From NCBI GenBank assembly GCA_028292665.1, contig JAQGLW010000083.1, forward strand, positions 1 to 64,000: a stretch of DNA of 64,000 nt, given 5' to 3'. The notes beneath the pieces were generated by a model. The model saw only the letters and a list, made by a program, of their open reading frames with translations, was not told the DNA's origin and did no database searches. Below are positions 1-64,000 of the stretch, one piece after another (the first letter of the stretch is position 1; the number at the start of each line of letters is the position of its first letter). This DNA comes from Herminiimonas sp. GTDB taxonomy: Bacteria > Pseudomonadota > Gammaproteobacteria > Burkholderiales > Burkholderiaceae_D. The translations under genes and the position numbers were made by a program.

Positions 1-1
1 T

Positions 2-77
2 TGGTGCCGGCTGCAGGACTTGAACCCGCCACCCCATGATTACAAATCATGTGCTCTACCAGATGAGCTAAGCCGGC
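2..77 (-). tRNA. tRNA-Thr (anticodon TGT)
   Basis: On the minus strand this folds as a complete 76-nt tRNA. The 7-bp acceptor stem GCCGGCT/AGCCGGC is followed by discriminator A and an encoded CCA. A D arm (TAGCTC...GAGC), a 5-bp anticodon stem CATGA/TCATG around the loop TTTGTAA, and a T arm with GGTTCAAGTCC are present. The anticodon TGT reads ACA threonine codons. It lies directly downstream of sspB on the same strand and could be co-transcribed or independently promoted. Confidence 0.96.
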
Positions 78-109
78 GAAACTGGAAGCGTAAAGACCGA
101 AATTATACT

Positions 110-604
110 TTATTTAATCCGGGTCAGCGTAGGGCGGCCGCCCTTTTTCGGAGGCTCCGGATTATCATCGGGAGAAGTGTCGGCGGACTCGGCTTGCGGC
201 GAAGGAACGGCAGTCGGCGTCGGGGCGGATGCGGCATCCGGCTGCATATTGTCCGCGGGTTCTACCGGTATTCCGGCATCATCCTGTGCAGGCTTCGACA
301 CTTCAAAAGCCATCCCCTGTCCATTCTCCCGCGCGTAAATTGCAACGACATTGTTGACCGGCACTGAAATTTCACGCGATACGCCGCCGAACCGTGCGTT
401 GAAATGAATAAAATCATTATCCATCTTCAAACCGCTAGTCGCACTGAAGCTGATGTTGAGAACGATTTCGCCGTTTTTTACAAATTCGCGCGGTACACGG
501 GTTTGTGCATCGACCATTGCCGCAACATAAGGCGTGTAGCCATTGTCCGTGCACCATTCGTAAATCGCACGCAACAGATAGGGTTTGGTAGAAGTTTCAG
601 ACAT
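110..604 (-). CDS. sspB: ClpXP protease specificity-enhancing factor SspB
   Basis: 164-residue adaptor that binds the ssrA tag on stalled-ribosome products and tethers them to the ClpX unfoldase in the cytoplasm. The N-terminal two thirds is the compact substrate-binding domain (KPYLLRAIYEWCTDNGYTPY near the start). An acidic, Pro/Ala-rich flexible linker follows, and the protein ends in GGRPTLTRIK, the short C-terminal ClpX-docking segment typical of SspB. The reading frame stays open 27 codons further upstream, but family members begin at MSETSTKPY, so the ATG at 604 is chosen. It is directly downstream of sspA, the usual sspAB arrangement. No obvious Shine-Dalgarno sequence precedes the start. 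Confidence 0.95.
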   Translation of the reverse strand: MSETSTKPYLLRAIYEWCTDNGYTPYVAAMVDAQTRVPREFVKNGEIVLNISFSATSGLKMDNDFIHFNARFGGVSREISVPVNNVVAIYARENGQGMAFEVSKPAQDDAGIPVEPADNMQPDAASAPTPTAVPSPQAESADTSPDDNPEPPKKGGRPTLTRIK

Positions 605-735
605 GAATTCGAGACTATAACAATACCTAGGCTGCCAGGGTCGACGCGCACCGTATTTTGAAAGGACGTTTGATGAAACGCGCAATCAGTCCTGAAAAAC
701 AACGAAATACGGTGGCAACGACGGCGGAGACCGCT

Positions 736-1347
736 CTAGCGGCGCATTACTTTTTCGGACGGAGTCAGCGCTTCGATATAAGCGGGACGCGAGAAAATAC
801 GCTCGGCATATTTCATCAGTGGCGCAGCCGTCTTGGACAGTTCCACTCCATAATGGTCAAGGCGCCATAAAAGCGGGGCGATGGCAACATCGAGCATCGA
901 GAATTCATCGCCGAGCATGTACTTGTTCTTCAGGAACAGCGGAGCCAGTGTGGTCAGACGATCGCGGATTTCCGCGCGCGCTTTCTCATGACTTTTTTCG
1001 GCACCCTTCGATTTATCGTTCTCGAGTGCGTGAACATGCACGAATAATTCTTTCTCGAAATTGAACAACATCAGGCGCGCGCGGGCGCGCATCAACGGAT
1101 CTGCCGGCATCAGTTGCGGATGCGGGAAGCGCTCGTCGATGTATTCGTTGATGATATTGGATTCGTATAACACAAGGTCGCGCTCCACCAGGATCGGCAC
1201 CTGGCCATACGGATTCATCGTCGAGATATCTTCCGGCTTGTTGAACAGGTCGACATCACGTATTTCAAAATCCATGCCTTTCTCGAATAACACGAGACGG
1301 CAACGCTGGGAAAAGGGGCAAGTCGTGCCCGAATAGAGAACCATCAT
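736..1347 (-). CDS. sspA: Stringent starvation protein A (SspA), GST-fold RNA polymerase-associated regulator
   Basis: 203-residue glutathione-S-transferase-fold protein. In known bacteria SspA binds RNA polymerase and changes transcription under starvation and acid stress, without needing GST catalysis. The N-terminal thioredoxin-like half starts MMVLYSGTTCPFSQRCR. The fold includes the cis-Pro region GQVPILVERD and ESNIINEYIDERFPHP, and the all-helical C-terminal half runs from about residue 85. The start at 1347 is preceded by AAGGAAC at good spacing; a second ATG follows immediately. Seven upstream in-frame codons are unlikely to be used. It lies between the cytochrome bc1 operon and sspB, a common betaproteobacterial order. 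Confidence 0.95.
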   Translation of the reverse strand: MMVLYSGTTCPFSQRCRLVLFEKGMDFEIRDVDLFNKPEDISTMNPYGQVPILVERDLVLYESNIINEYIDERFPHPQLMPADPLMRARARLMLFNFEKELFVHVHALENDKSKGAEKSHEKARAEIRDRLTTLAPLFLKNKYMLGDEFSMLDVAIAPLLWRLDHYGVELSKTAAPLMKYAERIFSRPAYIEALTPSEKVMRR

Positions 1348-1370
1348 TTTGTAGTTCCTTAGAAACAAAG

Positions 1371-1397
1371 AGGGTGAGACGTTTTACCGCTCACCCT
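1371..1397 (-). terminator. Possible terminator between petC and sspA
   Basis: AGGGTGAG at 1371-1378 pairs with CTCACCCT at 1390-1397, leaving an 11-base spacer. Read on the minus strand, the hairpin is followed by CTTTGTTTCT, a broken T-rich tail. It could end or attenuate petABC transcription before sspA. The tail is weak, so read-through into sspAB is plausible. Confidence 0.4.
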
Positions 1398-1508
1398 GAA
1401 ACAAATGTCCGCCAAGCCTCACCTAATCCCTTTTCTGAAAAGAGAGGAACTGACTGCACCCTTCTCCTTCCGGAAGAAGGAACGGGATGAAGGAAGCGGA
1501 CACGAAAT

Positions 1509-2273
1509 TTACTTAACTTCTTTCCAGAAAGAAGCGTTCAGGCGCCAGGCGATTACTGTGAACAGACCCAGGAACAGCAATACCCAGACGCCTAATTGCC
1601 TGCGCTTGTTTTGTACAGGTTCGCTCATCCAGCTCATGTAGGAAACGAGATCAGCGACCGCCGTATCGTATTCGAGCGCAGACAGTTTGCCCGGCTTGAC
1701 CTGCTCGAATCCAACAAATTTATGTATCGTTTTGCCGGCTTCGTGCGGATCTTTTTCTTCTGCAAATTTTGCGTTGCGCACACCTTGCAATTCCCACAGC
1801 ACGTGCGGCATGCCGACGTTCGGGAATACCAGATTATTCCAGCCGGTCGGGCGGGATTCATCCTTGTAATAGCTGCGCAGATAGGTGTAAATCCAGTCCG
1901 CGCCGGATCCCGCTTCGGAGGCCTTGGCACGCGCAATCACCGACAAATCCGGCGGTGCGGCGCCGAACCATTCCTTCGCATCCTTCGGCGCCATCGAGGT
2001 CTTCATCAGATCGCCGACCTTGTCGGATGTAAAGAGCAGATTGTTCTTGATCTCCTCGTCCGTCAGTCCGATATCCTTCAGACGGTTGTAACGCATCGCG
2101 GATGCGGAATGGCAGTTCAGGCAATAGTTGACGAAAATCTTGGCGCCATTCTGGAGCGCGCTCAGATTTGTCGTACGGTCTGGCGCATGATCCAGCGGGA
2201 AACCTCCTTCATCCGCCAGCGCAAGCGCCGGTAGCAATGCCAGAGCCGCAATCAGTTTTTTCAGCAAGTTCAT
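1509..2273 (-). CDS. petC: Ubiquinol-cytochrome c reductase, cytochrome c1 subunit
   Basis: 254-residue membrane-anchored cytochrome c1 of the bc1 complex (complex III). It carries electrons from the Rieske centre to soluble cytochrome c in the periplasm. A cleavable signal peptide covers residues 1-20 (ends ALA). The haem c motif C51-L-N-C54-H55 follows. NVGMPHVLW probably supplies the axial Met. One C-terminal membrane helix (LGVWVLLFLGLFTVIAW) anchors the protein. The frame extends 41 codons further upstream into petB, but the ATG at 2273 begins the signal peptide and has AAGGAA upstream. It is the third gene of petA-petB-petC. Confidence 0.97.
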   Translation of the reverse strand: MNLLKKLIAALALLPALALADEGGFPLDHAPDRTTNLSALQNGAKIFVNYCLNCHSASAMRYNRLKDIGLTDEEIKNNLLFTSDKVGDLMKTSMAPKDAKEWFGAAPPDLSVIARAKASEAGSGADWIYTYLRSYYKDESRPTGWNNLVFPNVGMPHVLWELQGVRNAKFAEEKDPHEAGKTIHKFVGFEQVKPGKLSALEYDTAVADLVSYMSWMSEPVQNKRRQLGVWVLLFLGLFTVIAWRLNASFWKEVK

Positions 2274-2293
2274 TCTCTTATTCCTTTTGCGGC

Positions 2294-3697
2294 TTAATGC
2301 GGGTGGAACGTGACACGGCTTGGCACGGGCTTGAAGCTTCCCATCGCACTCCACCATGGCATCAGCAGGAAGAAGCCAAAATAAATGAATGTGCAAATCT
2401 GCGCTACCAGAGTACGGCTCGCGGTCGGCGGCAATACGCCGAGATAGCCGAGGATCACGAAAGCAATGCCGAACAGGATATAGACATATTTATGCCAGTC
2501 CGGACGATAGCGGATCGATTTGACCGGAGAATGGTCAAGCCATGGCAGAGCGGCAAGGATCATCACCGATACGCCCATCAGCACCACGCCCCAGAACTTG
2601 GCGTCCAAAATAAACATGCAGACAATCGCAGCCAGACCGACGACTGCAATCGCCATTTTCACAAAACTGCTCAGCCGGGTCTTCAATGCAATCAGCACGA
2701 CATAGCCCGCCACGGCCGCCATCAATGCATAAACAAACTGCGACGTGGTTGCTCGCAGAATCGAATAGTACGGCGTGAAATACCAGACCGGCGCAATGTG
2801 CGGCGGCGTCTTCAGCGAATCGGCTGGAATGAAGTTGTTGTATTCCAGAAAGTAACCGCCCATTTCAGGCGCGAAGAAAATGACGGCGCTGAAGATGGTC
2901 AGGAATACGACGACGCCGAACAGGTCATGCACCGTGTAGTAAGGATGGGAAGGAATCGCATCCAAAGGATGGCCATCCGGCCCGAGAGTGTCCTTGACTT
3001 CAATGCCGTCCGGATTGTTGGAACCCACCTCATGCAAGGCAATCAGGTGAGCGGCAACCAAGCCCAGCAATACCAGCGGAATTGCAATGACATGGAAAGA
3101 GAAGAAACGATTCAAGGTCGCGTCGGATACAACGTAATCACCGCGAATCCATAGCGACAGATCCGGTCCGATGAATGGAATTGCGCCAAACAGGTTCACA
3201 ATGACTTGCGCGCCCCAGTAGGACATCTGCCCCCAGGGAAGCAGATAACCGAAAAACGCTTCGCCCATCAGGCACAGGAAAATTGCTACGCCGAACAGCC
3301 AGATCAGTTCACGCGGCTTGCGATATGAACCGTATAACAAGCCGCGGGTCATGTGCAGATAGATGATGATGAAGAATGCCGACGCCCCGGTGGAATGCAT
3401 ATAGCGCACCAGCCAGCCCCACGGCACATCGCGCATGATGTACTCAACGGAAGCAAACGCCAGGCTGGCGTCCGGCTTGTAGTGCATCACGAGGAAAATG
3501 CCGGTGACAATCTGAATAACCAGGACCAGCATCGCCAGCGAACCGAAGATATACCAGAAATTGAAGTTCTTCGGCGCGTAGTATCTGCCCCACTGGTCGT
3601 ACCAGAGCTTGGATAACGGAAAGCGCGCATCAACCCAATTCAGCGCTTTCTCCGCAACAGGTGCATCGGCGGGGAGTTTTTTCTCGACAAATGCCAT
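2294..3697 (-). CDS. petB: Ubiquinol-cytochrome c reductase, cytochrome b subunit
   Basis: 467-residue integral inner-membrane subunit of complex III holding the two b haems and the quinol oxidation and reduction sites. Visible features are FGSLAMLVLVIQIVTGIFLVMHY (helix A), HSTGASAFFIIIYLHMTRGL (helix B with haem-ligand His residues), GYLLPWGQMSYWGAQV, and the helix D pair FFSFHVIAIPLVLLGLVAAHL. The cytochrome b C-terminal domain follows and ends in further helices. Its start lies 2 bp after the petA stop, so translation is likely coupled. Confidence 0.98.
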   Translation of the reverse strand: MAFVEKKLPADAPVAEKALNWVDARFPLSKLWYDQWGRYYAPKNFNFWYIFGSLAMLVLVIQIVTGIFLVMHYKPDASLAFASVEYIMRDVPWGWLVRYMHSTGASAFFIIIYLHMTRGLLYGSYRKPRELIWLFGVAIFLCLMGEAFFGYLLPWGQMSYWGAQVIVNLFGAIPFIGPDLSLWIRGDYVVSDATLNRFFSFHVIAIPLVLLGLVAAHLIALHEVGSNNPDGIEVKDTLGPDGHPLDAIPSHPYYTVHDLFGVVVFLTIFSAVIFFAPEMGGYFLEYNNFIPADSLKTPPHIAPVWYFTPYYSILRATTSQFVYALMAAVAGYVVLIALKTRLSSFVKMAIAVVGLAAIVCMFILDAKFWGVVLMGVSVMILAALPWLDHSPVKSIRYRPDWHKYVYILFGIAFVILGYLGVLPPTASRTLVAQICTFIYFGFFLLMPWWSAMGSFKPVPSRVTFHPH

Positions 3698-3699
3698 GA

Positions 3700-4308
3700 T
3701 TACGCTTCGCCTTTCTCATCTTTACCGATGACCAGCTTGGTATCGCCGACAAACATATGGCGCGGCACTTGCAGATTATCCGGCGCAGGCTTGTTCTTGA
3801 AAACGCGACCGGCGAGATCGAAAGTGGAGCCATGGCATGGACACAGGAAACCACCCGCCCAGTCGTCCGGCAGCGAAGGCTGTGCGCCCGGCTGGAACTT
3901 GGCGCTCGGCGAACAACCGAGATGGGTGCAGATACCGACCGCCACCAGGACTTCCGGCTTGATCGAGCGATATTCGTTGCGTGCATATTCCGGCGTCAGT
4001 TCATCCGGATTGCGTTGCGAATTCGGATCGGCGACCTCGCTATCGGTCTTCTTGAGAGACGCCACCATTTCAGGCGAACGTTTCAGGATCCAGACCGGCT
4101 TGCCGCGCCATTCCACCGTCCTCATTTCGCCCGGCGCCAAGCCTGCGATATCCACTTCCACCGGCGCACCGGCGGCTTTCGCACGCTCGGACGGTTGAAA
4201 AGTGGACACAAAGGCCCCTGCCGTAGCCAATCCGGCTACTCCACCCGCCGCACACGTAGCGACGAGCAAGCCACGTCGACCGGAGTCGACCTGCTTTTCG
4301 TTACTCAT
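3700..4308 (-). CDS. petA: Ubiquinol-cytochrome c reductase, Rieske iron-sulfur subunit
   Basis: 202-residue Rieske protein that takes the first electron from ubiquinol and passes it to cytochrome c1. The N-terminus carries twin arginines (R11-R12-GLLVAT) before a hydrophobic helix, consistent with Tat-dependent insertion and with the tat genes in this window. The [2Fe-2S] ligands are in C127-T-H129-L-G-C132 and C156-P-C158-H159-G-S; C132 and C158 form the structural disulfide known in the family. It is the first gene of the bc1 operon, with a candidate promoter about 55 bp upstream. Confidence 0.98.
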   Translation of the reverse strand: MSNEKQVDSGRRGLLVATCAAGGVAGLATAGAFVSTFQPSERAKAAGAPVEVDIAGLAPGEMRTVEWRGKPVWILKRSPEMVASLKKTDSEVADPNSQRNPDELTPEYARNEYRSIKPEVLVAVGICTHLGCSPSAKFQPGAQPSLPDDWAGGFLCPCHGSTFDLAGRVFKNKPAPDNLQVPRHMFVGDTKLVIGKDEKGEA

Positions 4309-4363
4309 ACCAACCCCAATCAGTCAAAATGCGAAATCTGTACGAAACTTCTAGCAACCTTAG

Positions 4364-4392
4364 ATTATAACGGAGCTCCGACGTGTTTTAAA
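4364..4392 (-). promoter_or_regulatory. Candidate promoter of petABC
   Basis: On the minus strand a consensus -10 box TATAAT occupies 4364-4369. A weak -35 match TTTAAA lies 17 bp upstream at 4387-4392. A perfect 10-bp palindrome CGGAGCTCCG (4371-4380) sits in the spacer and could be an operator, though it may be chance. The -10 is about 55 bp from the petA start. Confidence 0.5.
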
Positions 4393-4525
4393 GCAAATAG
4401 ATGTTGCGGCTCAGAATTTTAAGGGACTTTTTCAAAGATTTGCCACTGACGCGGCATTTGGATAGTACGCATATCAAACAGAAGATTTTTTTCGCAGCAA
4501 GAAAAGACTTCCCGTTTTACACTTC

Positions 4526-4556
4526 TTGATGCCGTCAAAAAGAAGGCCGTTATAAT
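4526..4556 (+). promoter_or_regulatory. Candidate promoter of mscL
   Basis: TTGATG at 4526-4531 and a perfect TATAAT at 4551-4556 lie about 28 bp upstream of the mscL start. The 19-bp spacer is longer than ideal, so the -10 is convincing and the -35 assignment is tentative. AAGGGG serves as the ribosome binding site just before the ATG. Confidence 0.5.
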
Positions 4557-4583
4557 TTTTGCAACATCATTAAGGGGCATCAA

Positions 4584-5006
4584 ATGGGGATAATGCAGGA
4601 ATTCAAAGCCTTTGCGATCAAAGGCAATGTCATCGATTTGGCTGTCGGCGTGATCATCGGCAGCGCATTTGGCAAAATTGTCGATTCGCTGGTGCAGGAC
4701 ATTATCATGCCGGTGGTAAGCAGTATTTTCGGCGGCCTCGATTTTACAAATTACTACCTCCCATTGAATCATCAAGGCACGCAGCTAACGCTGATAGAAG
4801 CAAAAAAGGCCGGCGCCGTTTTTGCCTATGGCAGTTTCATTACCATCCTGCTTAATTTTTTGATTCTCGCCTTCATTATTTTTCAGATGGTGCGAATAAT
4901 TAACAAGGCCAGGAAAACCGAGCCGGCACCTGCATCGACACCGGAAGACATCGTGCTGCTGCGCGAAATCCGTGACACATTGAAAAGTGAAGTGCGTATT
5001 CAATAA
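4584..5006 (+). CDS. mscL: Large-conductance mechanosensitive channel MscL
   Basis: 140-residue inner-membrane channel that opens under membrane tension and releases solutes during hypo-osmotic shock. The N-terminal amphipathic helix [12 protein letters not shown] leads into TM1, [28 protein letters not shown], the most conserved MscL segment. A periplasmic loop, TM2 ([21 protein letters not shown]) and a cytoplasmic helical bundle containing [13 protein letters not shown] follow. Length is normal for the family. AAGGGG precedes the ATG at 4584; an ATG three codons later is the alternative. It is monocistronic and ends at a bidirectional terminator. Confidence 0.98.
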
Positions 5007-5012
5007 ACCAAA

Positions 5013-5038
5013 AAAAGAAGCCGGCGCCGGCTTCTTTT
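5013..5038. terminator. Bidirectional terminator between mscL and the response regulator gene
   Basis: AAAAGAAG-CCGGCGCCGG-CTTCTTTT is a 26-bp perfect palindrome in the gap between two convergent genes. It gives a GC-rich stem flanked by A runs on the left and T runs on the right, so it can terminate transcription in both directions. Confidence 0.88.
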
Positions 5039-5085
5039 ATTTTCCCATTTGAAGATGCCTCGGATACAGCAATGCCCTGGCAGGA

Positions 5086-5790
5086 TCAGTCTTTGGCTTT
5101 GAGCGAACCCATTTGCAACAGCCCGCGCCGCTGCGCTTCATAAACTGCAGCACCGCGCGAATGGACGGACAGTTTGCCGTAAATGTTCTTGACATGCGTT
5201 TGCACCGTTCCGACCGAAACGGACAGCAACCTTGCAACTTCTCCGTAACTGTCGCCGCGCGCGATCAAATCCAGAATAGCCGCCTCGCGTTTGGTGAGTA
5301 TCGTAATCGCAGTCTCTTCGCTGCCGTTTGCCGCAATTGCCTTTTTCCCGTCACGCATTCGTGCCAGTACCTTGCGTGCAATCAGAGGACTGATCGGTGA
5401 ACCGCCTGCACGCAGATCCAATAGTGCACGGACGATGTCAAGCCGGCCCGCATCCTTGAGCACATAGCCCGCCGCGCCGGCTTCGATGGAAGCAAGGATG
5501 CTGTCTTCATCACTGGACATTGTGATGACCATGATGTCGGCGCTCGGACAATGCTGCACGCATGCGCGAATGACCTCGATGCCCGATCCGTCCGGCAGTC
5601 CGAGGTCGGTCAACAGCACATCGACTTTCCCGTTTTCCAGCCATTCCAGGGAAGGCTTGACACTATCGAATGCGGCAACCAGCTGAAAAGAAGGCTCCGA
5701 CTCGACTGCCAGACACAAGGACCGGCGTGTAACAGCGTCGTCTTCAACGATCATAATGCTGACGGGAACACGCGGCGCTTGTTGCGGCAT
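5086..5790 (-). CDS. NarL/FixJ-type response regulator, orphan
   Basis: 234-residue two-component regulator. The receiver domain (residues about 11-130) has the acidic pocket E16-D17-D18, the phospho-acceptor D62 in LLTDLGLPDGSG and the conserved K112 in GYVLKD. The C-terminal LuxR-type helix-turn-helix (about 170-215) contains LTKREAAILDLIARG and VSVGTVQTHVKNIYGKL. The start at 5790 has AGGAAT upstream; the longer frame is not needed. No histidine kinase gene is adjacent and the flanking genes are unrelated, so the signal and target genes cannot be told from context. Confidence 0.9.
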   Translation of the reverse strand: MPQQAPRVPVSIMIVEDDAVTRRSLCLAVESEPSFQLVAAFDSVKPSLEWLENGKVDVLLTDLGLPDGSGIEVIRACVQHCPSADIMVITMSSDEDSILASIEAGAAGYVLKDAGRLDIVRALLDLRAGGSPISPLIARKVLARMRDGKKAIAANGSEETAITILTKREAAILDLIARGDSYGEVARLLSVSVGTVQTHVKNIYGKLSVHSRGAAVYEAQRRGLLQMGSLKAKD

Positions 5791-6061
5791 AGTCAGATTC
5801 CTGTTTTTGGTTTTATTCTTATACACTGCGCAATCGCAGCATTTACGCATTGCTCCGTTGCTTTGCCTGCCATGCAAATAATAACGAATAATGCAATGTA
5901 TCTCTAATTATTGTCTGGCAGAATTCAATGCGCCGAACGATCCTCCGCTTGGATGCCTAAAGAAAATCGCATCTGGCAGCGCCACATCGGGAATATGGCA
6001 CATTTAATGTATTGCTGGAAGGCCTCTGACAAAAGCACTGTTGCCCGCAAGTTTTCGGATA

Positions 6062-6829
6062 CTAGACCGGATTGGCGATTTCAATGAAATGATGCTGTAT
6101 GCCAAACCGCTCGGCGAGATGATTACCCAGCGCCTGCACTCCATAGCGTTCGGTCGCATGATGGCCGCAGGCGATATAGGATACGCCGGCTTCCCGCGCC
6201 AGATGCACGGTCGGCTCTGAAATTTCGCCGCTCAGGTAAGTGGTCGCGCCGGCGGCAATTGCGTCTCCGAGTAAATTTTGCGCTGCACCGGTACACCAGC
6301 CCACCCGCCCTATCGGCTGTGACAAGTTCCCGATCACCAGCGGCGCCCTGGCAAGACGCACTTCAATTACACGGGCTAAATCTTCGACGGTTTTGATTGC
6401 GTCATCGGATGCACGACCAAGCCATCCCAATCCGTCTTCTCCGAAGCGGGCATCGACCACCAGTCCGAGCCGGTTCGCCAACTGTGCGTTATTGCCTAGC
6501 TCGGGATGCATATCGAGCGGCAAGTGGTAAGCGAACAGGTTGATGTCCTGCGCCAGGAGCAATTTCAAGCGCTTGTGTTTGGGCCCGATAATGCGCGCAT
6601 CCTCGCCTCGCCAGAAATACCCGTGATGCACCAGAATCGCATCCGCCCCGATTGCCACGGCAGCTTCGATCAATGCCATGTTGGCGGTCACGCCCGTCAC
6701 CAGTTTTTTAACCTGCGTGCGTCCTTCCACCTGCAACCCGTTTGGGCAATAATCGCGAAAACGGGTAATATCGAGCGTCTGGGCTAGATATTTTGCGAGA
6801 TCATCCCTATTTACGATTTGTTCACTCAT
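6062..6829 (-). CDS. Nif3/YbgI family dinuclear-metal protein
   Basis: 255-residue member of the Nif3-like (DUF34/YbgI) family. Homologues form toroidal hexamers with a dinuclear metal site and are often called GTP cyclohydrolase 1 type 2, although the physiological role is unsettled. Metal-ligand motifs are visible: ILVHHGYFW (His-His), [25 protein letters not shown] and [11 protein letters not shown]. Length is typical of the short bacterial form. It is divergent from the HtrA-type protease gene with only 14 bp between start codons, so its promoter must overlap that gene's 5' coding region. Confidence 0.9.
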
Positions 6830-6843
6830 TTTCGAATACCTTT

Positions 6844-8019
6844 ATGCGACGTCTTTGGCTATTGTTTGCACAAACCGTAACAGTCGGCTTGGCGATTTGG
6901 TTCATTGTAGCGACCTTGAAGCCTGACTGGGCTACGGGAATGATCGGGAACACGCAGAATGCACGCGTGACATCGTCCGTGATTCAGACGCAGGAAGCGC
7001 CTGCAACTGCCAATCCCGCCCAAAATTCCTATCGTGACGCGTCGAAACGCGCGATGCCGTCGGTGGTCAACATCTTCACGACCAAAGGATCCAAGCAGCC
7101 GAACAATCCATTCATGGACGATCCATTCTTCCGTAAATTCTTTGGTGACCGGCTTGGCGATCAGGAAGAAAAACAGTTCAGCCTGGGTTCCGGCGTCGTA
7201 GTCAGTCCGCAAGGCTACATCCTGACCAACAATCACGTGGTCGAGGCCGCAGACGAAATTGAAGTGGCGCTGGCAGATGGCCGCAAAACGGTTGCCAAAC
7301 TGGTCGGCACCGATCCGGAAACCGATCTGGCTGTAATCAAGGTCGATTTGAAAGACATGCCGGCCATTACGCTCGGCCATATCGACCAGGCCAAAGTCGG
7401 CGATGTCGTGCTCGCCATCGGCAATCCGTTTGGTGTCGGCCAAACGGTCACGATGGGAATCGTGTCGGCGCTCGGGCGCAATCATCTCGGCATCAATACG
7501 TTCGAGAATTTTATCCAGACCGATGCAGCGATCAATCCGGGCAATTCCGGCGGTGCATTGATCGACACCGGCGGCAATCTGCTCGGCATTAACACAGCGA
7601 TTTATTCACGCAGCGGCGGTTCGCTTGGCATAGGATTCGCGATTCCCGTCACTACCGTGAAAACGGTAATGGAATCGATCATTAACACCGGACAAGTGGT
7701 GCGCGGCTGGATCGGCGTCGAACCGCAGGACATCACACCGGAACTGGCCGACAGTTTCGGCCTGAAGAAAAAAACCGGCACCATCATCGCCGGCGTATTG
7801 AAAGGCGGTCCCGCCGACAAGGCCGGCATGAAGCCCGGCGACATCCTGATGTCCGTCGATGGCAAGCCGGTAACCGATACGACCGACATGCTCAATCTCA
7901 TTGCACAACTCACTCCCGGCAACAAGGCCCGAATGACGGTGCTGCGCAAGAGCCAGGAATCAACGCTCGACTTGACGGTCGGTAAACGGCCGAAGATCAA
8001 GCGGGAAGAGGTGGAATGA
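6844..8019 (+). CDS. HtrA/DegS-type periplasmic serine protease with one PDZ domain
   Basis: 391-residue membrane-anchored trypsin-like protease for envelope protein quality control. An N-terminal hydrophobic helix (RRLWLLFAQTVTVGLAIWFIVA) is followed by a short linker. The protease domain has catalytic H131 in TNNHVVEA, D161 in PETDLAVIKV and S235 in NPGNSGGAL. A single PDZ domain covers roughly residues 290-380. One PDZ and a retained anchor resemble DegS/AlgW rather than two-PDZ DegP. No rseA/rpoE-type genes are nearby, so a sigma-E sensor role is only a possibility. The ATG at 6844 is chosen because it begins the membrane anchor; upstream in-frame codons overlap the divergent Nif3 gene. 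No clear ribosome binding site is seen. Confidence 0.93.
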   Translation: MRRLWLLFAQTVTVGLAIWFIVATLKPDWATGMIGNTQNARVTSSVIQTQEAPATANPAQNSYRDASKRAMPSVVNIFTTKGSKQPNNPFMDDPFFRKFFGDRLGDQEEKQFSLGSGVVVSPQGYILTNNHVVEAADEIEVALADGRKTVAKLVGTDPETDLAVIKVDLKDMPAITLGHIDQAKVGDVVLAIGNPFGVGQTVTMGIVSALGRNHLGINTFENFIQTDAAINPGNSGGALIDTGGNLLGINTAIYSRSGGSLGIGFAIPVTTVKTVMESIINTGQVVRGWIGVEPQDITPELADSFGLKKKTGTIIAGVLKGGPADKAGMKPGDILMSVDGKPVTDTTDMLNLIAQLTPGNKARMTVLRKSQESTLDLTVGKRPKIKREEVE

Positions 8020-8053
8020 ATCCGATGCCTGGAAAACAATAAAGAATATTTGC

Positions 8054-8725
8054 ATGCATATCCGCGATCTCATCCAATTTCTTGCCGAGCTGTCCGAAAA
8101 TAACAACCGCGCATGGTTTGTAATGAACAAGCCACGCTACGATATCCTGCGAGCGGAATTTTTGGAGCTGGTAACCGAACTCATCGCCGATATCGCCAAG
8201 TTCGATCCGGCGGTCTCTCATTGCAATCCGAAAAAAGCGCTGTTTCGCATTAATCGCGACATGCGATTCTCACATGACAAGAGTCCGTACAAGACCACGT
8301 TCTCCGCTGCGGTTTCGGCCAGCGGCCTGAAAAAACCGAGCCAAGGCGGCGGCCCGGCATATTACTTTCACATCGATGCCGGAGCAACGCTATTGGTCGC
8401 CGGAGGCGAGTACATGCCGCCGTCCGACCGCTTGCGCGCAATCCGGCAGCATGTCGTCACAGACGTAACGGGATTCGGCAAGCTATTGAAGAACAAGAAG
8501 TTAAACGACGCTTTTGGCGGTTTTCAGGAGGAAGGAAAATTAACACGTCCCCCGAAGGGCTTCGACGCCGACGCACCGCACATCGAGTACGTCAAGCTGA
8601 AAAGCTTTATCGTCTGGAAAGAAGCGAGCCTGAAAAAGAAAATACCTGATGATCTGGGCAAGGAATTGGCCGCCGGATTCAAAAATGCCTATCCATTGGT
8701 AACCTGGCTGCGGCAGGTGAAATAA
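8054..8725 (+). CDS. DUF2461 family protein (TIGR02453-like)
   Basis: 223-residue protein of the widespread DUF2461 family, whose function is unknown. Characteristic segments are LSENNNRAWFVMNKPRYD near the N-terminus, FRINRDMRFSHDKSPYKTTF, and PAYYFHIDAGATLLVAGGEYMPP, then a helical C-terminal part. There is no signal peptide or membrane helix. It follows the protease gene by 34 bp on the same strand and may share its transcript. It converges on tatC. Confidence 0.88.
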   Translation: MHIRDLIQFLAELSENNNRAWFVMNKPRYDILRAEFLELVTELIADIAKFDPAVSHCNPKKALFRINRDMRFSHDKSPYKTTFSAAVSASGLKKPSQGGGPAYYFHIDAGATLLVAGGEYMPPSDRLRAIRQHVVTDVTGFGKLLKNKKLNDAFGGFQEEGKLTRPPKGFDADAPHIEYVKLKSFIVWKEASLKKKIPDDLGKELAAGFKNAYPLVTWLRQVK

Positions 8726-8740
8726 ATTCTGCCTGCCGCA
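8709..8740. terminator. Hairpin between DUF2461 gene and tatC, possible bidirectional terminator
   Basis: TGCGGCAGG (8709-8717) is the exact reverse complement of CCTGCCGCA (8732-8740), with a 14-base loop that includes the DUF2461 stop codon. It sits in the only gap between two convergent genes. There is no T tract on either side, so intrinsic termination would be weak. Confidence 0.35.
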
Positions 8741-8753
8741 TTCGCTCTCAACC

Positions 8754-9518
8754 TCAAGCGGTCTCTTCCGGCGCCTGCGTTGCTCTGACGAACAGCGGCG
8801 CCACCAGCAACCCGACCTCATACAGCAAGCACAACGGAATCGCCAGGAACAACTGGCTCATGATGTCCGGCGGAGTTACGACAGCGGCAATCACAAATGC
8901 ACCGACGATCACGTAAGGACGAATTGCCTTTAGTTTCTCGACCGTCACCAGCCCCATGCGCACCAGCACGATCACCACAATCGGGACCTCGAACGTGACG
9001 CCGAACGCCAGACACATCGTCATCACGAAATCGAAATAATTTTCGATATCAGGCGCCACGGTAATCGACTTCGGCGCGAATTCGTTGATGAATCTGAATA
9101 CCTTGCCGAACACGAAAAAATAACAAAAGGCGACGCCGACAATAAAGAGCAGCGAAGACGATATGACCAACGGTGCAACCAGTTTTTTTTCATGGGCGTA
9201 CAGGCCGGGCGCAATGAACGCCCATAATTGATAGAGCACCCACGGCAGCGACAGGACGAAAGCGACCAGCAGCGTGACTTTCATCGGAACCAGGAACGGT
9301 GTAATAACGCCGGTCGCAATCATCTTGGCGCCGACCGGCAACGCGTCCATCATGGGGCGCGCCAGAAAATCGTAGATTGCGGCGGGACCGGGCCAGAGCA
9401 AAAACAAAACGCCGAAGACAACGAGTACCGCTACCGATGCCTTGACAAGCCGGTTGCGCAACTCGATCAAGTGCGAGATAAAGGTGTCTTGGGTACCCGA
9501 CTGTTGTTCTTCAGACAT
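8754..9518 (-). CDS. tatC: Sec-independent protein translocase subunit TatC
   Basis: 254-residue polytopic subunit that recognises twin-arginine signal peptides and with TatB forms the receptor for folded-protein export. The conserved N-terminal FISHLIELRNRLVKA precedes the first of six membrane helices. Other TatC marks are WALYQLWAFIAPGLY-like text (WVLYQLWAFIAPGLY), KEKK-type cytoplasmic positions and ITPPDIMSQ-like VVTPPDIMSQLFLAIPL near the C-terminus. It is the last gene of tatA-tatB-tatC, with its start immediately after the tatB stop. The Rieske protein encoded in this window is a likely client. Confidence 0.97.
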   Translation of the reverse strand: MSEEQQSGTQDTFISHLIELRNRLVKASVAVLVVFGVLFLLWPGPAAIYDFLARPMMDALPVGAKMIATGVITPFLVPMKVTLLVAFVLSLPWVLYQLWAFIAPGLYAHEKKLVAPLVISSSLLFIVGVAFCYFFVFGKVFRFINEFAPKSITVAPDIENYFDFVMTMCLAFGVTFEVPIVVIVLVRMGLVTVEKLKAIRPYVIVGAFVIAAVVTPPDIMSQLFLAIPLCLLYEVGLLVAPLFVRATQAPEETA

Positions 9519-10031
9519 TTAATAAAAGGAATGGGATGATTTGCGGCTATTGGCGGGCCGGTATTTTGCAACCCGTGCAGCACCCGAAATCACGCGTGAC
9601 TTGTGGCCGCTTTGCCGTTTATACCAGGAAGGGACGGCCGAAGTACGCACGAGTTTCTTCTTGCGGAAATCCCTGGCTTTTACCGCAAGCTGGTCGGATG
9701 TCGGCGTTGCGAACAATGGATTAGCCGGCACATGGTCGCCATCCTTTATGTCGCTCCAGGTGGAATTGAATGCGCTTTCCGTTTGCGACACATGCTGTGC
9801 GATGGTGTGCTCGACATCGCTGGCGGCAGCCTGCATGTCTTTTTGCATCTTGCGCAGCTCATCCAGTTCGATTTCGCGGCTGACTTCCGACTTGACTTCA
9901 TTGATGTAGCGTTGCGCGCGGCCGAACAATGAACCGGCCATGCGTGCGACTTTAGGCAGCTTCTCGGGGCCGATGACAATAAGTGCCACCACGCCAATCA
10001 GCGCCAGTTTGGTAAGGCCGAGATCAATCAT
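9519..10031 (-). CDS. tatB: Sec-independent protein translocase subunit TatB
   Basis: 170-residue subunit. The N-terminal membrane helix and hinge read MIDLGLTKLALIGVVALIVIG followed by PEKLPKVAR, then an amphipathic helix and a long charged coiled segment (about residues 35-100). A variable basic tail follows. The conserved Glu in the early helix region typical of TatB is in the IGPEKLP hinge. The ATG at 10031 matches the family start; a TTG four codons upstream is less likely. It lies between tatA and tatC, 80 bp downstream of tatA. Confidence 0.94.
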   Translation of the reverse strand: MIDLGLTKLALIGVVALIVIGPEKLPKVARMAGSLFGRAQRYINEVKSEVSREIELDELRKMQKDMQAAASDVEHTIAQHVSQTESAFNSTWSDIKDGDHVPANPLFATPTSDQLAVKARDFRKKKLVRTSAVPSWYKRQSGHKSRVISGAARVAKYRPANSRKSSHSFY

Positions 10032-10111
10032 AACAGTGGACAATAAGAGTTGAACGTTGCGCGTCTGGCGAAGCGTGAAATGTCACGCACAACTCTCCGA
10101 ACGCAAGCAGC

Positions 10112-10342
10112 TTAACTCTTTGTCTTCTCTTTCGCTTCGACGTCGATTGTGCTTTTGTCGGCGACTTGCGACGGAGCGTTATTTTGCGCAGAGGATCTTT
10201 CTTCCTCGCCTTTTACGCCATCCTTGAATCCTTTGACGGCTTTGCCGAGATCGGAACCCATGTTGCCGATTTTTTTGGTGCCGAACACCAACATCACGAT
10301 CACCAGCACGATCAACCAGTGCCAAATGCTAAACGAACCCAT
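10112..10342 (-). CDS. tatA: Sec-independent protein translocase subunit TatA
   Basis: 76-residue pore-forming Tat subunit. [25 protein letters not shown] is the family N-terminus: one short membrane helix, then the FGTKKI hinge. An amphipathic helix ([18 protein letters not shown]) and a short acidic polar tail follow. It starts the tat part of the cluster, directly after hinT. Confidence 0.97.
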
Positions 10343-10386
10343 TATCTTCTCCTAAGCGGACATAATCGTCCAATATCAGTTATACG

Positions 10387-10785
10387 TCATGCCGCCACTA
10401 TTGTCCGTCCGCGCCAAGGACGCGGTCCGCCGATGACATGCAAATGAAGATGGTACACCTCTTGGCCTCCGTCGGGTCCGGTATTGAAAAGCGCTTTGAA
10501 TCCGCCCGTACCGCTGCCGTTGCCATCGACCTCATAGCCGCATCCCTGCTGCTGCGCCAATTTCGGCGCCAGCAACATCATTTTACCCAACAACGCGGCA
10601 TGGCTGTCGTCGCAATCGGACAGCGTTGAAATATGTTTTTTCGGCACTATCAGAAAGTGTATCGGTGCCGCCGGGTTGATGTCGTGAAATGCTATAAAGT
10701 CGTCATCGTCGTAAATGACCTTCGACGGAATTTGCCCGGCGACGATTTTGCAGAAAATACAGTTATCCAACTTTTTCTCCGGCAT
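10387..10785 (-). CDS. hinT: HIT family purine nucleoside phosphoramidase (HinT-like)
   Basis: 132-residue histidine-triad hydrolase that cleaves AMP-lysine and other adenosine phosphoramidates in the cytoplasm. The N-terminal CIFCKIVAGQIPSK motif, the DINPAAPIHFLIVPKKHI strand and the active-site triad in VYHLHLHVIGG are all present. It sits between hisE and tatA, a frequent order in betaproteobacteria, and is probably in the same transcript. Confidence 0.95.
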   Translation of the reverse strand: MPEKKLDNCIFCKIVAGQIPSKVIYDDDDFIAFHDINPAAPIHFLIVPKKHISTLSDCDDSHAALLGKMMLLAPKLAQQQGCGYEVDGNGSGTGGFKALFNTGPDGGQEVYHLHLHVIGGPRPWRGRTIVAA

Positions 10786-10796
10786 GTTGCATAAAG

Positions 10797-11165
10797 TTAT
10801 TCCTTGCGTTCGAACTGCTCACGCTGCTCGAGTTTGCGATTGGCTTTTTCTTCGATACCGGAAAGCCCTTCGCGCCGCGCCAGTTCATTCAATACATCCT
10901 GCGGCGTCAGATTGAACTGCGCCAGCATGATCATCGAATGGAACCACAGATCGGCGCATTCATAGAGCACTTTCGACGTATCGCCGTCGATACGTGCGTC
11001 TTTTGCCGCCATCACGGTTTCGGTCGCTTCTTCACCTATTTTTTTCAGGATCGCATCGTCGCCTTTGACGAACAGGCGCGCAACGTAGGATTTGTCGGGG
11101 TCACCGCCATTGGCGGGTTTGCGCGACTCGATCACTTCGGCCAGGCGTTTTAAGGTATCGCTCAT
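10797..11165 (-). CDS. hisE: Phosphoribosyl-ATP pyrophosphatase HisE
   Basis: 122-residue enzyme for the second step of histidine synthesis (PRATP to PRAMP). It is an all-alpha MazG-like protein with [13 protein letters not shown] at the start, the acidic metal-binding [12 protein letters not shown] and a following [15 protein letters not shown] helix. HisI and HisE are separate proteins here, not fused as in enterobacteria. The start overlaps the hisI stop by 4 bp (ATGA). Confidence 0.96.
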
Positions 11166-11572
11166 TTTATTTTATAAATGCTTTCCGGATCTTTCAATAC
11201 AGGCTCTACTGCTACCCATTCCCCGTTCTTGGCAGTACCTTCAAACAATTGAAAGAAACAGGAATGCCGTCCGGTATGGCAGGCAATATGATTCACCTGC
11301 TCGACCTTCAACAGCACGACATCTTCGTCACAGTCCAGGCGAACCTCATGCACTTTCTGTATATGGCCGGATTCTTCGCCCTTGTGCCACAGCTTCTTGC
11401 GCGAACGGCTCCAGTAAACGGCTTCGCCCAGCTCCATCGTCCTGGCGAGTGCTTCGCGGTTCATCCACGCGAACATCAGCACGTCGTTGGATCCGACCTC
11501 CTGCGCGATGACCGGCACCAAGCCGTGTTCATCCCATTTCACTTTGTTAAGCCATTTGGCTTTCACGCTCAT
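11162..11572 (-). CDS. hisI: Phosphoribosyl-AMP cyclohydrolase HisI
   Basis: 136-residue zinc enzyme opening the purine ring of PR-AMP, the third step of the pathway. Typical text includes [40 protein letters not shown], the acidic metal site [14 protein letters not shown] and the cysteine-containing [11 protein letters not shown]. Its ends overlap hisF and hisE by 4 bp each, so the trio is translationally coupled. Confidence 0.97.
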
Positions 11573-12333
11573 GCAAGCCTCATTGGAATACTTTGTGCCG
11601 CCATGAAGCGCTTGGCTTCCTGCACGGTATGCTGGCCGTAATGGAAAATACTGGCAGCAAGCACCGCATCGGCGCGGCCGGTCTTGATCCCGTCAGCCAG
11701 ATCCTGCAGGCTGCCGACGCCGCCGGAGGCAATCACCGGAATGGTCACCGCGTCGGACACCGCACGCGTCAGCGCCAGATCGAAACCGACCTTGGTGCCA
11801 TCGCGGTCCATGCTGGTCAACAGAATTTCGCCGGCGCCCAGGCGCTCCATCTTTTGCGCCCATTCGACCGCATCAAGTCCGGTTGCCTTGCGGCCGCCAT
11901 GAGTAAACACTTCCCACTTGCCGTCGCCCGTCTTCTTGGCATCGATCGCCACGACAATGCATTGCGAACCGTATTTCTGCGCGGCATCGAATACCAGTTG
12001 CGGATTGGTCACGGCCGACGTATTGATGCTTACCTTGTCCGCACCGGCGTTCAACAGGCGGCGCACATCGTCGACCGCACGCACGCCGCCGCCAACCGTC
12101 AGTGGAATGAATACCTGCGATGCCACGGATTCGATGATGGGCAATATCAACTCGCGCTCATCGGAAGAGGCGGTAATGTCGAGAAAGGTGATTTCGTCGG
12201 CGCCCTGTTCGTCGTAGCGGCGTGCGATTTCAACCGGATCGCCGGCATCGCGCAACTCGACAAAATTAATGCCCTTGACCACGCGCCCGGCGGTCACATC
12301 GAGACATGGAATGATGCGTTTGGCCAGCGTCAT
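11569..12333 (-). CDS. hisF: Imidazole glycerol phosphate synthase cyclase subunit HisF
   Basis: 254-residue (beta/alpha)8 barrel that uses ammonia from HisH to make imidazole glycerol phosphate and AICAR. The first catalytic Asp is in [18 protein letters not shown] and the second in [16 protein letters not shown]. Phosphate-binding loops [10 protein letters not shown] and [10 protein letters not shown] are intact. Its start overlaps the hisA stop by 4 bp. Confidence 0.98.
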
Positions 12334-13121
12334 AGATCGTCTGTTTCAGGCTCTTCGAAGCCGCTCAACTCATCCGCCCGTTCCTGCGCCGAGCGCAGGT
12401 CAAGCGTCCCCTCGTAAATCGAACGGCCGCAGATCACGCCTTCGATGCCTTCGTCCTGCACCGCGCAAAGCGCTTCCACATCCTTGATATTGTGCACGCC
12501 GCCGGAAGCGATAACCGGAATCGTCATGCTTTGCGCCAGTTTGACGGTCGCTTCGATATTGATGCCGCCCATCATGCCATCGCGGCCGATATCCGTGTAG
12601 ACGATCGCTTCGCAACCGTAATCCTCGAATTTCCTGGCCAGATCAATCACTTCGTGACCGGAAAGCTTGCTCCAGCCATCGGTCGCGACCTTGCCGTCTT
12701 TTGCATCCAGGCCGACGATGATCTGACCGGGAAAAGCGCTGCAGGCATCATGCAGGAAGCCGGGATTCTTGACTGCTGCGGTACCGATGATAATGTAGCT
12801 CAAGCCGTCATCCAGATATCGCTCGATCGTGTCCAGGTCACGGATGCCGCCGCCCAGTTGCACCGGGATTTCGTCAACGCCGTTTTCGATTGCGAACTCG
12901 CGCACGGCGCGGATGATGGATTTCACCGCCGCTTCGTTTTTCGGCTTGCCGGCAAACGCACCGTTCAAGTCGACCAGATGCAGGCGGCGCGCGCCATGAG
13001 CCAGCCAATGCCGCGCCATTTCGGCGGGGTCCTCGGAAAACACGGTGGCTTGGTCCATATCGCCTTGTTTCAGGCGAACGCAATGACCGTCTTTGAGATC
13101 AATGGCAGGTATGAGCAGCAT
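12330..13121 (-). CDS. hisA: ProFAR isomerase HisA
   Basis: 263-residue (beta/alpha)8 isomerase for the fourth step. It begins [21 protein letters not shown] with the catalytic Asp in AIDLKDG. The second catalytic Asp is in [12 protein letters not shown], and phosphate-binding glycine loops ([15 protein letters not shown]) are present. An upstream in-frame start would add 12 residues; the ATG at 13121 matches the family. No strong ribosome binding site is visible. The C-terminus overlaps hisF. Confidence 0.97.
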
Positions 13122-13163
13122 GGCGGCAGTATGAGGGTAAGGAGTTAGTAAGGACAACAGGGA

Positions 13164-13802
13164 TCAAGGCTTCCAATGTACAAAATTTCTGTACAGTTGC
13201 AAACCGGACGATGCACTTTTTTCCGGATGAAATTGTGTCGCGAAAATATTATCGCGCCCTATGACGCTGCTGAACGCAGCACCATACGAAGTTTCACCAA
13301 GCGTGTGCACGGCATCGGCAGGCGCTGCATAATAACTGTGCACGAAATAGAAGTAGCTGTCATCTGCGATTCCCTGCCACAGCGAATGGGACACTGTTTG
13401 CCTGACTCGGTTCCAGCCCATTTGCGGCACCTTGAAACGCGAGCCGTCTTCCTGCAATCGGTCATTGAGATTGAATCGCATCACTTTACCCGGCAGTAAT
13501 CCGAGCCCGGCCGTGTCGCCTTCCTCGCTCCAGTCGAACAGCATTTGTTCGCCGACACATACGCCGAACAACGGCTTGGAACGCGACGCCTCCATTACCG
13601 CATCCTGCAAACCCGATTCACGCAAACAGCGCATGCAGTCCGGCATTGCGCCCTGACCCGGCAATACGATACGGTCGGCCGACCGAATATCCGCGACTTC
13701 GCCGGTTATGCGCACATCCGCTTCGGGGGCGACATGGCGCAATGCTTGCGCCACCGAGCGCAAATTGCCCATGCCGTAATCAACCACAACAATTTTGTTC
13801 AT
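13164..13802 (-). CDS. hisH: Imidazole glycerol phosphate synthase glutaminase subunit HisH
   Basis: 212-residue class I glutamine amidotransferase that supplies ammonia to HisF. The triad is visible: nucleophilic Cys in [12 protein letters not shown], and the His and Glu in [14 protein letters not shown]. The N-terminus is [18 protein letters not shown] and the oxyanion-strand region is [13 protein letters not shown]. It lies 42 bp upstream of hisA and 56 bp downstream of hisB on the same strand. Confidence 0.97.
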
Positions 13803-13858
13803 GTTAAGACTCGAACCTCAACGAAGCGAAACATCATTCCGTGTTCCATTCATTGCGA

Positions 13859-14455
13859 TTACAGACTGCCTTTAGTCGAAGGAATTGTATTCGCTGCGCG
13901 CGGATCGAATTCCGCAGCCATGCGCAGCGCGCGGCCAAATGCCTTGAACACCGTTTCGCATTGGTGATGCGCATTTTCGCCGCGCAGATTATCGATGTGC
14001 AGCGAAACCAGCGCATGATTAACGAAGCCCTGGAAAAATTCATGCGTCAGATCGACGTCGAAGGTGCCGATCATCGAACGCTTGAAGGGCACATGGAATT
14101 CCAGCCCCGGACGGCCCGAGAAATCAATCACTACCCGCGACAGCGCCTCATCAAGCGGCACATAAGCATGGCCGTAGCGGCGGATGCCTTTTTTATCGCC
14201 GATGGCTTTTGCAAAAGCCTGGCCTAGCGTGATGCCGACGTCTTCGACGGTGTGATGCGCGTCGATGTGCAAATCGCCCTTCGCTTCAATATCCAGATCA
14301 ATCAGGCCATGACGTGCGATCTGGTCAAGCATATGATCGAGAAACGGCACGCCGGTGTTCAGCTTTTGCTGACCGGTGCCGTCGATGTTGACCGCAACGC
14401 GGATTTGCGTTTCGTTGGTATTGCGGGTGACTTCTGCAATTCGTGGCGTAGGCAT
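13859..14455 (-). CDS. hisB: Imidazoleglycerol-phosphate dehydratase HisB
   Basis: 198-residue monofunctional dehydratase for the sixth step, without the fused phosphatase of enterobacterial HisB. Metal-binding motifs are intact: [51 protein letters not shown] and [18 protein letters not shown]. The ATG at 14455 (MPTPRIAEV) fits the family length. A start ten codons upstream would overlap hisC and has no better ribosome binding site. Confidence 0.96.
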
Positions 14456-14474
14456 ATTCAAGGGGATACCAAAA

Positions 14475-15563
14475 TTACGATGCAAGCGATGCGGCTAAAG
14501 CATCGAGGAACAACTTGTTTTCTTCCGGCGTGCTAACTGTAACCCGCAGGCAATTTTCCAGCAATGCATGCATTTTACCGACATTTTTGATCAAAACCTT
14601 GCGCTCCAACAGTCCGGCAAATACATTGCTGCCGTTGCGACCTGCGGTTTGCACCCGGATCAGCAGGAAATTTGCTGCAGACGGGAAAACTTCGACCCCC
14701 GGCAGAGCGCTTAACGCTGACACCAGTTTAGCCCTTTCTTCACGCAAGGCGGCGGCTTGCGCATCCAGAATATCGGTGTGTTCAAGCAGGAATTCTGCGG
14801 CCGTCTGGGTCAGTACGTTGATATTGTAAGGCGGGCGCACCTTATCGAATTCGGACAGCAATGCACTGCTGGCCGCCATATAGCCGAGCCGGATACCGGC
14901 CAGGCCGAGCTTGGACACCGTACGCATCACGATCAGGTTGCCGAATTCGGACAGGCGGGACATGAAGCTGGCTTGTGCGAAAGGCTGGTACGCTTCATCC
15001 ACGATCACAATACCCGCATTGCCCACCGCGTGCAGAATTTCAGCCATGTCGCCGGCATCGAACAACGTGCCGGTCGGATTGTTCGGATAGGCAAGGTACG
15101 TGATGGCCGGTTTGTGCCGCGCAATTGCTGCGAGCATCGCCGTCTTGTCCAACGTGAAATCGGCCTTGAGCGGTACACCGATAAATTCCAGTCCTGCGAA
15201 TTGCGCCGACATTGCATACATTACAAAACCCGGCACCGGCGCCAGCACCTTGGCGCCGGGCTTGGCGCAAGCGATCGAGATAATCGAAATCAACTCATCC
15301 GAACCGTTGCCAAGCACCACATCAAATCCGGCAGGCACGCCGAGCCGGCCGCAAATTTTCGCTTTCAGCGCCGTATAGGACGGCACCGGATAACGGTTCA
15401 TCGCGACATCCGCCAGCCTGCATCCCAATTCCCGGCGCAGGTCTTCAGGCAGCGTGTACGGATTTTCCATCGCATCGAGCTTCACGAAACCGGTGGAATC
15501 CGGTACATGATAAGCCGCAAGCGCGCGGATATCGGGACGAATGATATTTTCAATTAAGGACAT
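14475..15563 (-). CDS. hisC: Histidinol-phosphate aminotransferase HisC
   Basis: 362-residue fold-type I PLP aminotransferase converting imidazole acetol phosphate to histidinol phosphate. It has the N-terminal substrate region KLDAMENPY, the PLP-phosphate loop [20 protein letters not shown], the Asp/Tyr pair [10 protein letters not shown] and the Schiff-base lysine in [15 protein letters not shown]. The start at 15563 ([21 protein letters not shown]) is the family start. It lies 13 bp after the stop of the DNA methyltransferase gene and is probably co-transcribed with it. Confidence 0.96.
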
Positions 15564-15576
15564 GTTCAAACCTGAT

Positions 15577-16389
15577 TTATTCACCGGAGATACAACGATC
15601 TTCAGACGATATTTCTTGCACGGCCGACATCTCTGCAGTCAGTTTTTCCAGTCGTGTTTCAATCAATCCGCAATATTCGGCATTCAGCTCGAATCCCGCA
15701 AAATTGCGTCCGCAGCGCCTGGCTGCGATTGCCGTCGTGCCGCTGCCCATGAACGGATCGAGCACTATCCCTCCGAACGGGCAGGATGCCTTGACCATGC
15801 GCTCGACGATTTCGAGCGGCTTCTGGGTTGGGTGGTCGGCCCGCTCGCGATGCTCTCGGTGCAAGCGCGACACGCTCCATACGTCCTTCGGGTTATAGCC
15901 CATTTCCAACCACTTGGCGCCCACGAAAATCGAGCGGGAGCGCGCTTTCTTGGTTTCGGCGTCATACGGAATGCGTATTGCATCCAGATCGAAATGGTAA
16001 TCCCTCGATTTCACAAAAAACCCGATCGTGTCGTGCACTGACGAAAACTTGCGTGTGCTGCCGCCCATCGACGGCACCCTGCGGTCCCATACAATTTCGT
16101 TGACCATTGTCATCCGCTGCTTCAGCATCACGAAAATTTCCGGTGAATAGCGCCATGTTAAAAAAATGTACAGGCTGCCGTTCGGCTTCAGCTTCGGCAA
16201 CGCGGCATCGATCCACTCTTCCATCCAGCGCAGATACGCGCCTGCATCGAGTTTGTCCGAATCGTTGCCGTAATCCTTGCCGAGACCGTAAGGTGGATCG
16301 GCGATGATCAGGTCAATGACGCCATCCGGAACGCGTGCAAATCCCTGCAGCGCATCCTCGCAATAAATGCGATTGAGCCACGTCGTCAT
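15577..16389 (-). CDS. Beta-class site-specific DNA methyltransferase, solitary, inside the his operon
   Basis: 270-residue amino-methyltransferase of the (N6-adenine or N4-cytosine) type. Catalytic motif IV D31-P-P-Y34 (followed by GLGKDYG) comes first. A middle segment of about 100-180, which would hold the target-recognition region, follows. Then come HPTQKP (186-191) and the AdoMet-binding motif DPFMGSGTT (211-219). This circular order defines the beta class; DPPY favours adenine as the target base. It is 22 bp downstream of hisD and 13 bp upstream of hisC on the same strand, with no restriction endonuclease gene nearby. It is therefore probably an orphan methylase transcribed with the his genes. 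Codon use looks like its neighbours. The recognition sequence cannot be read from the protein by eye. Confidence 0.93.
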
Positions 16390-16411
16390 TTAGCGATGCC
16401 GACCAGGCTCA

Positions 16412-17725
16412 TCATTTCAACCGGTACTCCGCCGATTTGGCATGCGCCTGCAGGCCCTCGCCATGCGCAAGCTCTGCAGCAACCCTGCCCAGGGTTTGCG
16501 CGCCTGCTTCGCTCACATGGATGATGCTTGACCGCTTCTGGAAATCGTACACGCCCAGCGGCGATGAAAAACGCGCAGTACGCGATGTCGGCAGTACATG
16601 ATTCGGCCCGGCACAGTAATCGCCGAGCGGCTCGGATGAGAAGCGTCCGAGGAACATCGCGCCGGCATGCCGCACCTTGTCCGCCCACTGTTGCGGATTT
16701 TCCGCGGATATTTCCAGATGTTCAGCCGCGATCATATTGGCGATTTCGCACGCCTCATCCATGTCGCGCACCTTTACCATTGCGCCGCGATTGATCAGCG
16801 AAGTACGGATCACATCCTTGCGCGGCATCCCGTCGAGCTGCCGGTTGATGCTGGCTTCCACCTGCGCGATGTAATCCGCATGCGGACATACCAGAATCGA
16901 TTGCGCCAGTTCATCATGCTCAGCCTGTGAAAACAAGTCCATCGCGACCCAATCCGGAGAGGTGCTGCCATCGCAGATCACCAGAATTTCCGACGGGCCG
17001 GCAATCATGTCGATGCCGACTGTGCCGAATACGCGGCGCTTGGCGGCGGCAACATAGGCATTGCCGGGACCGACGATCTTATCGACCTGCGGAATCGCCG
17101 CAGTGCCGTAGGCCAGTGCGCCGATCGCTTGCGCGCCGCCGATGGTGAATACGCGATCGACGCCGGCGATTGCAGCCGCGGCCAGCACCAGTTCGTTCTT
17201 CACGCCGCCCGGCGTGGGCACGACCATGATGATCTCGCGCACGCCTGCCACTTTGGCCGGAATCGCATTCATCAAAACTGAAGACGGATAGGCCGCCTTG
17301 CCGCCCGGAACGTAAATGCCGACGCGGTCGAGCGGTGTGACTTTCTGGCCCAATACCGTGCCATCGGCTTCGGCATACACAAAACCGCTGGAACCGCACT
17401 CCTGCTTTTGCCGCTCGTGGTAAACACGTACGCGATCGGCGGCGGTTTGCAACGCGGCGCGACGCGCCGGCGACAGTTGGTTCAATGCCGCCTGCAATTC
17501 AGGCTGCATGATTTCCAGGCCCGCAACGCCGGTTGCATCCAGATGATCGAATTGATTGGTGTACTCCAGCACTGCGGCATCGCCGCGCGTCTTCACGTCC
17601 GCCAGGATGCGCGCCACAGCACGATCGATCGCATCGTCTTCTCCCGCCTCGAAGGCGAGTACGGCGGTCAGTTTCGCCTTGAAATCCGGACTTGTTGAAT
17701 CGAGTTTGCGAATTTGAATTGACAT
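16412..17725 (-). CDS. hisD: Histidinol dehydrogenase HisD
   Basis: 437-residue zinc enzyme for the last two oxidations, histidinol to histidine with NAD. Conserved segments are [21 protein letters not shown], the NAD/substrate region [42 protein letters not shown], and the Zn-ligand stretches [10 protein letters not shown] and [26 protein letters not shown]. The ATG at 17725 gives the normal length; the upstream 11-codon extension is rejected. It is 50 bp after hisG. Confidence 0.97.
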
Positions 17726-17775
17726 TTTTTTCTCAATCAAGCCACGAAGCATCCCCATGGTCTGTGCGGCCGGCT

Positions 17776-18422
17776 TCAGCGTTTCGACGCTTTTTCAAAT
17801 GCTTCCAGAATCGGTTGCAAGCGTTCCCGTTTCAATTTCAGCGCGGCCTGATTAACCACCAGCCGGGAAGAAATATCCATGATGTGTTCGACCTCCACCA
17901 GGTGGTTGGCGCGCAAGGTGCTGCCGGTACTGACCAGATCAACGATCGCATCCGACAGGCCGACCAACGGCGCCAGTTCCATCGAGCCGTACAACTTGAT
18001 CAAATCGACGTGCACGCCTTTGGCGGCGAAATGCTCGCGTGCGGTTTGCACATACTTGGTCGCCACGCGCAGGCGCGCGCCCTGTCGCACCGCGCTGGCG
18101 TAATCGAAACCGGCCGACACCGCAACCGACATCCGGCATTTGGCGATGTTCAGATCGATCGGCTGATACAAGCCTTCGCCGCCATGCTCCAGCAGCACAT
18201 CCTTGCCCGCCACACCGAAGTCCGCCGCACCGTATTGCACATAGGTCGGCACATCGGATGCGCGAACGATGATGACACGCACATCGGGATCGTTGGTCGG
18301 CAGGATCAGCTTGCGCGAAGTCTCGGGATCTTCGGTGACAGTGAGGCCTGCCGCCTGCAGCAGCGGCAGAGTTTCTTCGAAGATGCGGCCCTTCGATAGC
18401 GCAAGAGTCAGTTGTTGATTCA

Positions 18423-18423
<1 letters not shown>
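17776..18423 (-). CDS. hisG: ATP phosphoribosyltransferase catalytic subunit HisG (short form)
   Basis: 215-residue short-form HisG for the first committed step (ATP plus PRPP). It begins [18 protein letters not shown] and contains [20 protein letters not shown] and the PRPP loop [16 protein letters not shown]. It lacks the C-terminal histidine-binding domain of long HisG, so by family knowledge it needs HisZ for activity and feedback. No hisZ is in this window. Its ATG overlaps the murA stop by one base (TAATG), suggesting coupling to murA. Confidence 0.97.
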
Positions 18424-19909
<1,486 letters not shown>

Positions 19910-19959
19910 GATTTTTGCCTTTTAGGATATCTGATTCTGATCAATCATCAACAACGAAT

Positions 19960-20715
19960 TCAATGACGTAATTTATAGCCGCTTTTCAACATTTGAACTG
20001 CCAGTCCGGCCAATACGACAAAGAACATGGCCACGATCGAAAAGCTTGTTACCGGATTCACGTCGGACTGACCGAAAAATCCGTAGCGGAAGCCGTCAAT
20101 CATATAAAAAAACGGGTTGACGTGCGATACCGCCTGCCAAAAAGGCGGCAGCGAGTTGATTGAATAAAACACGCCGGACAAAAAAGTCGCCGGCATGATC
20201 AAAAAATTCTGGAACGCAGCCAGCTGATCGAATTTTTCCGCCCAGATGCCGGCAATCAGACCCATCGTGCCCAATATCGCGGCACCCAGCAATGCAAAAA
20301 CGGCAATCCACCAAGGTGCGACGAACGACAGCTTCGCAAACCACGCGGTAATCAGGAATACCCCTGCGCCGACCGTCAAGCCGCGCACGACCGCAGCCAG
20401 CACATAAGCGCCGAACAACTCCCAATGCGACAGCGGCGGCAATAATACGAACACCAGATTGCCGGTAATCTTGGACTGGATCAAAGATGAAGACGAATTG
20501 GCAAATGCATTTTGCAGCACACTCATCATCACAAGACCGGGAACCAGGAACGCGGTGTATTTCACACCAGGATACACCTGCACATGCTCTTCCAGTACAT
20601 GGCCGAAAATCAGCAGATACAGCATCGCCGTGACGATCGGCGCGGTCAATGTCTGCGTCGCCACTTTCCAGAAGCGCAGCACTTCCTTGTAGAACAAAGT
20701 CTGGAAGCCGATCAT
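19960..20715 (-). CDS. ABC-2 type transporter permease (YadH-like)
   Basis: 251-residue inner-membrane permease with six predicted helices, an ABC-2 domain and the family signature region LAAFQNFLIMPATFLSGVFYSINSLPPFWQAVSHVNPFFYMIDGFRYG. It overlaps the ATPase gene by 4 bp, so the two form one exporter. Close relatives are the YadG/YadH pairs of unknown substrate. Its position between mlaB and the bolA-like gene is common in betaproteobacteria, which suggests an envelope role, but this is only inference. Confidence 0.9.
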   Translation of the reverse strand: MIGFQTLFYKEVLRFWKVATQTLTAPIVTAMLYLLIFGHVLEEHVQVYPGVKYTAFLVPGLVMMSVLQNAFANSSSSLIQSKITGNLVFVLLPPLSHWELFGAYVLAAVVRGLTVGAGVFLITAWFAKLSFVAPWWIAVFALLGAAILGTMGLIAGIWAEKFDQLAAFQNFLIMPATFLSGVFYSINSLPPFWQAVSHVNPFFYMIDGFRYGFFGQSDVNPVTSFSIVAMFFVVLAGLAVQMLKSGYKLRH

Positions 20716-21623
20716 TTTTCGCCTTCCATGATCTGGATGAACACGTCTTCCAGATCCGCTTGATGCAGTTGCATGTCTTCGATCACCGCGCCGGATTCGC
20801 GCAGCTTCACTAAAATCGGTTCGACATCCAGATACTCATTGACGCGCAAAGTGTACTTGTTGCCGGACACCAGTTCATCCGGATGCGATACCAGCGGTTT
20901 AAGCACATCAGGCAGCGCGCCTTGGGCCAGACGCACCTCCAGTTGCGAACCGGATATCCGCTTGATCAACGCCGAGGTCGAATCGAGCGCAACGACCTTG
21001 CCTGCCTTCAGCATCGCGATCCGATTGCACAATGCCTGGGCTTCTTCGAGATAATGCGTGGTCAACACCACGGTATGGCCTTCGCGATTGAGGCGCGAGA
21101 CGAACTTCCATAACGTCTGACGCAATTCCACATCGACGCCGGCGGTCGGTTCATCCAGCACGATGACCGGCGGCTTGTGCACCAGCGCTTGCGCGACCAG
21201 TACACGCCGTTTCATGCCGCCCGATAACGAGCGCATGTTGGCGTCGGCCTTGTTGGTCAGATCGAGATGGTGCATTACTTCGTCGATCCATTTATCGTTG
21301 TTCTTCAACCCGAAGTAACCGGATTGCATGCGCAAGGTTTCGCGCACTGTAAAAAACGGATCAAATACCAATTCCTGCGGCACCACACCGAGCCGCTTGC
21401 GTGCTTCCCGATATTCGGTGACTACATCATGGCCATGAATCGATACGCTGCCGGAATCGGCCCGACTGAGTCCGGCGATAATTGAAATCAGCGTCGTTTT
21501 GCCTGCGCCATTGGGACCCAGAAGCCCGAAGAATTCGCCTTCTTCGATCGACAGCGAGACGCCGCCCAGCGCCCGTAGCGCACCGTAGCGTTTTTCGACA
21601 TTGGATATCTGGATTGCAGCCAT
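20712..21623 (-). CDS. ABC transporter ATP-binding protein (YadG-like)
   Basis: 303-residue ATPase energising the adjacent ABC-2 permease. Walker A is [12 protein letters not shown], the signature is LSGGMKRRVLVAQAL, Walker B is VIVLDEPTAGVD, and the H-loop is in TVVLTTHYLEEA. A C-terminal extension of about 80 residues is typical of drug, antibiotic or polysaccharide exporters. The ATG at 21623 (MAAIQISNVEKRYG) is preferred over one five codons upstream. Confidence 0.92.
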   Translation of the reverse strand: MAAIQISNVEKRYGALRALGGVSLSIEEGEFFGLLGPNGAGKTTLISIIAGLSRADSGSVSIHGHDVVTEYREARKRLGVVPQELVFDPFFTVRETLRMQSGYFGLKNNDKWIDEVMHHLDLTNKADANMRSLSGGMKRRVLVAQALVHKPPVIVLDEPTAGVDVELRQTLWKFVSRLNREGHTVVLTTHYLEEAQALCNRIAMLKAGKVVALDSTSALIKRISGSQLEVRLAQGALPDVLKPLVSHPDELVSGNKYTLRVNEYLDVEPILVKLRESGAVIEDMQLHQADLEDVFIQIMEGEK

Positions 21624-21768
21624 GCGGGCTCGTTGCATACTTTACGAAAAATTAATCAGGGGCGCTGCCAAATCCTTGCAAACCCCTAGGCGGAAAAGCT
21701 CTTGATTATATTGGATTTCCGGCCACAGGACCGGATAAAGAAGGAAGCGCGAAGAGTTGACCGAGCGG

Positions 21769-22026
21769 TCAATGGTGCAGCAGGTCAGCCACTCCATACA
21801 ACTTGGCGAGGCTCTGCAGGTTGGCCGGCATATTGTGGAACGTGAGCGGAGCGCCGCGTTCAGATGCCACCCGCTGCCATGCAAGCAGCGTGGCAACGGC
21901 GGCCGAGTCGACCGCCGTCAGTTGCGCCAGGTCGATCTCCGTCTGTCCGGACTCTATCGCAAGCAATCCTGCGTCCAATGCAGTTTTGGCATTGTTGACG
22001 GTCAGCGTTAAAGTAGGCCGGAACAT
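21769..22026 (-). CDS. mlaB: Phospholipid transport system STAS-domain protein MlaB
   Basis: 85-residue STAS-domain protein that in the Mla system binds the MlaF ATPase on the cytoplasmic face and stabilises the complex. The characteristic central motif is EIDLAQLTAVDSAAVATLLAW, and the C-terminal helix region is NLQSLAKLYGVADLL. It is the last gene of the mla set, 21 bp after mlaC. Identity rests on fold-type motif plus position. Confidence 0.88.
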   Translation of the reverse strand: MFRPTLTLTVNNAKTALDAGLLAIESGQTEIDLAQLTAVDSAAVATLLAWQRVASERGAPLTFHNMPANLQSLAKLYGVADLLHH

Positions 22027-22047
22027 GATGAAACAATCAGCAGGTTA

Positions 22048-22698
22048 TCAGGATGGCTTTGCCACGCCTTTGGCGGCGCTCGCAGCCAACTTCTTGTTTC
22101 GCTCGGACAGGGTCTTGATCAAGCCATCGATGCCGCCCTTGCTGATTTCGGAAGCGAAGTTGCCCTTGTAAGTCTCTACCAGCCAGGCGCCGAGCACATT
22201 GACATCATAAATCTTCCAGCCGGATGGCAATTTCTCAAGGCGATAATTGAGCTGGAGCGGCTCGCCGCGCGGTTGCACTACTTGAGAACGAACTTCCACT
22301 TCGGTATCGGACGGATCCGCGCGCAACGGCTTGAATTCCAGTTTTTGATCCTTGACCTGAGCGATAGCGCCGGAATAGGTGTACACCAGCAAGCTGCGGA
22401 ATTCATTGATCAATTGTTTTTGCTGCTCAGGCGTCGCTTCACGCCAAAAACGGCCGGCAGCCAGAGCTGTCATGCGCTGAAAATCCACGTTGGGCAAAAT
22501 TTTGGCTTCGACCACTTCCAGCACGCGTTTTTGATTGCCGCTTTGAATATCCTTGTCTGCTTTCGCGATGTCCAGTACTTCCTGGCTGATGCGCTTTACA
22601 AGCGCATCAGGCGCCTCCTGTTGCGCACTGGCAGAGCCGGCAAATGCCAGGACGCCAATGGAAAACGCAGCGATAAGTAATTTCTTTAACATTTTCAT
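22048..22698 (-). CDS. mlaC: Phospholipid-binding periplasmic protein MlaC
   Basis: 216-residue soluble lipid carrier that shuttles phospholipids between the MlaA outer-membrane complex and the MlaFEDB complex. A clear signal peptide (KMLKKLLIAAFSIGVLAFAGSASA) precedes the Ttg2D/MlaC domain with FQRMTALAAGRFWREATPEQQKQLINEF and LEKLPSGWKIYDVNVLGAWLVETYKGNF. AGGAAA lies before the ATG. There is a 115-bp gap from mlaA. Confidence 0.95.
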   Translation of the reverse strand: MKMLKKLLIAAFSIGVLAFAGSASAQQEAPDALVKRISQEVLDIAKADKDIQSGNQKRVLEVVEAKILPNVDFQRMTALAAGRFWREATPEQQKQLINEFRSLLVYTYSGAIAQVKDQKLEFKPLRADPSDTEVEVRSQVVQPRGEPLQLNYRLEKLPSGWKIYDVNVLGAWLVETYKGNFASEISKGGIDGLIKTLSERNKKLAASAAKGVAKPS

Positions 22699-22813
22699 AA
22701 TTTCCTGAATGACTAAGCTGGATCTGATCGCATCGTAAATTACTGTGGGTCAATAATTAACTGTTAATTGATCGAATCGGATGACAAGGATATCCCACAT
22801 AATGCAACTGTAT

Positions 22814-23707
22814 CTATGGAGACTGCCGGTTAACAGGACTTTTCAACTGAGAAACTGGGCTTGCACCGTCTTTATCAAGGCGATCGTTCGTGTTGTTTAA
22901 TATTAAGACATCAGGCTTCGATGCCGGTTCCACAGATTGCAAGGATACAACATCGGATGGCGCGGCCGCATCAGGCGATAACGGTATCTGATCCAGACCG
23001 GAATTATTGTCGGTTTTCTTTGGTTTCTGGTCTTCTCCGTCATTGATTTTATTTGCACGGCGCTGCAAATACGCATCTCTTACGAACTCATATCGATCGA
23101 GTGCAGCATCTTCGATGAGATTGGAGGCATCGAGCACAACGGAACGCTGATCGATGACGCGCACGACCGAACCGGTGTTGCGCACCCAAACCGGATACTG
23201 GTAGTGCCATAAATCGCCTTGTATATCGACCGGCAACGCCACAGTGTCGCGCAATGTCGTCGAACCTAGAAACGGCAATACGACATAAGGACCGGACTCG
23301 ATCCCCCACGTTCCCAAAGTCACACCGAAATCCTGCTTGTGCTTTTGCATTCCGGCCTCGGAACCGATATCGAGCAGACCTCCCAGACCCAACGTGCTGT
23401 TGACAGCCACCCGCATGACGTCAGAAAAACCATCGGCGCCTTTGCCTTGCAGCAGATTATTCACTGCGGTCCATACATCGCCGATATTACCGAAAAAATT
23501 GCCGATTGCGGTCTGCACGAACGATGGCAGTACATTTCGATAGGCAATTGCAGCCGGTTTCAATGCAGCCTGGTCAAGCTTGTCATTGAAGCTGAACATC
23601 GCACGATTGAAATCCTCAAAAGGATCTTGCGGATTATTGGTGGTGGCACAACCGGCAAGTGTCACCGCAATCGCCAGCGCGCCGATGCGACGCGGAATGT
23701 AATTCAT
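22814..23707 (-). CDS. mlaA: Outer-membrane lipoprotein MlaA (VacJ)
   Basis: 297-residue lipoprotein that extracts mislocalised phospholipids from the outer leaflet. The lipobox is LAGC near residue 19. The VacJ domain has DPFEDFNRAMFSFNDKLD, FFGNIGDVWTAVNNLLQGK, FGVTLGTWGIESGPYVVLPFLGSTTLRDT and a later DASNLIEDAALDRYEFVRDAYLQRR. A disordered C-terminal tail of about 75 residues, rich in Asp/Asn/Pro/Ser, is longer than in E. coli. The gene lies inside the mla operon, unlike in E. coli where vacJ is separate. It overlaps the mlaD stop by 4 bp. Confidence 0.95.
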   Translation of the reverse strand: MNYIPRRIGALAIAVTLAGCATTNNPQDPFEDFNRAMFSFNDKLDQAALKPAAIAYRNVLPSFVQTAIGNFFGNIGDVWTAVNNLLQGKGADGFSDVMRVAVNSTLGLGGLLDIGSEAGMQKHKQDFGVTLGTWGIESGPYVVLPFLGSTTLRDTVALPVDIQGDLWHYQYPVWVRNTGSVVRVIDQRSVVLDASNLIEDAALDRYEFVRDAYLQRRANKINDGEDQKPKKTDNNSGLDQIPLSPDAAAPSDVVSLQSVEPASKPDVLILNNTNDRLDKDGASPVSQLKSPVNRQSP

Positions 23708-24180
23708 TTATTATTGCCCTCTTTTCCTTCAGCCGCTTTGCTGAACAGGAATTGACTGATTAAATTTTCCAGCACGATCGCCGATTGCGTCATCTTTATC
23801 TTGTCCCCGGCCACCAGGTTATTCGTATCGCCGCCAGGCTCAAGCCCGATGTATTGCTCCCCCAACAAGCCCGAGGTCAGAATCTTGGCCGAAGTATCTT
23901 TTGGAAATTTGTAATGCCCTTGTACCTGTAACGTCACCATTGCCTGAAAACTTTTGTCATCGAACCTGATGTCCTCTACCCGGCCAACTACAACGCCCGC
24001 GCTTTTTACCGGCGCACGGGGTTTCAGGCCACCGATATTATCAAACCTGGCGATAACCGGATAAGTCTGTTCAAAGGATAACGAGCTCATGTTGCCGGCT
24101 TTCATCGCCAGGAAAAGCAGCGCCGCCGCACCCAACAGTACGAACACGCCTACCCATAAGTCTAACGATTTGCGTTGCAT
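23704..24180 (-). CDS. mlaD: Phospholipid transport MCE-domain protein MlaD
   Basis: 158-residue inner-membrane-anchored MCE protein that forms the hexameric periplasmic ring of the Mla complex. The N-terminal helix is LDLWVGVFVLLGAAALLFLAM. The MCE domain includes ARFDNIGGLKPRAPVKSAGVVVGRV and the hydrophobic pore loop region TSGLLGEQYIGLEPGG. The ATG at 24180 (MQRKSLDLW) is the family start. It is separated from mlaE by an AT-rich 133-bp gap. Confidence 0.95.
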   Translation of the reverse strand: MQRKSLDLWVGVFVLLGAAALLFLAMKAGNMSSLSFEQTYPVIARFDNIGGLKPRAPVKSAGVVVGRVEDIRFDDKSFQAMVTLQVQGHYKFPKDTSAKILTSGLLGEQYIGLEPGGDTNNLVAGDKIKMTQSAIVLENLISQFLFSKAAEGKEGNNK

Positions 24181-24313
24181 AATCCGATACCCTAAATATG
24201 GGATGTGAAGCCTTTTCAAGCCAAAAAATCTTAATGAATGAACTATATCTTCAAATATTTCATGTTCTTGATATTAAAAACAACTCTACAATCTTTTTTC
24301 GTATTGCGTCGGC

Positions 24314-25096
24314 TTACTGATTAAACATCAATGCAGTGAGCAAAAAGTCCAGCCACAAGACACTGAGCGATCCGATCACAACGGTACGGGTCGTCGCGCG
24401 CGCGACGCCTTCCGGCGTCGGTTGCGCTTGATAGCCTTGAAACAGCGCGATGAAAGTGACCGCAAATCCGAACACCACGCTTTTGATGACTCCGTTGGCG
24501 ATGTCTTTCCAGATGTCGACGCCGGCTTGCATCTGTGACCAGAATGCGCCTTCATCGACGCCGATCAATTGTACGCCGACAACGTAACCGCCAATGATGC
24601 CGACCGCGCTGAAAATCGCAGCCAGCACCGGCATCGCAATCACACCGGCCCAGAAGCGAGGAGCAAGCACGCGTTGCAGCGGATTGATTGCCATCATTTC
24701 CATTGCGGACAATTGCTCGCCCGCTTTCATCAGGCCGATTTCGGCAGTCAACGAGGTGCCGGCACGGCCGGCAAATAACAGCGCGGTCACCACCGGCCCC
24801 AGTTCACGGGTCAATGACAGTGCGACCAATAAGCCCAACGCTTGTTCCGAACCGTATTTATTCAGTGTGTAATATCCTTGCAGTCCCAGCACGAAACCGA
24901 CAAACAAACCTGACACCGCGATGATGACCAGCGAGTAATTGCCGATAAAATGAATCTGGTCGGTCACCAGCCGCAGGCGGCGCCATAATCCGCCCGATGC
25001 GCGCAACACCTCAAAAAAGGTTCGGGTGGCAAAGCCCAGGTTGGCGATGTATTCGCGGATAAACCGCCCTATCGAAGACAGCAGATTCACCATCAT
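24314..25096 (-). CDS. mlaE: Phospholipid transport permease MlaE
   Basis: 260-residue integral membrane permease of the Mla ABC system. The family core is present: ALTRELGPVVTALLFAGRAGTSLTAEIGLMKAGEQLSAMEMMAINP, followed by LAPRFWAGVIAMPVLAAIF and the C-terminal helices. GTG at 25099, ATG at 25096 and ATG at 25093 are consecutive possible starts overlapping or abutting the mlaF stop; 25096 is chosen. Translation is probably coupled to mlaF. Confidence 0.95.
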   Translation of the reverse strand: MMVNLLSSIGRFIREYIANLGFATRTFFEVLRASGGLWRRLRLVTDQIHFIGNYSLVIIAVSGLFVGFVLGLQGYYTLNKYGSEQALGLLVALSLTRELGPVVTALLFAGRAGTSLTAEIGLMKAGEQLSAMEMMAINPLQRVLAPRFWAGVIAMPVLAAIFSAVGIIGGYVVGVQLIGVDEGAFWSQMQAGVDIWKDIANGVIKSVVFGFAVTFIALFQGYQAQPTPEGVARATTRTVVIGSLSVLWLDFLLTALMFNQ

Positions 25097-25098
25097 CA

Positions 25099-25896
25099 CT
25101 ACGCCCTCAAGCCCAAATCGTCGGCCAGCGACCGGCCCGGATAATGGAAAGGCACCGGACCATCGGCCTCGGCATGCACAAACTGCTTTACGTAAGGATC
25201 GCTGGAAACGAGCATCTCGTCCGGCGTACCCTGCGCAACGATTTTTCCCTGCGACAGAAAATACACATAGTCTGCAATCGCGAACGATTCATGCACATCG
25301 TGCGACACCAGAATCGAAGTCGAGCCGAGCGCATCGTTCAATGTGCGAATCAGGTTGGCGATGACTCCCATCGAAATCGGATCGAGGCCGGCGAACGGCT
25401 CGTCATACATGATCAGTTGCGGATCGAGCGCAATCGCGCGCGCCACCGCCACGCGGCGGGCCATGCCGCCGGAAATCTCTGCCGGCTTCAATTGCGCTGC
25501 ATTGCGCAGACCGACAGCATGCAATTTCATCAACACCAGATCGCGAATCAACAACTCCGGCAAATTCGTGTGTTCACGCAGCGGAAACGCAACGTTTTCA
25601 AATACTGTCAGGTCGGTGAAGAGCGCGCCATGCTGGAACAGCATTCCCATCCTGCGCCGCAATGCATACAATTCCTTGGTCTCCAGTGCATGGACCATTT
25701 GACCGTCGACGCACACTGTGCCTGATTGCGGCTGCAGCTGACCGCCGATCAGCCGCAAAATAGTGGTCTTTCCCGAACCGGAACCGCCCATTACGGCAAT
25801 CACTTTGCCCCGAGGGAAATCCATCCGGAGATCCGATAAAATCGGACGCTCTCCATAACCAAAATGTAAATTGCGAATTTCGACGAGATTAGGCAC
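25099..25896 (-). CDS. mlaF: Phospholipid transport ATP-binding protein MlaF
   Basis: 265-residue ATPase of the Mla complex. Walker A is VMGGSGSGKTTILRL, the signature is ISGGMARRVAVARAIALDP, Walker B is LIMYDEPFAGLDP and the H-loop is in ILVSHDVHESF. The C-terminal extension beyond about residue 235 is typical of MlaF. It is the first gene of the mla operon and the apparent head of the long minus-strand cluster running to tatC. Confidence 0.96.
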   Translation of the reverse strand: MPNLVEIRNLHFGYGERPILSDLRMDFPRGKVIAVMGGSGSGKTTILRLIGGQLQPQSGTVCVDGQMVHALETKELYALRRRMGMLFQHGALFTDLTVFENVAFPLREHTNLPELLIRDLVLMKLHAVGLRNAAQLKPAEISGGMARRVAVARAIALDPQLIMYDEPFAGLDPISMGVIANLIRTLNDALGSTSILVSHDVHESFAIADYVYFLSQGKIVAQGTPDEMLVSSDPYVKQFVHAEADGPVPFHYPGRSLADDLGLRA

Positions 25897-26041
25897 GACA
25901 ACGCTTATTTATTGCAATAACGTGATTGTAGTGCAGAAAGTACAATCGCTTGTACGGAGGCTCACGGAGTTATCTTAAAACAACAGTTCATGAAGGCTGC
26001 ACGAGGTAGTCGGTCCGTCTGAAACAACTGTACTTGTCGAA

Positions 26042-26078
26042 AAATCAAAAAGCCTGCGACTCGCAGGCTTTTTGATTT
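26042..26078 (-). terminator. Terminator of gltBD
   Basis: A perfect 17-bp stem (AAATCAAAAAGCCTGCG against CGCAGGCTTTTTGATTT) with a 3-base loop, ending 16 bp after the gltD stop. On the minus strand the stem is followed by more T residues. The rest of the gap up to the mlaF start (25897-26041) has no gene that I can see. Confidence 0.9.
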
Positions 26079-26094
26079 GCTTGTTCGATCCTGC

Positions 26095-27558
26095 TTATCG
26101 CGGCAGAACCGAGGAGCCCATCAAGAATTCATCAACCGCGCGTGCGCATTGACGTCCTTCACGAATCGCCCATACCACCAGCGACTGGCCGCGACGCATG
26201 TCGCCCGCTGCGAATACCTTGCCGGCCGAGGTCTGGTAGCAACCATCACCATCGGTAGACGCCTTCGCATTGCCGCGCACATCCCTGTCGACGCCGAAGG
26301 CATCCAGCACTTGCTGTACCGGCGAAACGAAACCCATTGCGAGCAGGACCAGGTCGGCTTTCATTTCAAATTCGGAATTCGGCATTTCCTGCATTTTGCC
26401 GTCTTTCCATTCGACGCGCGCCGCTATCAGTTTCTCAACCTTGCCGTTCTTCCCTTCCAGGCGCTTGGTCGCGACTGCCCAGTCACGCTCGCAGCCCTCT
26501 TCGTGCGATGACGAGGTGCGCAGCTTGGTCGGCCAATACGGCCACACCATCGGCTTGTTTTCCTGCTCCGGCGGTTGCGGCAGCAATTCGAATTGCGCGA
26601 CCGACGTTGCCCCATGGCGATTGGAAGTGCCGACACAGTCGGAGCCGGTATCGCCGCCGCCGATCACAACCACGTGCTTGCCGGTGGCCATGATCTGATC
26701 CTTGACCTTGTCGCCGGCATTCACCTTGTTTTGCAAAGGCAGAAACTCCATCGCAAAATGGACGCCTTTCAATTCGCGGCCCGGCACTGGCAAGTCGCGC
26801 GGCTGCTCTGCGCCGCCGGCGATCACGACGGCATCGAATTCCTTGTTGATCTGCTCGGGCGAGATGGTTTCCCTGGCCCAGTTGGTGACATTGGACGGGA
26901 AATCCTTGCCGATCAGCACGCCGGTGCGAAAAGTCACGCCTTCGGCTTGCATCTGTTCGACGCGGCGGTCGATATGTGTCTTTTCCATCTTGAAGTCGGG
27001 AATGCCGTAACGCAGCAAGCCGCCGATGCGATCGTTTTTCTCGAACACGGTCACATCGTGGCCGACACGGGCCAATTGCTGTGCAGCAGCCAGACCGGCC
27101 GGGCCGGAACCGACTACGGCGACTTTCTTGCCGGTTTTGACAGCCGCCGGCAACGGTACGACCCAGCCGTTTTCCCAACCTTTGTCGATGATGAAATGCT
27201 CGATCGATTTGATCCCGACCGGGTCGTCGTTGATGCCGAGCGTACACGCGGTTTCGCACGGCGCCGGACAGATTCGGCCGGTAAATTCAGGAAAATTATT
27301 GGTCGAATGCAGCGTGTCCAGCGCTTCCCTGTAGTTGCCGTTATAAACCAGGTCGTTCCAGTCGGGGATGATGTTGTTGACCGGGCAGCCACTATTGCAG
27401 AACGGTATGCCGCAATCCATGCAGCGCGCACCCTGGACCTTCGCCTGATCGTCGCTCAGGTGCACCATGAATTCCTTGTAATGCTTCTTGCGCATCTGCG
27501 GCGCTTCGCTTGCTTCCTGCAAGCGCTGGAATTCCAGAAAGCCGGTTACTTTTCCCAT
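26095..27558 (-). CDS. gltD: Glutamate synthase small subunit GltD
   Basis: 487-residue NADPH-dependent flavoprotein subunit that feeds electrons to GltB for glutamate formation. The N-terminal Fe-S region has [28 protein letters not shown] and [13 protein letters not shown]. An FAD-binding Rossmann motif [18 protein letters not shown] and a second nucleotide-binding motif [16 protein letters not shown] follow. The C-terminal FAD motif [18 protein letters not shown] is intact. It is 79 bp downstream of gltB and ends at a strong terminator. Confidence 0.97.
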
Positions 27559-27637
27559 TTTTTACTCACCCTCTTGACACAAAGTTTACACAGCCCGGAT
27601 ATCCCCCGGCCTGTGCGTCTGCATGGTTTGTTGATCG

Positions 27638-30600
27638 TTATGCTGCAATTTTTTCTTTTGCCAGCTTGGCAGCCTTGGCCGCATCCATCTCGCCCAGCGC
27701 CCGCTTGTACTCGGTCGGGAAGACTTTGACGAACTTGCTGCGCGCGGTGGCCCAGTCGTCCAGCAGACTGCGCGCGCGCGTACTGCCGGTGTACTTGAAA
27801 TGACGCTCGATCAAGCCTTTCAAAATCTCTTCGTGGGTTTGCGCTTCGCCGCCGCGCACCGTGGTATGCCAGATTGCACGGTCGGTCTTTGCCTCCTGCT
27901 CGGCCGATGACAAGACCGGATTGAGATCGACCATCGCCATGTTGCATTTCCTGGCAAAGTCTCCATCCGGGTCATACACGTAAGCGATACCGCCCGACAT
28001 GCCTGCGGCGAAGTTGCGGCCGGTCGCGCCCAGCACGACGACGGTGCCGCCGGTCATGTATTCGCAACCATGATCGCCGGTACCTTCGACTACTGCGGTT
28101 GCGCCGGAATTACGCACTGCGAAACGCTCGCCGGCGACACCATTGATGAATGCCTCACCAGCAATCGCGCCATACAGGACAGTATTGCCGACGATAATGT
28201 TGTCGACCGCCCAGCCGCGGAACTCGGTATTGGGGCGCACGATGATGCGGCCGCCCGACAAGCCTTTGCCGACATAATCGTTGCCCTCGCCGACCAGATC
28301 GAGCGTGATCCCATGCGCCAGGAATGCACCAACCGATTGGCCGGCGGTTCCATGCAACTGGATATGGATCGTATCGTCGGGCAAACCTTCGTGTCCGTAT
28401 TTTTTGGCAACTTCGCCGGACAGCATTGTGCCGACAGTCCGATTGACGTTCTTGACCGGCGAAATGAATGAGACTTTCTCGCCTTTGTCGAGCGCCGCCT
28501 TCGCCTGTGCGATCAGTTTGTGGTCAAGCGCTTTTTCCAGACCGTGCTCCTGCTCTTCGACCTGATAACGCGGCTCGGAAGCCGGCATGTCCGGCTGATA
28601 GAAAATCCTGCTGAAATCGAGACCTTTCGCCTTCCAATGCGAAATCGCCTTTGATTTATCGAGCAGATCGGAACGGCCGATCAATTCGTTGTATGAAGGG
28701 ATGCCCAGTTGCGCCATGATCTGACGCGCCTCTTCAGCGACGAAGAAGAAGAAGTTGACGACATGCTCGGGCTTGCCCGCAAATTTCGCGCGCAGTACCG
28801 GGTCTTGCGTGGCGACGCCGACCGGGCAAGTATTCAAATGGCATTTGCGCATCATGATGCAGCCTTCGACCACCAATGGCGCGGTCGCAAAGCCTACCTC
28901 ATCGGCACCCAGCAATGCAGCGATCACGACGTCGCGTCCGGTCTTGATCTGGCCGTCGGTCTGCACACGGATACGGCTGCGCAGACGGTTCAGCACCAGC
29001 GTCTGCTGCGTTTCGGCCAGGCCCAATTCCCACGGCGTGCCGGCATGTTTGACCGAAGACAGCGGTGATGCGCCGGTACCGCCATCATGACCGGCGATCA
29101 CGACGTGGTCCGATTTCGCTTTTGCGACACCGGCAGCAACTGTGCCGACGCCGACTTCGGAGACCAGCTTGACGGAAATCGATGCTTTCGGATTGGCGTT
29201 TTTCAAATCATGAATCAGCTGCGCCAGATCCTCGATCGAATAAATATCATGATGCGGCGGCGGAGAAATCAGGCCGACACCTGGCACCGAGAAACGCAGC
29301 TTGGCGATGTATTCCGACACTTTGTGTCCGGGCAATTGTCCACCTTCGCCGGGCTTTGCGCCTTGCGCCATCTTGATCTGGATTTGATCGGCCGATGTGA
29401 GGTATTCGGCGGTCACGCCGAAACGTCCCGACGCAACCTGCTTGATTTTGGATCGCAACGAGTCGCCTGGCAGCAATGGCATATCGACTTCGATACGATC
29501 CTTGCCGATTACCGATGCCAGTGTATCGCCTTGCTTGATCGGGATGCCTTTCAATTCCTGGCGATAGCGATTTTCGTCTTCGCCGCCTTCGCCGGTATTG
29601 GATTTGCCCCCGATGCGGTTCATCGCAATCGCCAGCGTTGCATGGGCTTCGGTCGAGATCGAGCCGAGCGACATTGCGCCGGTTGCAAAACGCTTGACTA
29701 TTTCCTTGGCGGGTTCGACTTCGTCAAGCGGAATCGCTTGCGATGGATCCAGCTTGAATTCAAACAAGCCGCGCAACGTCATGTGACGCTTCGATTGATC
29801 GTTGATGATCTGCGCGTATTCCTTGTATGTGTTGAAGTTGTTGGCGCGTGCCGAATGCTGCAGTTTTGCAATCGCATCCGGTGTCCACATGTGATCTTCG
29901 CCGCGCACACGGAACGCATATTCACCGCCGGCATCCAGGGCATTGGCGAGCACCGGGTCGGTGCCGAATGCCAGTTTGTGCAGATGCAACGCTTCTTCGG
30001 CGACTTCGAATACGCCGATCCCTTCGACATTGGACGCGGTGCCTTTGAAGTACTTGTCAACCAGCGCCTTGTTCAAACCGATCGCTTCAAAAATCTGCGC
30101 GCCGCAATACGACATGTAAGTGGAGATGCCCATCTTCGACATCACCTTCATCAAGCCCTTGCCGATGGCCTTCTGAAAATTGTAGATTGCTTTTTCCGGC
30201 AACAGATCGCCGGGCAGACCCTTGGCCATGTCGATCAGCGTATCCATGGCCAGATATGGATGGATTGCTTCGGCGCCGTAACCGGCGAGCAGCGCGAAAT
30301 GATGTGTTTCACGCGCGGAACCGGTTTCGACGACGAGTCCGGTCGATGTACGCAAACCCTTGCTGACCAGATGCAGATGAATTGCCGACGTGGCAAGCAG
30401 TGCGGGTATTGCGACCTGCTCGGCATCGACTTTGCGATCGGAGATGATCAGGATGTTGTGGCCGGATCTGACCGCATCGACCGCTTTCGCGCACAGCGAA
30501 GCCAGGCGCGCCTCGATGCCTTCCTTGCCCCATGCAACCGGGTAGCAGATATTCAGTTCATGCGACTTGAACTTGCCGCCGGTATGTACGCTGATGTTGC

Positions 30601-32326
30601 GCAGCTTTGCGATGTCGGCATAATCGAGAATCGGCTGCGACACTTCGAGACGCATCGGCGGGTTGATGTTGTTGGTATCGAGCAGATTCGGCTTAGGACC
30701 GATGAACGATACCAGCGACATTACCATCGCCTCGCGGATCGGGTCGATCGGCGGATTGGTCACTTGCGCAAACAATTGCTTGAAATAGTGGTACAGCGTC
30801 TTGTTCTTGTTGGACATGACGGCCAGCGGCGAATCATTGCCCATCGAACCGGTCGCCTCTTCCGCCAGCACCGCCATTGGCGACATCAGGAATTTCAGAT
30901 CTTCCTGCGTGTAGCCGAACAATTGCTGGAGGTCGAGCAGCGGCGTGGTCGGCTTGGCTTCTTCCGGCTCCGCCTTGAGTTCGCCGAGCCTGATGCGCAC
31001 CGACTTGATCCATTGCTTGTACGGCTTGGCGTTGGCGTATGTGTCCTTGAGTTCCTTGTCGTCGATGATGCGGCCCGCATCGAGGTCGATCAGGAACATT
31101 TTGCCTGGCTGCAGGCGCCATTTCTTGATGATTTTCGATTCGGGAATCGGCAATACGCCGGATTCCGACGCCATCACGACCAGGTCGTCATCGGTCACGA
31201 TATAACGCGCCGGACGCAAGCCGTTACGGTCCAGGGTTCCGCCGATATGGCGGCCATCGGTAAAAGCCATTGCGGCAGGGCCATCCCATGGCTCCATCAT
31301 TGCGGCATGATATTCATAGAAAGCGCGACGGTTGTCATCCATCAGAGTATGGTTTTCCCATGCCTCCGGGATCATCATCATCATCGCTTGTGCGATAGGA
31401 TAGCCCGCCATCAGCAGCAATTCCAGCGCATTGTCGAAGCATGCGGTATCGGACTGGCCTTCATAAATCAGCGGGAACAGCTTCTTCAGATCGTCGCCCA
31501 GCACAGCGGATTTCATCACGCCTTCGCGCGCGCGCATCCAGTTGAAGTTGCCTTTGACGGTATTGATCTCGCCGTTATGCGCGAGCAGGCGGTATGGATG
31601 GGCCAGCGGCCACTCAGGAAACGTATTGGTCGAAAACCGTTGATGCACCAGCGCCAGCGCAGATACGCAGCGCGGATCCTGCAAGTCCTTGTAATACACG
31701 CCGACCTGGTCCGCCAGCAGCAAACCCTTGTAGACGATCGTGCGGGCCGACATCGACGGCACGAAAAATTCCTTGCCGTGAAGCAGATTGAGCGCCTGAA
31801 TCGCATGACCAGACGACTTGCGGATTACATACAATTTGCGCTCGAGCGCATCGGTCACCATGATGTCCTGGCCACGGCCGATAAAAATCTGGCGGATCAC
31901 CGGTTCTTTTTGACGCACGGTAGGCGACATCGGCATATCGATATCGATCGGCACATCACGCCAGCCGAGCACGACTTGGCCTTCGGCATGCGTTGCCCGC
32001 TCGATTTCCTGTTCACAAGCAATGCGAGAAGCATTTTCTTTTGGCAAAAAGACCATGCCGACGCCATATTCACCGGGCGGCGGCAACGTCACACCTTGCC
32101 TGGCCATTTCTTCCCGGTAATATTGATCGGGAATCTGAATCAGAATACCGGCGCCGTCACCCATCAATTTATCGGCCCCGACCGCACCCCGATGATCGAG
32201 ATTTTTCAGGATAAGCAAACCCTGCTCGACAATTGAATGGCTCTTTTTGCCTTTGATATGAGCAATGAAACCGACGCCGCAAGCGTCGTGTTCGTTGGAT
32301 GGGTCGTACAGACCTTGCGCATGCAT
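27638..32326 (-). CDS. gltB: Glutamate synthase large subunit GltB
   Basis: About 1562-residue enzyme making two glutamates from glutamine and 2-oxoglutarate. An N-terminal class II glutaminase domain has the nucleophile Cys in [13 protein letters not shown], exposed after removal of a short propeptide. Central and FMN-binding domains follow, with the [3Fe-4S] ligands in [15 protein letters not shown]. The C-terminal GXGXG beta-helix domain is seen as repeated G-x-x-G-x-x-x-G text ([37 protein letters not shown]). GGAG lies 8 bases before the ATG at 32326; an ATG two codons earlier (32332) is too close to it. The RAYT element begins about 75 bp upstream. Confidence 0.97.
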
Positions 32327-32400
32327 ATGCATTCTCCGCTACTGATGGGATTGAATCAGAAGGATAATGCACTGCAACAGATTATTCAACCCAAAAAAAC

Positions 32401-32420
32401 GGGGTCAGAGTCAATTAAAT
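32401..32420 (+). repeat. Left inverted repeat of the RAYT element
   Basis: GGGGTCAGAGTCAATTAAAT is the inverted counterpart of the right-end copy near 33255-33274: the 10-base core GGGTCAGAGT is identical and the AT-rich 3' part is similar. A diverged third copy, AGGGACAGAGT, lies just inside at 32449-32459. Such GGGTCAGAGT-type ends commonly flank RAYT genes in proteobacteria. Confidence 0.75.
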
Positions 32421-32513
32421 CCAGAGCATCTTGGCGGCCTAAATAATTAGGGACAGAGTACAAAGATTATTACAAGCACTTGATTCTGCTGCCATTTATG
32501 CTGACGGCTTCTT

Positions 32514-33221
32514 TCATGAATTAGTCGGACCATGTTTTTCTTTCAATGGCCGTCCTCTCTTTGCAGGACTGATACGGCGGCTTGCTTTTTTCTCCAGACT
32601 GGCCTTGAACTTTTCCGATCCCAACACCCATCCTTTGAGCGTGGCCTCACTCAAGGCATTAATTTCCTCCAAGGTAAGCGCTTGCTCAATCAAGGCCTTG
32701 TATGCTGCTTCACGATCAAAAGGAGTATTGCCCAAAGCCCAATATAACGGATGATCGATGATCAGCGGATCCGGCTTTATGCCGGCGTGATGCGCATAAC
32801 TCGACCAACGATATTCTGCGGCATTGGCGACGATGCCGGCGCGCACCGGATTGAGTTCGATATAGCGCGAACAAGTCATGAAATAACGTTCCGAATCGAT
32901 CACCGTTGCTTTGAACCGTCCTTGCCAGAGCGTGCCGACGCGTTCATATTTATGATTGAAATAAGGAACGTAATAACGCCCTATCCACTGCATCATGCGC
33001 CCCAAGCCGGTTTCGTCCATCGGCGAAGCCAATAAATGGAAATGATCAGGCAACAAGACATACGCATGAAGCGCGACCTTGAACCGCTTGGCAGCTTCGC
33101 GCAACCAGCCCAAAAAGGCGGCATGATCTTCGGTGTCGCGGAAGATCAGTTGACGATCATTGCCGCGCTGGATGATGTGATGGGGCTGATGCGGAATAAC
33201 AAGTCTGGGGAGCCGGGCCAT
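32514..33221 (-). CDS. REP-associated tyrosine transposase (RAYT, Y1-Tnp/HUH family)
   Basis: 235-residue IS200/IS605-like HUH transposase of the REP-associated type. The N-terminus PHHIIQRGNDRQLIF is typical. The metal-binding HUH-like motif is H60-F-H62 (LLPDHFHLL). The probable catalytic Tyr is Y87 in YYVPYFN, followed by GTLWQGRFK and YIELNPVRAGIV, all strong family signatures. The ATG at 33221 (MARLPRLV) is chosen over a TTG five codons earlier. The gene is intact and flanked by inverted repeats. It is solitary: no partner genes or dense REP arrays are seen in the window. Confidence 0.93.
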   Translation of the reverse strand: MARLPRLVIPHQPHHIIQRGNDRQLIFRDTEDHAAFLGWLREAAKRFKVALHAYVLLPDHFHLLASPMDETGLGRMMQWIGRYYVPYFNHKYERVGTLWQGRFKATVIDSERYFMTCSRYIELNPVRAGIVANAAEYRWSSYAHHAGIKPDPLIIDHPLYWALGNTPFDREAAYKALIEQALTLEEINALSEATLKGWVLGSEKFKASLEKKASRRISPAKRGRPLKEKHGPTNS

Positions 33222-33254
33222 AACGGAAAAGAACAATAATGATCTTGAGGATTA

Positions 33255-33274
33255 TATTAAATCACTCTGACCCT
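33255..33274 (-). repeat. Right inverted repeat of the RAYT element
   Basis: On the minus strand this reads AGGGTCAGAGTGATTTAATA, matching the left end through the core GGGTCAGAGT and an AT-rich continuation. With the left copy it defines an element of about 874 bp (32401-33274) containing only the transposase gene. I see no obvious target-site duplication. Confidence 0.75.
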
Positions 33275-33300
33275 ATTTGCCTCTATTTGTCGTCGCCCGA

Positions 33301-33325
33301 AAAGAAAAACCCTGAATTAACAGGG
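33301..33325 (-). terminator. Terminator of ssb
   Basis: On the minus strand CCCTG-TTAATT-CAGGG forms a short hairpin (33310-33325) followed directly by TTTTTCTTT (33301-33309). It lies about 30 bp after the ssb stop codon, with a classic stem and T tract. Confidence 0.8.
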
Positions 33326-33354
33326 CTGTCCAGTCGTTTCAACCACAAAATGCG

Positions 33355-33846
33355 TTAGAACGGAATATCGTCATCCATATCCGAAAAGTTCGGAGCCGGC
33401 TTGGAAGCCGGACGGGAGGCGCCGCCGCCGCCAGTTCCGGCGGTGCCTTGGCGTGAAGCCGGCGCGTTGTTGCCGTAGCCTTCATCCATCGGTGCACCTC
33501 CACCCATGCCCTGACGGCTGCCGAGCATTTGCATCGTGTCGGCTCTGATGTCGGTCGCATACTTTTCTACGCCGTCCTTATCTGTGTATTTACGAGTCCG
33601 CAGACTGCCCTCGACATATACTTGCGATCCTTTCTTGAGATACTGTCCTGCAATTTCAGCGAGCTTTCCAAAGAAGGTGATGCGGTGCCATTCTGTTTGC
33701 TCTTTCTTTTCGCCGGTGGCTTTATCTTTCCATGAATCGGTAGTCGCCACAGCGATGGTAGTCATTGCGTCACCACTCGGCATATAGCGTGTTTCCGGAT
33801 CGCGCCCGAGATTACCGACGATGATGACTTTGTTAACCGATGCCAT
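33355..33846 (-). CDS. ssb: Single-stranded DNA-binding protein Ssb
   Basis: 163-residue homotetrameric ssDNA-binding protein for replication, repair and recombination. The OB fold (residues 1-112) has [54 protein letters not shown] and a [10 protein letters not shown] strand. A Gly/Ala/Ser-rich disordered linker follows. The acidic tip MDDDIPF is the docking tail for partner proteins. CAGGAGA precedes the ATG at 33846. It is 13 bp downstream of the MFS gene and near divergent uvrA, a common betaproteobacterial neighbourhood. Confidence 0.97.
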
Positions 33847-33859
33847 AATATTTCTCCTG

Positions 33860-35092
33860 TTAAACGACTGCGGCCTGCGGTATTGCACCGCGCCGCGGTA
33901 AATTTTTCATGTTGGCTGCAATTATAATCCAGACAACAGTGAGTACTGCGCCCAAAATAAACACCGATGGCGCTCCGGCGTGTTGCGTCAACCAGCCTCC
34001 CAATGCGCCGCCGCAGAATAAACCCAGCGCCTGCAACGTGTTATAAACGCCGAGCGCCGCGCCTCTGGCAGCAGGCGGCGCGATACGCGAAACCAGTGAA
34101 GGCTGGCTCGCCTCCAGAATATTAAATGCAATAAAAAATGCCAACAGCAGCAAAACAAGCATCGTCCCATGCACCACCGGTTGCGACAGCACCGCCCACA
34201 TGGCGATCTGCACCAGCAACAGCAATCCGATCGCAGCGACAAAAATCTGTTTCATCTTGCCGCGCTTCTCACCGATGAAGATGGGCGGCAGCATCAATAT
34301 GAACGATGCCAGAACGACCGGCAGATAGATTTTCCAATGCATGGACAGGGGCAGCCCTGCGTATTGCACCAGTGCCGATGGCATGACCACAAACATGGCG
34401 ACTTGCGTTACATGCAATGCAAATACGCCGTAATTCAACCGCATCAGTTCGGCATTTTTCAGCACTTCGCGGAATGACACGCGCCGCGGCGGCAATGCGG
34501 GCGCCGCAGGCACCACGAATACGACGATCAGAATCGCCACTAATGACAGGATGCCGATCAATACAAAAATTCCGCTCATGCCGATCACGTTATACAACAG
34601 CGGCGCAGCGACCAGCGATACTGCAAATGTCAGGCCGATCGAACCGCCGACCATCGCCATCGCCTTGGTGCGATGCTCTTCTCTCGTCGCATCTGCAATG
34701 AGCGCCGTCACTGCGGCTGAAATCGCGCCGGCGCCTTGCACCGCGCGGCCGACGATTACCCAAACGATATCGGTAGCCGCAGCGGCGATGAATGATCCGA
34801 GAGCGAACAGAACCAGACCGATGATAATGATCCGCTTGCGGCCATATTTATCGGATGCGGCGCCGAATGGAATTTGTCCGAATGACTGGGTCAATCCGTA
34901 GATTCCCAGCGCCAAGCCGACCAAGGCAGCATTATTCCCTCCATGCAACGATTTTGCATGAACTGAAAATACCGGCAGGATTAAAAAAAGCCCCAGCATC
35001 CGTAGCGCAAAAACAGACGCCAGCGATACGCCTGCGCGGATTTCGGTGCGCGACATGCCGGTACTTGATTCGATAGCAATATTGGAAGACAT
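33860..35092 (-). CDS. MFS transporter
   Basis: 410-residue major facilitator with about 12 membrane helices. The motif-A region is [22 protein letters not shown] between helices 2 and 3. Helix-rich halves are split near residue 200, and the second half has [21 protein letters not shown]. The family resembles drug or sugar-efflux MFS proteins, but the substrate cannot be read from sequence. The gene is divergent from uvrA (141 bp between starts) and is followed closely by ssb. Confidence 0.9.
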
Positions 35093-35233
35093 ATAAGAGA
35101 GGATTGCGGGATAAGCACGCGTATTACGACGAGCATCAAAACCCGCTATAGTATCAGGTTGACCCGTTTTAACCCGCTCGTTGCTTTATAAAAATTCTGT
35201 GAGCCCAGGAAAAACTTACGCTGAAAGTAGCTA

Positions 35234-38086
35234 ATGGAAGAAATTCGCATCCGCGGCGCACGCACGCACAATCTTAAAAACATCAATCTCGATTTACCAC
35301 GCAATCAGCTCATCGTAATCACAGGCTTATCCGGCTCCGGCAAGTCGTCGCTCGCCTTCGACACGCTCTATGCGGAAGGGCAGCGGCGCTACGTCGAATC
35401 GCTGTCATCCTATGCGCGCCAGTTTTTGCAGTTGATGGAGAAGCCGGACGTCGATTTGATCGAAGGATTGTCGCCGGCGATTTCGATCGAGCAAAAAGCC
35501 ACGTCGCACAATCCGCGCTCGACCGTCGGAACCGTTACCGAGATCCATGATTATCTGCGCCTGCTTTACGCGCGCGTCGGCACGCCCTATTGCCCAGATC
35601 ATCCGGAAAACCCGCTGGCAGCGCAATCGGTTTCGCAAATGGTCGATGCGGTGCTGGCGATGCCGGAAGACACAAAGCTGATGATCCTGGCGCCCGTGGT
35701 CGCCGACCGTAAAGGCGAGCATGTCGATCTGTTCGAGCAGATGCAGGCGCAAGGTTTCGTCCGGTTCCGCATCCAGAGCGGCACCGGCAAGGCCAGAATA
35801 TTCGAAGTCGATGATTTACCGAAGCTGAAGAAAACGGAAAAGCATACGATTGACGTCGTGATCGATCGCTTGAAGGTGAAGGACGACATCAAGCAACGGT
35901 TGGCCGAGAGTTTCGAGACCGCATTGCGGCTGGCCGAAGGTCGTGCCATCGCACTGGAAATGGATAGCGGCAACGAGCATCTTTTTTCCAACAAATTCGC
36001 GTGCCCGATTTGCGGCTATTCGCTGCAGGAGCTGGAGCCGCGGCTGTTTTCGTTCAACAATCCGATGGGCGCATGCCCGGAATGCGACGGCCTGGGGCAT
36101 ATCGAGTTCTTCGATCCGAAACGCATCGTCGCTTTTCCCAATCTGTCGCTGGCATCCGGCGCAGTCAAAGGCTGGGATCGGCGCAACCAGTTTTATTTCC
36201 AGATGCTGTCGAACCTCGCCGAGCATTATGCGTTCGACGTCGATGTGCCATTCGAGAAATTGCCGGAAAAGGCGCAGCAGGTAGTGCTGTACGGTTCCGG
36301 CCGCCAGACGGTTCCGTTCACTTACATCAACGAGCGCGGCCGCGCGGTGGTGCGCGCGCATACGTTTGAAGGAGTGGTCAATAATCTGCAGCGGCGCTAT
36401 CGGGAAACCGATTCGATGGCGGTCAAGGAAGAACTGGCCAAATTCATCAATGAAAAGGAATGCCCGTCTTGCCACGGCGCGCGGTTGCGCATCGAGGCGC
36501 GCTTCGTCAAGGTCGGCAACGGCGCACAGCAGCGCGCAATTTACGAGGTGGCTGCAACGCCTTTGCGTGAAACCCTCGCCTTCTTTGAAAACCTCAAGTT
36601 GAAAGGCGCGAAAAAAGAAATCGCCGACCGGATCACCAAGGAAATCATTTCGCGCCTGAAATTCCTGAATAACGTCGGCCTCGATTACCTGTCGCTGGAA
36701 CGCAGTGCGGACACATTGTCCGGCGGCGAAGCGCAGCGCATCCGGCTGGCATCCCAAATCGGATCGGGTCTGACCGGTGTTATGTACGTACTGGATGAGC
36801 CATCGATCGGCCTGCATCAGCGCGACAATGACCGGCTGATCACGACATTGAAGCACCTGCGCGATATCGGCAACAGCGTGCTGGTGGTCGAGCACGACGA
36901 AGATGCGATACGCTGCGCCGATTTTATCGTCGATATGGGACTGGGCGCCGGTGTCCATGGCGGCGAAATCATCGCGCAAGGCACGTTGGCGCAAATATTG
37001 AAAAATAAAAAATCGCTGACTGCGCAATACCTGAACGGCACCTTTGAAATCAAGGTGCCCAAAAAACGTACACCGATGGATCCGAAGAGACTGTTCACCA
37101 TCACCGGCGCAACCGGCAACAATCTTAAAAACGTCACATTAAGCTTGCCGGTGGGTCTATTGACCTGCGTGACGGGGGTATCCGGCTCGGGCAAGTCGAC
37201 TTTGGTCAACGACACGCTCTACCATGCGGCAGCAAGACATTTGTATGGTTCCCATACCGAGCCGGCGGCGCATGAGTCGATCAGCGGCATGGAACATTTC
37301 GATAAAGTGATTTCAGTCGATCAGGCGCCGATCGGACGCACGCCGCGCTCGAATCCGGCAACCTACACGGGCTTGTTCACACCGATCCGCGACCTGTTTT
37401 CGACCGTGCCTGCCTCCAAGGAGCGCGGTTACAGCGCAGGGCGTTTTTCGTTCAACGTCAAGGGCGGACGCTGCGAAGCATGCCAGGGCGACGGCGTGAT
37501 CAAGGTTGAAATGCATTTTCTGCCTGATGTCTATGTACCGTGCGATGTCTGCCATGGCAAGCGTTACAACCGCGAAACGCTGGAAGTGCAATACAAGGGC
37601 AAGAACATCACCGAAGTGCTGGATATGACGGTTGAAGAAGCGCATGTATTTTTCAAGCCTGTGCCGGTGATTGCACGCAAGCTGCAAACGCTGCTCGATG
37701 TCGGCCTCGGCTACATCCGGCTGGGACAGAGCGCCACCACGCTGTCGGGCGGCGAAGCGCAGCGGGTGAAGCTGTCGCTGGAATTATCGAAGCGCGATAC
37801 CGGCCGAACGCTCTATATTCTGGATGAACCGACCACCGGCTTGCATTTTCACGACATCGACTTGCTGCTGAAAGTCATTCACCGGCTGCGCGATCAAGGC
37901 AATACGGTGGTAATCATCGAGCACAATCTCGATGTAATCAAAACGGCCGATTGGCTGGTCGATCTGGGGCCTGAAGGCGGCGCAGGCGGCGGGCAGATTA
38001 TCGCAACAGGCACGCCGGAGGATGTCGCGAAGAGCCCGCGCAGCTTTACCGGAAAATATCTGGCGCCGATATTGAACAAGAAATGA
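35234..38086 (+). CDS. uvrA: Excinuclease ABC subunit A (UvrA)
   Basis: 950-residue DNA-damage recognition ATPase of nucleotide excision repair, acting with UvrB and UvrC. There are two ABC modules. The first Walker A is [16 protein letters not shown] and the first signature is [17 protein letters not shown] with [13 protein letters not shown]. The second Walker A is [15 protein letters not shown] and the second signature is [19 protein letters not shown] with [13 protein letters not shown]. Zinc-finger cysteines are in CPICGY...CPECDGLG and in CEACQGDG...[10 protein letters not shown] found no CTGT-N8-ACAG LexA box in the 141-bp upstream gap. Confidence 0.98.
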
Positions 38087-38173
38087 TCGGGTTCGCTGCG
38101 CATGCACGACACCGGCTACCTGGCCATCCAATGACGGCACTGGTTAAATAGAATAGAAGCAAGAGAAGAAAAA

Positions 38174-38449
38174 TTGGCAAAACATCTGCGCATCGCCGGT
38201 ATCGTCCAGGGCGTCGGGTATCGCGCCGCTTTTGCGGCGAAAGCGCGCGCATTGCAGCTTTCAGGCTGGGTGAGAAACCGCCGCGATGGTTCAGTCGAGG
38301 TAACCGTTTCCGGTTCGACGGGGGCGCTCGACAGTATCATCGATTGGGCTCGGCGCGGCCCGCCCGGTGCACAGGTACGGGAAATATCGATTGCCGAAGC
38401 GGACGATCCGCTTGCAGAGAGAAAGTTCGAGATATTGCCGACCGAATAG
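38174..38449 (+). CDS. acyP: Acylphosphatase
   Basis: 91-residue small enzyme hydrolysing acyl phosphates. The catalytic Arg lies in GIVQGVGYRAAF and the catalytic Asn in GWVRNRRDGSVEV, both intact in the alpha/beta sandwich pattern. The start is a TTG at 38174 with a purine-rich AGAGAAGA upstream; no ATG is available close by. It lies 88 bp after uvrA on the same strand and converges on the AEC permease gene with 17 bp between. Confidence 0.92.
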   Translation: MAKHLRIAGIVQGVGYRAAFAAKARALQLSGWVRNRRDGSVEVTVSGSTGALDSIIDWARRGPPGAQVREISIAEADDPLAERKFEILPTE

Positions 38450-38466
38450 AACAGGCTGTCTTGTTT

Positions 38467-39375
38467 CTAACGCAATCCGAACCACAGTCCGGCCGGCACA
38501 AACACCAATGCCGCCAGATTGCCGATTAACACAATCGATGCAACCTTTTCCGGTTCCTGCTGGTACTGTTCCGCCACCATGAAGCAGAATACAGCCGGCG
38601 GCAATGATGCGAACAGATACATCTGTCCGCGTTGAACCGCCGTCAAAGTCATCATGCCGTCAAGCATCCAGGCCACAGCCAGCCCGGCAATCGGGCAGAT
38701 AATCGCGCCGACCAGTCCGATATGCCAGCTCTTGAAATTGATGTCGAGCATGCGCACTCCAAGCGCAAACAGCATGATCGGTATGCAGGCTTCCCCGAGC
38801 ATCTTCAATGCCTGGAACAAAGGTGCGGGCAGACCGATGTGCGCAACGGCAAACACCATGCCGCCCATCATCGACAGCATCATCGGGCTGGCGAGGAATT
38901 TCAGAAAAGCGGTGCGCCGCCCGCCTCTGCCGGTTTCGATGATCTTGATGCCGACCGAAAAATAAACCAGATTGCATGCCATGAACAAAGCGACTGCCGC
39001 CGACAAGCCGGTCGTACCGAATGCCAATACCGCAAGCGGCAAGCCCATATTGCCGCAATTGTTGTACATCATCGGCGGCACAAAACTGCGCACATCGTAA
39101 CCGAGCAGGCGCGCAACCGGCCATGCCAGCAGTCCGGAACCGAGAGAAATCAGCACGCCGGCGAGAATCAACATGCCGTTATGTGCGACATCGAAATCCC
39201 TGGCTGCCAGCGCGGTAAACACCAGCAACGGACAGAGCACTTCCATGCTGACGCGATTAACGGCAGCCATATCGGACTTCACGGTTTCACCGCGCAGGCG
39301 CGCATACACATAGCCGACGCCGATGATGGCAAATACCGGCAGGATAATACTGGCGATGTGTTCCAACATTTCCAT
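38467..39375 (-). CDS. AEC (auxin efflux carrier) family permease
   Basis: 302-residue membrane protein with about ten helices. Family features are [21 protein letters not shown] at the N-terminus, the central Asn/Gly-rich crossover MMYNNCGNMGLPLAVLAFG, and the second-half repeat with LASLPPAVFCFMVAEQYQ. Bacterial homologues are often annotated as malate or other organic-acid transporters; no substrate can be assigned here. The start at 39375 is the first ATG; a TTG precedes it. Confidence 0.85.
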   Translation of the reverse strand: MEMLEHIASIILPVFAIIGVGYVYARLRGETVKSDMAAVNRVSMEVLCPLLVFTALAARDFDVAHNGMLILAGVLISLGSGLLAWPVARLLGYDVRSFVPPMMYNNCGNMGLPLAVLAFGTTGLSAAVALFMACNLVYFSVGIKIIETGRGGRRTAFLKFLASPMMLSMMGGMVFAVAHIGLPAPLFQALKMLGEACIPIMLFALGVRMLDINFKSWHIGLVGAIICPIAGLAVAWMLDGMMTLTAVQRGQMYLFASLPPAVFCFMVAEQYQQEPEKVASIVLIGNLAALVFVPAGLWFGLR

Positions 39376-39558
39376 CAACGATTCATTTCTTCAGAAGGGA
39401 CGTCTGCGCTGCATTGCGACGGGCATCGACATTCTAACGATATCCGGCGCACTTCGTGTCGCAGAGTCACATCGCTACGGACAAGAAAAGCCTGGCCGGA
39501 AACAACCGATGCAGAATTTGCAGCGGAAGACCGGCCGCCGTCTGTTTACCTCTTTCAT

Positions 39559-40356
39559 TTATTTTTTGAGTGCTGCCAGCGCCATGTCATCCACCTTCTT
39601 CGGTGCAATCAATTTCAGCCATAATCCGATCCTGGCTTTGACGGTCATCACCAGTTCCCGCTTGCGGGATGTCATCGCTTCCAGCATCCGTTCGACACAT
39701 TCTTCAGTCGACATCGCCCCTTTTTCTTCCAACCCGCTCTTGCCTGCCGCTTTGCCGTCCGGACCGTAGCCGTGATATCGGATCTGCGTGGCGACTACTC
39801 CCGGATAAATCATCGTGACATCGACGCCTGTGCCGCGCAATTCGATACGCAACGCATCGAAAAATCCCGCCATCGCGAATTTGCTCGGACTGTAAGCTGT
39901 ACGGCCCGGCACGCCGATCTTGCCGGCCAGGCTGGAAACGCCGACGATCAGGCCGCGGGTTTTCTTCAAGTGCGGCAGCGCATGGCGAGTACACCACAGG
40001 CTGCCGAAAAAATTGACGCGCATCATGTCTTCGTACCATGTGAAATCGGTGACCTCTTCAAACATCGCATGGCCCGATACGCCGGCATTGTTGACCAGCG
40101 CATCGATGCAACCAAAACGGTCAAGCGTTTGCCCGATCAGATTCCTGCAATCCGTTTCGACGCCGACATCGGTACGCACCGCGAGCACCTGCGCTCCGGC
40201 CGCCACACAGTCGGCAGCGACCTGGTTGAGCGCATCGATCCCGCGTGCGGCAATGACGAGCCTGGCGCGCTGCCTTGCCAGCGTGCGCGCCAATTCCGCG
40301 CCGATGCCATCGGAAGCGCCGGTGATGACGACGACCTTGTCATGAAAGGATTTCAT
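39559..40356 (-). CDS. Short-chain dehydrogenase/reductase (SDR)
   Basis: 265-residue classical SDR. The NAD(P)-binding motif is VVITGASDGIG, then the structural LVNNAG, the catalytic Ser in IVGVSSLAGK and the Y-x-x-x-K pair in AYSPSKFA. The C-terminal part (about 190-265) resembles SDRs acting on lipophilic substrates. The Ala-Ala-Arg after the second strand suggests NADP preference, but this is weak evidence. It stands alone, with gaps of about 180 and 104 bp on either side. The substrate is unknown. Confidence 0.9.
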   Translation of the reverse strand: MKSFHDKVVVITGASDGIGAELARTLARQRARLVIAARGIDALNQVAADCVAAGAQVLAVRTDVGVETDCRNLIGQTLDRFGCIDALVNNAGVSGHAMFEEVTDFTWYEDMMRVNFFGSLWCTRHALPHLKKTRGLIVGVSSLAGKIGVPGRTAYSPSKFAMAGFFDALRIELRGTGVDVTMIYPGVVATQIRYHGYGPDGKAAGKSGLEEKGAMSTEECVERMLEAMTSRKRELVMTVKARIGLWLKLIAPKKVDDMALAALKK

Positions 40357-40460
40357 GTTTTCTCCGTTTTATATGGCTGTCATTCAATAAAACATGCGAA
40401 TTCTTTTTGTTGCCATGCAAACAGTGCGGAACGCCCATCCGGCTCATCTACTATTATTCA

Positions 40461-42449
40461 TCACGATTTCAACAGCCGCGCTTCGGCCCGCGCGATGCCT
40501 TCGGTTGAGCCGCGCAGCACAACGATATCGCCGGCCTGCAGGATCGTTTCGGGCGCGATGTCGATACGAAGCTTGCCGCGGCGAATCGCGGTGACTTCGG
40601 CGCCGGCCTCCGCCAGATTGAGTTTCGCGAGCGATTTTCCGATACCTTTGGCATTGTCGGTCATTCCGACCGAATGCAGCCGCACCTGCAAATGTTCTGC
40701 ATCATCCGCCGCATCGCCTGCGCCGTGGAAATAGCCGCGCAGCGACGCATAACGCTCGCCACGCGCCGCCTGTACCCGGTGCACGACACGTCTTAACGGC
40801 ACACCGAGCATCAACAAAGCATGCGAGGCCAGCATCAGACTTCCTTCAATCGCTTCCGGCACCACTTCGGCCGCGCCGGCGGCCCGCAATTTGTCGAGAT
40901 CGGTATCGTCGTAACTGCGTACGATGACCGGCAGCGCAGGCGCCAGTTCATGTGCAAAATGGAGTGTTTTAAGAGCCGACGGCGTGCTGGCATAGGTAAT
41001 GACTAGCGCAGCGGCACGGTGGATGCCGGCAGCGACCAGGCTCTCGCGCCGCGCCGCATCGCCATAGGACACGTTTGCGCCTGCGGCCTGCGCTTCATGC
41101 ACCCGCTCCGGATCGAGGTCCAACGCATGGTAGATAATTTTTTCTTCTTCCAAAAGCTTGGCCAGGCTTTGTCCGCTGCGACCGAAACCCGCAATGATCA
41201 CATGCTTCTGCGTCGTCATCGTGCGGGTCGCAATCTGGGTCAATGTCAGCGATTGCATCATCCACTCATTGGCGGACAGCTTCATCACGATCGCATCGGC
41301 ATTGGCCAGGATAAAAGGGGCAAGCAGCATCGACAGCACCATCGACGCCAGGATCAACTGGATGATCAGCGGATCCATCAATTGCAATCCGCCTGCCTGA
41401 TTCAGCAGCACAAAACCGAATTCACCGGCCTGCGCCAGGGCCAGGCCGGTACGCAAGGCGACACCGGTCGAAGCGCCGAACAACCTGGCCAGCGCCGCAA
41501 TCAGGCCGAATTTCAACAGTATTGGCCCGGTCAGCAGCAGCAATACCAGCCACCAGTTTTGCAACACCAGCGGCACATTGAGCAGCATGCCGATCGTGAT
41601 GAAAAACAAACCCAGCAGTACATCGCGGAACGGCTTTATATCTTCCTCGACCTGATGCTTGTATTCGGTTTCCGAAATCAGCATGCCGGCGATAAACGCG
41701 CCGAGCGCAAGCGATAGCCCGGCGCGTTCGGTAATCCACGCAGCACCCAGCGTGATTAACAACAGGTTGAGCATGAACAACTCTTGCGAACGCCGTTTGA
41801 CGACCACATGGAACCAGCTTCTTATCAATTTCTGGCCAATGAACAATAGCAAGACCAGCACGAAGACGGCCTTAAGCGCAGCCCAGGCAAGCGTGGCGGC
41901 CACATCCCCCAGCGGATGCGCCAATGCAGGCACCAGAATCAGCAGCGGCACCAGGGCCAGGTCCTGGAACAACAGGATGCTGATGATGCGCCGCCCATGT
42001 TCGCTTTCCAGCTCAAGCCGTTCAGTGAGCAGCTTGGATACGATTGCGGTGGATGACATCGCCAGCGCGCCGCCAAGGGCGAACGCGGCGCGCCAGCTGA
42101 TATTGACCAGTTGCGGCAACAGGTAAGCGATCAGCCAGCCGAATACCATGGTGGCGCCGATGGTCAATATAACCTGTGCCATGCCCAGCCCGAACACCGT
42201 GCGCCGCATCGATGACAGTTTGGGCAGCGAGAATTCGAGCCCGATCGAAAACATCAGGAATACGACCCCGAATTCAGCCAGCGTATGCATGGTCGCGTTG
42301 TCCTCGACCAAGCCGAGCGCATGCGGCCCGATCAGGATGCCGACCGCCAGGTAGCCCAGCATCGGCGGCAAATGCAGCATGCGGAAAGCCACGACGCCAA
42401 GTACGGCGACGGCGAGCAAAAGAAGGGTCAGTTCAAGAGCAGAAAACAT
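40461..42449 (-). CDS. Kef-type monovalent cation:proton antiporter (CPA2)
   Basis: 662-residue inner-membrane protein. Residues 1-390 form a Na/H exchanger-type domain with about 12 helices, including GYLAVGILIGPHALGL, SSTAIVSKLLTERLEL, LLFQDLALVPLLILV and LAQAGEFGFVLLNQAG. A cytoplasmic RCK/TrkA-N domain starts at VIIAGFGRSGQSLAKLLEEE and a TrkA-C domain closes the protein. The GFGRSGQ loop binds nucleotide. This layout matches KefB/KefC/YbaL potassium efflux systems. It is divergent from kdsD with 122 bp between. Confidence 0.92.
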   Translation of the reverse strand: MFSALELTLLLLAVAVLGVVAFRMLHLPPMLGYLAVGILIGPHALGLVEDNATMHTLAEFGVVFLMFSIGLEFSLPKLSSMRRTVFGLGMAQVILTIGATMVFGWLIAYLLPQLVNISWRAAFALGGALAMSSTAIVSKLLTERLELESEHGRRIISILLFQDLALVPLLILVPALAHPLGDVAATLAWAALKAVFVLVLLLFIGQKLIRSWFHVVVKRRSQELFMLNLLLITLGAAWITERAGLSLALGAFIAGMLISETEYKHQVEEDIKPFRDVLLGLFFITIGMLLNVPLVLQNWWLVLLLLTGPILLKFGLIAALARLFGASTGVALRTGLALAQAGEFGFVLLNQAGGLQLMDPLIIQLILASMVLSMLLAPFILANADAIVMKLSANEWMMQSLTLTQIATRTMTTQKHVIIAGFGRSGQSLAKLLEEEKIIYHALDLDPERVHEAQAAGANVSYGDAARRESLVAAGIHRAAALVITYASTPSALKTLHFAHELAPALPVIVRSYDDTDLDKLRAAGAAEVVPEAIEGSLMLASHALLMLGVPLRRVVHRVQAARGERYASLRGYFHGAGDAADDAEHLQVRLHSVGMTDNAKGIGKSLAKLNLAEAGAEVTAIRRGKLRIDIAPETILQAGDIVVLRGSTEGIARAEARLLKS

Positions 42450-42571
42450 GTTCGGAAGTTATCATAACGGTTGGTCGGGCCTGCAGGCCCTTAATTTGAC
42501 TCTTATCAAGGCCGGATTTTTTGTTATGTCTGGCAGGTTTTTTGCTTTGGTAATTCGTTTATACTTTCGGC

Positions 42572-43600
42572 ATGAGTGTAACCCATGGAAAAACCTTGTC
42601 GAAAGCTTTTGATATCCAAAATGCACAGCGCGCGCTGGAACTAGCGCGGGAGACGCTGCAAATCGAAGCCGATGCGATTATCGCGCTGAAAAATCGGATA
42701 TCAACCCGTTCCGACGATCCCTTTGCGCAAGCCGTTGCCTTGTTGCTTGGCTGCACCGGCCGTGTAGTCGTATCAGGCATCGGAAAATCCGGCCATATCG
42801 CGCGCAAAATTGCCGCTACGCTGGCATCGACCGGCACTCCCGCATTGTTCATGCATCCGGCCGAAGCAGCGCATGGCGACTTGGGCATGGTCACGGAAAA
42901 CGATGCATTCGTCGCGATTTCCAACTCGGGCGAAACAAGCGAACTGATGGCGATCGTGCCGATCATCAAGCGCATGGGCGCCAAGCTGATTGCGATGACC
43001 GGCAACGACGCGTCGAGCCTCGCGCTGCTGGCAAATGTCCATTTGAATGTCGGAGTAGCCAAGGAAGCCTGTCCGTTGAATCTGGCGCCGACTGCGAGCA
43101 CAACCGCAACGCTGGCAATGGGCGATGCGCTGGCGGTGGCGCTGCTCGATGCACATGGTTTCCGAGAAGAGGATTTTGCGCGCTCGCATCCTGGAGGCGC
43201 ACTCGGGCGACGGCTATTGACGCACGTGTACGACGTAATGCGCAGCGGCGACGCTGTTCCGGCGGTGACTGCAGACGTTTCCTTGACTACCGCATTGCTT
43301 GAGATCACGAAAAAAGGAATTGCGATGACTGCGATAGTCGATGCCGGCTATCGCCCGATTGGCGTTTTCACCGACGGCGATCTGCGCCGCCTGCTCGAAA
43401 AAGTCCAGGATTTCACAAAACTGTCAATTGCCGAGGTAATGCATGCCAATCCGCAGGTGATCGGCCCGAATCAATTGGCAGTGGAAGCGGTTGAACTGAT
43501 GGAACATTTCCGCATCAACCAATTGCTGGTGGCGGACGCGGACGGCACACTGGTCGGCGCGCTTCACATTCACGATCTGACACGCGCGAAGGTGATTTGA
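42572..43600 (+). CDS. kdsD: Arabinose-5-phosphate isomerase KdsD
   Basis: 342-residue enzyme making arabinose 5-phosphate for Kdo and thus LPS inner core. The SIS domain (about 40-185) has GRVVVSGIGKSGHIARKIAATLASTGTPALFMHPAEAAHGDLGM and SNSGETSELM. The substrate-facing AREEDFARSHPGGALGRRL-like segment (FREEDFARSHPGGALGRRLL) follows. Two CBS domains cover about 205-342. The ATG at 42572 has no Shine-Dalgarno and lies 7 bp after a TATACT box. It overlaps kdsC by one base. Confidence 0.96.
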   Translation: MSVTHGKTLSKAFDIQNAQRALELARETLQIEADAIIALKNRISTRSDDPFAQAVALLLGCTGRVVVSGIGKSGHIARKIAATLASTGTPALFMHPAEAAHGDLGMVTENDAFVAISNSGETSELMAIVPIIKRMGAKLIAMTGNDASSLALLANVHLNVGVAKEACPLNLAPTASTTATLAMGDALAVALLDAHGFREEDFARSHPGGALGRRLLTHVYDVMRSGDAVPAVTADVSLTTALLEITKKGIAMTAIVDAGYRPIGVFTDGDLRRLLEKVQDFTKLSIAEVMHANPQVIGPNQLAVEAVELMEHFRINQLLVADADGTLVGALHIHDLTRAKVI

Positions 43601-44145
43601 TGCAAACCGATCCTCATGCTGAAAGCAACGCCGGCGCACGCGCGGCGCGCATCCGGCTGATGATTTTCGATGTCGACGGCGTCCTGACCGACGGAAGCCT
43701 GCACTACGGGCCGGAAGGCGAAGTCATCAAGACTTTCAATGTTATCGACGGTCACGGCATCAAATTGCTGCAGCAATCCGGTGTCGCCGCTGCGATCATC
43801 AGCGCACGCCAGTCGGCCATCGTCGCACGGCGTGCGGAAGACCTGGGCATCGCCCATGTATATCAAGGCATGCACGACAAGCGCACGGCATTCGAACAGT
43901 TATTGGCACAGGTCGGCATCGGTCCGGAAGCATGCGGCTTCGTCGGCGACGATGTGATTGATTTGCCGATTCTCGCACGCGTGGGTTTTGCGGCCAGCGT
44001 TCCCAACGGACATCCGGACGTGCGGGCGCGCGTGCATTATGTAACGCAGGCGCGAGGTGGCTGTGGCGCGGCCCGCGAAATTTGCGATTTCATTTTGCGC
44101 GCTCAAGGCAATTACGAGACGGCACTGGCGCCGTATCTGGCATGA
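43600..44145 (+). CDS. kdsC: 3-deoxy-D-manno-octulosonate 8-phosphate phosphatase KdsC
   Basis: 181-residue HAD phosphatase that releases Kdo from Kdo-8-phosphate. The nucleophile motif is LMIFDVDGVLTDGSLHYG. The later motif KRTAFEQLLAQVG carries the conserved Lys and GFVGDDVIDLPIL the Mg-binding acids. It is the small cap-less tetramer form. The ATG overlaps the kdsD TGA (TGATG). A TTG one codon earlier is unlikely. Its own stop overlaps lptC (ATGA). Confidence 0.96.
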   Translation: MQTDPHAESNAGARAARIRLMIFDVDGVLTDGSLHYGPEGEVIKTFNVIDGHGIKLLQQSGVAAAIISARQSAIVARRAEDLGIAHVYQGMHDKRTAFEQLLAQVGIGPEACGFVGDDVIDLPILARVGFAASVPNGHPDVRARVHYVTQARGGCGAAREICDFILRAQGNYETALAPYLA

Positions 44146-44747
44146 ACGATGTGCGCTCCGCGAACCGGTTCCGGCTGGCCGTGATTCTTGCGCTCGGCGC
44201 GGCACTGGCGCTGGGCAGTTTCTGGATGGTCGAGGTCATGCGCCAGGCAATCAAGGACAGCACACCGGACCTCCCCAGAAACGAACCGGATTACTATGTC
44301 GAAAAATTCAACTTCGTCCGAATGTCGATGACCGGCGAGGCGCAGTACAACATTTCCGGCAAGAAGCTCACCCACAATCCAATAGACGATTCCCATGCGA
44401 TCGATTTACCCGTCGTCAACGGCTTGAGCAAGGATCGCCCGCCGATGAAGATCTATTCAGAGCGCGCAATGGTCGATAGCGAAAGCAGAAAAGTACATAT
44501 GTACAACAACGCGCAGATCGATCGGCCGGCAACTGCGACCAGTGAACATTTCCATCTCAAATCCGATTATCTGTTGATATTGCCGGACGACGACGTGATA
44601 AAAACGGACAAGCCGGTTGAAATCACACTCGGCACATCGAGATTGAACGGCACCGGAATGTATGCCAACAACGCAACGCGCGAACTTCAGCTGTCGAGCA
44701 ATGTTCATGCTACATATCAACCACCGTTACCGACCGCGTCGCGCTGA
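44142..44747 (+). CDS. lptC: LPS export system periplasmic protein LptC
   Basis: 201-residue bitopic protein of the Lpt trans-envelope bridge, linking LptB2FG to LptA. One N-terminal membrane helix (FRLAVILALGAALALGSFWMVEVM) is followed by a periplasmic beta-jellyroll with PDYYVEKFNFVRMSMTGEAQYNISGKKLTHNP and GRLNGTGMYANNATRELQL-like text (TSRLNGTGMYANN). The start is set by the ATGA overlap with kdsC. Confidence 0.92.
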   Translation: MNDVRSANRFRLAVILALGAALALGSFWMVEVMRQAIKDSTPDLPRNEPDYYVEKFNFVRMSMTGEAQYNISGKKLTHNPIDDSHAIDLPVVNGLSKDRPPMKIYSERAMVDSESRKVHMYNNAQIDRPATATSEHFHLKSDYLLILPDDDVIKTDKPVEITLGTSRLNGTGMYANNATRELQLSSNVHATYQPPLPTASR

Positions 44748-44793
44748 TCGACCACTTCATGTATAAACGAATGCACCATCCTAGAGACTTCTC

Positions 44794-45348
44794 ATGAAAC
44801 GATTTTATTTTCTGGTGTTATTCCTGTTCGGCGTTTCCATCAACAATGGTGCGCATGCCGAAAAGGCGGATTCGGACAAGCCGACCAATGTCGAGGCCAA
44901 CCAGATGTCTTATAACGACGTGAAGCAGATCAATACCTTCACCGGCAACGTGATTCTCACGCGCGGCACACTAATCATGAAGGCAGACAAGATGGTCGTC
45001 ACGCAGGATCCCGCCGGGTATCAATTTGCCACCTTGTTTGCAGCGCCCGGCGGAACGGCAACATTCCGGCAAAAACGCGACGGCGGCCCCAATCTCTGGA
45101 TTGAAGGCCAGGCTGCCGACCGGATCGAGTACGACTCCAAGACCGAGGTCGCCAAATTTTTCGTCAAGGCAAAAGTAAAACTCCTGGATGGTCCAAAACC
45201 CACCGACGAAGTGGAAGGCGAATTCATCTCCTACGATAGCAAAGCCGAATTCTATTCGGTCAATAACACGCCAACCGCCGAGAGCAAGCCGGGCGCCGGA
45301 CGCATCAAGGCGGTGATTCAACCGCGCAATGACAACAAAGGCAAGTGA
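44794..45348 (+). CDS. lptA: LPS transport periplasmic protein LptA
   Basis: 184-residue periplasmic protein that polymerises into the LPS-carrying bridge. A signal peptide ([21 protein letters not shown]) precedes the OstA-like jellyroll: [42 protein letters not shown]. The C-terminal region is longer and more polar than in E. coli. It lies 46 bp after lptC and one base before lptB. Confidence 0.94.
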
Positions 45349-45349
45349 A

Positions 45350-46090
45350 ATGACGAGTACGTTGATTGTTCGCGGCTTGCAGAAAAGTTATGGCGCACGA
45401 CAAGTCGTACGCGACGTATCGCTGCAAGTCGAAAGCGGCGAAGTAATCGGCTTGCTGGGTCCGAATGGCGCCGGCAAGACGACATCGTTCTACATGATTG
45501 TCGGACTGGTGCCGTCGGATGCGGGCGCAATCGATCTCAACGGCGTCGATATTTCGCGCCTGCCGATCCATCGCCGCGCGGCGCTGGGTTTGTCGTATCT
45601 GCCGCAGGAAGCATCGGTCTTTCGCAAGCTGACGGTGGAAGACAATATTCGCGCCGTACTGGAACTGCAGCGCAAAGACGGCAAACCACTGTCGAAGGCA
45701 GCGCTTGAAAAACGCCTTGATACGCTGCTGTCCGAATTGCAGATTGAAAAACTGCGCGAAAACCAGGCACTGTCGTTATCCGGCGGCGAACGGCGCCGGG
45801 TTGAAATCGCCCGTGCATTGGCAACCAATCCGCGCTTCGTATTGCTCGATGAACCGTTTGCCGGCGTCGATCCGATTGCCGTCATCGAAATTCAACGCAT
45901 TGTGCGATTCCTGAAAGAACGGGGCATCGGCGTGTTGATCACAGATCACAATGTACGTGAAACGCTCGGTATCTGCGACCGCGCCTACATCATCAATCAA
46001 GGCGCCGTTCTGGCAAGCGGCCGGCCCGATGACATCATCGCCAACGAGTCGGTACGCCGCGTCTATCTTGGCGAACATTTCCGGATGTGA
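45350..46090 (+). CDS. lptB: LPS export ABC transporter ATP-binding protein LptB
   Basis: 246-residue ATPase of the LptB2FG extractor. Walker A is [16 protein letters not shown], the Q-loop is [20 protein letters not shown], the signature is [16 protein letters not shown], Walker B is [15 protein letters not shown] and the H-loop is in [25 protein letters not shown] precedes the ATG at 45350, right after the lptA stop. LptF and LptG are not in this window. Confidence 0.97.
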
Positions 46091-46105
46091 CGGAAACGGA
46101 TCAGC

Positions 46106-47584
46106 ATGAAGCAAACTCTCCAGCTCCGCATTTCGCAGCATCTTGCGCTGACACCGCAACTGCAGCAATCGATTCGCCTGCTGCAGTTGTCGACGCTGGA
46201 GCTGCATCAGGAACTGGAACAGATTCTCGCCGATAATCCATTGCTTGAGCGTCTGGATGATCCTCTCGATCATTCGATACGGCTGCTGGCCGACGGCGCG
46301 ATCAGTCCGGTCGTAAGCCCCTCTTCCGCGAATGACATCAATACCGATAACGGCGCCGCGGCGGCAGATCCTGAAGGCGCATTCGAAGCGCCTGATGCAC
46401 AGGATGCAGCGCCGGCCGGCGAGACCGACTGGAGCTTCGACGATGTCGCCCGTACTTCGAAGGCCCCCGAGGATGACGATTCGCGGCCGCAACTGGAAGC
46501 GAATGAATTAACATTGCGCGAACATTTGCTGGAACAGATGCGTGTGACTGCGGCCAACCTGCGTGACCGGGCGCTGATTGAATTGATGATCGACGCATTG
46601 AATGACAACGGTTATCTGGAAGAGCCGCTTGAAGAAATCCATGCCAGGCTGCCGGCCGAACTCGAAATTGAAATCGAGGAATTATCAATCGCGCTCAAAA
46701 TGCTGCAAAGTTTTGATCCGTCCGGTGTCGGCGCACGCAACGCCGCGGAATGTCTGGCGCTTCAAATACGACGTTTCCCCAAAGTGCCGATGGTCACCCG
46801 GCGCATGGCGCTTGCCATCGTCGAAAATCATTTGAATCTGTTTGCGCAGCGCGATTTCAACAAGTTGAAAAAAGCGCTCGATTGCGATGATGAAGATTTA
46901 CGCGAAGCCCAGGCAGTTATCCGGCAATGCAATCCGCATCCCGGTGCGATCTTCGCCACCGACGCATCCGATTATGTCGTCCCTGATGTCATCGTCAAGC
47001 GCACAAAAAACGGATGGCAGGTTACCCTCAATCATGAAGTCATGCCGCGACTTCGTGTGAATGCGATGTATGCCAATATCTTGAAGCAAAGCAAGGGTGA
47101 GGGATCGCTCACTTCCCAGCTTCAGGAAGCCAAATGGTTGATCAAGAATATGCGGCAACGTTTTGACACAATCCTTAGGGTGGCGCAAGCAATTGTCGAT
47201 CGGCAACGGAACTTTTTTTCGCATGGAGCTGTCGCGATGCGGCCCCTTGTCTTGCGCGAAATAGCTGATACACTGGGTTTACACGAAAGTACTATTTCTC
47301 GCGTAACAACCCAGAAATACATGCTTACTCCACATGGGATGTTCGAATTAAAATATTTTTTCGGCAGCCATGTCGCCACTGAAGCGGGAGGTGAAGCTTC
47401 ATCGACGGCGATACGTGCACTCATCAAACAACTGATAGGAGCTGAAGACCCAAAGAACCCATTCTCCGACAGCAAAATTGCAGACATGCTGGCGGAACAA
47501 GGCATGGTGGTGGCACGCCGTACTGTTGCAAAATACCGTGAAGCCCTGAAGATTCCCCCAGTTAATCTGCGCAAGTCCTTGTAG
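46106..47584 (+). CDS. rpoN: RNA polymerase sigma-54 factor RpoN
   Basis: 492-residue alternative sigma factor for enhancer-dependent promoters (-24/-12). Region I is the Gln/Leu-rich [35 protein letters not shown]. Region II is a variable acidic stretch (about 50-130). Region III contains the core-binding part, the helix-turn-helix [18 protein letters not shown] and the C-terminal RpoN box [15 protein letters not shown]. It is complete. It follows lptB by 15 bp. Confidence 0.97.
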
Positions 47585-47678
47585 TTTTTGTAGTTTCCGA
47601 CATGTTGCTGTGTTCCGTCGTGCCAGCCTGCGCGGGCACGTTCAGAACCGCCAGCGACAACATCCATAGGAGCATTGT

Positions 47679-48044
47679 ATGAATCTCACCATCAGTGGAC
47701 ATCATCTCGAATTGACACCCGCCATCCGTGAATACGTGCAAAGCAAGCTGGAACGCATAAAACGCCATTTCGATAATGTCATTGATATTGCAGTCATTCT
47801 GACCGTCGATAATCTTCCCGAAAAAGAAAAGCGGCAAAAAGCGGAAATCAATCTGCATATGAGAGGAAAGGATCTGCATGTGGAAAGTATCGCGCACGAT
47901 CTATATGCGGCCATTGACATGCTGATCGACAAGCTCGACCGTCAGGTCATCAAATACAAAACCAAAATACAGGATCATCAGCATGCAGCAATCAAGCGCT
48001 TGCCTGAAGATTCCCAAATCGACGCGACGGCCAGCGCTTCCTGA
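47679..48044 (+). CDS. hpf: Ribosome hibernation promoting factor HPF (short type)
   Basis: 121-residue protein of the YfiA/HPF family that binds the 30S decoding channel and promotes ribosome dimers in slow growth. It has [34 protein letters not shown] and the basic [21 protein letters not shown]. The C-terminal dimerisation domain of long HPF is missing, so this is the short form. AGGAG lies upstream of the ATG. It ends the kdsD-rpoN operon at a good terminator. Confidence 0.95.
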
Positions 48045-48082
48045 TTGCGGCCGACTCTGCCGACCAGTTTGGCAAATCAATC

Positions 48083-48108
48083 AAGGGCGCATTTACTGCG
48101 TCCTTTTT
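48083..48108 (+). terminator. Terminator after hpf
   Basis: AAGGGCGCA (48083-48091) pairs with TGCGTCCTT (48097-48105), with one G-T pair and a 5-base loop. A run of T follows to 48108. It closes the kdsD-kdsC-lptCAB-rpoN-hpf transcript 38 bp after the hpf stop. Confidence 0.8.
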
Positions 48109-48203
48109 AATTTCCGGCAAATTGCATTACACGGGAATATGTCGCGGATGCCGTTATTACCCCTTTCTTTTTAATGTCAGTTATCTGACTGTGGAAATCA
48201 ACG

Positions 48204-48226
48204 GATGCCGATACACTATCGGCATC
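48204..48226. repeat. Perfect 9-bp inverted repeat upstream of the acyl-CoA hydrolase gene
   Basis: GATGCCGAT (48204-48212), a 5-base loop ACACT, then ATCGGCATC (48218-48226), ending 22 bp before the start codon at 48249. There is only a short TTTA tail. It may be an operator or leader hairpin rather than a terminator. Confidence 0.5.
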
Positions 48227-48248
48227 TTTACTGCCTGCTTATCACGTC

Positions 48249-49355
48249 ATGGCCGAACACGTTCAAACCATCATTAAAAACAGGATCGGTTTTGTCTTGC
48301 TCAACCGGCCCAAAGCATTGAATTCATTGTCGCTCGATATGATCCGCGCAATAACGCAGGCTCTGTCAGCCTGGCGTGGCGATCCGGACGTGAACGCAGT
48401 TGTCATCCGCAGCACCAGCGAAAAAGCGTTTTGCGCGGGAGGCGATATCCGTTTTCTCCACGAAGCCGGCCACGCCACACCCAAAGGCGGCAGCGCACTG
48501 CTGGAAGATTTTTTCACTGAAGAATATGCACTGAATCATTTGATCCATCATTATCCGAAACCGACTATCGCCCTCATGGACGGCATCATCATGGGCGGCG
48601 GCATGGGCATTGCGCAAGGAGGTCCGTCATACCGGATGCGGATCGTGACGGAGCGTACCAGCATGGCGATGCCGGAAGTCAGTATTGGTCTGTTCCCGGA
48701 CGTCGGCGGCAGCTATTTCCTGTCGCGGACACCGGGTGAAATCGGCACCTACCTCGGCGTCACAGGCGGAACGATCGATGCGGCCGATGCGTTATATGCA
48801 AGCCTGGCTGATGTATTCGTACCGGCAGCACAGTTGCCGGCACTCTCGGCGATGCTGGAGTCGACTGCTGCCATCGATATACGCGACGCTGTCCGCACAT
48901 TTGCGGCGCCGTTTCAGATGAAGCCGGATTCGGCCAGCATCCTGGCATCGCAACGCACGCTGATCGATCGCCATTTCAGACACAACGATGTGCCGACCAT
49001 CAGGTTGTCGCTGGCGGACGATGGCGGCCCATTCGCGCAAAAGATCCTGGCTCTGATGCAGCAACGTTCACCGTTGATGATGTGTGTGACTCTGGCGCAG
49101 ATACGGCGCGGTGCGACGATGAGCCTGGCGGAATGTTTGCGAATGGAACGCACGATGGTGCGCCGCTGTTTTGAATACGGCGAAGTACTGGAAGGAGTGC
49201 GCGCACGGGTGATCGACAAGGATAATTCACCGCGATGGTCGCCGGCCATGCTGGAAGAAGTGACGCCGGAAATGGTTGCACGCTTTTTTAATCCGGCATG
49301 GCCGGTTCACGCACATCCATTGCGGACGCTGGATCAGCCCCGTCAGGATCATTGA
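48249..49355 (+). CDS. Enoyl-CoA hydratase/isomerase family protein, 3-hydroxyisobutyryl-CoA hydrolase-like
   Basis: 368-residue crotonase-fold protein of the ECH_2 type, longer than ordinary enoyl-CoA hydratases (about 260). Oxyanion-hole segments are FCAGGDIRFLH and DGIIMGGGMGIAQGG, and the acidic catalytic segment is MAMPEVSIGLFPDVGGSYFLSR, a hallmark of HIBYL-CoA hydrolases in valine breakdown. The C-terminal helical domain contains SLAECLRMERTMVRRC and DKDNSPRWSPAMLEEV. It stands alone after the hpf terminator. Other hydroxyacyl-CoA substrates remain possible. Confidence 0.88.
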   Translation: MAEHVQTIIKNRIGFVLLNRPKALNSLSLDMIRAITQALSAWRGDPDVNAVVIRSTSEKAFCAGGDIRFLHEAGHATPKGGSALLEDFFTEEYALNHLIHHYPKPTIALMDGIIMGGGMGIAQGGPSYRMRIVTERTSMAMPEVSIGLFPDVGGSYFLSRTPGEIGTYLGVTGGTIDAADALYASLADVFVPAAQLPALSAMLESTAAIDIRDAVRTFAAPFQMKPDSASILASQRTLIDRHFRHNDVPTIRLSLADDGGPFAQKILALMQQRSPLMMCVTLAQIRRGATMSLAECLRMERTMVRRCFEYGEVLEGVRARVIDKDNSPRWSPAMLEEVTPEMVARFFNPAWPVHAHPLRTLDQPRQDH

Positions 49356-49398
49356 TGGTAAAACCAGTAGCCGCCAACGGGCCGGATGCGATTTCCGC

Positions 49399-50547
49399 TC
49401 AGATTTCATCCACCATGAACAAGCGGCGATGCTCACGCATTGCATAACGATCCGTCATGCCTGCGATGTAATCGGCGACATGACGGGCTTGCACCGGCAA
49501 TCTGTCTGCCCGATGGTCGTTCGCCACTTGATAGTCAGGCGGCAGCAAGGCCGGCTCGTGCATGAACGCATCGAACAATTCATTGACGATGCGGCGCGCC
49601 TTGCTGGTCATCCGATTGACCTGATAGTGCTGATAAAGATTTTCATGCAGAAAACGCTTCAGGAGCACTGCTTCCTTGTTCATGTTTTCAGAAAATGTAA
49701 TCAATGCCGGCGCATTGCGCACGTCGTCGACTGTCTTTAATCGAGCTTCATTGATCCTGGTTTCGGATGCATTGATCAAATCGACGATCAGCGCATTGAT
49801 CATGCGACGGACTGTTTCATTGATCGCGCGGCGTCCGCTGATACCGGGAAATACCGTCTCAACCTCACGCCGATGCCGTGCATAGAAGCCGATTTCATCC
49901 AGCTGCGACGTCGTCAGCAGACCGGAGCGCAAGCCGTCATCGATATCGTGATTGTTGTAGGCGATTTCATCCGCCAGGTTCGCCAATTGCGCTTCCAGAG
50001 TCGGCTGCTTCCTGTCTATAAAACGCTGGCCGATCTCGCCAAGCTTTTTTGCATTGGCAAGCGAACAGTGTTTAAGAACGCCTTCACGGGTTTCGAACAT
50101 CAGGTTCAAGCCGTCAAACGCGCCGTAGCGTTCTTCCAGCGCATCGACTACCCGCAGGCTTTGCAGGTTATGCTCAAAACCACCGTAATCTTTCATGCAA
50201 GCGTTGAGCGCGTCCTGTCCGGCATGACCGAATGGCGTGTGGCCCAGATCGTGCGCCAGGGAAATCGCCTCGACCAGATCTTCATTCAATCTCAGATTGC
50301 GTGCGATCGAACGCGCAATCTGCGCCACTTCGATGCTATGCGTCAGCCGGGTGCGGAACAGGTCTCCTTCATGATTGACGAACACCTGGGTCTTGTATTC
50401 GAGCCGGCGGAACGCGGTCGAATGGATGATGCGGTCGCGGTCGCGCTGGAATTCGGTGCGCGACGGGGATGCTGTCTCAGGAAAGCGACGGCCTCGCGAT
50501 TGCGCCGAATGGGCTGCATAGGAGGCGAGGTGCGCTTCGACGCTCAT
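49399..50547 (-). CDS. dgt: Deoxyguanosinetriphosphate triphosphohydrolase-like protein (dGTPase family)
   Basis: 382-residue HD-domain dNTP triphosphohydrolase-like protein. The metal site is seen in [36 protein letters not shown] and [19 protein letters not shown]; the N-terminal [24 protein letters not shown] is the family opening. It belongs to the shorter type 2 group, whose substrate range differs from E. coli Dgt. The ATG at 50547 ([11 protein letters not shown]) lies 4 bp after the aroKB stop; the frame is open 25 codons further into aroKB. It is the last gene of the pil-aroKB operon. Confidence 0.92.
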
Positions 50548-50551
50548 GCGG

Positions 50552-52246
50552 TTACCCGATGCAAGCCCTGATTGTTTCCAGCAAGGCGTCATCCGGTACC
50601 GTTGTGATAATCGGCGTGCCAAGCGGCTTCAGCAGGATGAACTTGATCCGGCCGCCTTCGTTTTTTTTATCGACCTGCATCAGTTCCAGCCAGCGTTCGG
50701 TTCCGAGATCCGGCGCAACGGTGGGCAAACCGGCTGCCTGCACCAGTGCAACGATGCGTGCCTTTGCATCTGCATCGATGAATCCCGACCGATACGACAA
50801 ATCGGCGGCCATCACCATGCCGCATCCGACCGCCTCGCCATGCAGCCATTCGCCATAGCCAAGTCCTGCTTCAATCGCATGGCCGAAGGTATGGCCGAAA
50901 TTGAGAACGGCGCGCAGCCCTTCTTCGCGTTCATCCTGTCGCACCACCTCGGCCTTGATTTCGCATGAACGTTGAATCGCATAAGCCAGCGCCGCGGCAT
51001 CCTGGCCGACCAGTTTCGCAATATTGGCTTCGATCCAGTCGAAAAATTTTGCGTCGATGATCGCGCCATGCTTGATCACTTCCGCCAGTCCGGCTGACAG
51101 TTCGCGTGTCGGCAAGGTATCGAGCGTAGCGGTATCGGCTATTACCGCCTGCGGCTGATAAAACGCCCCGATCATGTTCTTGCCGAGCGGATGATTGATG
51201 CCGGTCTTGCCGCCGACCGAGGAATCGACCTGTGCCAGCAATGTGGTGGGCACCTGAACGAATGGCACGCCGCGCATATAGGTTGCGGCGGCAAAACCGG
51301 TCATGTCGCCAATGACGCCGCCGCCCAGCGCGATCAGGGTGGTTTTCCGATCGCATTTTTCCGCCAGCAGAATATTGAATATCTGCATCAGGTTTTCCCA
51401 GTTTTTCTCTTCCTCGCCGTCGGGCAACACGATCGTGGTTACCTGCTTGCCTGCGGAAATCAACGTCCGGGCAAGCTGGTCGAGATACAGCGGACCTACG
51501 ATCGTATTGGTCACGATCGCGGCCCTTGGTCCGGCCACATGCCGGCTAATGCCTTCGATATCGGAAAGAAGCGACTGCCCGATCGTTATCGGGTAGCTTC
51601 TGTCGCCCAGATCGACTGACAAGGTAACAGGAGTTGGTTGCTGCATCGTCATGTCGGATTCGAATGAAGTGTCTTTATCGCGCTGAGTCGCGGATGCGGT
51701 TTTGGCAAGCGGATTTGCGGCGAGTTCGAGCCGGGACAGAATTGTTTGCATCAGCCATTGTACGTTAGGCCGGCCGGTATCGATGGTGATGTGCGCTACC
51801 TCGCGGTAAAACGGCTCGCGCTGGCGTGAAAGGTCTTCAATGCATTTGCGCGGGTCGGCGGTTTGCAGCAAAGGGCGATTTTTGTCGTGGCTGGTGCGTT
51901 GCAGGATGCTGTTGACGCTGGCGCGCAGATAAATGACTGTACCGCGGGACTTGAGATAGGCACGGCTGTCGGAATTGAGGATGGCTCCCCCGCCGGTAGC
52001 CAAGACGATATCCTGCTGTGCCGTGAGATCGCGGATTACTTCCGCCTCGCGCTGACGAAAACTTTCCTCACCCTCAATCTCGAAAATCAAAGGAATCGAG
52101 GCGCCGGTACGCGCCTCGATTTCATGATCGGAATCGATAAATCGCTTATTGAGTTTTTTGGCAAGCGCGCGACCAACCGTGGTCTTGCCCGAACCCATCA
52201 AACCAACCAAAAAAATATTCCGAGACACGTTTACGAAATTTCCCAC
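50552..52246 (-). CDS. aroKB: Fused shikimate kinase - 3-dehydroquinate synthase (AroK-AroB)
   Basis: 564 residues in one uninterrupted frame with two shikimate-pathway enzymes. Residues 7-175 are shikimate kinase: Walker [10 protein letters not shown] (15-23), FIDSDHEIE and the ATGGGAIL loop. A linker of about 25 residues follows. From about residue 200 comes dehydroquinate synthase: [67 protein letters not shown] and the metal-binding [12 protein letters not shown]. In most relatives these are two adjacent genes. ATG codons at 51652 and 51646 could restart AroB, but no ribosome binding site precedes them and no stop separates the parts. The start is GTG at 52246 with AGGA upstream; a GTG six codons later is the alternative. 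Confidence 0.93.
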
Positions 52247-52292
52247 AAGTCCTGAATAAATTATAAGGCCCCAATATGCGGATTCAACCGAT

Positions 52293-54437
52293 TTACCTCA
52301 CAACGACTTTGTCATTGATGATTTTGGGTGTAAGGAAAATCAACAGCTCGGTTTTATCGTTCGTACGGGAAGTTGTTTTAAACAGATTCCCGACTACCGG
52401 AATGTCGCCAAAGAACGGGACTTTAGTCACTGTATCCCGATCTTGTTGTATATAGATACCGCCAATTACGACCGTACCGCCGTTCTCGATAAGGACCTGG
52501 GTTTTCACATGTTTCGTATCGATTGCAAATCCTTGCAACGTCGCTTGACCGACACTGTCCTTGTTTACATCGACATCCAGAACCACGTTTCCGTCGGGCG
52601 TAATTTGCGGCGTCACTTCCAGCTTCAGATTGGCTTTGCGAAAAGCCAAAGATGTCGCACCACTGCTCGTTGCCGTCTGATACGGCAGTTCCGTACCCTG
52701 CTCGATAGTGGCTTTGAGCTGGTCCGCAGTAATTACCCTTGGACTGGAAAGAATTTTTCCTTTGCCGTCCGATTCCAGCGCGGACAATTCCAGACTGATA
52801 AATCGTGTCGCCGCAGCATTAAATAGAGTTAATGCAACTGATCCTGCGGAAGCTCCATTAAGGCCTGACGCTGGCAAATTTACTGCATTGCCATTAACGG
52901 TCTGCAATGCTGCTGAATTCAAACCCGGTACAGTAGCGCCGGCTCCGACAGCTCCTGCCTGTTGTTGACCGCCCAATTCAATAATACCCGGCTGATTGGT
53001 GTTGCTTGTCCTCTGGACGCCAAAACCAAGCTTTGCACCTAAATTTTTGCTGAATGTATCATTTGCTTCGACAATGCGGGCTTCGATCAACACTTGACGG
53101 CTCGGTATGTCGGTTTTTTGCACCAGCTTACGAATCTCTTCCAGTTTCGACACAATATCGGTAACAAAAAGCTGATTTGTCCTTGGGTCGATTACCGCAC
53201 TGCCGCGCTTCGACAGAATGCTGCGGCCGCTGCCGCCTGCATTGTCCAGGAGCTGCTTGAACGCATCCGCCTTCTGATAATTCAGTTGAAATGTTTCAGT
53301 CCTTACCGGCTCAAGTTCCGCTATCTGCGAACGCTGCTCGAGTTCGAGCTTCTCTTTGGTCAGCAATTCGTCCTTTGGCGCGATCCACAATACCGTGCCG
53401 TTCTTGCGCATATCGAGGCCCTTGGCCTGCATCACGATATCCAGCGCCTGATCCCACGGTACGTCCTTCAAACGCAATGTCAGGTTGCCGTTGACGGTGT
53501 CGCTCGTGATAATGTTCAAACCGGTGAAATCTGCAATGACCTGCAGCACCGCCCTGACTTCCACATTCTGGAAATTCAGCGACAATTTCTCGCCGCGGTA
53601 GCCTTGCGTGCCCTGAGTCAGTTTATTCGGCTCTTCCTTGATCGGCTTGACTTCAATCACCAATTGAGAATCGCTTTGATAAGCACTGTGTTCCCATAAG
53701 CCTTTCGGTTCGATGACCATCCGAACGTTTTCACCTTGCGGCGTGGTAGTGATCGTTTGCACCGGCGTGCCGAAGTCAGTGACATCCAGACGGCGACGCA
53801 AAACTTGAGGCAACGCCGCCTTCATAAAATCAACCACGATGGTCTGGCCTTGCTGACGCACATCGACTCCGATCTGGTTGTCGGGCAAATCCACCACGAT
53901 ACGCCCTTCGCCTGCCACGCCACGCCGAAAATCAATGTCGCGAATATTCTGCTTGCCTGTTGCAACAGGTGCGGAAGACACGGGAAGACCGGCTGAATTG
54001 ACTGCAGTGGCAATGCCGCCGGAACCATCGATCGTCACGATAACGCTATTACCCTCGATCGCAGTTGCGTAATTCAATGGCCGCTTCAGATTGAACACCA
54101 GGCGCGAACGCTCACCGGCTTGCACCACGTTCACATTCCGGACGTCACCCAGAGCTATCTCCTGGACTGCGGCACCGGTTTCATTACTGGTGGCGGAAAA
54201 ATCAAGCGCAATGCGTGCCGGACTGTTGATGGAAAATCCGACCGGTGGTTTAGCGACGGGTTTTTTAAGAGATATCTTCACGATGACGTTTGAACCTTGC
54301 TGGTTCGCACTGATCGATTCGATTGCATTTTCCTGTGCGGCCGCCAAGCTGCCGATACTCGCAAGGCAGACAAAAACGCACTGTTGAAATCTTTGGCGAG
54401 TGAGCACGTTCAGGCTTGTATTTTTAAGCATCATCAT
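52293..54437 (-). CDS. pilQ: Type IV pilus secretin PilQ
   Basis: 714-residue outer-membrane secretin through which the pilus emerges. An N-terminal signal region precedes AMIN domains (peptidoglycan-binding, about 35-240). A short STN/N0 domain ([31 protein letters not shown]) and the secretin_N and C-terminal secretin domains follow, with the late motifs [20 protein letters not shown] and [37 protein letters not shown] lies 9 bases before the ATG at 54437, which overlaps the pilP stop (ATGA). The last gene of pilMNOPQ proper. Confidence 0.96.
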
Positions 54438-54976
54438 TTCTTGTTCTCCTGCAACTCTAACTTCGCTTTACGTTCGACCCAATCGCCGGACGCATCTTGT
54501 ACGATTTCCTTCAGTTCGACTTCGGTATCGGTTACCTTGGTGATCATGCCGAAATTCTGCCCGATATAGTTGCCGGCCTTGACTTGATAGACTGTCTTGT
54601 CGGCTTGCAGCAACGCATAGCTCAAACCAGGTTTTTCCAGCGTGCCGACCATTTTCAGCGTGTCAAGCGGATAACTCTCCAGCGGTTCCCGACGACGATC
54701 AAGGTCCGGTTTGAAAGCACTGCTTGAACTGGATTGCAGCTTGGCGAATGCCACAGCAAGCTTTCCCGGATTATAGGGATCGACGGCATTTTTACCATCA
54801 TAGATAAAAGGAATGAATTTTTTGGGCTCCGACAATTTCGGAATAGCCACTTTAGTTTGGCGTTTGGTTTCGTCCATCCACTGCCTGAGTTCCTGAATGC
54901 CGCCATCACCGCACCCTGCCAAGCCGGACAATAGCGCGATTGTCATCACAATGCGTTCATTACGGGAGATCATCAT
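54434..54976 (-). CDS. pilP: Type IV pilus inner-membrane lipoprotein PilP
   Basis: 180-residue lipoprotein linking the PilN/PilO complex to PilQ. The lipobox LAGC is at about residues 19-22, followed by a disordered stretch. The beta-sandwich domain includes PLESYPLDTLKMVGTLEKPGLSYALLQADKTVYQVKAGNYIGQNFGMI. GGGAG precedes the ATG at 54976, which overlaps the pilO stop. Confidence 0.94.
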   Translation of the reverse strand: MMISRNERIVMTIALLSGLAGCGDGGIQELRQWMDETKRQTKVAIPKLSEPKKFIPFIYDGKNAVDPYNPGKLAVAFAKLQSSSSSAFKPDLDRRREPLESYPLDTLKMVGTLEKPGLSYALLQADKTVYQVKAGNYIGQNFGMITKVTDTEVELKEIVQDASGDWVERKAKLELQENKK

Positions 54977-55632
54977 TTCTTGGCTCCCTTTTTATCACCT
55001 GCAGCTTTGCGTTGTGCCGATACTTCGTCCTTATCGAGATAACGGAATGTCTTGGCTACCGCATCCAATGTCAATACACCGCCGTCCTTGGCCGCAACAA
55101 GGCTCATGTTGTTTAACGTTACGATACGCGGCAAATTGGCGATATCGCTCGTGAAGGCCCCAACGTCGTGATAATTGCCTGTCACCTTGATGTCAATGGG
55201 CAATTCTGCGTAATAGTCTTTTACGACTACCTGCCCCGGCCTGAACAATTCAAATTGCAAACCACGACCCAAGCCTGCCTGGTTGATGTCGGACAGAAGC
55301 GCATCCATTTCCGCCTTGCTCGGCAACTGTTTTTCCAGTGAGGCGACATATTCGCCTACCTGTTCTTTTTGTTTACGCAAACCATCTAGATTGATCGCTT
55401 GTTGTACCTTGGTCTTGTAAGATTCTTTCAGCTTTACTTCTTCCTGCTCGCCAAGGTTAAGCGTTTCCAACTGGCTATCCCAATAAAGAAACCATCCTAA
55501 TCCGATGGCGGCAACCAGTACGCCCACGCCGCATAATGCCCGCGGGATGAGCGGCCATTGGCCTGGATGCCGGCCGTTCAGACCGCGAAACTGCGCACTG
55601 ACCAGCTCTCCCAAATTTTTCAAATCTGCCAT
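54973..55632 (-). CDS. pilO: Type IV pilus inner-membrane protein PilO
   Basis: 219-residue bitopic protein. One N-terminal membrane helix (ALCGVGVLVAAIGLGWFLYW) precedes a coiled coil (about 45-100, LGEQEEVKLKESYKTKVQQAINLDGLRKQKEQ) and a periplasmic ferredoxin-like domain with AELPIDIKVTGNYHDVGAFTSDIANLPRIVTLNN. It pairs with PilN. A charged Lys/Ala tail ends the protein. Confidence 0.94.
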   Translation of the reverse strand: MADLKNLGELVSAQFRGLNGRHPGQWPLIPRALCGVGVLVAAIGLGWFLYWDSQLETLNLGEQEEVKLKESYKTKVQQAINLDGLRKQKEQVGEYVASLEKQLPSKAEMDALLSDINQAGLGRGLQFELFRPGQVVVKDYYAELPIDIKVTGNYHDVGAFTSDIANLPRIVTLNNMSLVAAKDGGVLTLDAVAKTFRYLDKDEVSAQRKAAGDKKGAKK

Positions 55633-55647
55633 GGTGCGTCTCTCGTA

Positions 55648-56286
55648 TCAGGGTTTCTTTGACGCGGCACCGGCCGCCGCACCAGCAGCACCAGCTTTGA
55701 CCGGGCCTGAAGCAGCTTGCTCCTTGTCTCGCGGACGCTTGATGCCGACGTTGATGGTGAAATCGAAGACCTTTTTCGCGTCTTTCCCTTGACCCACGCC
55801 GGTCGAGCGTATTTCGATCAAGTCCGGACGTTCGAGCCAAGGCGAGTTATTGCTTAAATTGCGCAGCAATTCGGATACACGCTCGTTGGATTGCGCATAA
55901 CCATTGAGGGCTACGCGCTGACCAGTCTGCTTGAATGTACGGAGGTAGACCCCTTCAGGAACCTGCTTGACCAGTTCATCCATCAAATACACGGGCTGAT
56001 TGCGGTCGCTCTGCAAATCTTCCACCGCTTGCTGACGCGCTTTGAGCGCTTCAATTTCCTGCTTGAGCGTTGCGATTTCCGCGATTTGGGCATCCAGTCT
56101 GGTATTTTCCGCCTTGATAAAATCATTTCGTTGATTCTGGTTCGAAATCTTGGTCGCAATAAACCCGCCGACCACCAGCACGATTAAACCGCCGAAAACA
56201 AGAGAAACCAGCAACATTGCATAAAACGCATTTTTACGTTCCTTGCGTTTTGCTTCACGATGCGGAAGTAAGTTGATTTTGATCAT
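55648..56286 (-). CDS. pilN: Type IV pilus inner-membrane protein PilN
   Basis: 212-residue bitopic protein whose short cytoplasmic N-terminus INLLPHREAKR carries the conserved INLLP motif that binds PilM. A membrane helix (FYAMLLVSLVFGGLIVLVVGGFIA), a coiled coil (about 60-95) and a periplasmic domain (VPEGVYLRTFKQTGQRVALNGYAQSNERVSELLRNL) follow. The C-terminus is Ala/Gly/Pro rich. Its start overlaps the pilM stop by one base. Confidence 0.95.
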   Translation of the reverse strand: MIKINLLPHREAKRKERKNAFYAMLLVSLVFGGLIVLVVGGFIATKISNQNQRNDFIKAENTRLDAQIAEIATLKQEIEALKARQQAVEDLQSDRNQPVYLMDELVKQVPEGVYLRTFKQTGQRVALNGYAQSNERVSELLRNLSNNSPWLERPDLIEIRSTGVGQGKDAKKVFDFTINVGIKRPRDKEQAASGPVKAGAAGAAAGAASKKP

Positions 56287-57365
56287 CAGTCAAATCTCCG
56301 CATCGCCAATCCGCACGCGACCAGATATGCCGGCGCTTCATTCCGCAATTGCTTTTCCCGTATGGCAGGCGACAATTGCATGCCTTTGAAGGGACTCACT
56401 ACCGAGGTCGAGATCTTGGTGCGGCTTGCTATGATTTCCACCAGGCCGGGAATAACCGCACAGCCTCCCGCCATGAAAATCTGATCGATCCGCGTGTATG
56501 GTGTAGAGGTAAAGAAAAACTGGATCGCGCGCGTCACTTCCAGTGCCGCGCTTTCCAGAAATGGCTCAAGCAGCTCACTTTCGTAACCTTGCGGCAGGTC
56601 ACCGGTTTTTTTCTTCGTTTCGGCTTCTTCCTGAGATATTCCGTAAGCACGCACAATATCCTGTGTTAATTGATTGCCGCCGAACGGCTGCTCGCGCTCG
56701 TAAAGCGGTTGTCCATCCAGTAGTACTGAAATGTGCGTAATCTGGGCGCCAATCTGGAACAATGCGACGATTTGACCTTGCCCGGCCTGAGGCAACTGAT
56801 CGGTAATACGTTCAATGGCAGCTCGGGCGGCATAGGATTCGATATCCATTACAGTCGGTTTCAGGCCGGCAGCTTCTGCAACAGCCACGCGGTCTTCGAC
56901 TTTCTCCTTGCGGGTTGCCGCGAGCAATACCTCGACATCCTCCGGAGAGTTTTGCGCCTGCCCGATGACATCGAAATCGAGACTCACTTCATCGAGCGCA
57001 AATGGAATATATTGATTTGCCTCCGTTTCCACCTGAAGCTCCAGCTCATCTTCAGAGAGGCCGCCCGGCAGAATGATTTTTTTGGTGATGACGGACGCAG
57101 GAGGCAGTCCCAATGCAACCAGCTTGGCACGCGTGCCGCTTTTTTTCCAAACCCGGCGCACCGCTTCCGACACTTGTTCGATGTTTTCGATGTTGCCATC
57201 CACAACCGCACCGCGCGGCAGCGGTTCTGTTGCATAGCGTTCGAGGCGCAATTCGTTTTTGCCGATTTCCGACAGTTCAACCAGCTTGACGCCTGACGTG
57301 CTGATGTCCAGACCAATTAGCGGAACATTCTTTTTGCCTAGTAAAAATCCAAGATCTAAAGCCAA
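56286..57365 (-). CDS. pilM: Type IV pilus assembly ATPase-like protein PilM
   Basis: 359-residue actin-fold cytoplasmic protein (FtsA/SHS2-like) that binds the PilN tail. The phosphate 1 loop is LIGLDISTSGVKLVEL, the second is LFQIGAQITHISVL, and the adenosine region is IFMAGGCAVIPGLVEII. It is the first gene of the pilMNOPQ-aroKB-dgt transcript. Upstream is a 354-bp gap shared with divergent mrcA. Confidence 0.96.
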   Translation of the reverse strand: MALDLGFLLGKKNVPLIGLDISTSGVKLVELSEIGKNELRLERYATEPLPRGAVVDGNIENIEQVSEAVRRVWKKSGTRAKLVALGLPPASVITKKIILPGGLSEDELELQVETEANQYIPFALDEVSLDFDVIGQAQNSPEDVEVLLAATRKEKVEDRVAVAEAAGLKPTVMDIESYAARAAIERITDQLPQAGQGQIVALFQIGAQITHISVLLDGQPLYEREQPFGGNQLTQDIVRAYGISQEEAETKKKTGDLPQGYESELLEPFLESAALEVTRAIQFFFTSTPYTRIDQIFMAGGCAVIPGLVEIIASRTKISTSVVSPFKGMQLSPAIREKQLRNEAPAYLVACGLAMRRFD

Positions 57366-57719
57366 GAGCGTTTCTCCCCGAAAACGTGGTTTTCCATGTG
57401 AACGTATCTTCCAGGCATTGGTCTAATTTCGAAATAGGAAGCTAGCATTCAAAAAATCCGTTTAAAAACCAGTGTTTAGGCGACATTTATCAAACGTTAC
57501 ATTAAATCGTAGCAATAAGGTTCCGAAAGTGTAAAGCACTTTCCGTAAAGTAATTTGCAAATCCGTTGTCAAAACCCCACGCTAGGATATATTAGCCGCC
57601 ACGTTATGTTAGCAATCAGTTATTACTGTTTCTAAAGGACTATCGCTTAGTCCTGTTACGTGCCGTTATAATGAGGCCAAGCAAGATTTTCCACTCGATT
57701 TTCATCTCATCCTTTCCGC
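57366..57719. promoter_or_regulatory. Divergent regulatory gap between pilM and mrcA (354 bp)
   Basis: No gene is seen here. For mrcA, a perfect -10 TATAAT lies at 57667-57672, about 48 bp before the start, with no good -35. For pilM, a perfect TTGACA is at 57567-57572 on the minus strand, but the matching -10 (TTTACG) is weak. A dyad GAAAGTG (57525-57531) / CACTTTC (57537-57543) with a 5-base spacer lies beside the latter and could be an operator. The region is distinctly AT-rich. Confidence 0.5.
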
Positions 57720-60083
57720 ATGACCTCTTCCAATACCAACGGTAACACCCCACAGAAACTGCCCAAGCGTCAATTCAGCATGTTCACGCGCGTTGCCGTC
57801 GGCGTCGCCGGAGTTCTTGCCGGACTGGCTTTAATCAGCGTACTGCTGGTCGGCTTCATGCTGGCAATGGCTTATCCGAATCTGCCTGCGCTTGATTCAC
57901 TGACCGATTACCGGCCTAAAATCCCCCTCCGAATTTTCTCCGCAGATAATGTGTTGATTGGCGAATTTGGCGAAGAGCGCCGCAATGTGGTGCACTTCAA
58001 GGAAATTCCCGATGTGATGAAGAAAGCGGTACTCGCTATTGAGGATGACCGTTTTTATGAGCATGGCGGCGTTGACTACCTGGGCATCGCGCGTGCGGCC
58101 ATACATAATCTGACTGGCGGCACCAAACAGGGTGCTTCTACCATTACGCAGCAAGTCGCGCGCAACTTCTTTCTGTCCAGTGAGCAAACCCTCAGACGCA
58201 AGCTGTATGAAGTTTTGCTGGCTTGGAAAATCGAGCAAAACCTGTCGAAAGACCAGATTCTTGAAGTTTACATGAACCAGATTTATCTGGGGCAACGCGC
58301 CTATGGATTCTCGTCTGCGGCACAAATTTATTTCGGCAAGAAATTGTCCGAAATCACGATTGCGGAAGCAGCGATGCTGGCAGGCTTGCCGAAAGCGCCG
58401 TCTGCCAATAATCCGGTGGTGAATCCGAAGCGGGCCAAGGCTCGTCAGCAATACATCCTGCTTCGCATGCAAGAGCTCGGCTACATCACCGACGCGCAAT
58501 ATGCGAAAGCCAAGGAAGAAGAACTCAAGATCAAGATGGACAGCAACGAATTTGGCATCCATGCCGAGTATGTGGCTGAAATGACGCGGCAATTGGTGTA
58601 TGAACAATTCAAGGAAGAAACATATACGCGCGGTCTGAGTGTCTTCACCACCATCACCAAAACCGATCAGGATGCCGCCTATATTGCATTGCGCCGAGGC
58701 GTCATGGACTATGAAAAACGCCATGGTTATCGCGGGCCGGAAGGTTATATGGAAATTCCGTCCGCCAAAAATGAAGCCGAAGATGCGATTGAAACCGAGC
58801 TTGCCGATCATCCGGACAGTGACGATCTGGTTGCCGCTGTCGTACTGGAAGCATCACCGAAAAACGTGCTTGCGGTGTTGGCATCCGGAGAAGAAATCAC
58901 CATCAGCGGATCCGGCCTGAGTTTCGCCGCCAACCTGTTAAGCGACAAGGCAGCGCCGAACCGCCGCGTCAAGCGCGGCGCCATCATCCGCGTCGTTCAG
59001 GAGGGCAAAGCCTGGAACATCACACAGATGCCGGAAGTCGAATCGGCGTTCGTCTCCGCCAATACCGAAGATGGCTCGATCCGCGCACTGGTCGGCGGGT
59101 TTGACTACAACCGCAATAAATTCAATCATGTCACCCAGGCTTGGCGTCAGCCGGGCTCGTCGTTCAAGCCCTTCATATATTCTGCGTCGCTTGAAAAGGG
59201 CCTGTCGCCTTCGACCGTCATCAACGACTCGCCCATTTCCTTCGACGCCGGACAGACCGGCGGCCAGGCATGGGAGCCCAAGAACTACGACGGCAAGTAT
59301 GAGGGCCCGATGACGATGCGCAAAGGTCTGACCAAATCGAAGAACATGATCTCGATTCGCATCCTTAATAAAATCGGTGCAAAGTACGGCCAGGAATATG
59401 CGACACGTTTCGGTTTCGATGCGGACAAGAATCCTCCGTATCTGACACTGGCGCTCGGTTCAGGCGCAGTCACTCCGCTGCAGATGGCGGGAGCGTACGC
59501 AGTCTTTGCGAATGGCGGTTATAAAGTCAATCCTTATCTGATTTCAAAGATTACCGATGCAAGCGGCAAGATATTGTCTCAAGTCAATCCCGACCGAGCC
59601 GGCAATGAAACAAATCGCGTCATCGACGTACGCAATGCCTTTCTAATGGATAGCATGTTGAAAGACGTGGTCAAGTATGGAACTGCAGCCAAAGCGGGCC
59701 AGGCCTTGAAGCGCCCTGACCTTGCCGGTAAAACCGGCACTACCAACGATTCGATCGATGCGTGGTTTGCAGGCTATCAACCGAAAATAGTCGGCATTGC
59801 ATGGATAGGTTTCGATCAGCCAAAAAACCTGGGCAACAGAGAAACCGGCGGCGGCCTCGCATTGCCGATCTGGATCGGCTATATGCAGAAAATATTGAAA
59901 AACATGCCGGTCGAAGAACGTCCGGTGCCGGATGGCTTGATACAGGCCGGCAACGATTACTTCTATGCCGAATACCCGCCAGGCGCGGGAGTGCGCAATC
60001 TCGGCCTGGGCGAGCGTGCGCCCGGCGAAACTCCTTCTGCAACGGAAAAGACGAAGGACGAGGTCAAGAACGAATTGTTCTGA
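57720..60083 (+). CDS. mrcA: Penicillin-binding protein 1A (bifunctional transglycosylase/transpeptidase)
   Basis: 787-residue class A PBP that polymerises and cross-links peptidoglycan in the periplasm. An N-terminal membrane anchor covers about 24-52. The glycosyltransferase domain has the catalytic Glu in AIEDDRFYEHGGVDYLGIARA and ASTITQQVARNFFLS. An OB-like insert follows. The transpeptidase domain has SxxK in PGSSFKPF (about residue 480), SxN in LTKSKNMIS (about 540) and KTGTTND (about 670). Its placement divergent from pilMNOPQ is the usual pseudomonad/betaproteobacterial arrangement. Confidence 0.97.
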   Translation: MTSSNTNGNTPQKLPKRQFSMFTRVAVGVAGVLAGLALISVLLVGFMLAMAYPNLPALDSLTDYRPKIPLRIFSADNVLIGEFGEERRNVVHFKEIPDVMKKAVLAIEDDRFYEHGGVDYLGIARAAIHNLTGGTKQGASTITQQVARNFFLSSEQTLRRKLYEVLLAWKIEQNLSKDQILEVYMNQIYLGQRAYGFSSAAQIYFGKKLSEITIAEAAMLAGLPKAPSANNPVVNPKRAKARQQYILLRMQELGYITDAQYAKAKEEELKIKMDSNEFGIHAEYVAEMTRQLVYEQFKEETYTRGLSVFTTITKTDQDAAYIALRRGVMDYEKRHGYRGPEGYMEIPSAKNEAEDAIETELADHPDSDDLVAAVVLEASPKNVLAVLASGEEITISGSGLSFAANLLSDKAAPNRRVKRGAIIRVVQEGKAWNITQMPEVESAFVSANTEDGSIRALVGGFDYNRNKFNHVTQAWRQPGSSFKPFIYSASLEKGLSPSTVINDSPISFDAGQTGGQAWEPKNYDGKYEGPMTMRKGLTKSKNMISIRILNKIGAKYGQEYATRFGFDADKNPPYLTLALGSGAVTPLQMAGAYAVFANGGYKVNPYLISKITDASGKILSQVNPDRAGNETNRVIDVRNAFLMDSMLKDVVKYGTAAKAGQALKRPDLAGKTGTTNDSIDAWFAGYQPKIVGIAWIGFDQPKNLGNRETGGGLALPIWIGYMQKILKNMPVEERPVPDGLIQAGNDYFYAEYPPGAGVRNLGLGERAPGETPSATEKTKDEVKNELF

Positions 60084-60183
60084 TATGCACGTTCGTTGCG
60101 ACAAGCGGCGTCGGAAATAGCTGGCTCGCCAGCCGCTCGGGAAACCCGCTTCATCACATCGGACGTGCCGGCCCCATATTTAT

Positions 60184-60522
60184 CTAATCGTCGGCACTGA
60201 GGATCAGCGCAATGCCGGCTTGCGCGCTGACCATTGCCGATAGCGCGGCAAACAACTCCGATCCGTCACGCGAGTCGATCCAGTACCGCCCGTCACGCTT
60301 ATAGTGGAATCCGCCCGATTTGGCGGCAATCCACATTTCCTGCATCGGCGCCTGGCTGTTGATAATGATTTTTGTACCGTTATCGACAAACTCGATTTCC
60401 AGCACATTGCCGGCGCGGCTGGATTCGACATCCAACCCGCGGGTATCCGCTGCCCGTTCCAGCGCTGCTTCGATTTCATCGAGCGTGGTCTCGGCCAATG
60501 CCAAAAATTCTGATTCTGTCAT
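60184..60522 (-). CDS. cyaY: Frataxin homologue CyaY
   Basis: 112-residue iron-binding regulator of Fe-S cluster assembly on IscS/IscU. It has an acidic N-terminal helix TLDEIEAALE and strands LEIEFVDNGTKIIINSQAPMQEMWIAAKSGGFHYKRDGRYWIDSRDGSELFAALSAMV, the frataxin core. The ATG at 60522 follows GGAG; the next in-frame ATG upstream overlaps that site. It is divergent from the LptM-like gene. Confidence 0.96.
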   Translation of the reverse strand: MTESEFLALAETTLDEIEAALERAADTRGLDVESSRAGNVLEIEFVDNGTKIIINSQAPMQEMWIAAKSGGFHYKRDGRYWIDSRDGSELFAALSAMVSAQAGIALILSADD

Positions 60523-60560
60523 GCTACACTCCATTAGTTTCCCAAACCGTGATTCTAATC

Positions 60561-60746
60561 GTGAAGTCCACTTTTAATTTGCCGCGCCTCGCCGCTATTT
60601 CAATCGCTATTGCGCTGACAAATCTGCTGACCGCATGCGGTCAGATGGGCCCGCTCTATATGCCGGCCAAACCCGCGCCTGCCGCTACGCCTGCCAATAC
60701 CGCGATTCCGGCACCCGCCGTCACTCCCGTTCCCGCTTCCAGATAA
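60561..60746 (+). CDS. lptM: Small LptM-like lipoprotein
   Basis: 61-residue lipoprotein with a GTG start at 60561. The signal peptide VKSTFNLPRLAAISIAIALTN ends in the lipobox LLTAC, followed by GQMGPLYMP, the hallmark of LptM (YifL), which aids LptD assembly in E. coli. A Pro/Ala-rich tail completes it. A GTG four codons earlier (60549) is an alternative; no strong ribosome binding site is seen for either. It sits between cyaY and lysA, a conserved setting. Confidence 0.85.
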   Translation: MKSTFNLPRLAAISIAIALTNLLTACGQMGPLYMPAKPAPAATPANTAIPAPAVTPVPASR

Positions 60747-60758
60747 CTCCATTCAACG

Positions 60759-62027
60759 ATGTCGCACTTTTCCTATCGAGACGGCGTGCTATGCGCCGAA
60801 AACATGCCGTTGACTGCGATTGCCAGTCAATTCGGCACGCCCGCCTATGTGTACTCCCGAAAAGCGCTGGTGGAAAATTTTTCTGCCTATGCGGACATGT
60901 GCAAGGGACGCGATGCGCTGGTTTGCTATGCGATGAAAGCCAACTCCAACCTTGCCATTTTGAACCTGCTGGCAAAACACGGCGCCGGTTTCGATCTGGT
61001 TTCGGGTGGCGAATTGCTGCGCGTGATCGCGGCAGGCGGCGATCCGAAAAAATGCCTGTTTTCCGGCGTCGGCAAATCACGCGACGAGATGGCGCTTGCA
61101 CTGTCGCACGATATCCTGTGCTTCAATGTCGAATCGATTCCGGAGCTGCATCGACTCAACCAAGTTGCCGGAGAACTCGGCAAGACTGCACCTGTCAGCC
61201 TGCGCGTCAATCCGAACGTCGATGCAAAAACACATCCTTACATAGCCACCGGCCTCAAGGCAAACAAATTCGGCGTTGCATTCGACGATGCGCTCGCAAC
61301 TTACCGCACCGCATCGCAGCTGCCTCACATCAACGTGATCGGCATCGATTGCCATATCGGTTCCCAATTGCTGGACGATGCGCCGCTGCTGGAAGCGCTC
61401 GATAAACTGATCGAGCTGATCGACACATTGGCGCAACAAGGCATTGTCCTGCACCACCTCGATCTCGGCGGCGGCATCGGCATCACATACGACGACGAAA
61501 AACCGGTCGCCGTGCGTGATTATCTGGAACGCGTGTTCGCCAGAATCGATCAATGGCGCAGCACCAGGCATGACGGCGCGCCGATCAAAATCATTTTCGA
61601 ACCGGGCCGGTCCGTTGTAGGGAATGCAGGCGTGCTGCTGACGAAAGTGGAATACATCAAGCCCGGCGCAGAAAAGAACTTTTGCATTGTCGATGCCGCG
61701 ATGAATGATCTGATGCGTCCCGCGATGTACCAGGCGTGGATGGGCGTGCAGGAAGTCAGGAAACGAAACGATGCCGCCGTCACCTATGACGTGGTCGGTC
61801 CGATATGCGAATCCGGTGACTGGCTGGCCCGCGATCGTCAATTGGCAGTGGTGCAGGATGATTTATTGGCGATTGCCAGTGCCGGCGCCTATGGAATGAC
61901 AATGGCATCCAACTACAATACGCGCGGCCGGGCAGTGGAAGTGATGGTCGATGGCGACCGCGCCCATTTGATTCGCAAGCGCGAAGAACCGGGCGATTTA
62001 TTCGCGCTGGAATCGATTCCGGCATAA
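60759..62027 (+). CDS. lysA: Diaminopimelate decarboxylase LysA
   Basis: 422-residue fold-type III PLP enzyme converting meso-diaminopimelate to lysine. The Schiff-base Lys is in VCYAMKANSNLAIL. HIGSQLLDDAPLLEA, LDLGGGIGITY, the phosphate site FEPGRSVVGNAG and the partner-subunit active Cys in GPICESGDWLARDR follow. The final YGMTMASNYNTRGRAVEVMVDG is typical. It starts 12 bp after the LptM-like gene and is likely its operon partner. Confidence 0.97.
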   Translation: MSHFSYRDGVLCAENMPLTAIASQFGTPAYVYSRKALVENFSAYADMCKGRDALVCYAMKANSNLAILNLLAKHGAGFDLVSGGELLRVIAAGGDPKKCLFSGVGKSRDEMALALSHDILCFNVESIPELHRLNQVAGELGKTAPVSLRVNPNVDAKTHPYIATGLKANKFGVAFDDALATYRTASQLPHINVIGIDCHIGSQLLDDAPLLEALDKLIELIDTLAQQGIVLHHLDLGGGIGITYDDEKPVAVRDYLERVFARIDQWRSTRHDGAPIKIIFEPGRSVVGNAGVLLTKVEYIKPGAEKNFCIVDAAMNDLMRPAMYQAWMGVQEVRKRNDAAVTYDVVGPICESGDWLARDRQLAVVQDDLLAIASAGAYGMTMASNYNTRGRAVEVMVDGDRAHLIRKREEPGDLFALESIPA

Positions 62028-62177
62028 CGCCCGGATTGCCGGATAGTGACTGACGTAGCCTGAGCCCGGCAATCATTTCTTCGAATCCTGGTCAACCATG
62101 ACCGTTGTGCAGACTCGCACTTCCGGGATAGGCGCTTAACCGATATTCCATGGATATATTCATCTTTGGATGTAATA

Positions 62178-62200
62178 TTCGGCATTCGCTTCATGCCGAA
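62178..62200. promoter_or_regulatory. Symmetrical site just upstream of nikR, candidate operator
   Basis: TTCGGCAT (62178-62185) and ATGCCGAA (62193-62200) are exact inverted repeats separated by 7 bases, followed by a third related CGGCAT at 62202-62207 that could pair alternatively. A TAATAT -10-like box lies at the left edge. It is 26 bp before the nikR ATG. The spacing is not that of the known E. coli NikR operator, so autoregulation is only a guess. Confidence 0.45.
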
Positions 62201-62226
62201 GCGGCATCGAATTCAATGTGAAAATC

Positions 62227-62682
62227 ATGCGCCGAATTACTATTTCTGTTGAAGATTCCCTTGCCCAGCAATTCGACGATTTGATTGAACGCCATGGCTA
62301 TCAAAACCGGTCGGAAGCATTCCGGGACCTGGTGCGCGGACGGCTTGAGCAGGAGCGCAAAATCACCTACCAGGTGCGCTATTGCATCGCCAGCCTGAGT
62401 TATGTCTATAACCATCATGAACGCGAGCTGGCCAGTCGGCTGGCGGCACTTCAGCATGAACATCACGACATCTGCGTGTCGAGCATGCATGTGCATCTGG
62501 ATCATGACAACTGCCTCGAAACCATCGTCCTGCGCGGTTTATACAGGCAGGTGAGCGCATTCGCCGACAGCGTGATCGCGCAAAGCGGCGTACGCCACGG
62601 CAACGTCAATGTCGTGCCGGTTGATATGGCCACGCCATCGCTGGCGCAGCATCGTCATCCTCACTTTCATCCCAAGACTTAG
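62227..62682 (+). CDS. nikR: Nickel-responsive transcriptional regulator NikR
   Basis: 151-residue ribbon-helix-helix repressor with a C-terminal ACT-like nickel-binding domain. The DNA-binding part is MRRITISVEDSLAQQFDDLIERHGYQNRSEAFRDLVRGRL. The high-affinity Ni ligands of E. coli NikR (H76, H87, H89, C95) correspond to H77, H88, H90 and C96 here, in LQHEHHD and MHVHLDHDNCLE. A C-terminal extension has alternating histidines H142, H144, H146 and H148. The ATG at 62227 is preferred; a GTG three codons upstream is possible. Its stop is 6 bp from the convergent TonB receptor stop. No nik transporter genes are in the window. Confidence 0.95.
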   Translation: MRRITISVEDSLAQQFDDLIERHGYQNRSEAFRDLVRGRLEQERKITYQVRYCIASLSYVYNHHERELASRLAALQHEHHDICVSSMHVHLDHDNCLETIVLRGLYRQVSAFADSVIAQSGVRHGNVNVVPVDMATPSLAQHRHPHFHPKT

Positions 62683-62688
62683 AAAAAC

Positions 62689-64000
62689 CTAGAAATTCGC
62701 CGTAAGGGTCAGGCGGAACGAGCGTGACTCGATCGGGTGGAAATGAATGTCTTGCGTCGACGACCCTGGCGGCTCGCTTGCCAGGCGAGAAGCATAATAG
62801 TAATCAATCGCCGAATCGCTCCTGTTGGTCAGGTTGAAGCCTTCCAGCTCGATGCGCATTTTCGGATTGATCTTGTAGCCGATGCGGCCGTTCAGCGTCG
62901 CGGTCGGCCTGGAACGCACGCTGTTGTCCTCTATCAGCGGGCGCGGACCGAAATATCGCAGCTGCAAGGCGCCGAAATACGGTCCGACGTTATCCACGGC
63001 CAGCGCGACCGAGGCTACGCCTTCGACTGCACCCGGAATGCGGTCACCGACAAGATCGAATTCACGGAAACGCGCCCGCGCAAAAGCCAGATCGGCATCG
63101 ATCGTCAGCCATTTGGCGGCCTTGTAATAGTTGTTGAACTCGAAGCCGTAACGGCGGCTGGGCCGGCTGGGCTCGGTGGTGCCCGCATCGCCGGTAAATA
63201 GCAATTCCGAATCGAAGTCCAGCCGGTAGAGCGCAAAGGAGCTCTGCAGGCCGGGAATGATTTCCGTGCGCACGCCCACTTCAAGGCCCTTGGACCGCAC
63301 CAGCGGCGTTACCCTGTCAACCGGGCTGCCGGATTTTGGATCAACCGTAATCGTCGTACCGCGTGCATCGTTGCTGTGGAAGCCGCTGCCGATGTTGAAG
63401 TAATACTCCGTCTTGGCCCAGGGGCCGAAGATGAGGCTCAGCTTGGGGCTGATGATATTGTCGCTGGCTTTGCCCGAGTTGGCCGGGTTGTCGCTGTTGA
63501 CGTCAAACCGGTAGTAGTCGCCGCGCACACCGGCGACGGTCCTGAACTTGTCCGTCCATTCGGTCCTGTTTTCGAAATACGCGCCCGCGCTGCTTTCGAC
63601 GATGTGGTCTTCACGAGTGGTCGAGAGTATTTGCCGCGCCGCGGTGCTGAACAGGCCGTTGAAGATATTGTCATTCTGAAGTTGCAGGCCGACCGTGTTT
63701 TCCGACTGCCGGCCCAACCAAGGCCCGCGCCAGCTGTGGCTCATGTTGATGCCGGTGGTGGTGCGCCTGTCGGGCTGGGCAAACTGGTCGCCATTGACCG
63801 GATCGTTCAGAAAGTAGGTGAAATTGGAAAACAGGTCCAGCTTGTTGTGGATGACGTAGGCATTGATATCGCTGGAGGACTCCGCCGTGCTCTTGTGCCA
63901 TGCCGCCGACAGGCTGTAACGATGCGACTGGCCGCCATCGGTGGGATCGATCGCATCGAAACGGCCCAGCAAGCCGCTGTCCACCGCCCGCTGTGGAATC
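62689..64000 (-). CDS. TonB-dependent outer-membrane receptor (C-terminal part, runs off the window)
   Basis: At least 436 residues of an outer-membrane beta-barrel; the frame is open to the window edge, so the plug domain and signal peptide are outside. Barrel features are alternating strands with aromatic girdles (YFENRTEWTDKFRTVAGVRGDYYRFDV, KTEYYFNIGSGFHSNDARG), GLEVGVRTEIIPGLQSSFALYRLDFDSELLF, the late FGALQLRYFGPRPLIEDNSVRSRP, LEGFNLTNRSDSAIDYYYASRL and a terminal Phe. By eye it is somewhat richer in G and C than the genes before it. The convergent nikR suggests, but does not prove, a nickel or metallophore substrate. Confidence 0.9.
   Translation of the reverse strand, partial: IPQRAVDSGLLGRFDAIDPTDGGQSHRYSLSAAWHKSTAESSSDINAYVIHNKLDLFSNFTYFLNDPVNGDQFAQPDRRTTTGINMSHSWRGPWLGRQSENTVGLQLQNDNIFNGLFSTAARQILSTTREDHIVESSAGAYFENRTEWTDKFRTVAGVRGDYYRFDVNSDNPANSGKASDNIISPKLSLIFGPWAKTEYYFNIGSGFHSNDARGTTITVDPKSGSPVDRVTPLVRSKGLEVGVRTEIIPGLQSSFALYRLDFDSELLFTGDAGTTEPSRPSRRYGFEFNNYYKAAKWLTIDADLAFARARFREFDLVGDRIPGAVEGVASVALAVDNVGPYFGALQLRYFGPRPLIEDNSVRSRPTATLNGRIGYKINPKMRIELEGFNLTNRSDSAIDYYYASRLASEPPGSSTQDIHFHPIESRSFRLTLTANF

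Follow-up and report, generated by a model that had tools for sequence, protein, structure and literature searches.

The DNA methyltransferase gene (MTase below) that lies among the histidine biosynthesis genes of a Herminiimonas sp. is, with good probability, the Oxalobacteraceae copy of an old, mostly vertically inherited Burkholderiales orphan with GTWWAC specificity which, seated in a his or a trp operon and thereby steadily supplied, would tune the expression of some genes. What was met in none of the papers searched is the his-operon address across Oxalobacteraceae; the enzyme itself, by sequence the ortholog of M.BceJIV and M.RsoORF1982P, is already known. That address is real and well kept, and it suggests, short of proof, a link of DNA marking with amino-acid production. 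The stretch of DNA analysed, 64,000 nucleotides in all, is referred to as the window; genomes and loci carry analysis labels (G, L and C numbers), as do families f31 and f10 and genus g66.

A methyltransferase gene among the his genes

The original prediction had described an intact methyltransferase with DPPY at residues 31-34 and DPFMGSGTT at 211-219, positioned between hisD and hisC on their common strand with gaps of 22 and 13 bp, and the open reading frame, the alignment and the coordinates confirm it on all of these points (Table 1). The frame has an ATG start and zero internal stops. Motif IV (DPPY) is ahead of motif I (DPFxGSGTT), both intact, an order which we take to denote the beta class, and Pfam N6_N4_Mtase matches at E 1.2e-58. 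An alternative GTG start for hisC is present at 15584, and with that start the overlap with MTase is 8 bp. Going by the two short gaps, MTase is probably co-transcribed with the his genes. Is there a sign of separate or of leader-mediated control? Rfam at gathering thresholds gave a tRNA alone in the window, and so no his leader, and a scan of 13000-20000 gave 6 promoter-like sites vs 3.8 expected and 13 terminator-like sites vs 8.4 expected, which is evidence for neither side; one promoter-like site of that same scan with its 6 sites vs 3.8 expected, at 15541-15569 (-), covers the hisC start.

Table 1. Coordinates of MTase, its motifs and its neighbours in the window
Feature	Position	Strand	Basis
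murA, upstream neighbour of the his genes	18423..19673	-	NCBIfam
hisG	17776..18423	-	NCBIfam
hisD	16412..17758	-	Pfam/NCBIfam
Gap from hisD stop to MTase ATG, 22 bp	16390..16411	-	coordinates
MTase, orphan beta-class DNA methyltransferase gene, 270 aa	15577..16389	-	ORF, Pfam/NCBIfam, PDB and plasmid-record matches, alignment, fold comparison
Motif IV DPPY, residues 31-34, catalytic	16288..16299	-	sequence; invariant in 39 aligned rows
Motif DPFMGSGTT, residues 211-219, cofactor binding	15733..15759	-	sequence and alignment
Gap from MTase stop to hisC ATG (15563), 13 bp	15564..15576	-	coordinates
hisC, ATG start	14475..15563	-	Pfam/NCBIfam
hisB	13859..14485	-	NCBIfam
hisH, hisA, hisF, hisI, hisE	10797..13802	-	NCBIfam

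At the window locus the genes from murA to hisE lie too close together for a restriction gene to fit next to MTase, and his genes flank MTase on both sides in 109/109 family loci read, so that the absence of a nearby endonuclease, also part of the prediction, is borne out locally. The G+C of MTase (0.549) and its GC3 (0.667) are within the ranges of the nine his genes (0.513-0.597 and 0.608-0.712, respectively). It is single copy in the window's genome (4.33 Mb, 199 contigs), where the other match at E 0.001 is one distant sequence of 33% identity. A possible second DNA methyltransferase of this genome is L002 (G000:C133, 715-2145, +), a 476-aa protein which matches Pfam N6_N4_Mtase at E 5.3e-20, has no NCBIfam match at E 1e-30 and adjoins a gene whose product carries a PrmC N-terminal domain. 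Elsewhere in the window, a 1049-aa open frame at 29087-32236 (+), antisense to a 1564-aa frame at 27638-32332 (-), is probably a shadow frame.

Kinship with the GTWWAC orphan of Burkholderia and Ralstonia

The best PDB sequence matches of MTase are 8urk (E 1.3e-120) and 9c3u (E 4.7e-120); the titles of 8urk, 9c3s and 9c3u name M.BceJIV of Burkholderia cenocepacia, and 9c3t has the sequence of 8urk. BCAM0992, the name under which a B. cenocepacia enzyme has been studied, and M.BceJIV are presumably one enzyme. Orthology with it and with M.RsoORF1982P spans nearly the full length. In a plasmid collection the identity to the B. cenocepacia copy is 67.9% over 240 aa, and at least 8 records, all of Burkholderia or Caballeronia, are at 65.7-70.5%; at least 4992 matches are under 60%, the other 17 among the matches listed reaching at most 36%. 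With phages, all 1731 of the 1731 matching records are below 60% identity, the best among the matches listed being 36.4%.

What is known of these relatives comes from reports here drawn on in extract. In the extract of PMC7364216, BCAM0992 is an orphan between trpB and trpA for which its authors suggested control together with the trp operon, M.RsoORF1982P is named as its homolog, and its deletion in B. cenocepacia leads to loss of GTWWAC methylation in mutants that are viable. In that of PMC5390034, the Ralstonia ortholog is an orphan kept across Burkholderiaceae and linked to GTWWAC by comparison, and this motif is commonest in Ralstonia in promoter regions. In that of PMC11460718, an RSc1982 deletion strain is the control that lacks GTWWAC methylation, and adaptation was aided by a methylated site upstream of one gene. 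That MTase is of adenine type, as had been predicted, is upheld by its orthology to the characterised m6A enzyme of the first two of these extracts (PMC7364216, PMC5390034). For Burkholderia and Ralstonia, effects of the enzyme family on motility, biofilm and plant adaptation have been reported. The GTWWAC literature found all concerns Burkholderia, Ralstonia or Cupriavidus, and that found on a trp operon and a methyltransferase concerns Burkholderia or Ralstonia alone; no Oxalobacteraceae methylation or expression data on MTase turned up in the search, nor did a published account of its his seat, REBASE and subscription papers being outside that search, so that the seat may be in print elsewhere.

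Does the his-seated enzyme have the same specificity? Orthology, together with the agreement of the his and trp types in the loops, points to GTWWAC. The consensus sequences of the two types agree at 21/23 positions in 98-120 and 37/45 in 147-191, which are the poorly modelled loops; elsewhere the agreement is 9/24 (1-24), 18/21 (25-45), 35/52 (46-97), 20/26 (121-146), 13/15 (192-206) and 31/44 (207-250). Six differences between his and trp types, at positions 77, 80, 121, 179, 200 and 223, are near-fixed. The structure model of MTase has a mean pLDDT of 72.5 and is weak at 37-44, 102-118 and 147-189, and its use is limited to overall fold and PDB titles; by fold it ranks M.MboIIA first (Z 24.6), with M.BceJIV at Z 23.1-23.5 over 219 residues.

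Two operon addresses in sister families

In the window's family MTase is present in 244/294 genomes and 33/44 genera, with 50/294 genomes being without a copy at E 1e-40. We infer that this family is Oxalobacteraceae because the genera named among the best 80 loci are Noviherbaspirillum, Herminiimonas, Collimonas, Herbaspirillum, Oxalicibacterium, Glaciimonas, Undibacterium and a few others. Among 60 relatives (own genome included, no genus represented twice) MTase is present in 26, all within the window's family, to which 36 of the 60 belong. An order-level sample of 300 genomes has 13 with the gene, namely 8 in the window's family (own included), 4 in f31 and 1 in f10, and a class-level sample gave zero matches at E 1e-50 in 273 genomes other than own. 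Family f31, with MTase in 112/150 genomes, is probably Burkholderiaceae in the strict sense, as its copies resemble named Burkholderia and Caballeronia ones.

The original prediction had proposed comparing the hisD-hisC interval among relatives. That comparison, across the family, has MTase directly behind hisD on the same strand in 109/109 loci read, a recurrence that excludes chance as the source of this gene order, and hisD adjoins MTase, by coordinates, in 21 of 25 further family genomes that represent the remaining genera and odd cases. The 109 loci comprise 26 from the 60-relative set (own included), 80 that are best by identity to the window and 3 from the order sample, collections that overlap, and the count leaves out the distant paralogs L002 and L028. 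Downstream of MTase is hisC in 80 and hisB in 29; in the latter, e.g., L033, L035 and L040, there is no hisC between MTase and hisB, and the distance between matches is ~15-354 bp. In L076 hisD is in two pieces. By genus, 31 of the 33 with MTase have the his seat in every genome examined (often one), 1 is mixed and 1 is trp.

Outside the family the order is trpB-MTase-trpA-accD in 36/36 loci, 33 of them from f31 (read in 33 of its 112 genomes with MTase), 1 from f10 and 2 from named plasmid-collection records, the genes being named on L112 (TrpB and TrpA by NCBIfam, AccD by a Pfam zinc finger). Each site is unoccupied where the other is filled: trpB-trpA is without MTase in 25/25 family genomes read that bear it behind hisD, and hisD-hisC is without it in 5/5 trp-type genomes read. 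When 20 MTase-less genomes of the family were queried with HisD, 1 gave no match and hisD was followed by hisC in 16/19; of the others, 1 has a weak reverse-strand HisC match and 2 have no recognised his gene within 1.5 kb.

There are exceptions. G066 has a trp-type MTase despite its family membership, and may have retained an old seat or newly received the gene; its hisD and hisB are separated by ~2.4 kb (G066:C23:46936-49332), room for hisC and ~1.2-1.3 kb of other sequence. In G065 (C21), G092 (C6) and G144 (C57), all of genus g66, MTase and hisD are on different contigs, the hisD-hisB distance of 1.16-1.26 kb has room for hisC only, and in G065 trpB is on yet another contig, so that MTase is at neither site there; G157 of that same genus is his-type. 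A second copy is present on a short contig in G110, and G069 has two his-seat copies, both assemblies being partly contaminated. In G231 (C1:489410-490164) the match to the his-seat gene is split into two pieces that overlap and differ in frame, owing to a frameshift or to faulty assembly, and G646 of f31 has no more than a fragment with stops.

How old is the association? On a tree of MTase (75 rows: 56/109 his, 18/36 trp and one outgroup) one change separates his and trp types, with weak support (40 and 57), and both groups are far from the 35% relative, L028. On a HisD tree (52 rows, midpoint root, leaving out L014 with its hisD in pieces, the repeats L147 and L150, and the paralogs L173-L175) nine deep MTase-less rows of the family are outside all MTase-bearing rows, presence or absence amounts to 5 changes, and the his label requires 3 or more, given the starred branches. 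The simplest reading of these trees, an unproven one, would be a single gain followed by a single move and a few losses. Pairwise identity of MTase co-varies with that of HisD (Spearman 0.63; 102 of 105 loci tried). For the other his genes and murA vs HisD the values are 0.26-0.66 (70-79 loci), with MTase-HisD there at 0.54-0.60; MTase has 0.25-0.39 with HisH, HisA, HisF, HisB and murA, and 0.54 with HisG. The gene is under strong constraint, on a par with hisD: median dN/dS is 0.097 vs 0.110 for hisD (164 and 179 usable of 220 sampled pairs), values that are rough because median dS is near 1. The long residence that had been surmised from codon use is thus sustained by the his seat throughout the 109 family loci read, the co-variation with HisD, a G+C and GC3 like those of the his genes, and the constraint.

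What the his seat may do

In the preferred reading the GTWWAC methyltransferase most likely predates the split of Oxalobacteraceae and Burkholderiaceae and, with mostly vertical descent, would have taken its place either behind hisD or, in Burkholderiaceae, between trpB and trpA, within an amino-acid operon in both cases. To judge from the gaps, the his transcript would carry it; its product, by orthology, would methylate both strands of GTWWAC at the fifth base (A), and that methylation may, as in the studied relatives, alter expression of some genes with the motif in their promoter. The operon seat would most likely give a steady, growth-linked enzyme supply, as it does for dam in E. coli, rather than a histidine-driven switch. 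This explanation and its rivals overlap, so that the likelihoods worded below are not those of exclusive choices and are not shares of one whole.

Is the motif itself distributed as if promoters were its place of action? No upstream enrichment of GTWWAC was found in three MTase-bearing genomes, where the log2 ratio of upstream to coding observed/expected is -0.30, -0.04 and -0.36 (-0.41, -0.31 and 0.05 in three MTase-less genomes); as 324-400 kb per genome were covered, with 3 to 17 upstream sites each, a modest effect could be missed. Between murA and hisG the motif is present in 0/74 loci (74 of the 80 named loci being checkable), a test of little power given that the two genes are almost contiguous. 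Overall, observed/expected is 0.92, 0.76 and 0.31 in the three MTase-bearing genomes (window excluded) vs 0.96, 1.07 and 0.91 in the three without, and avoidance is not claimed because the ranges overlap. Within loci it is 0.56 for the 80 his-seat ones (106 of 189 expected), 0.81 for 19 MTase-less ones (18 of 22) and 0.19 for 36 trp-type ones (5 of 26 expected), with several control motifs of the same composition equally low there. The window has 14 sites vs 21.75 expected. In the MTase-bearing sample of G032 (L267-L286) the motif is strongly depleted, 38 observed vs 122 expected.

Might the seat behind hisD be a matter of chance, with the operon a source of transcript only and the enzyme providing housekeeping methylation or a shield from incoming restriction? 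This shares identity and specificity with the preferred reading and, while unlikely, merits being kept in mind. The 5 presence/absence changes on the HisD tree fit it, as do the location of MTase away from hisD in G065, G092 and G144, the absence of hisC from the interval in 29/109 loci while MTase is present, and the direct succession of hisD and hisC in 16/19 genomes lacking the gene. However, a useless gene would decay, yet the dN/dS is low; a broken copy is present in 1 of the 25 further genomes, G231, and in one listed genome of f31, G646.

A bolder proposal is that selection put a chromosome-wide adenine mark under amino-acid operon control, trp in one line and his in its sister, such that GTWWAC methylation of new DNA would track biosynthetic state or growth rate and adjust other promoters; we hold it to be improbable. 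Slightly more doubtful still is a histidine-specific reading in which, as the original prediction had suggested, the level of MTase would track his-operon transcription and methylation would vary with histidine demand, GTWWAC marks then relaying that state to other promoters. The tiny gaps within the operon, the recurrence of the his seat across 31 or more genera and the occupation by the ortholog of another amino-acid operon, trp, are what it would lead one to expect. Nevertheless, Rfam found no his leader, no upstream enrichment was found, the murA-hisG interval, weak test though it is, has none of the motif, and the involvement of two amino acids and of at least one genome with MTase at neither site speaks against a histidine-specific signal; moreover, in the extracts of PMC7364216 and PMC11460718 the methylation of GTWWAC in the relatives is full or nearly so. 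Least probable is that MTase is a remnant of a type II restriction-modification system whose matching endonuclease is elsewhere in the genome, for though the PADLOC model that fits it best is that of a type II methyltransferase (E 4.4e-147) and the likeness of BCAM0992 to type II enzymes is remarked in the extract of PMC7364216, its neighbours are his genes in 109/109 loci and trp genes in 36/36, and in Burkholderia and Ralstonia it is an orphan, without which B. cenocepacia lives (PMC7364216, PMC5390034, as extracted).

The two operon addresses in sister families set up a natural contrast, his seat, trp seat, another seat and no gene, much of it in harmless, culturable bacteria, through which the importance, if any, of an orphan methylase's place in an operon can be addressed. 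Which known systems does MTase resemble? With BCAM0992 / M.BceJIV it shares the motifs, similar loops, endonuclease-free surroundings and a place in an amino-acid biosynthesis operon, and the difference is the seat, trpB-trpA for that enzyme and behind hisD for this one. For M.RsoORF1982P of Ralstonia solanacearum upstream enrichment of the motif has been reported, whereas none was found in three Oxalobacteraceae genomes. CcrM of Caulobacter has an m6A fold like it (Z 21.6), but identity with CcrM is rejected, the score being 105 bits vs an NCBIfam equivalog cut-off of 830 and the match stopping at 259 of the 350-position model. The PRK11524 model of NCBIfam, for YhdJ of enterobacteria, matches across 7-250, and identity with YhdJ is likewise rejected at 157 bits vs an equivalog cut-off of 292. 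Dam of E. coli parallels the window's enzyme in being a lone adenine methylase whose operon also holds metabolic genes, but it is of the alpha class, recognizes GATC and has other neighbours.
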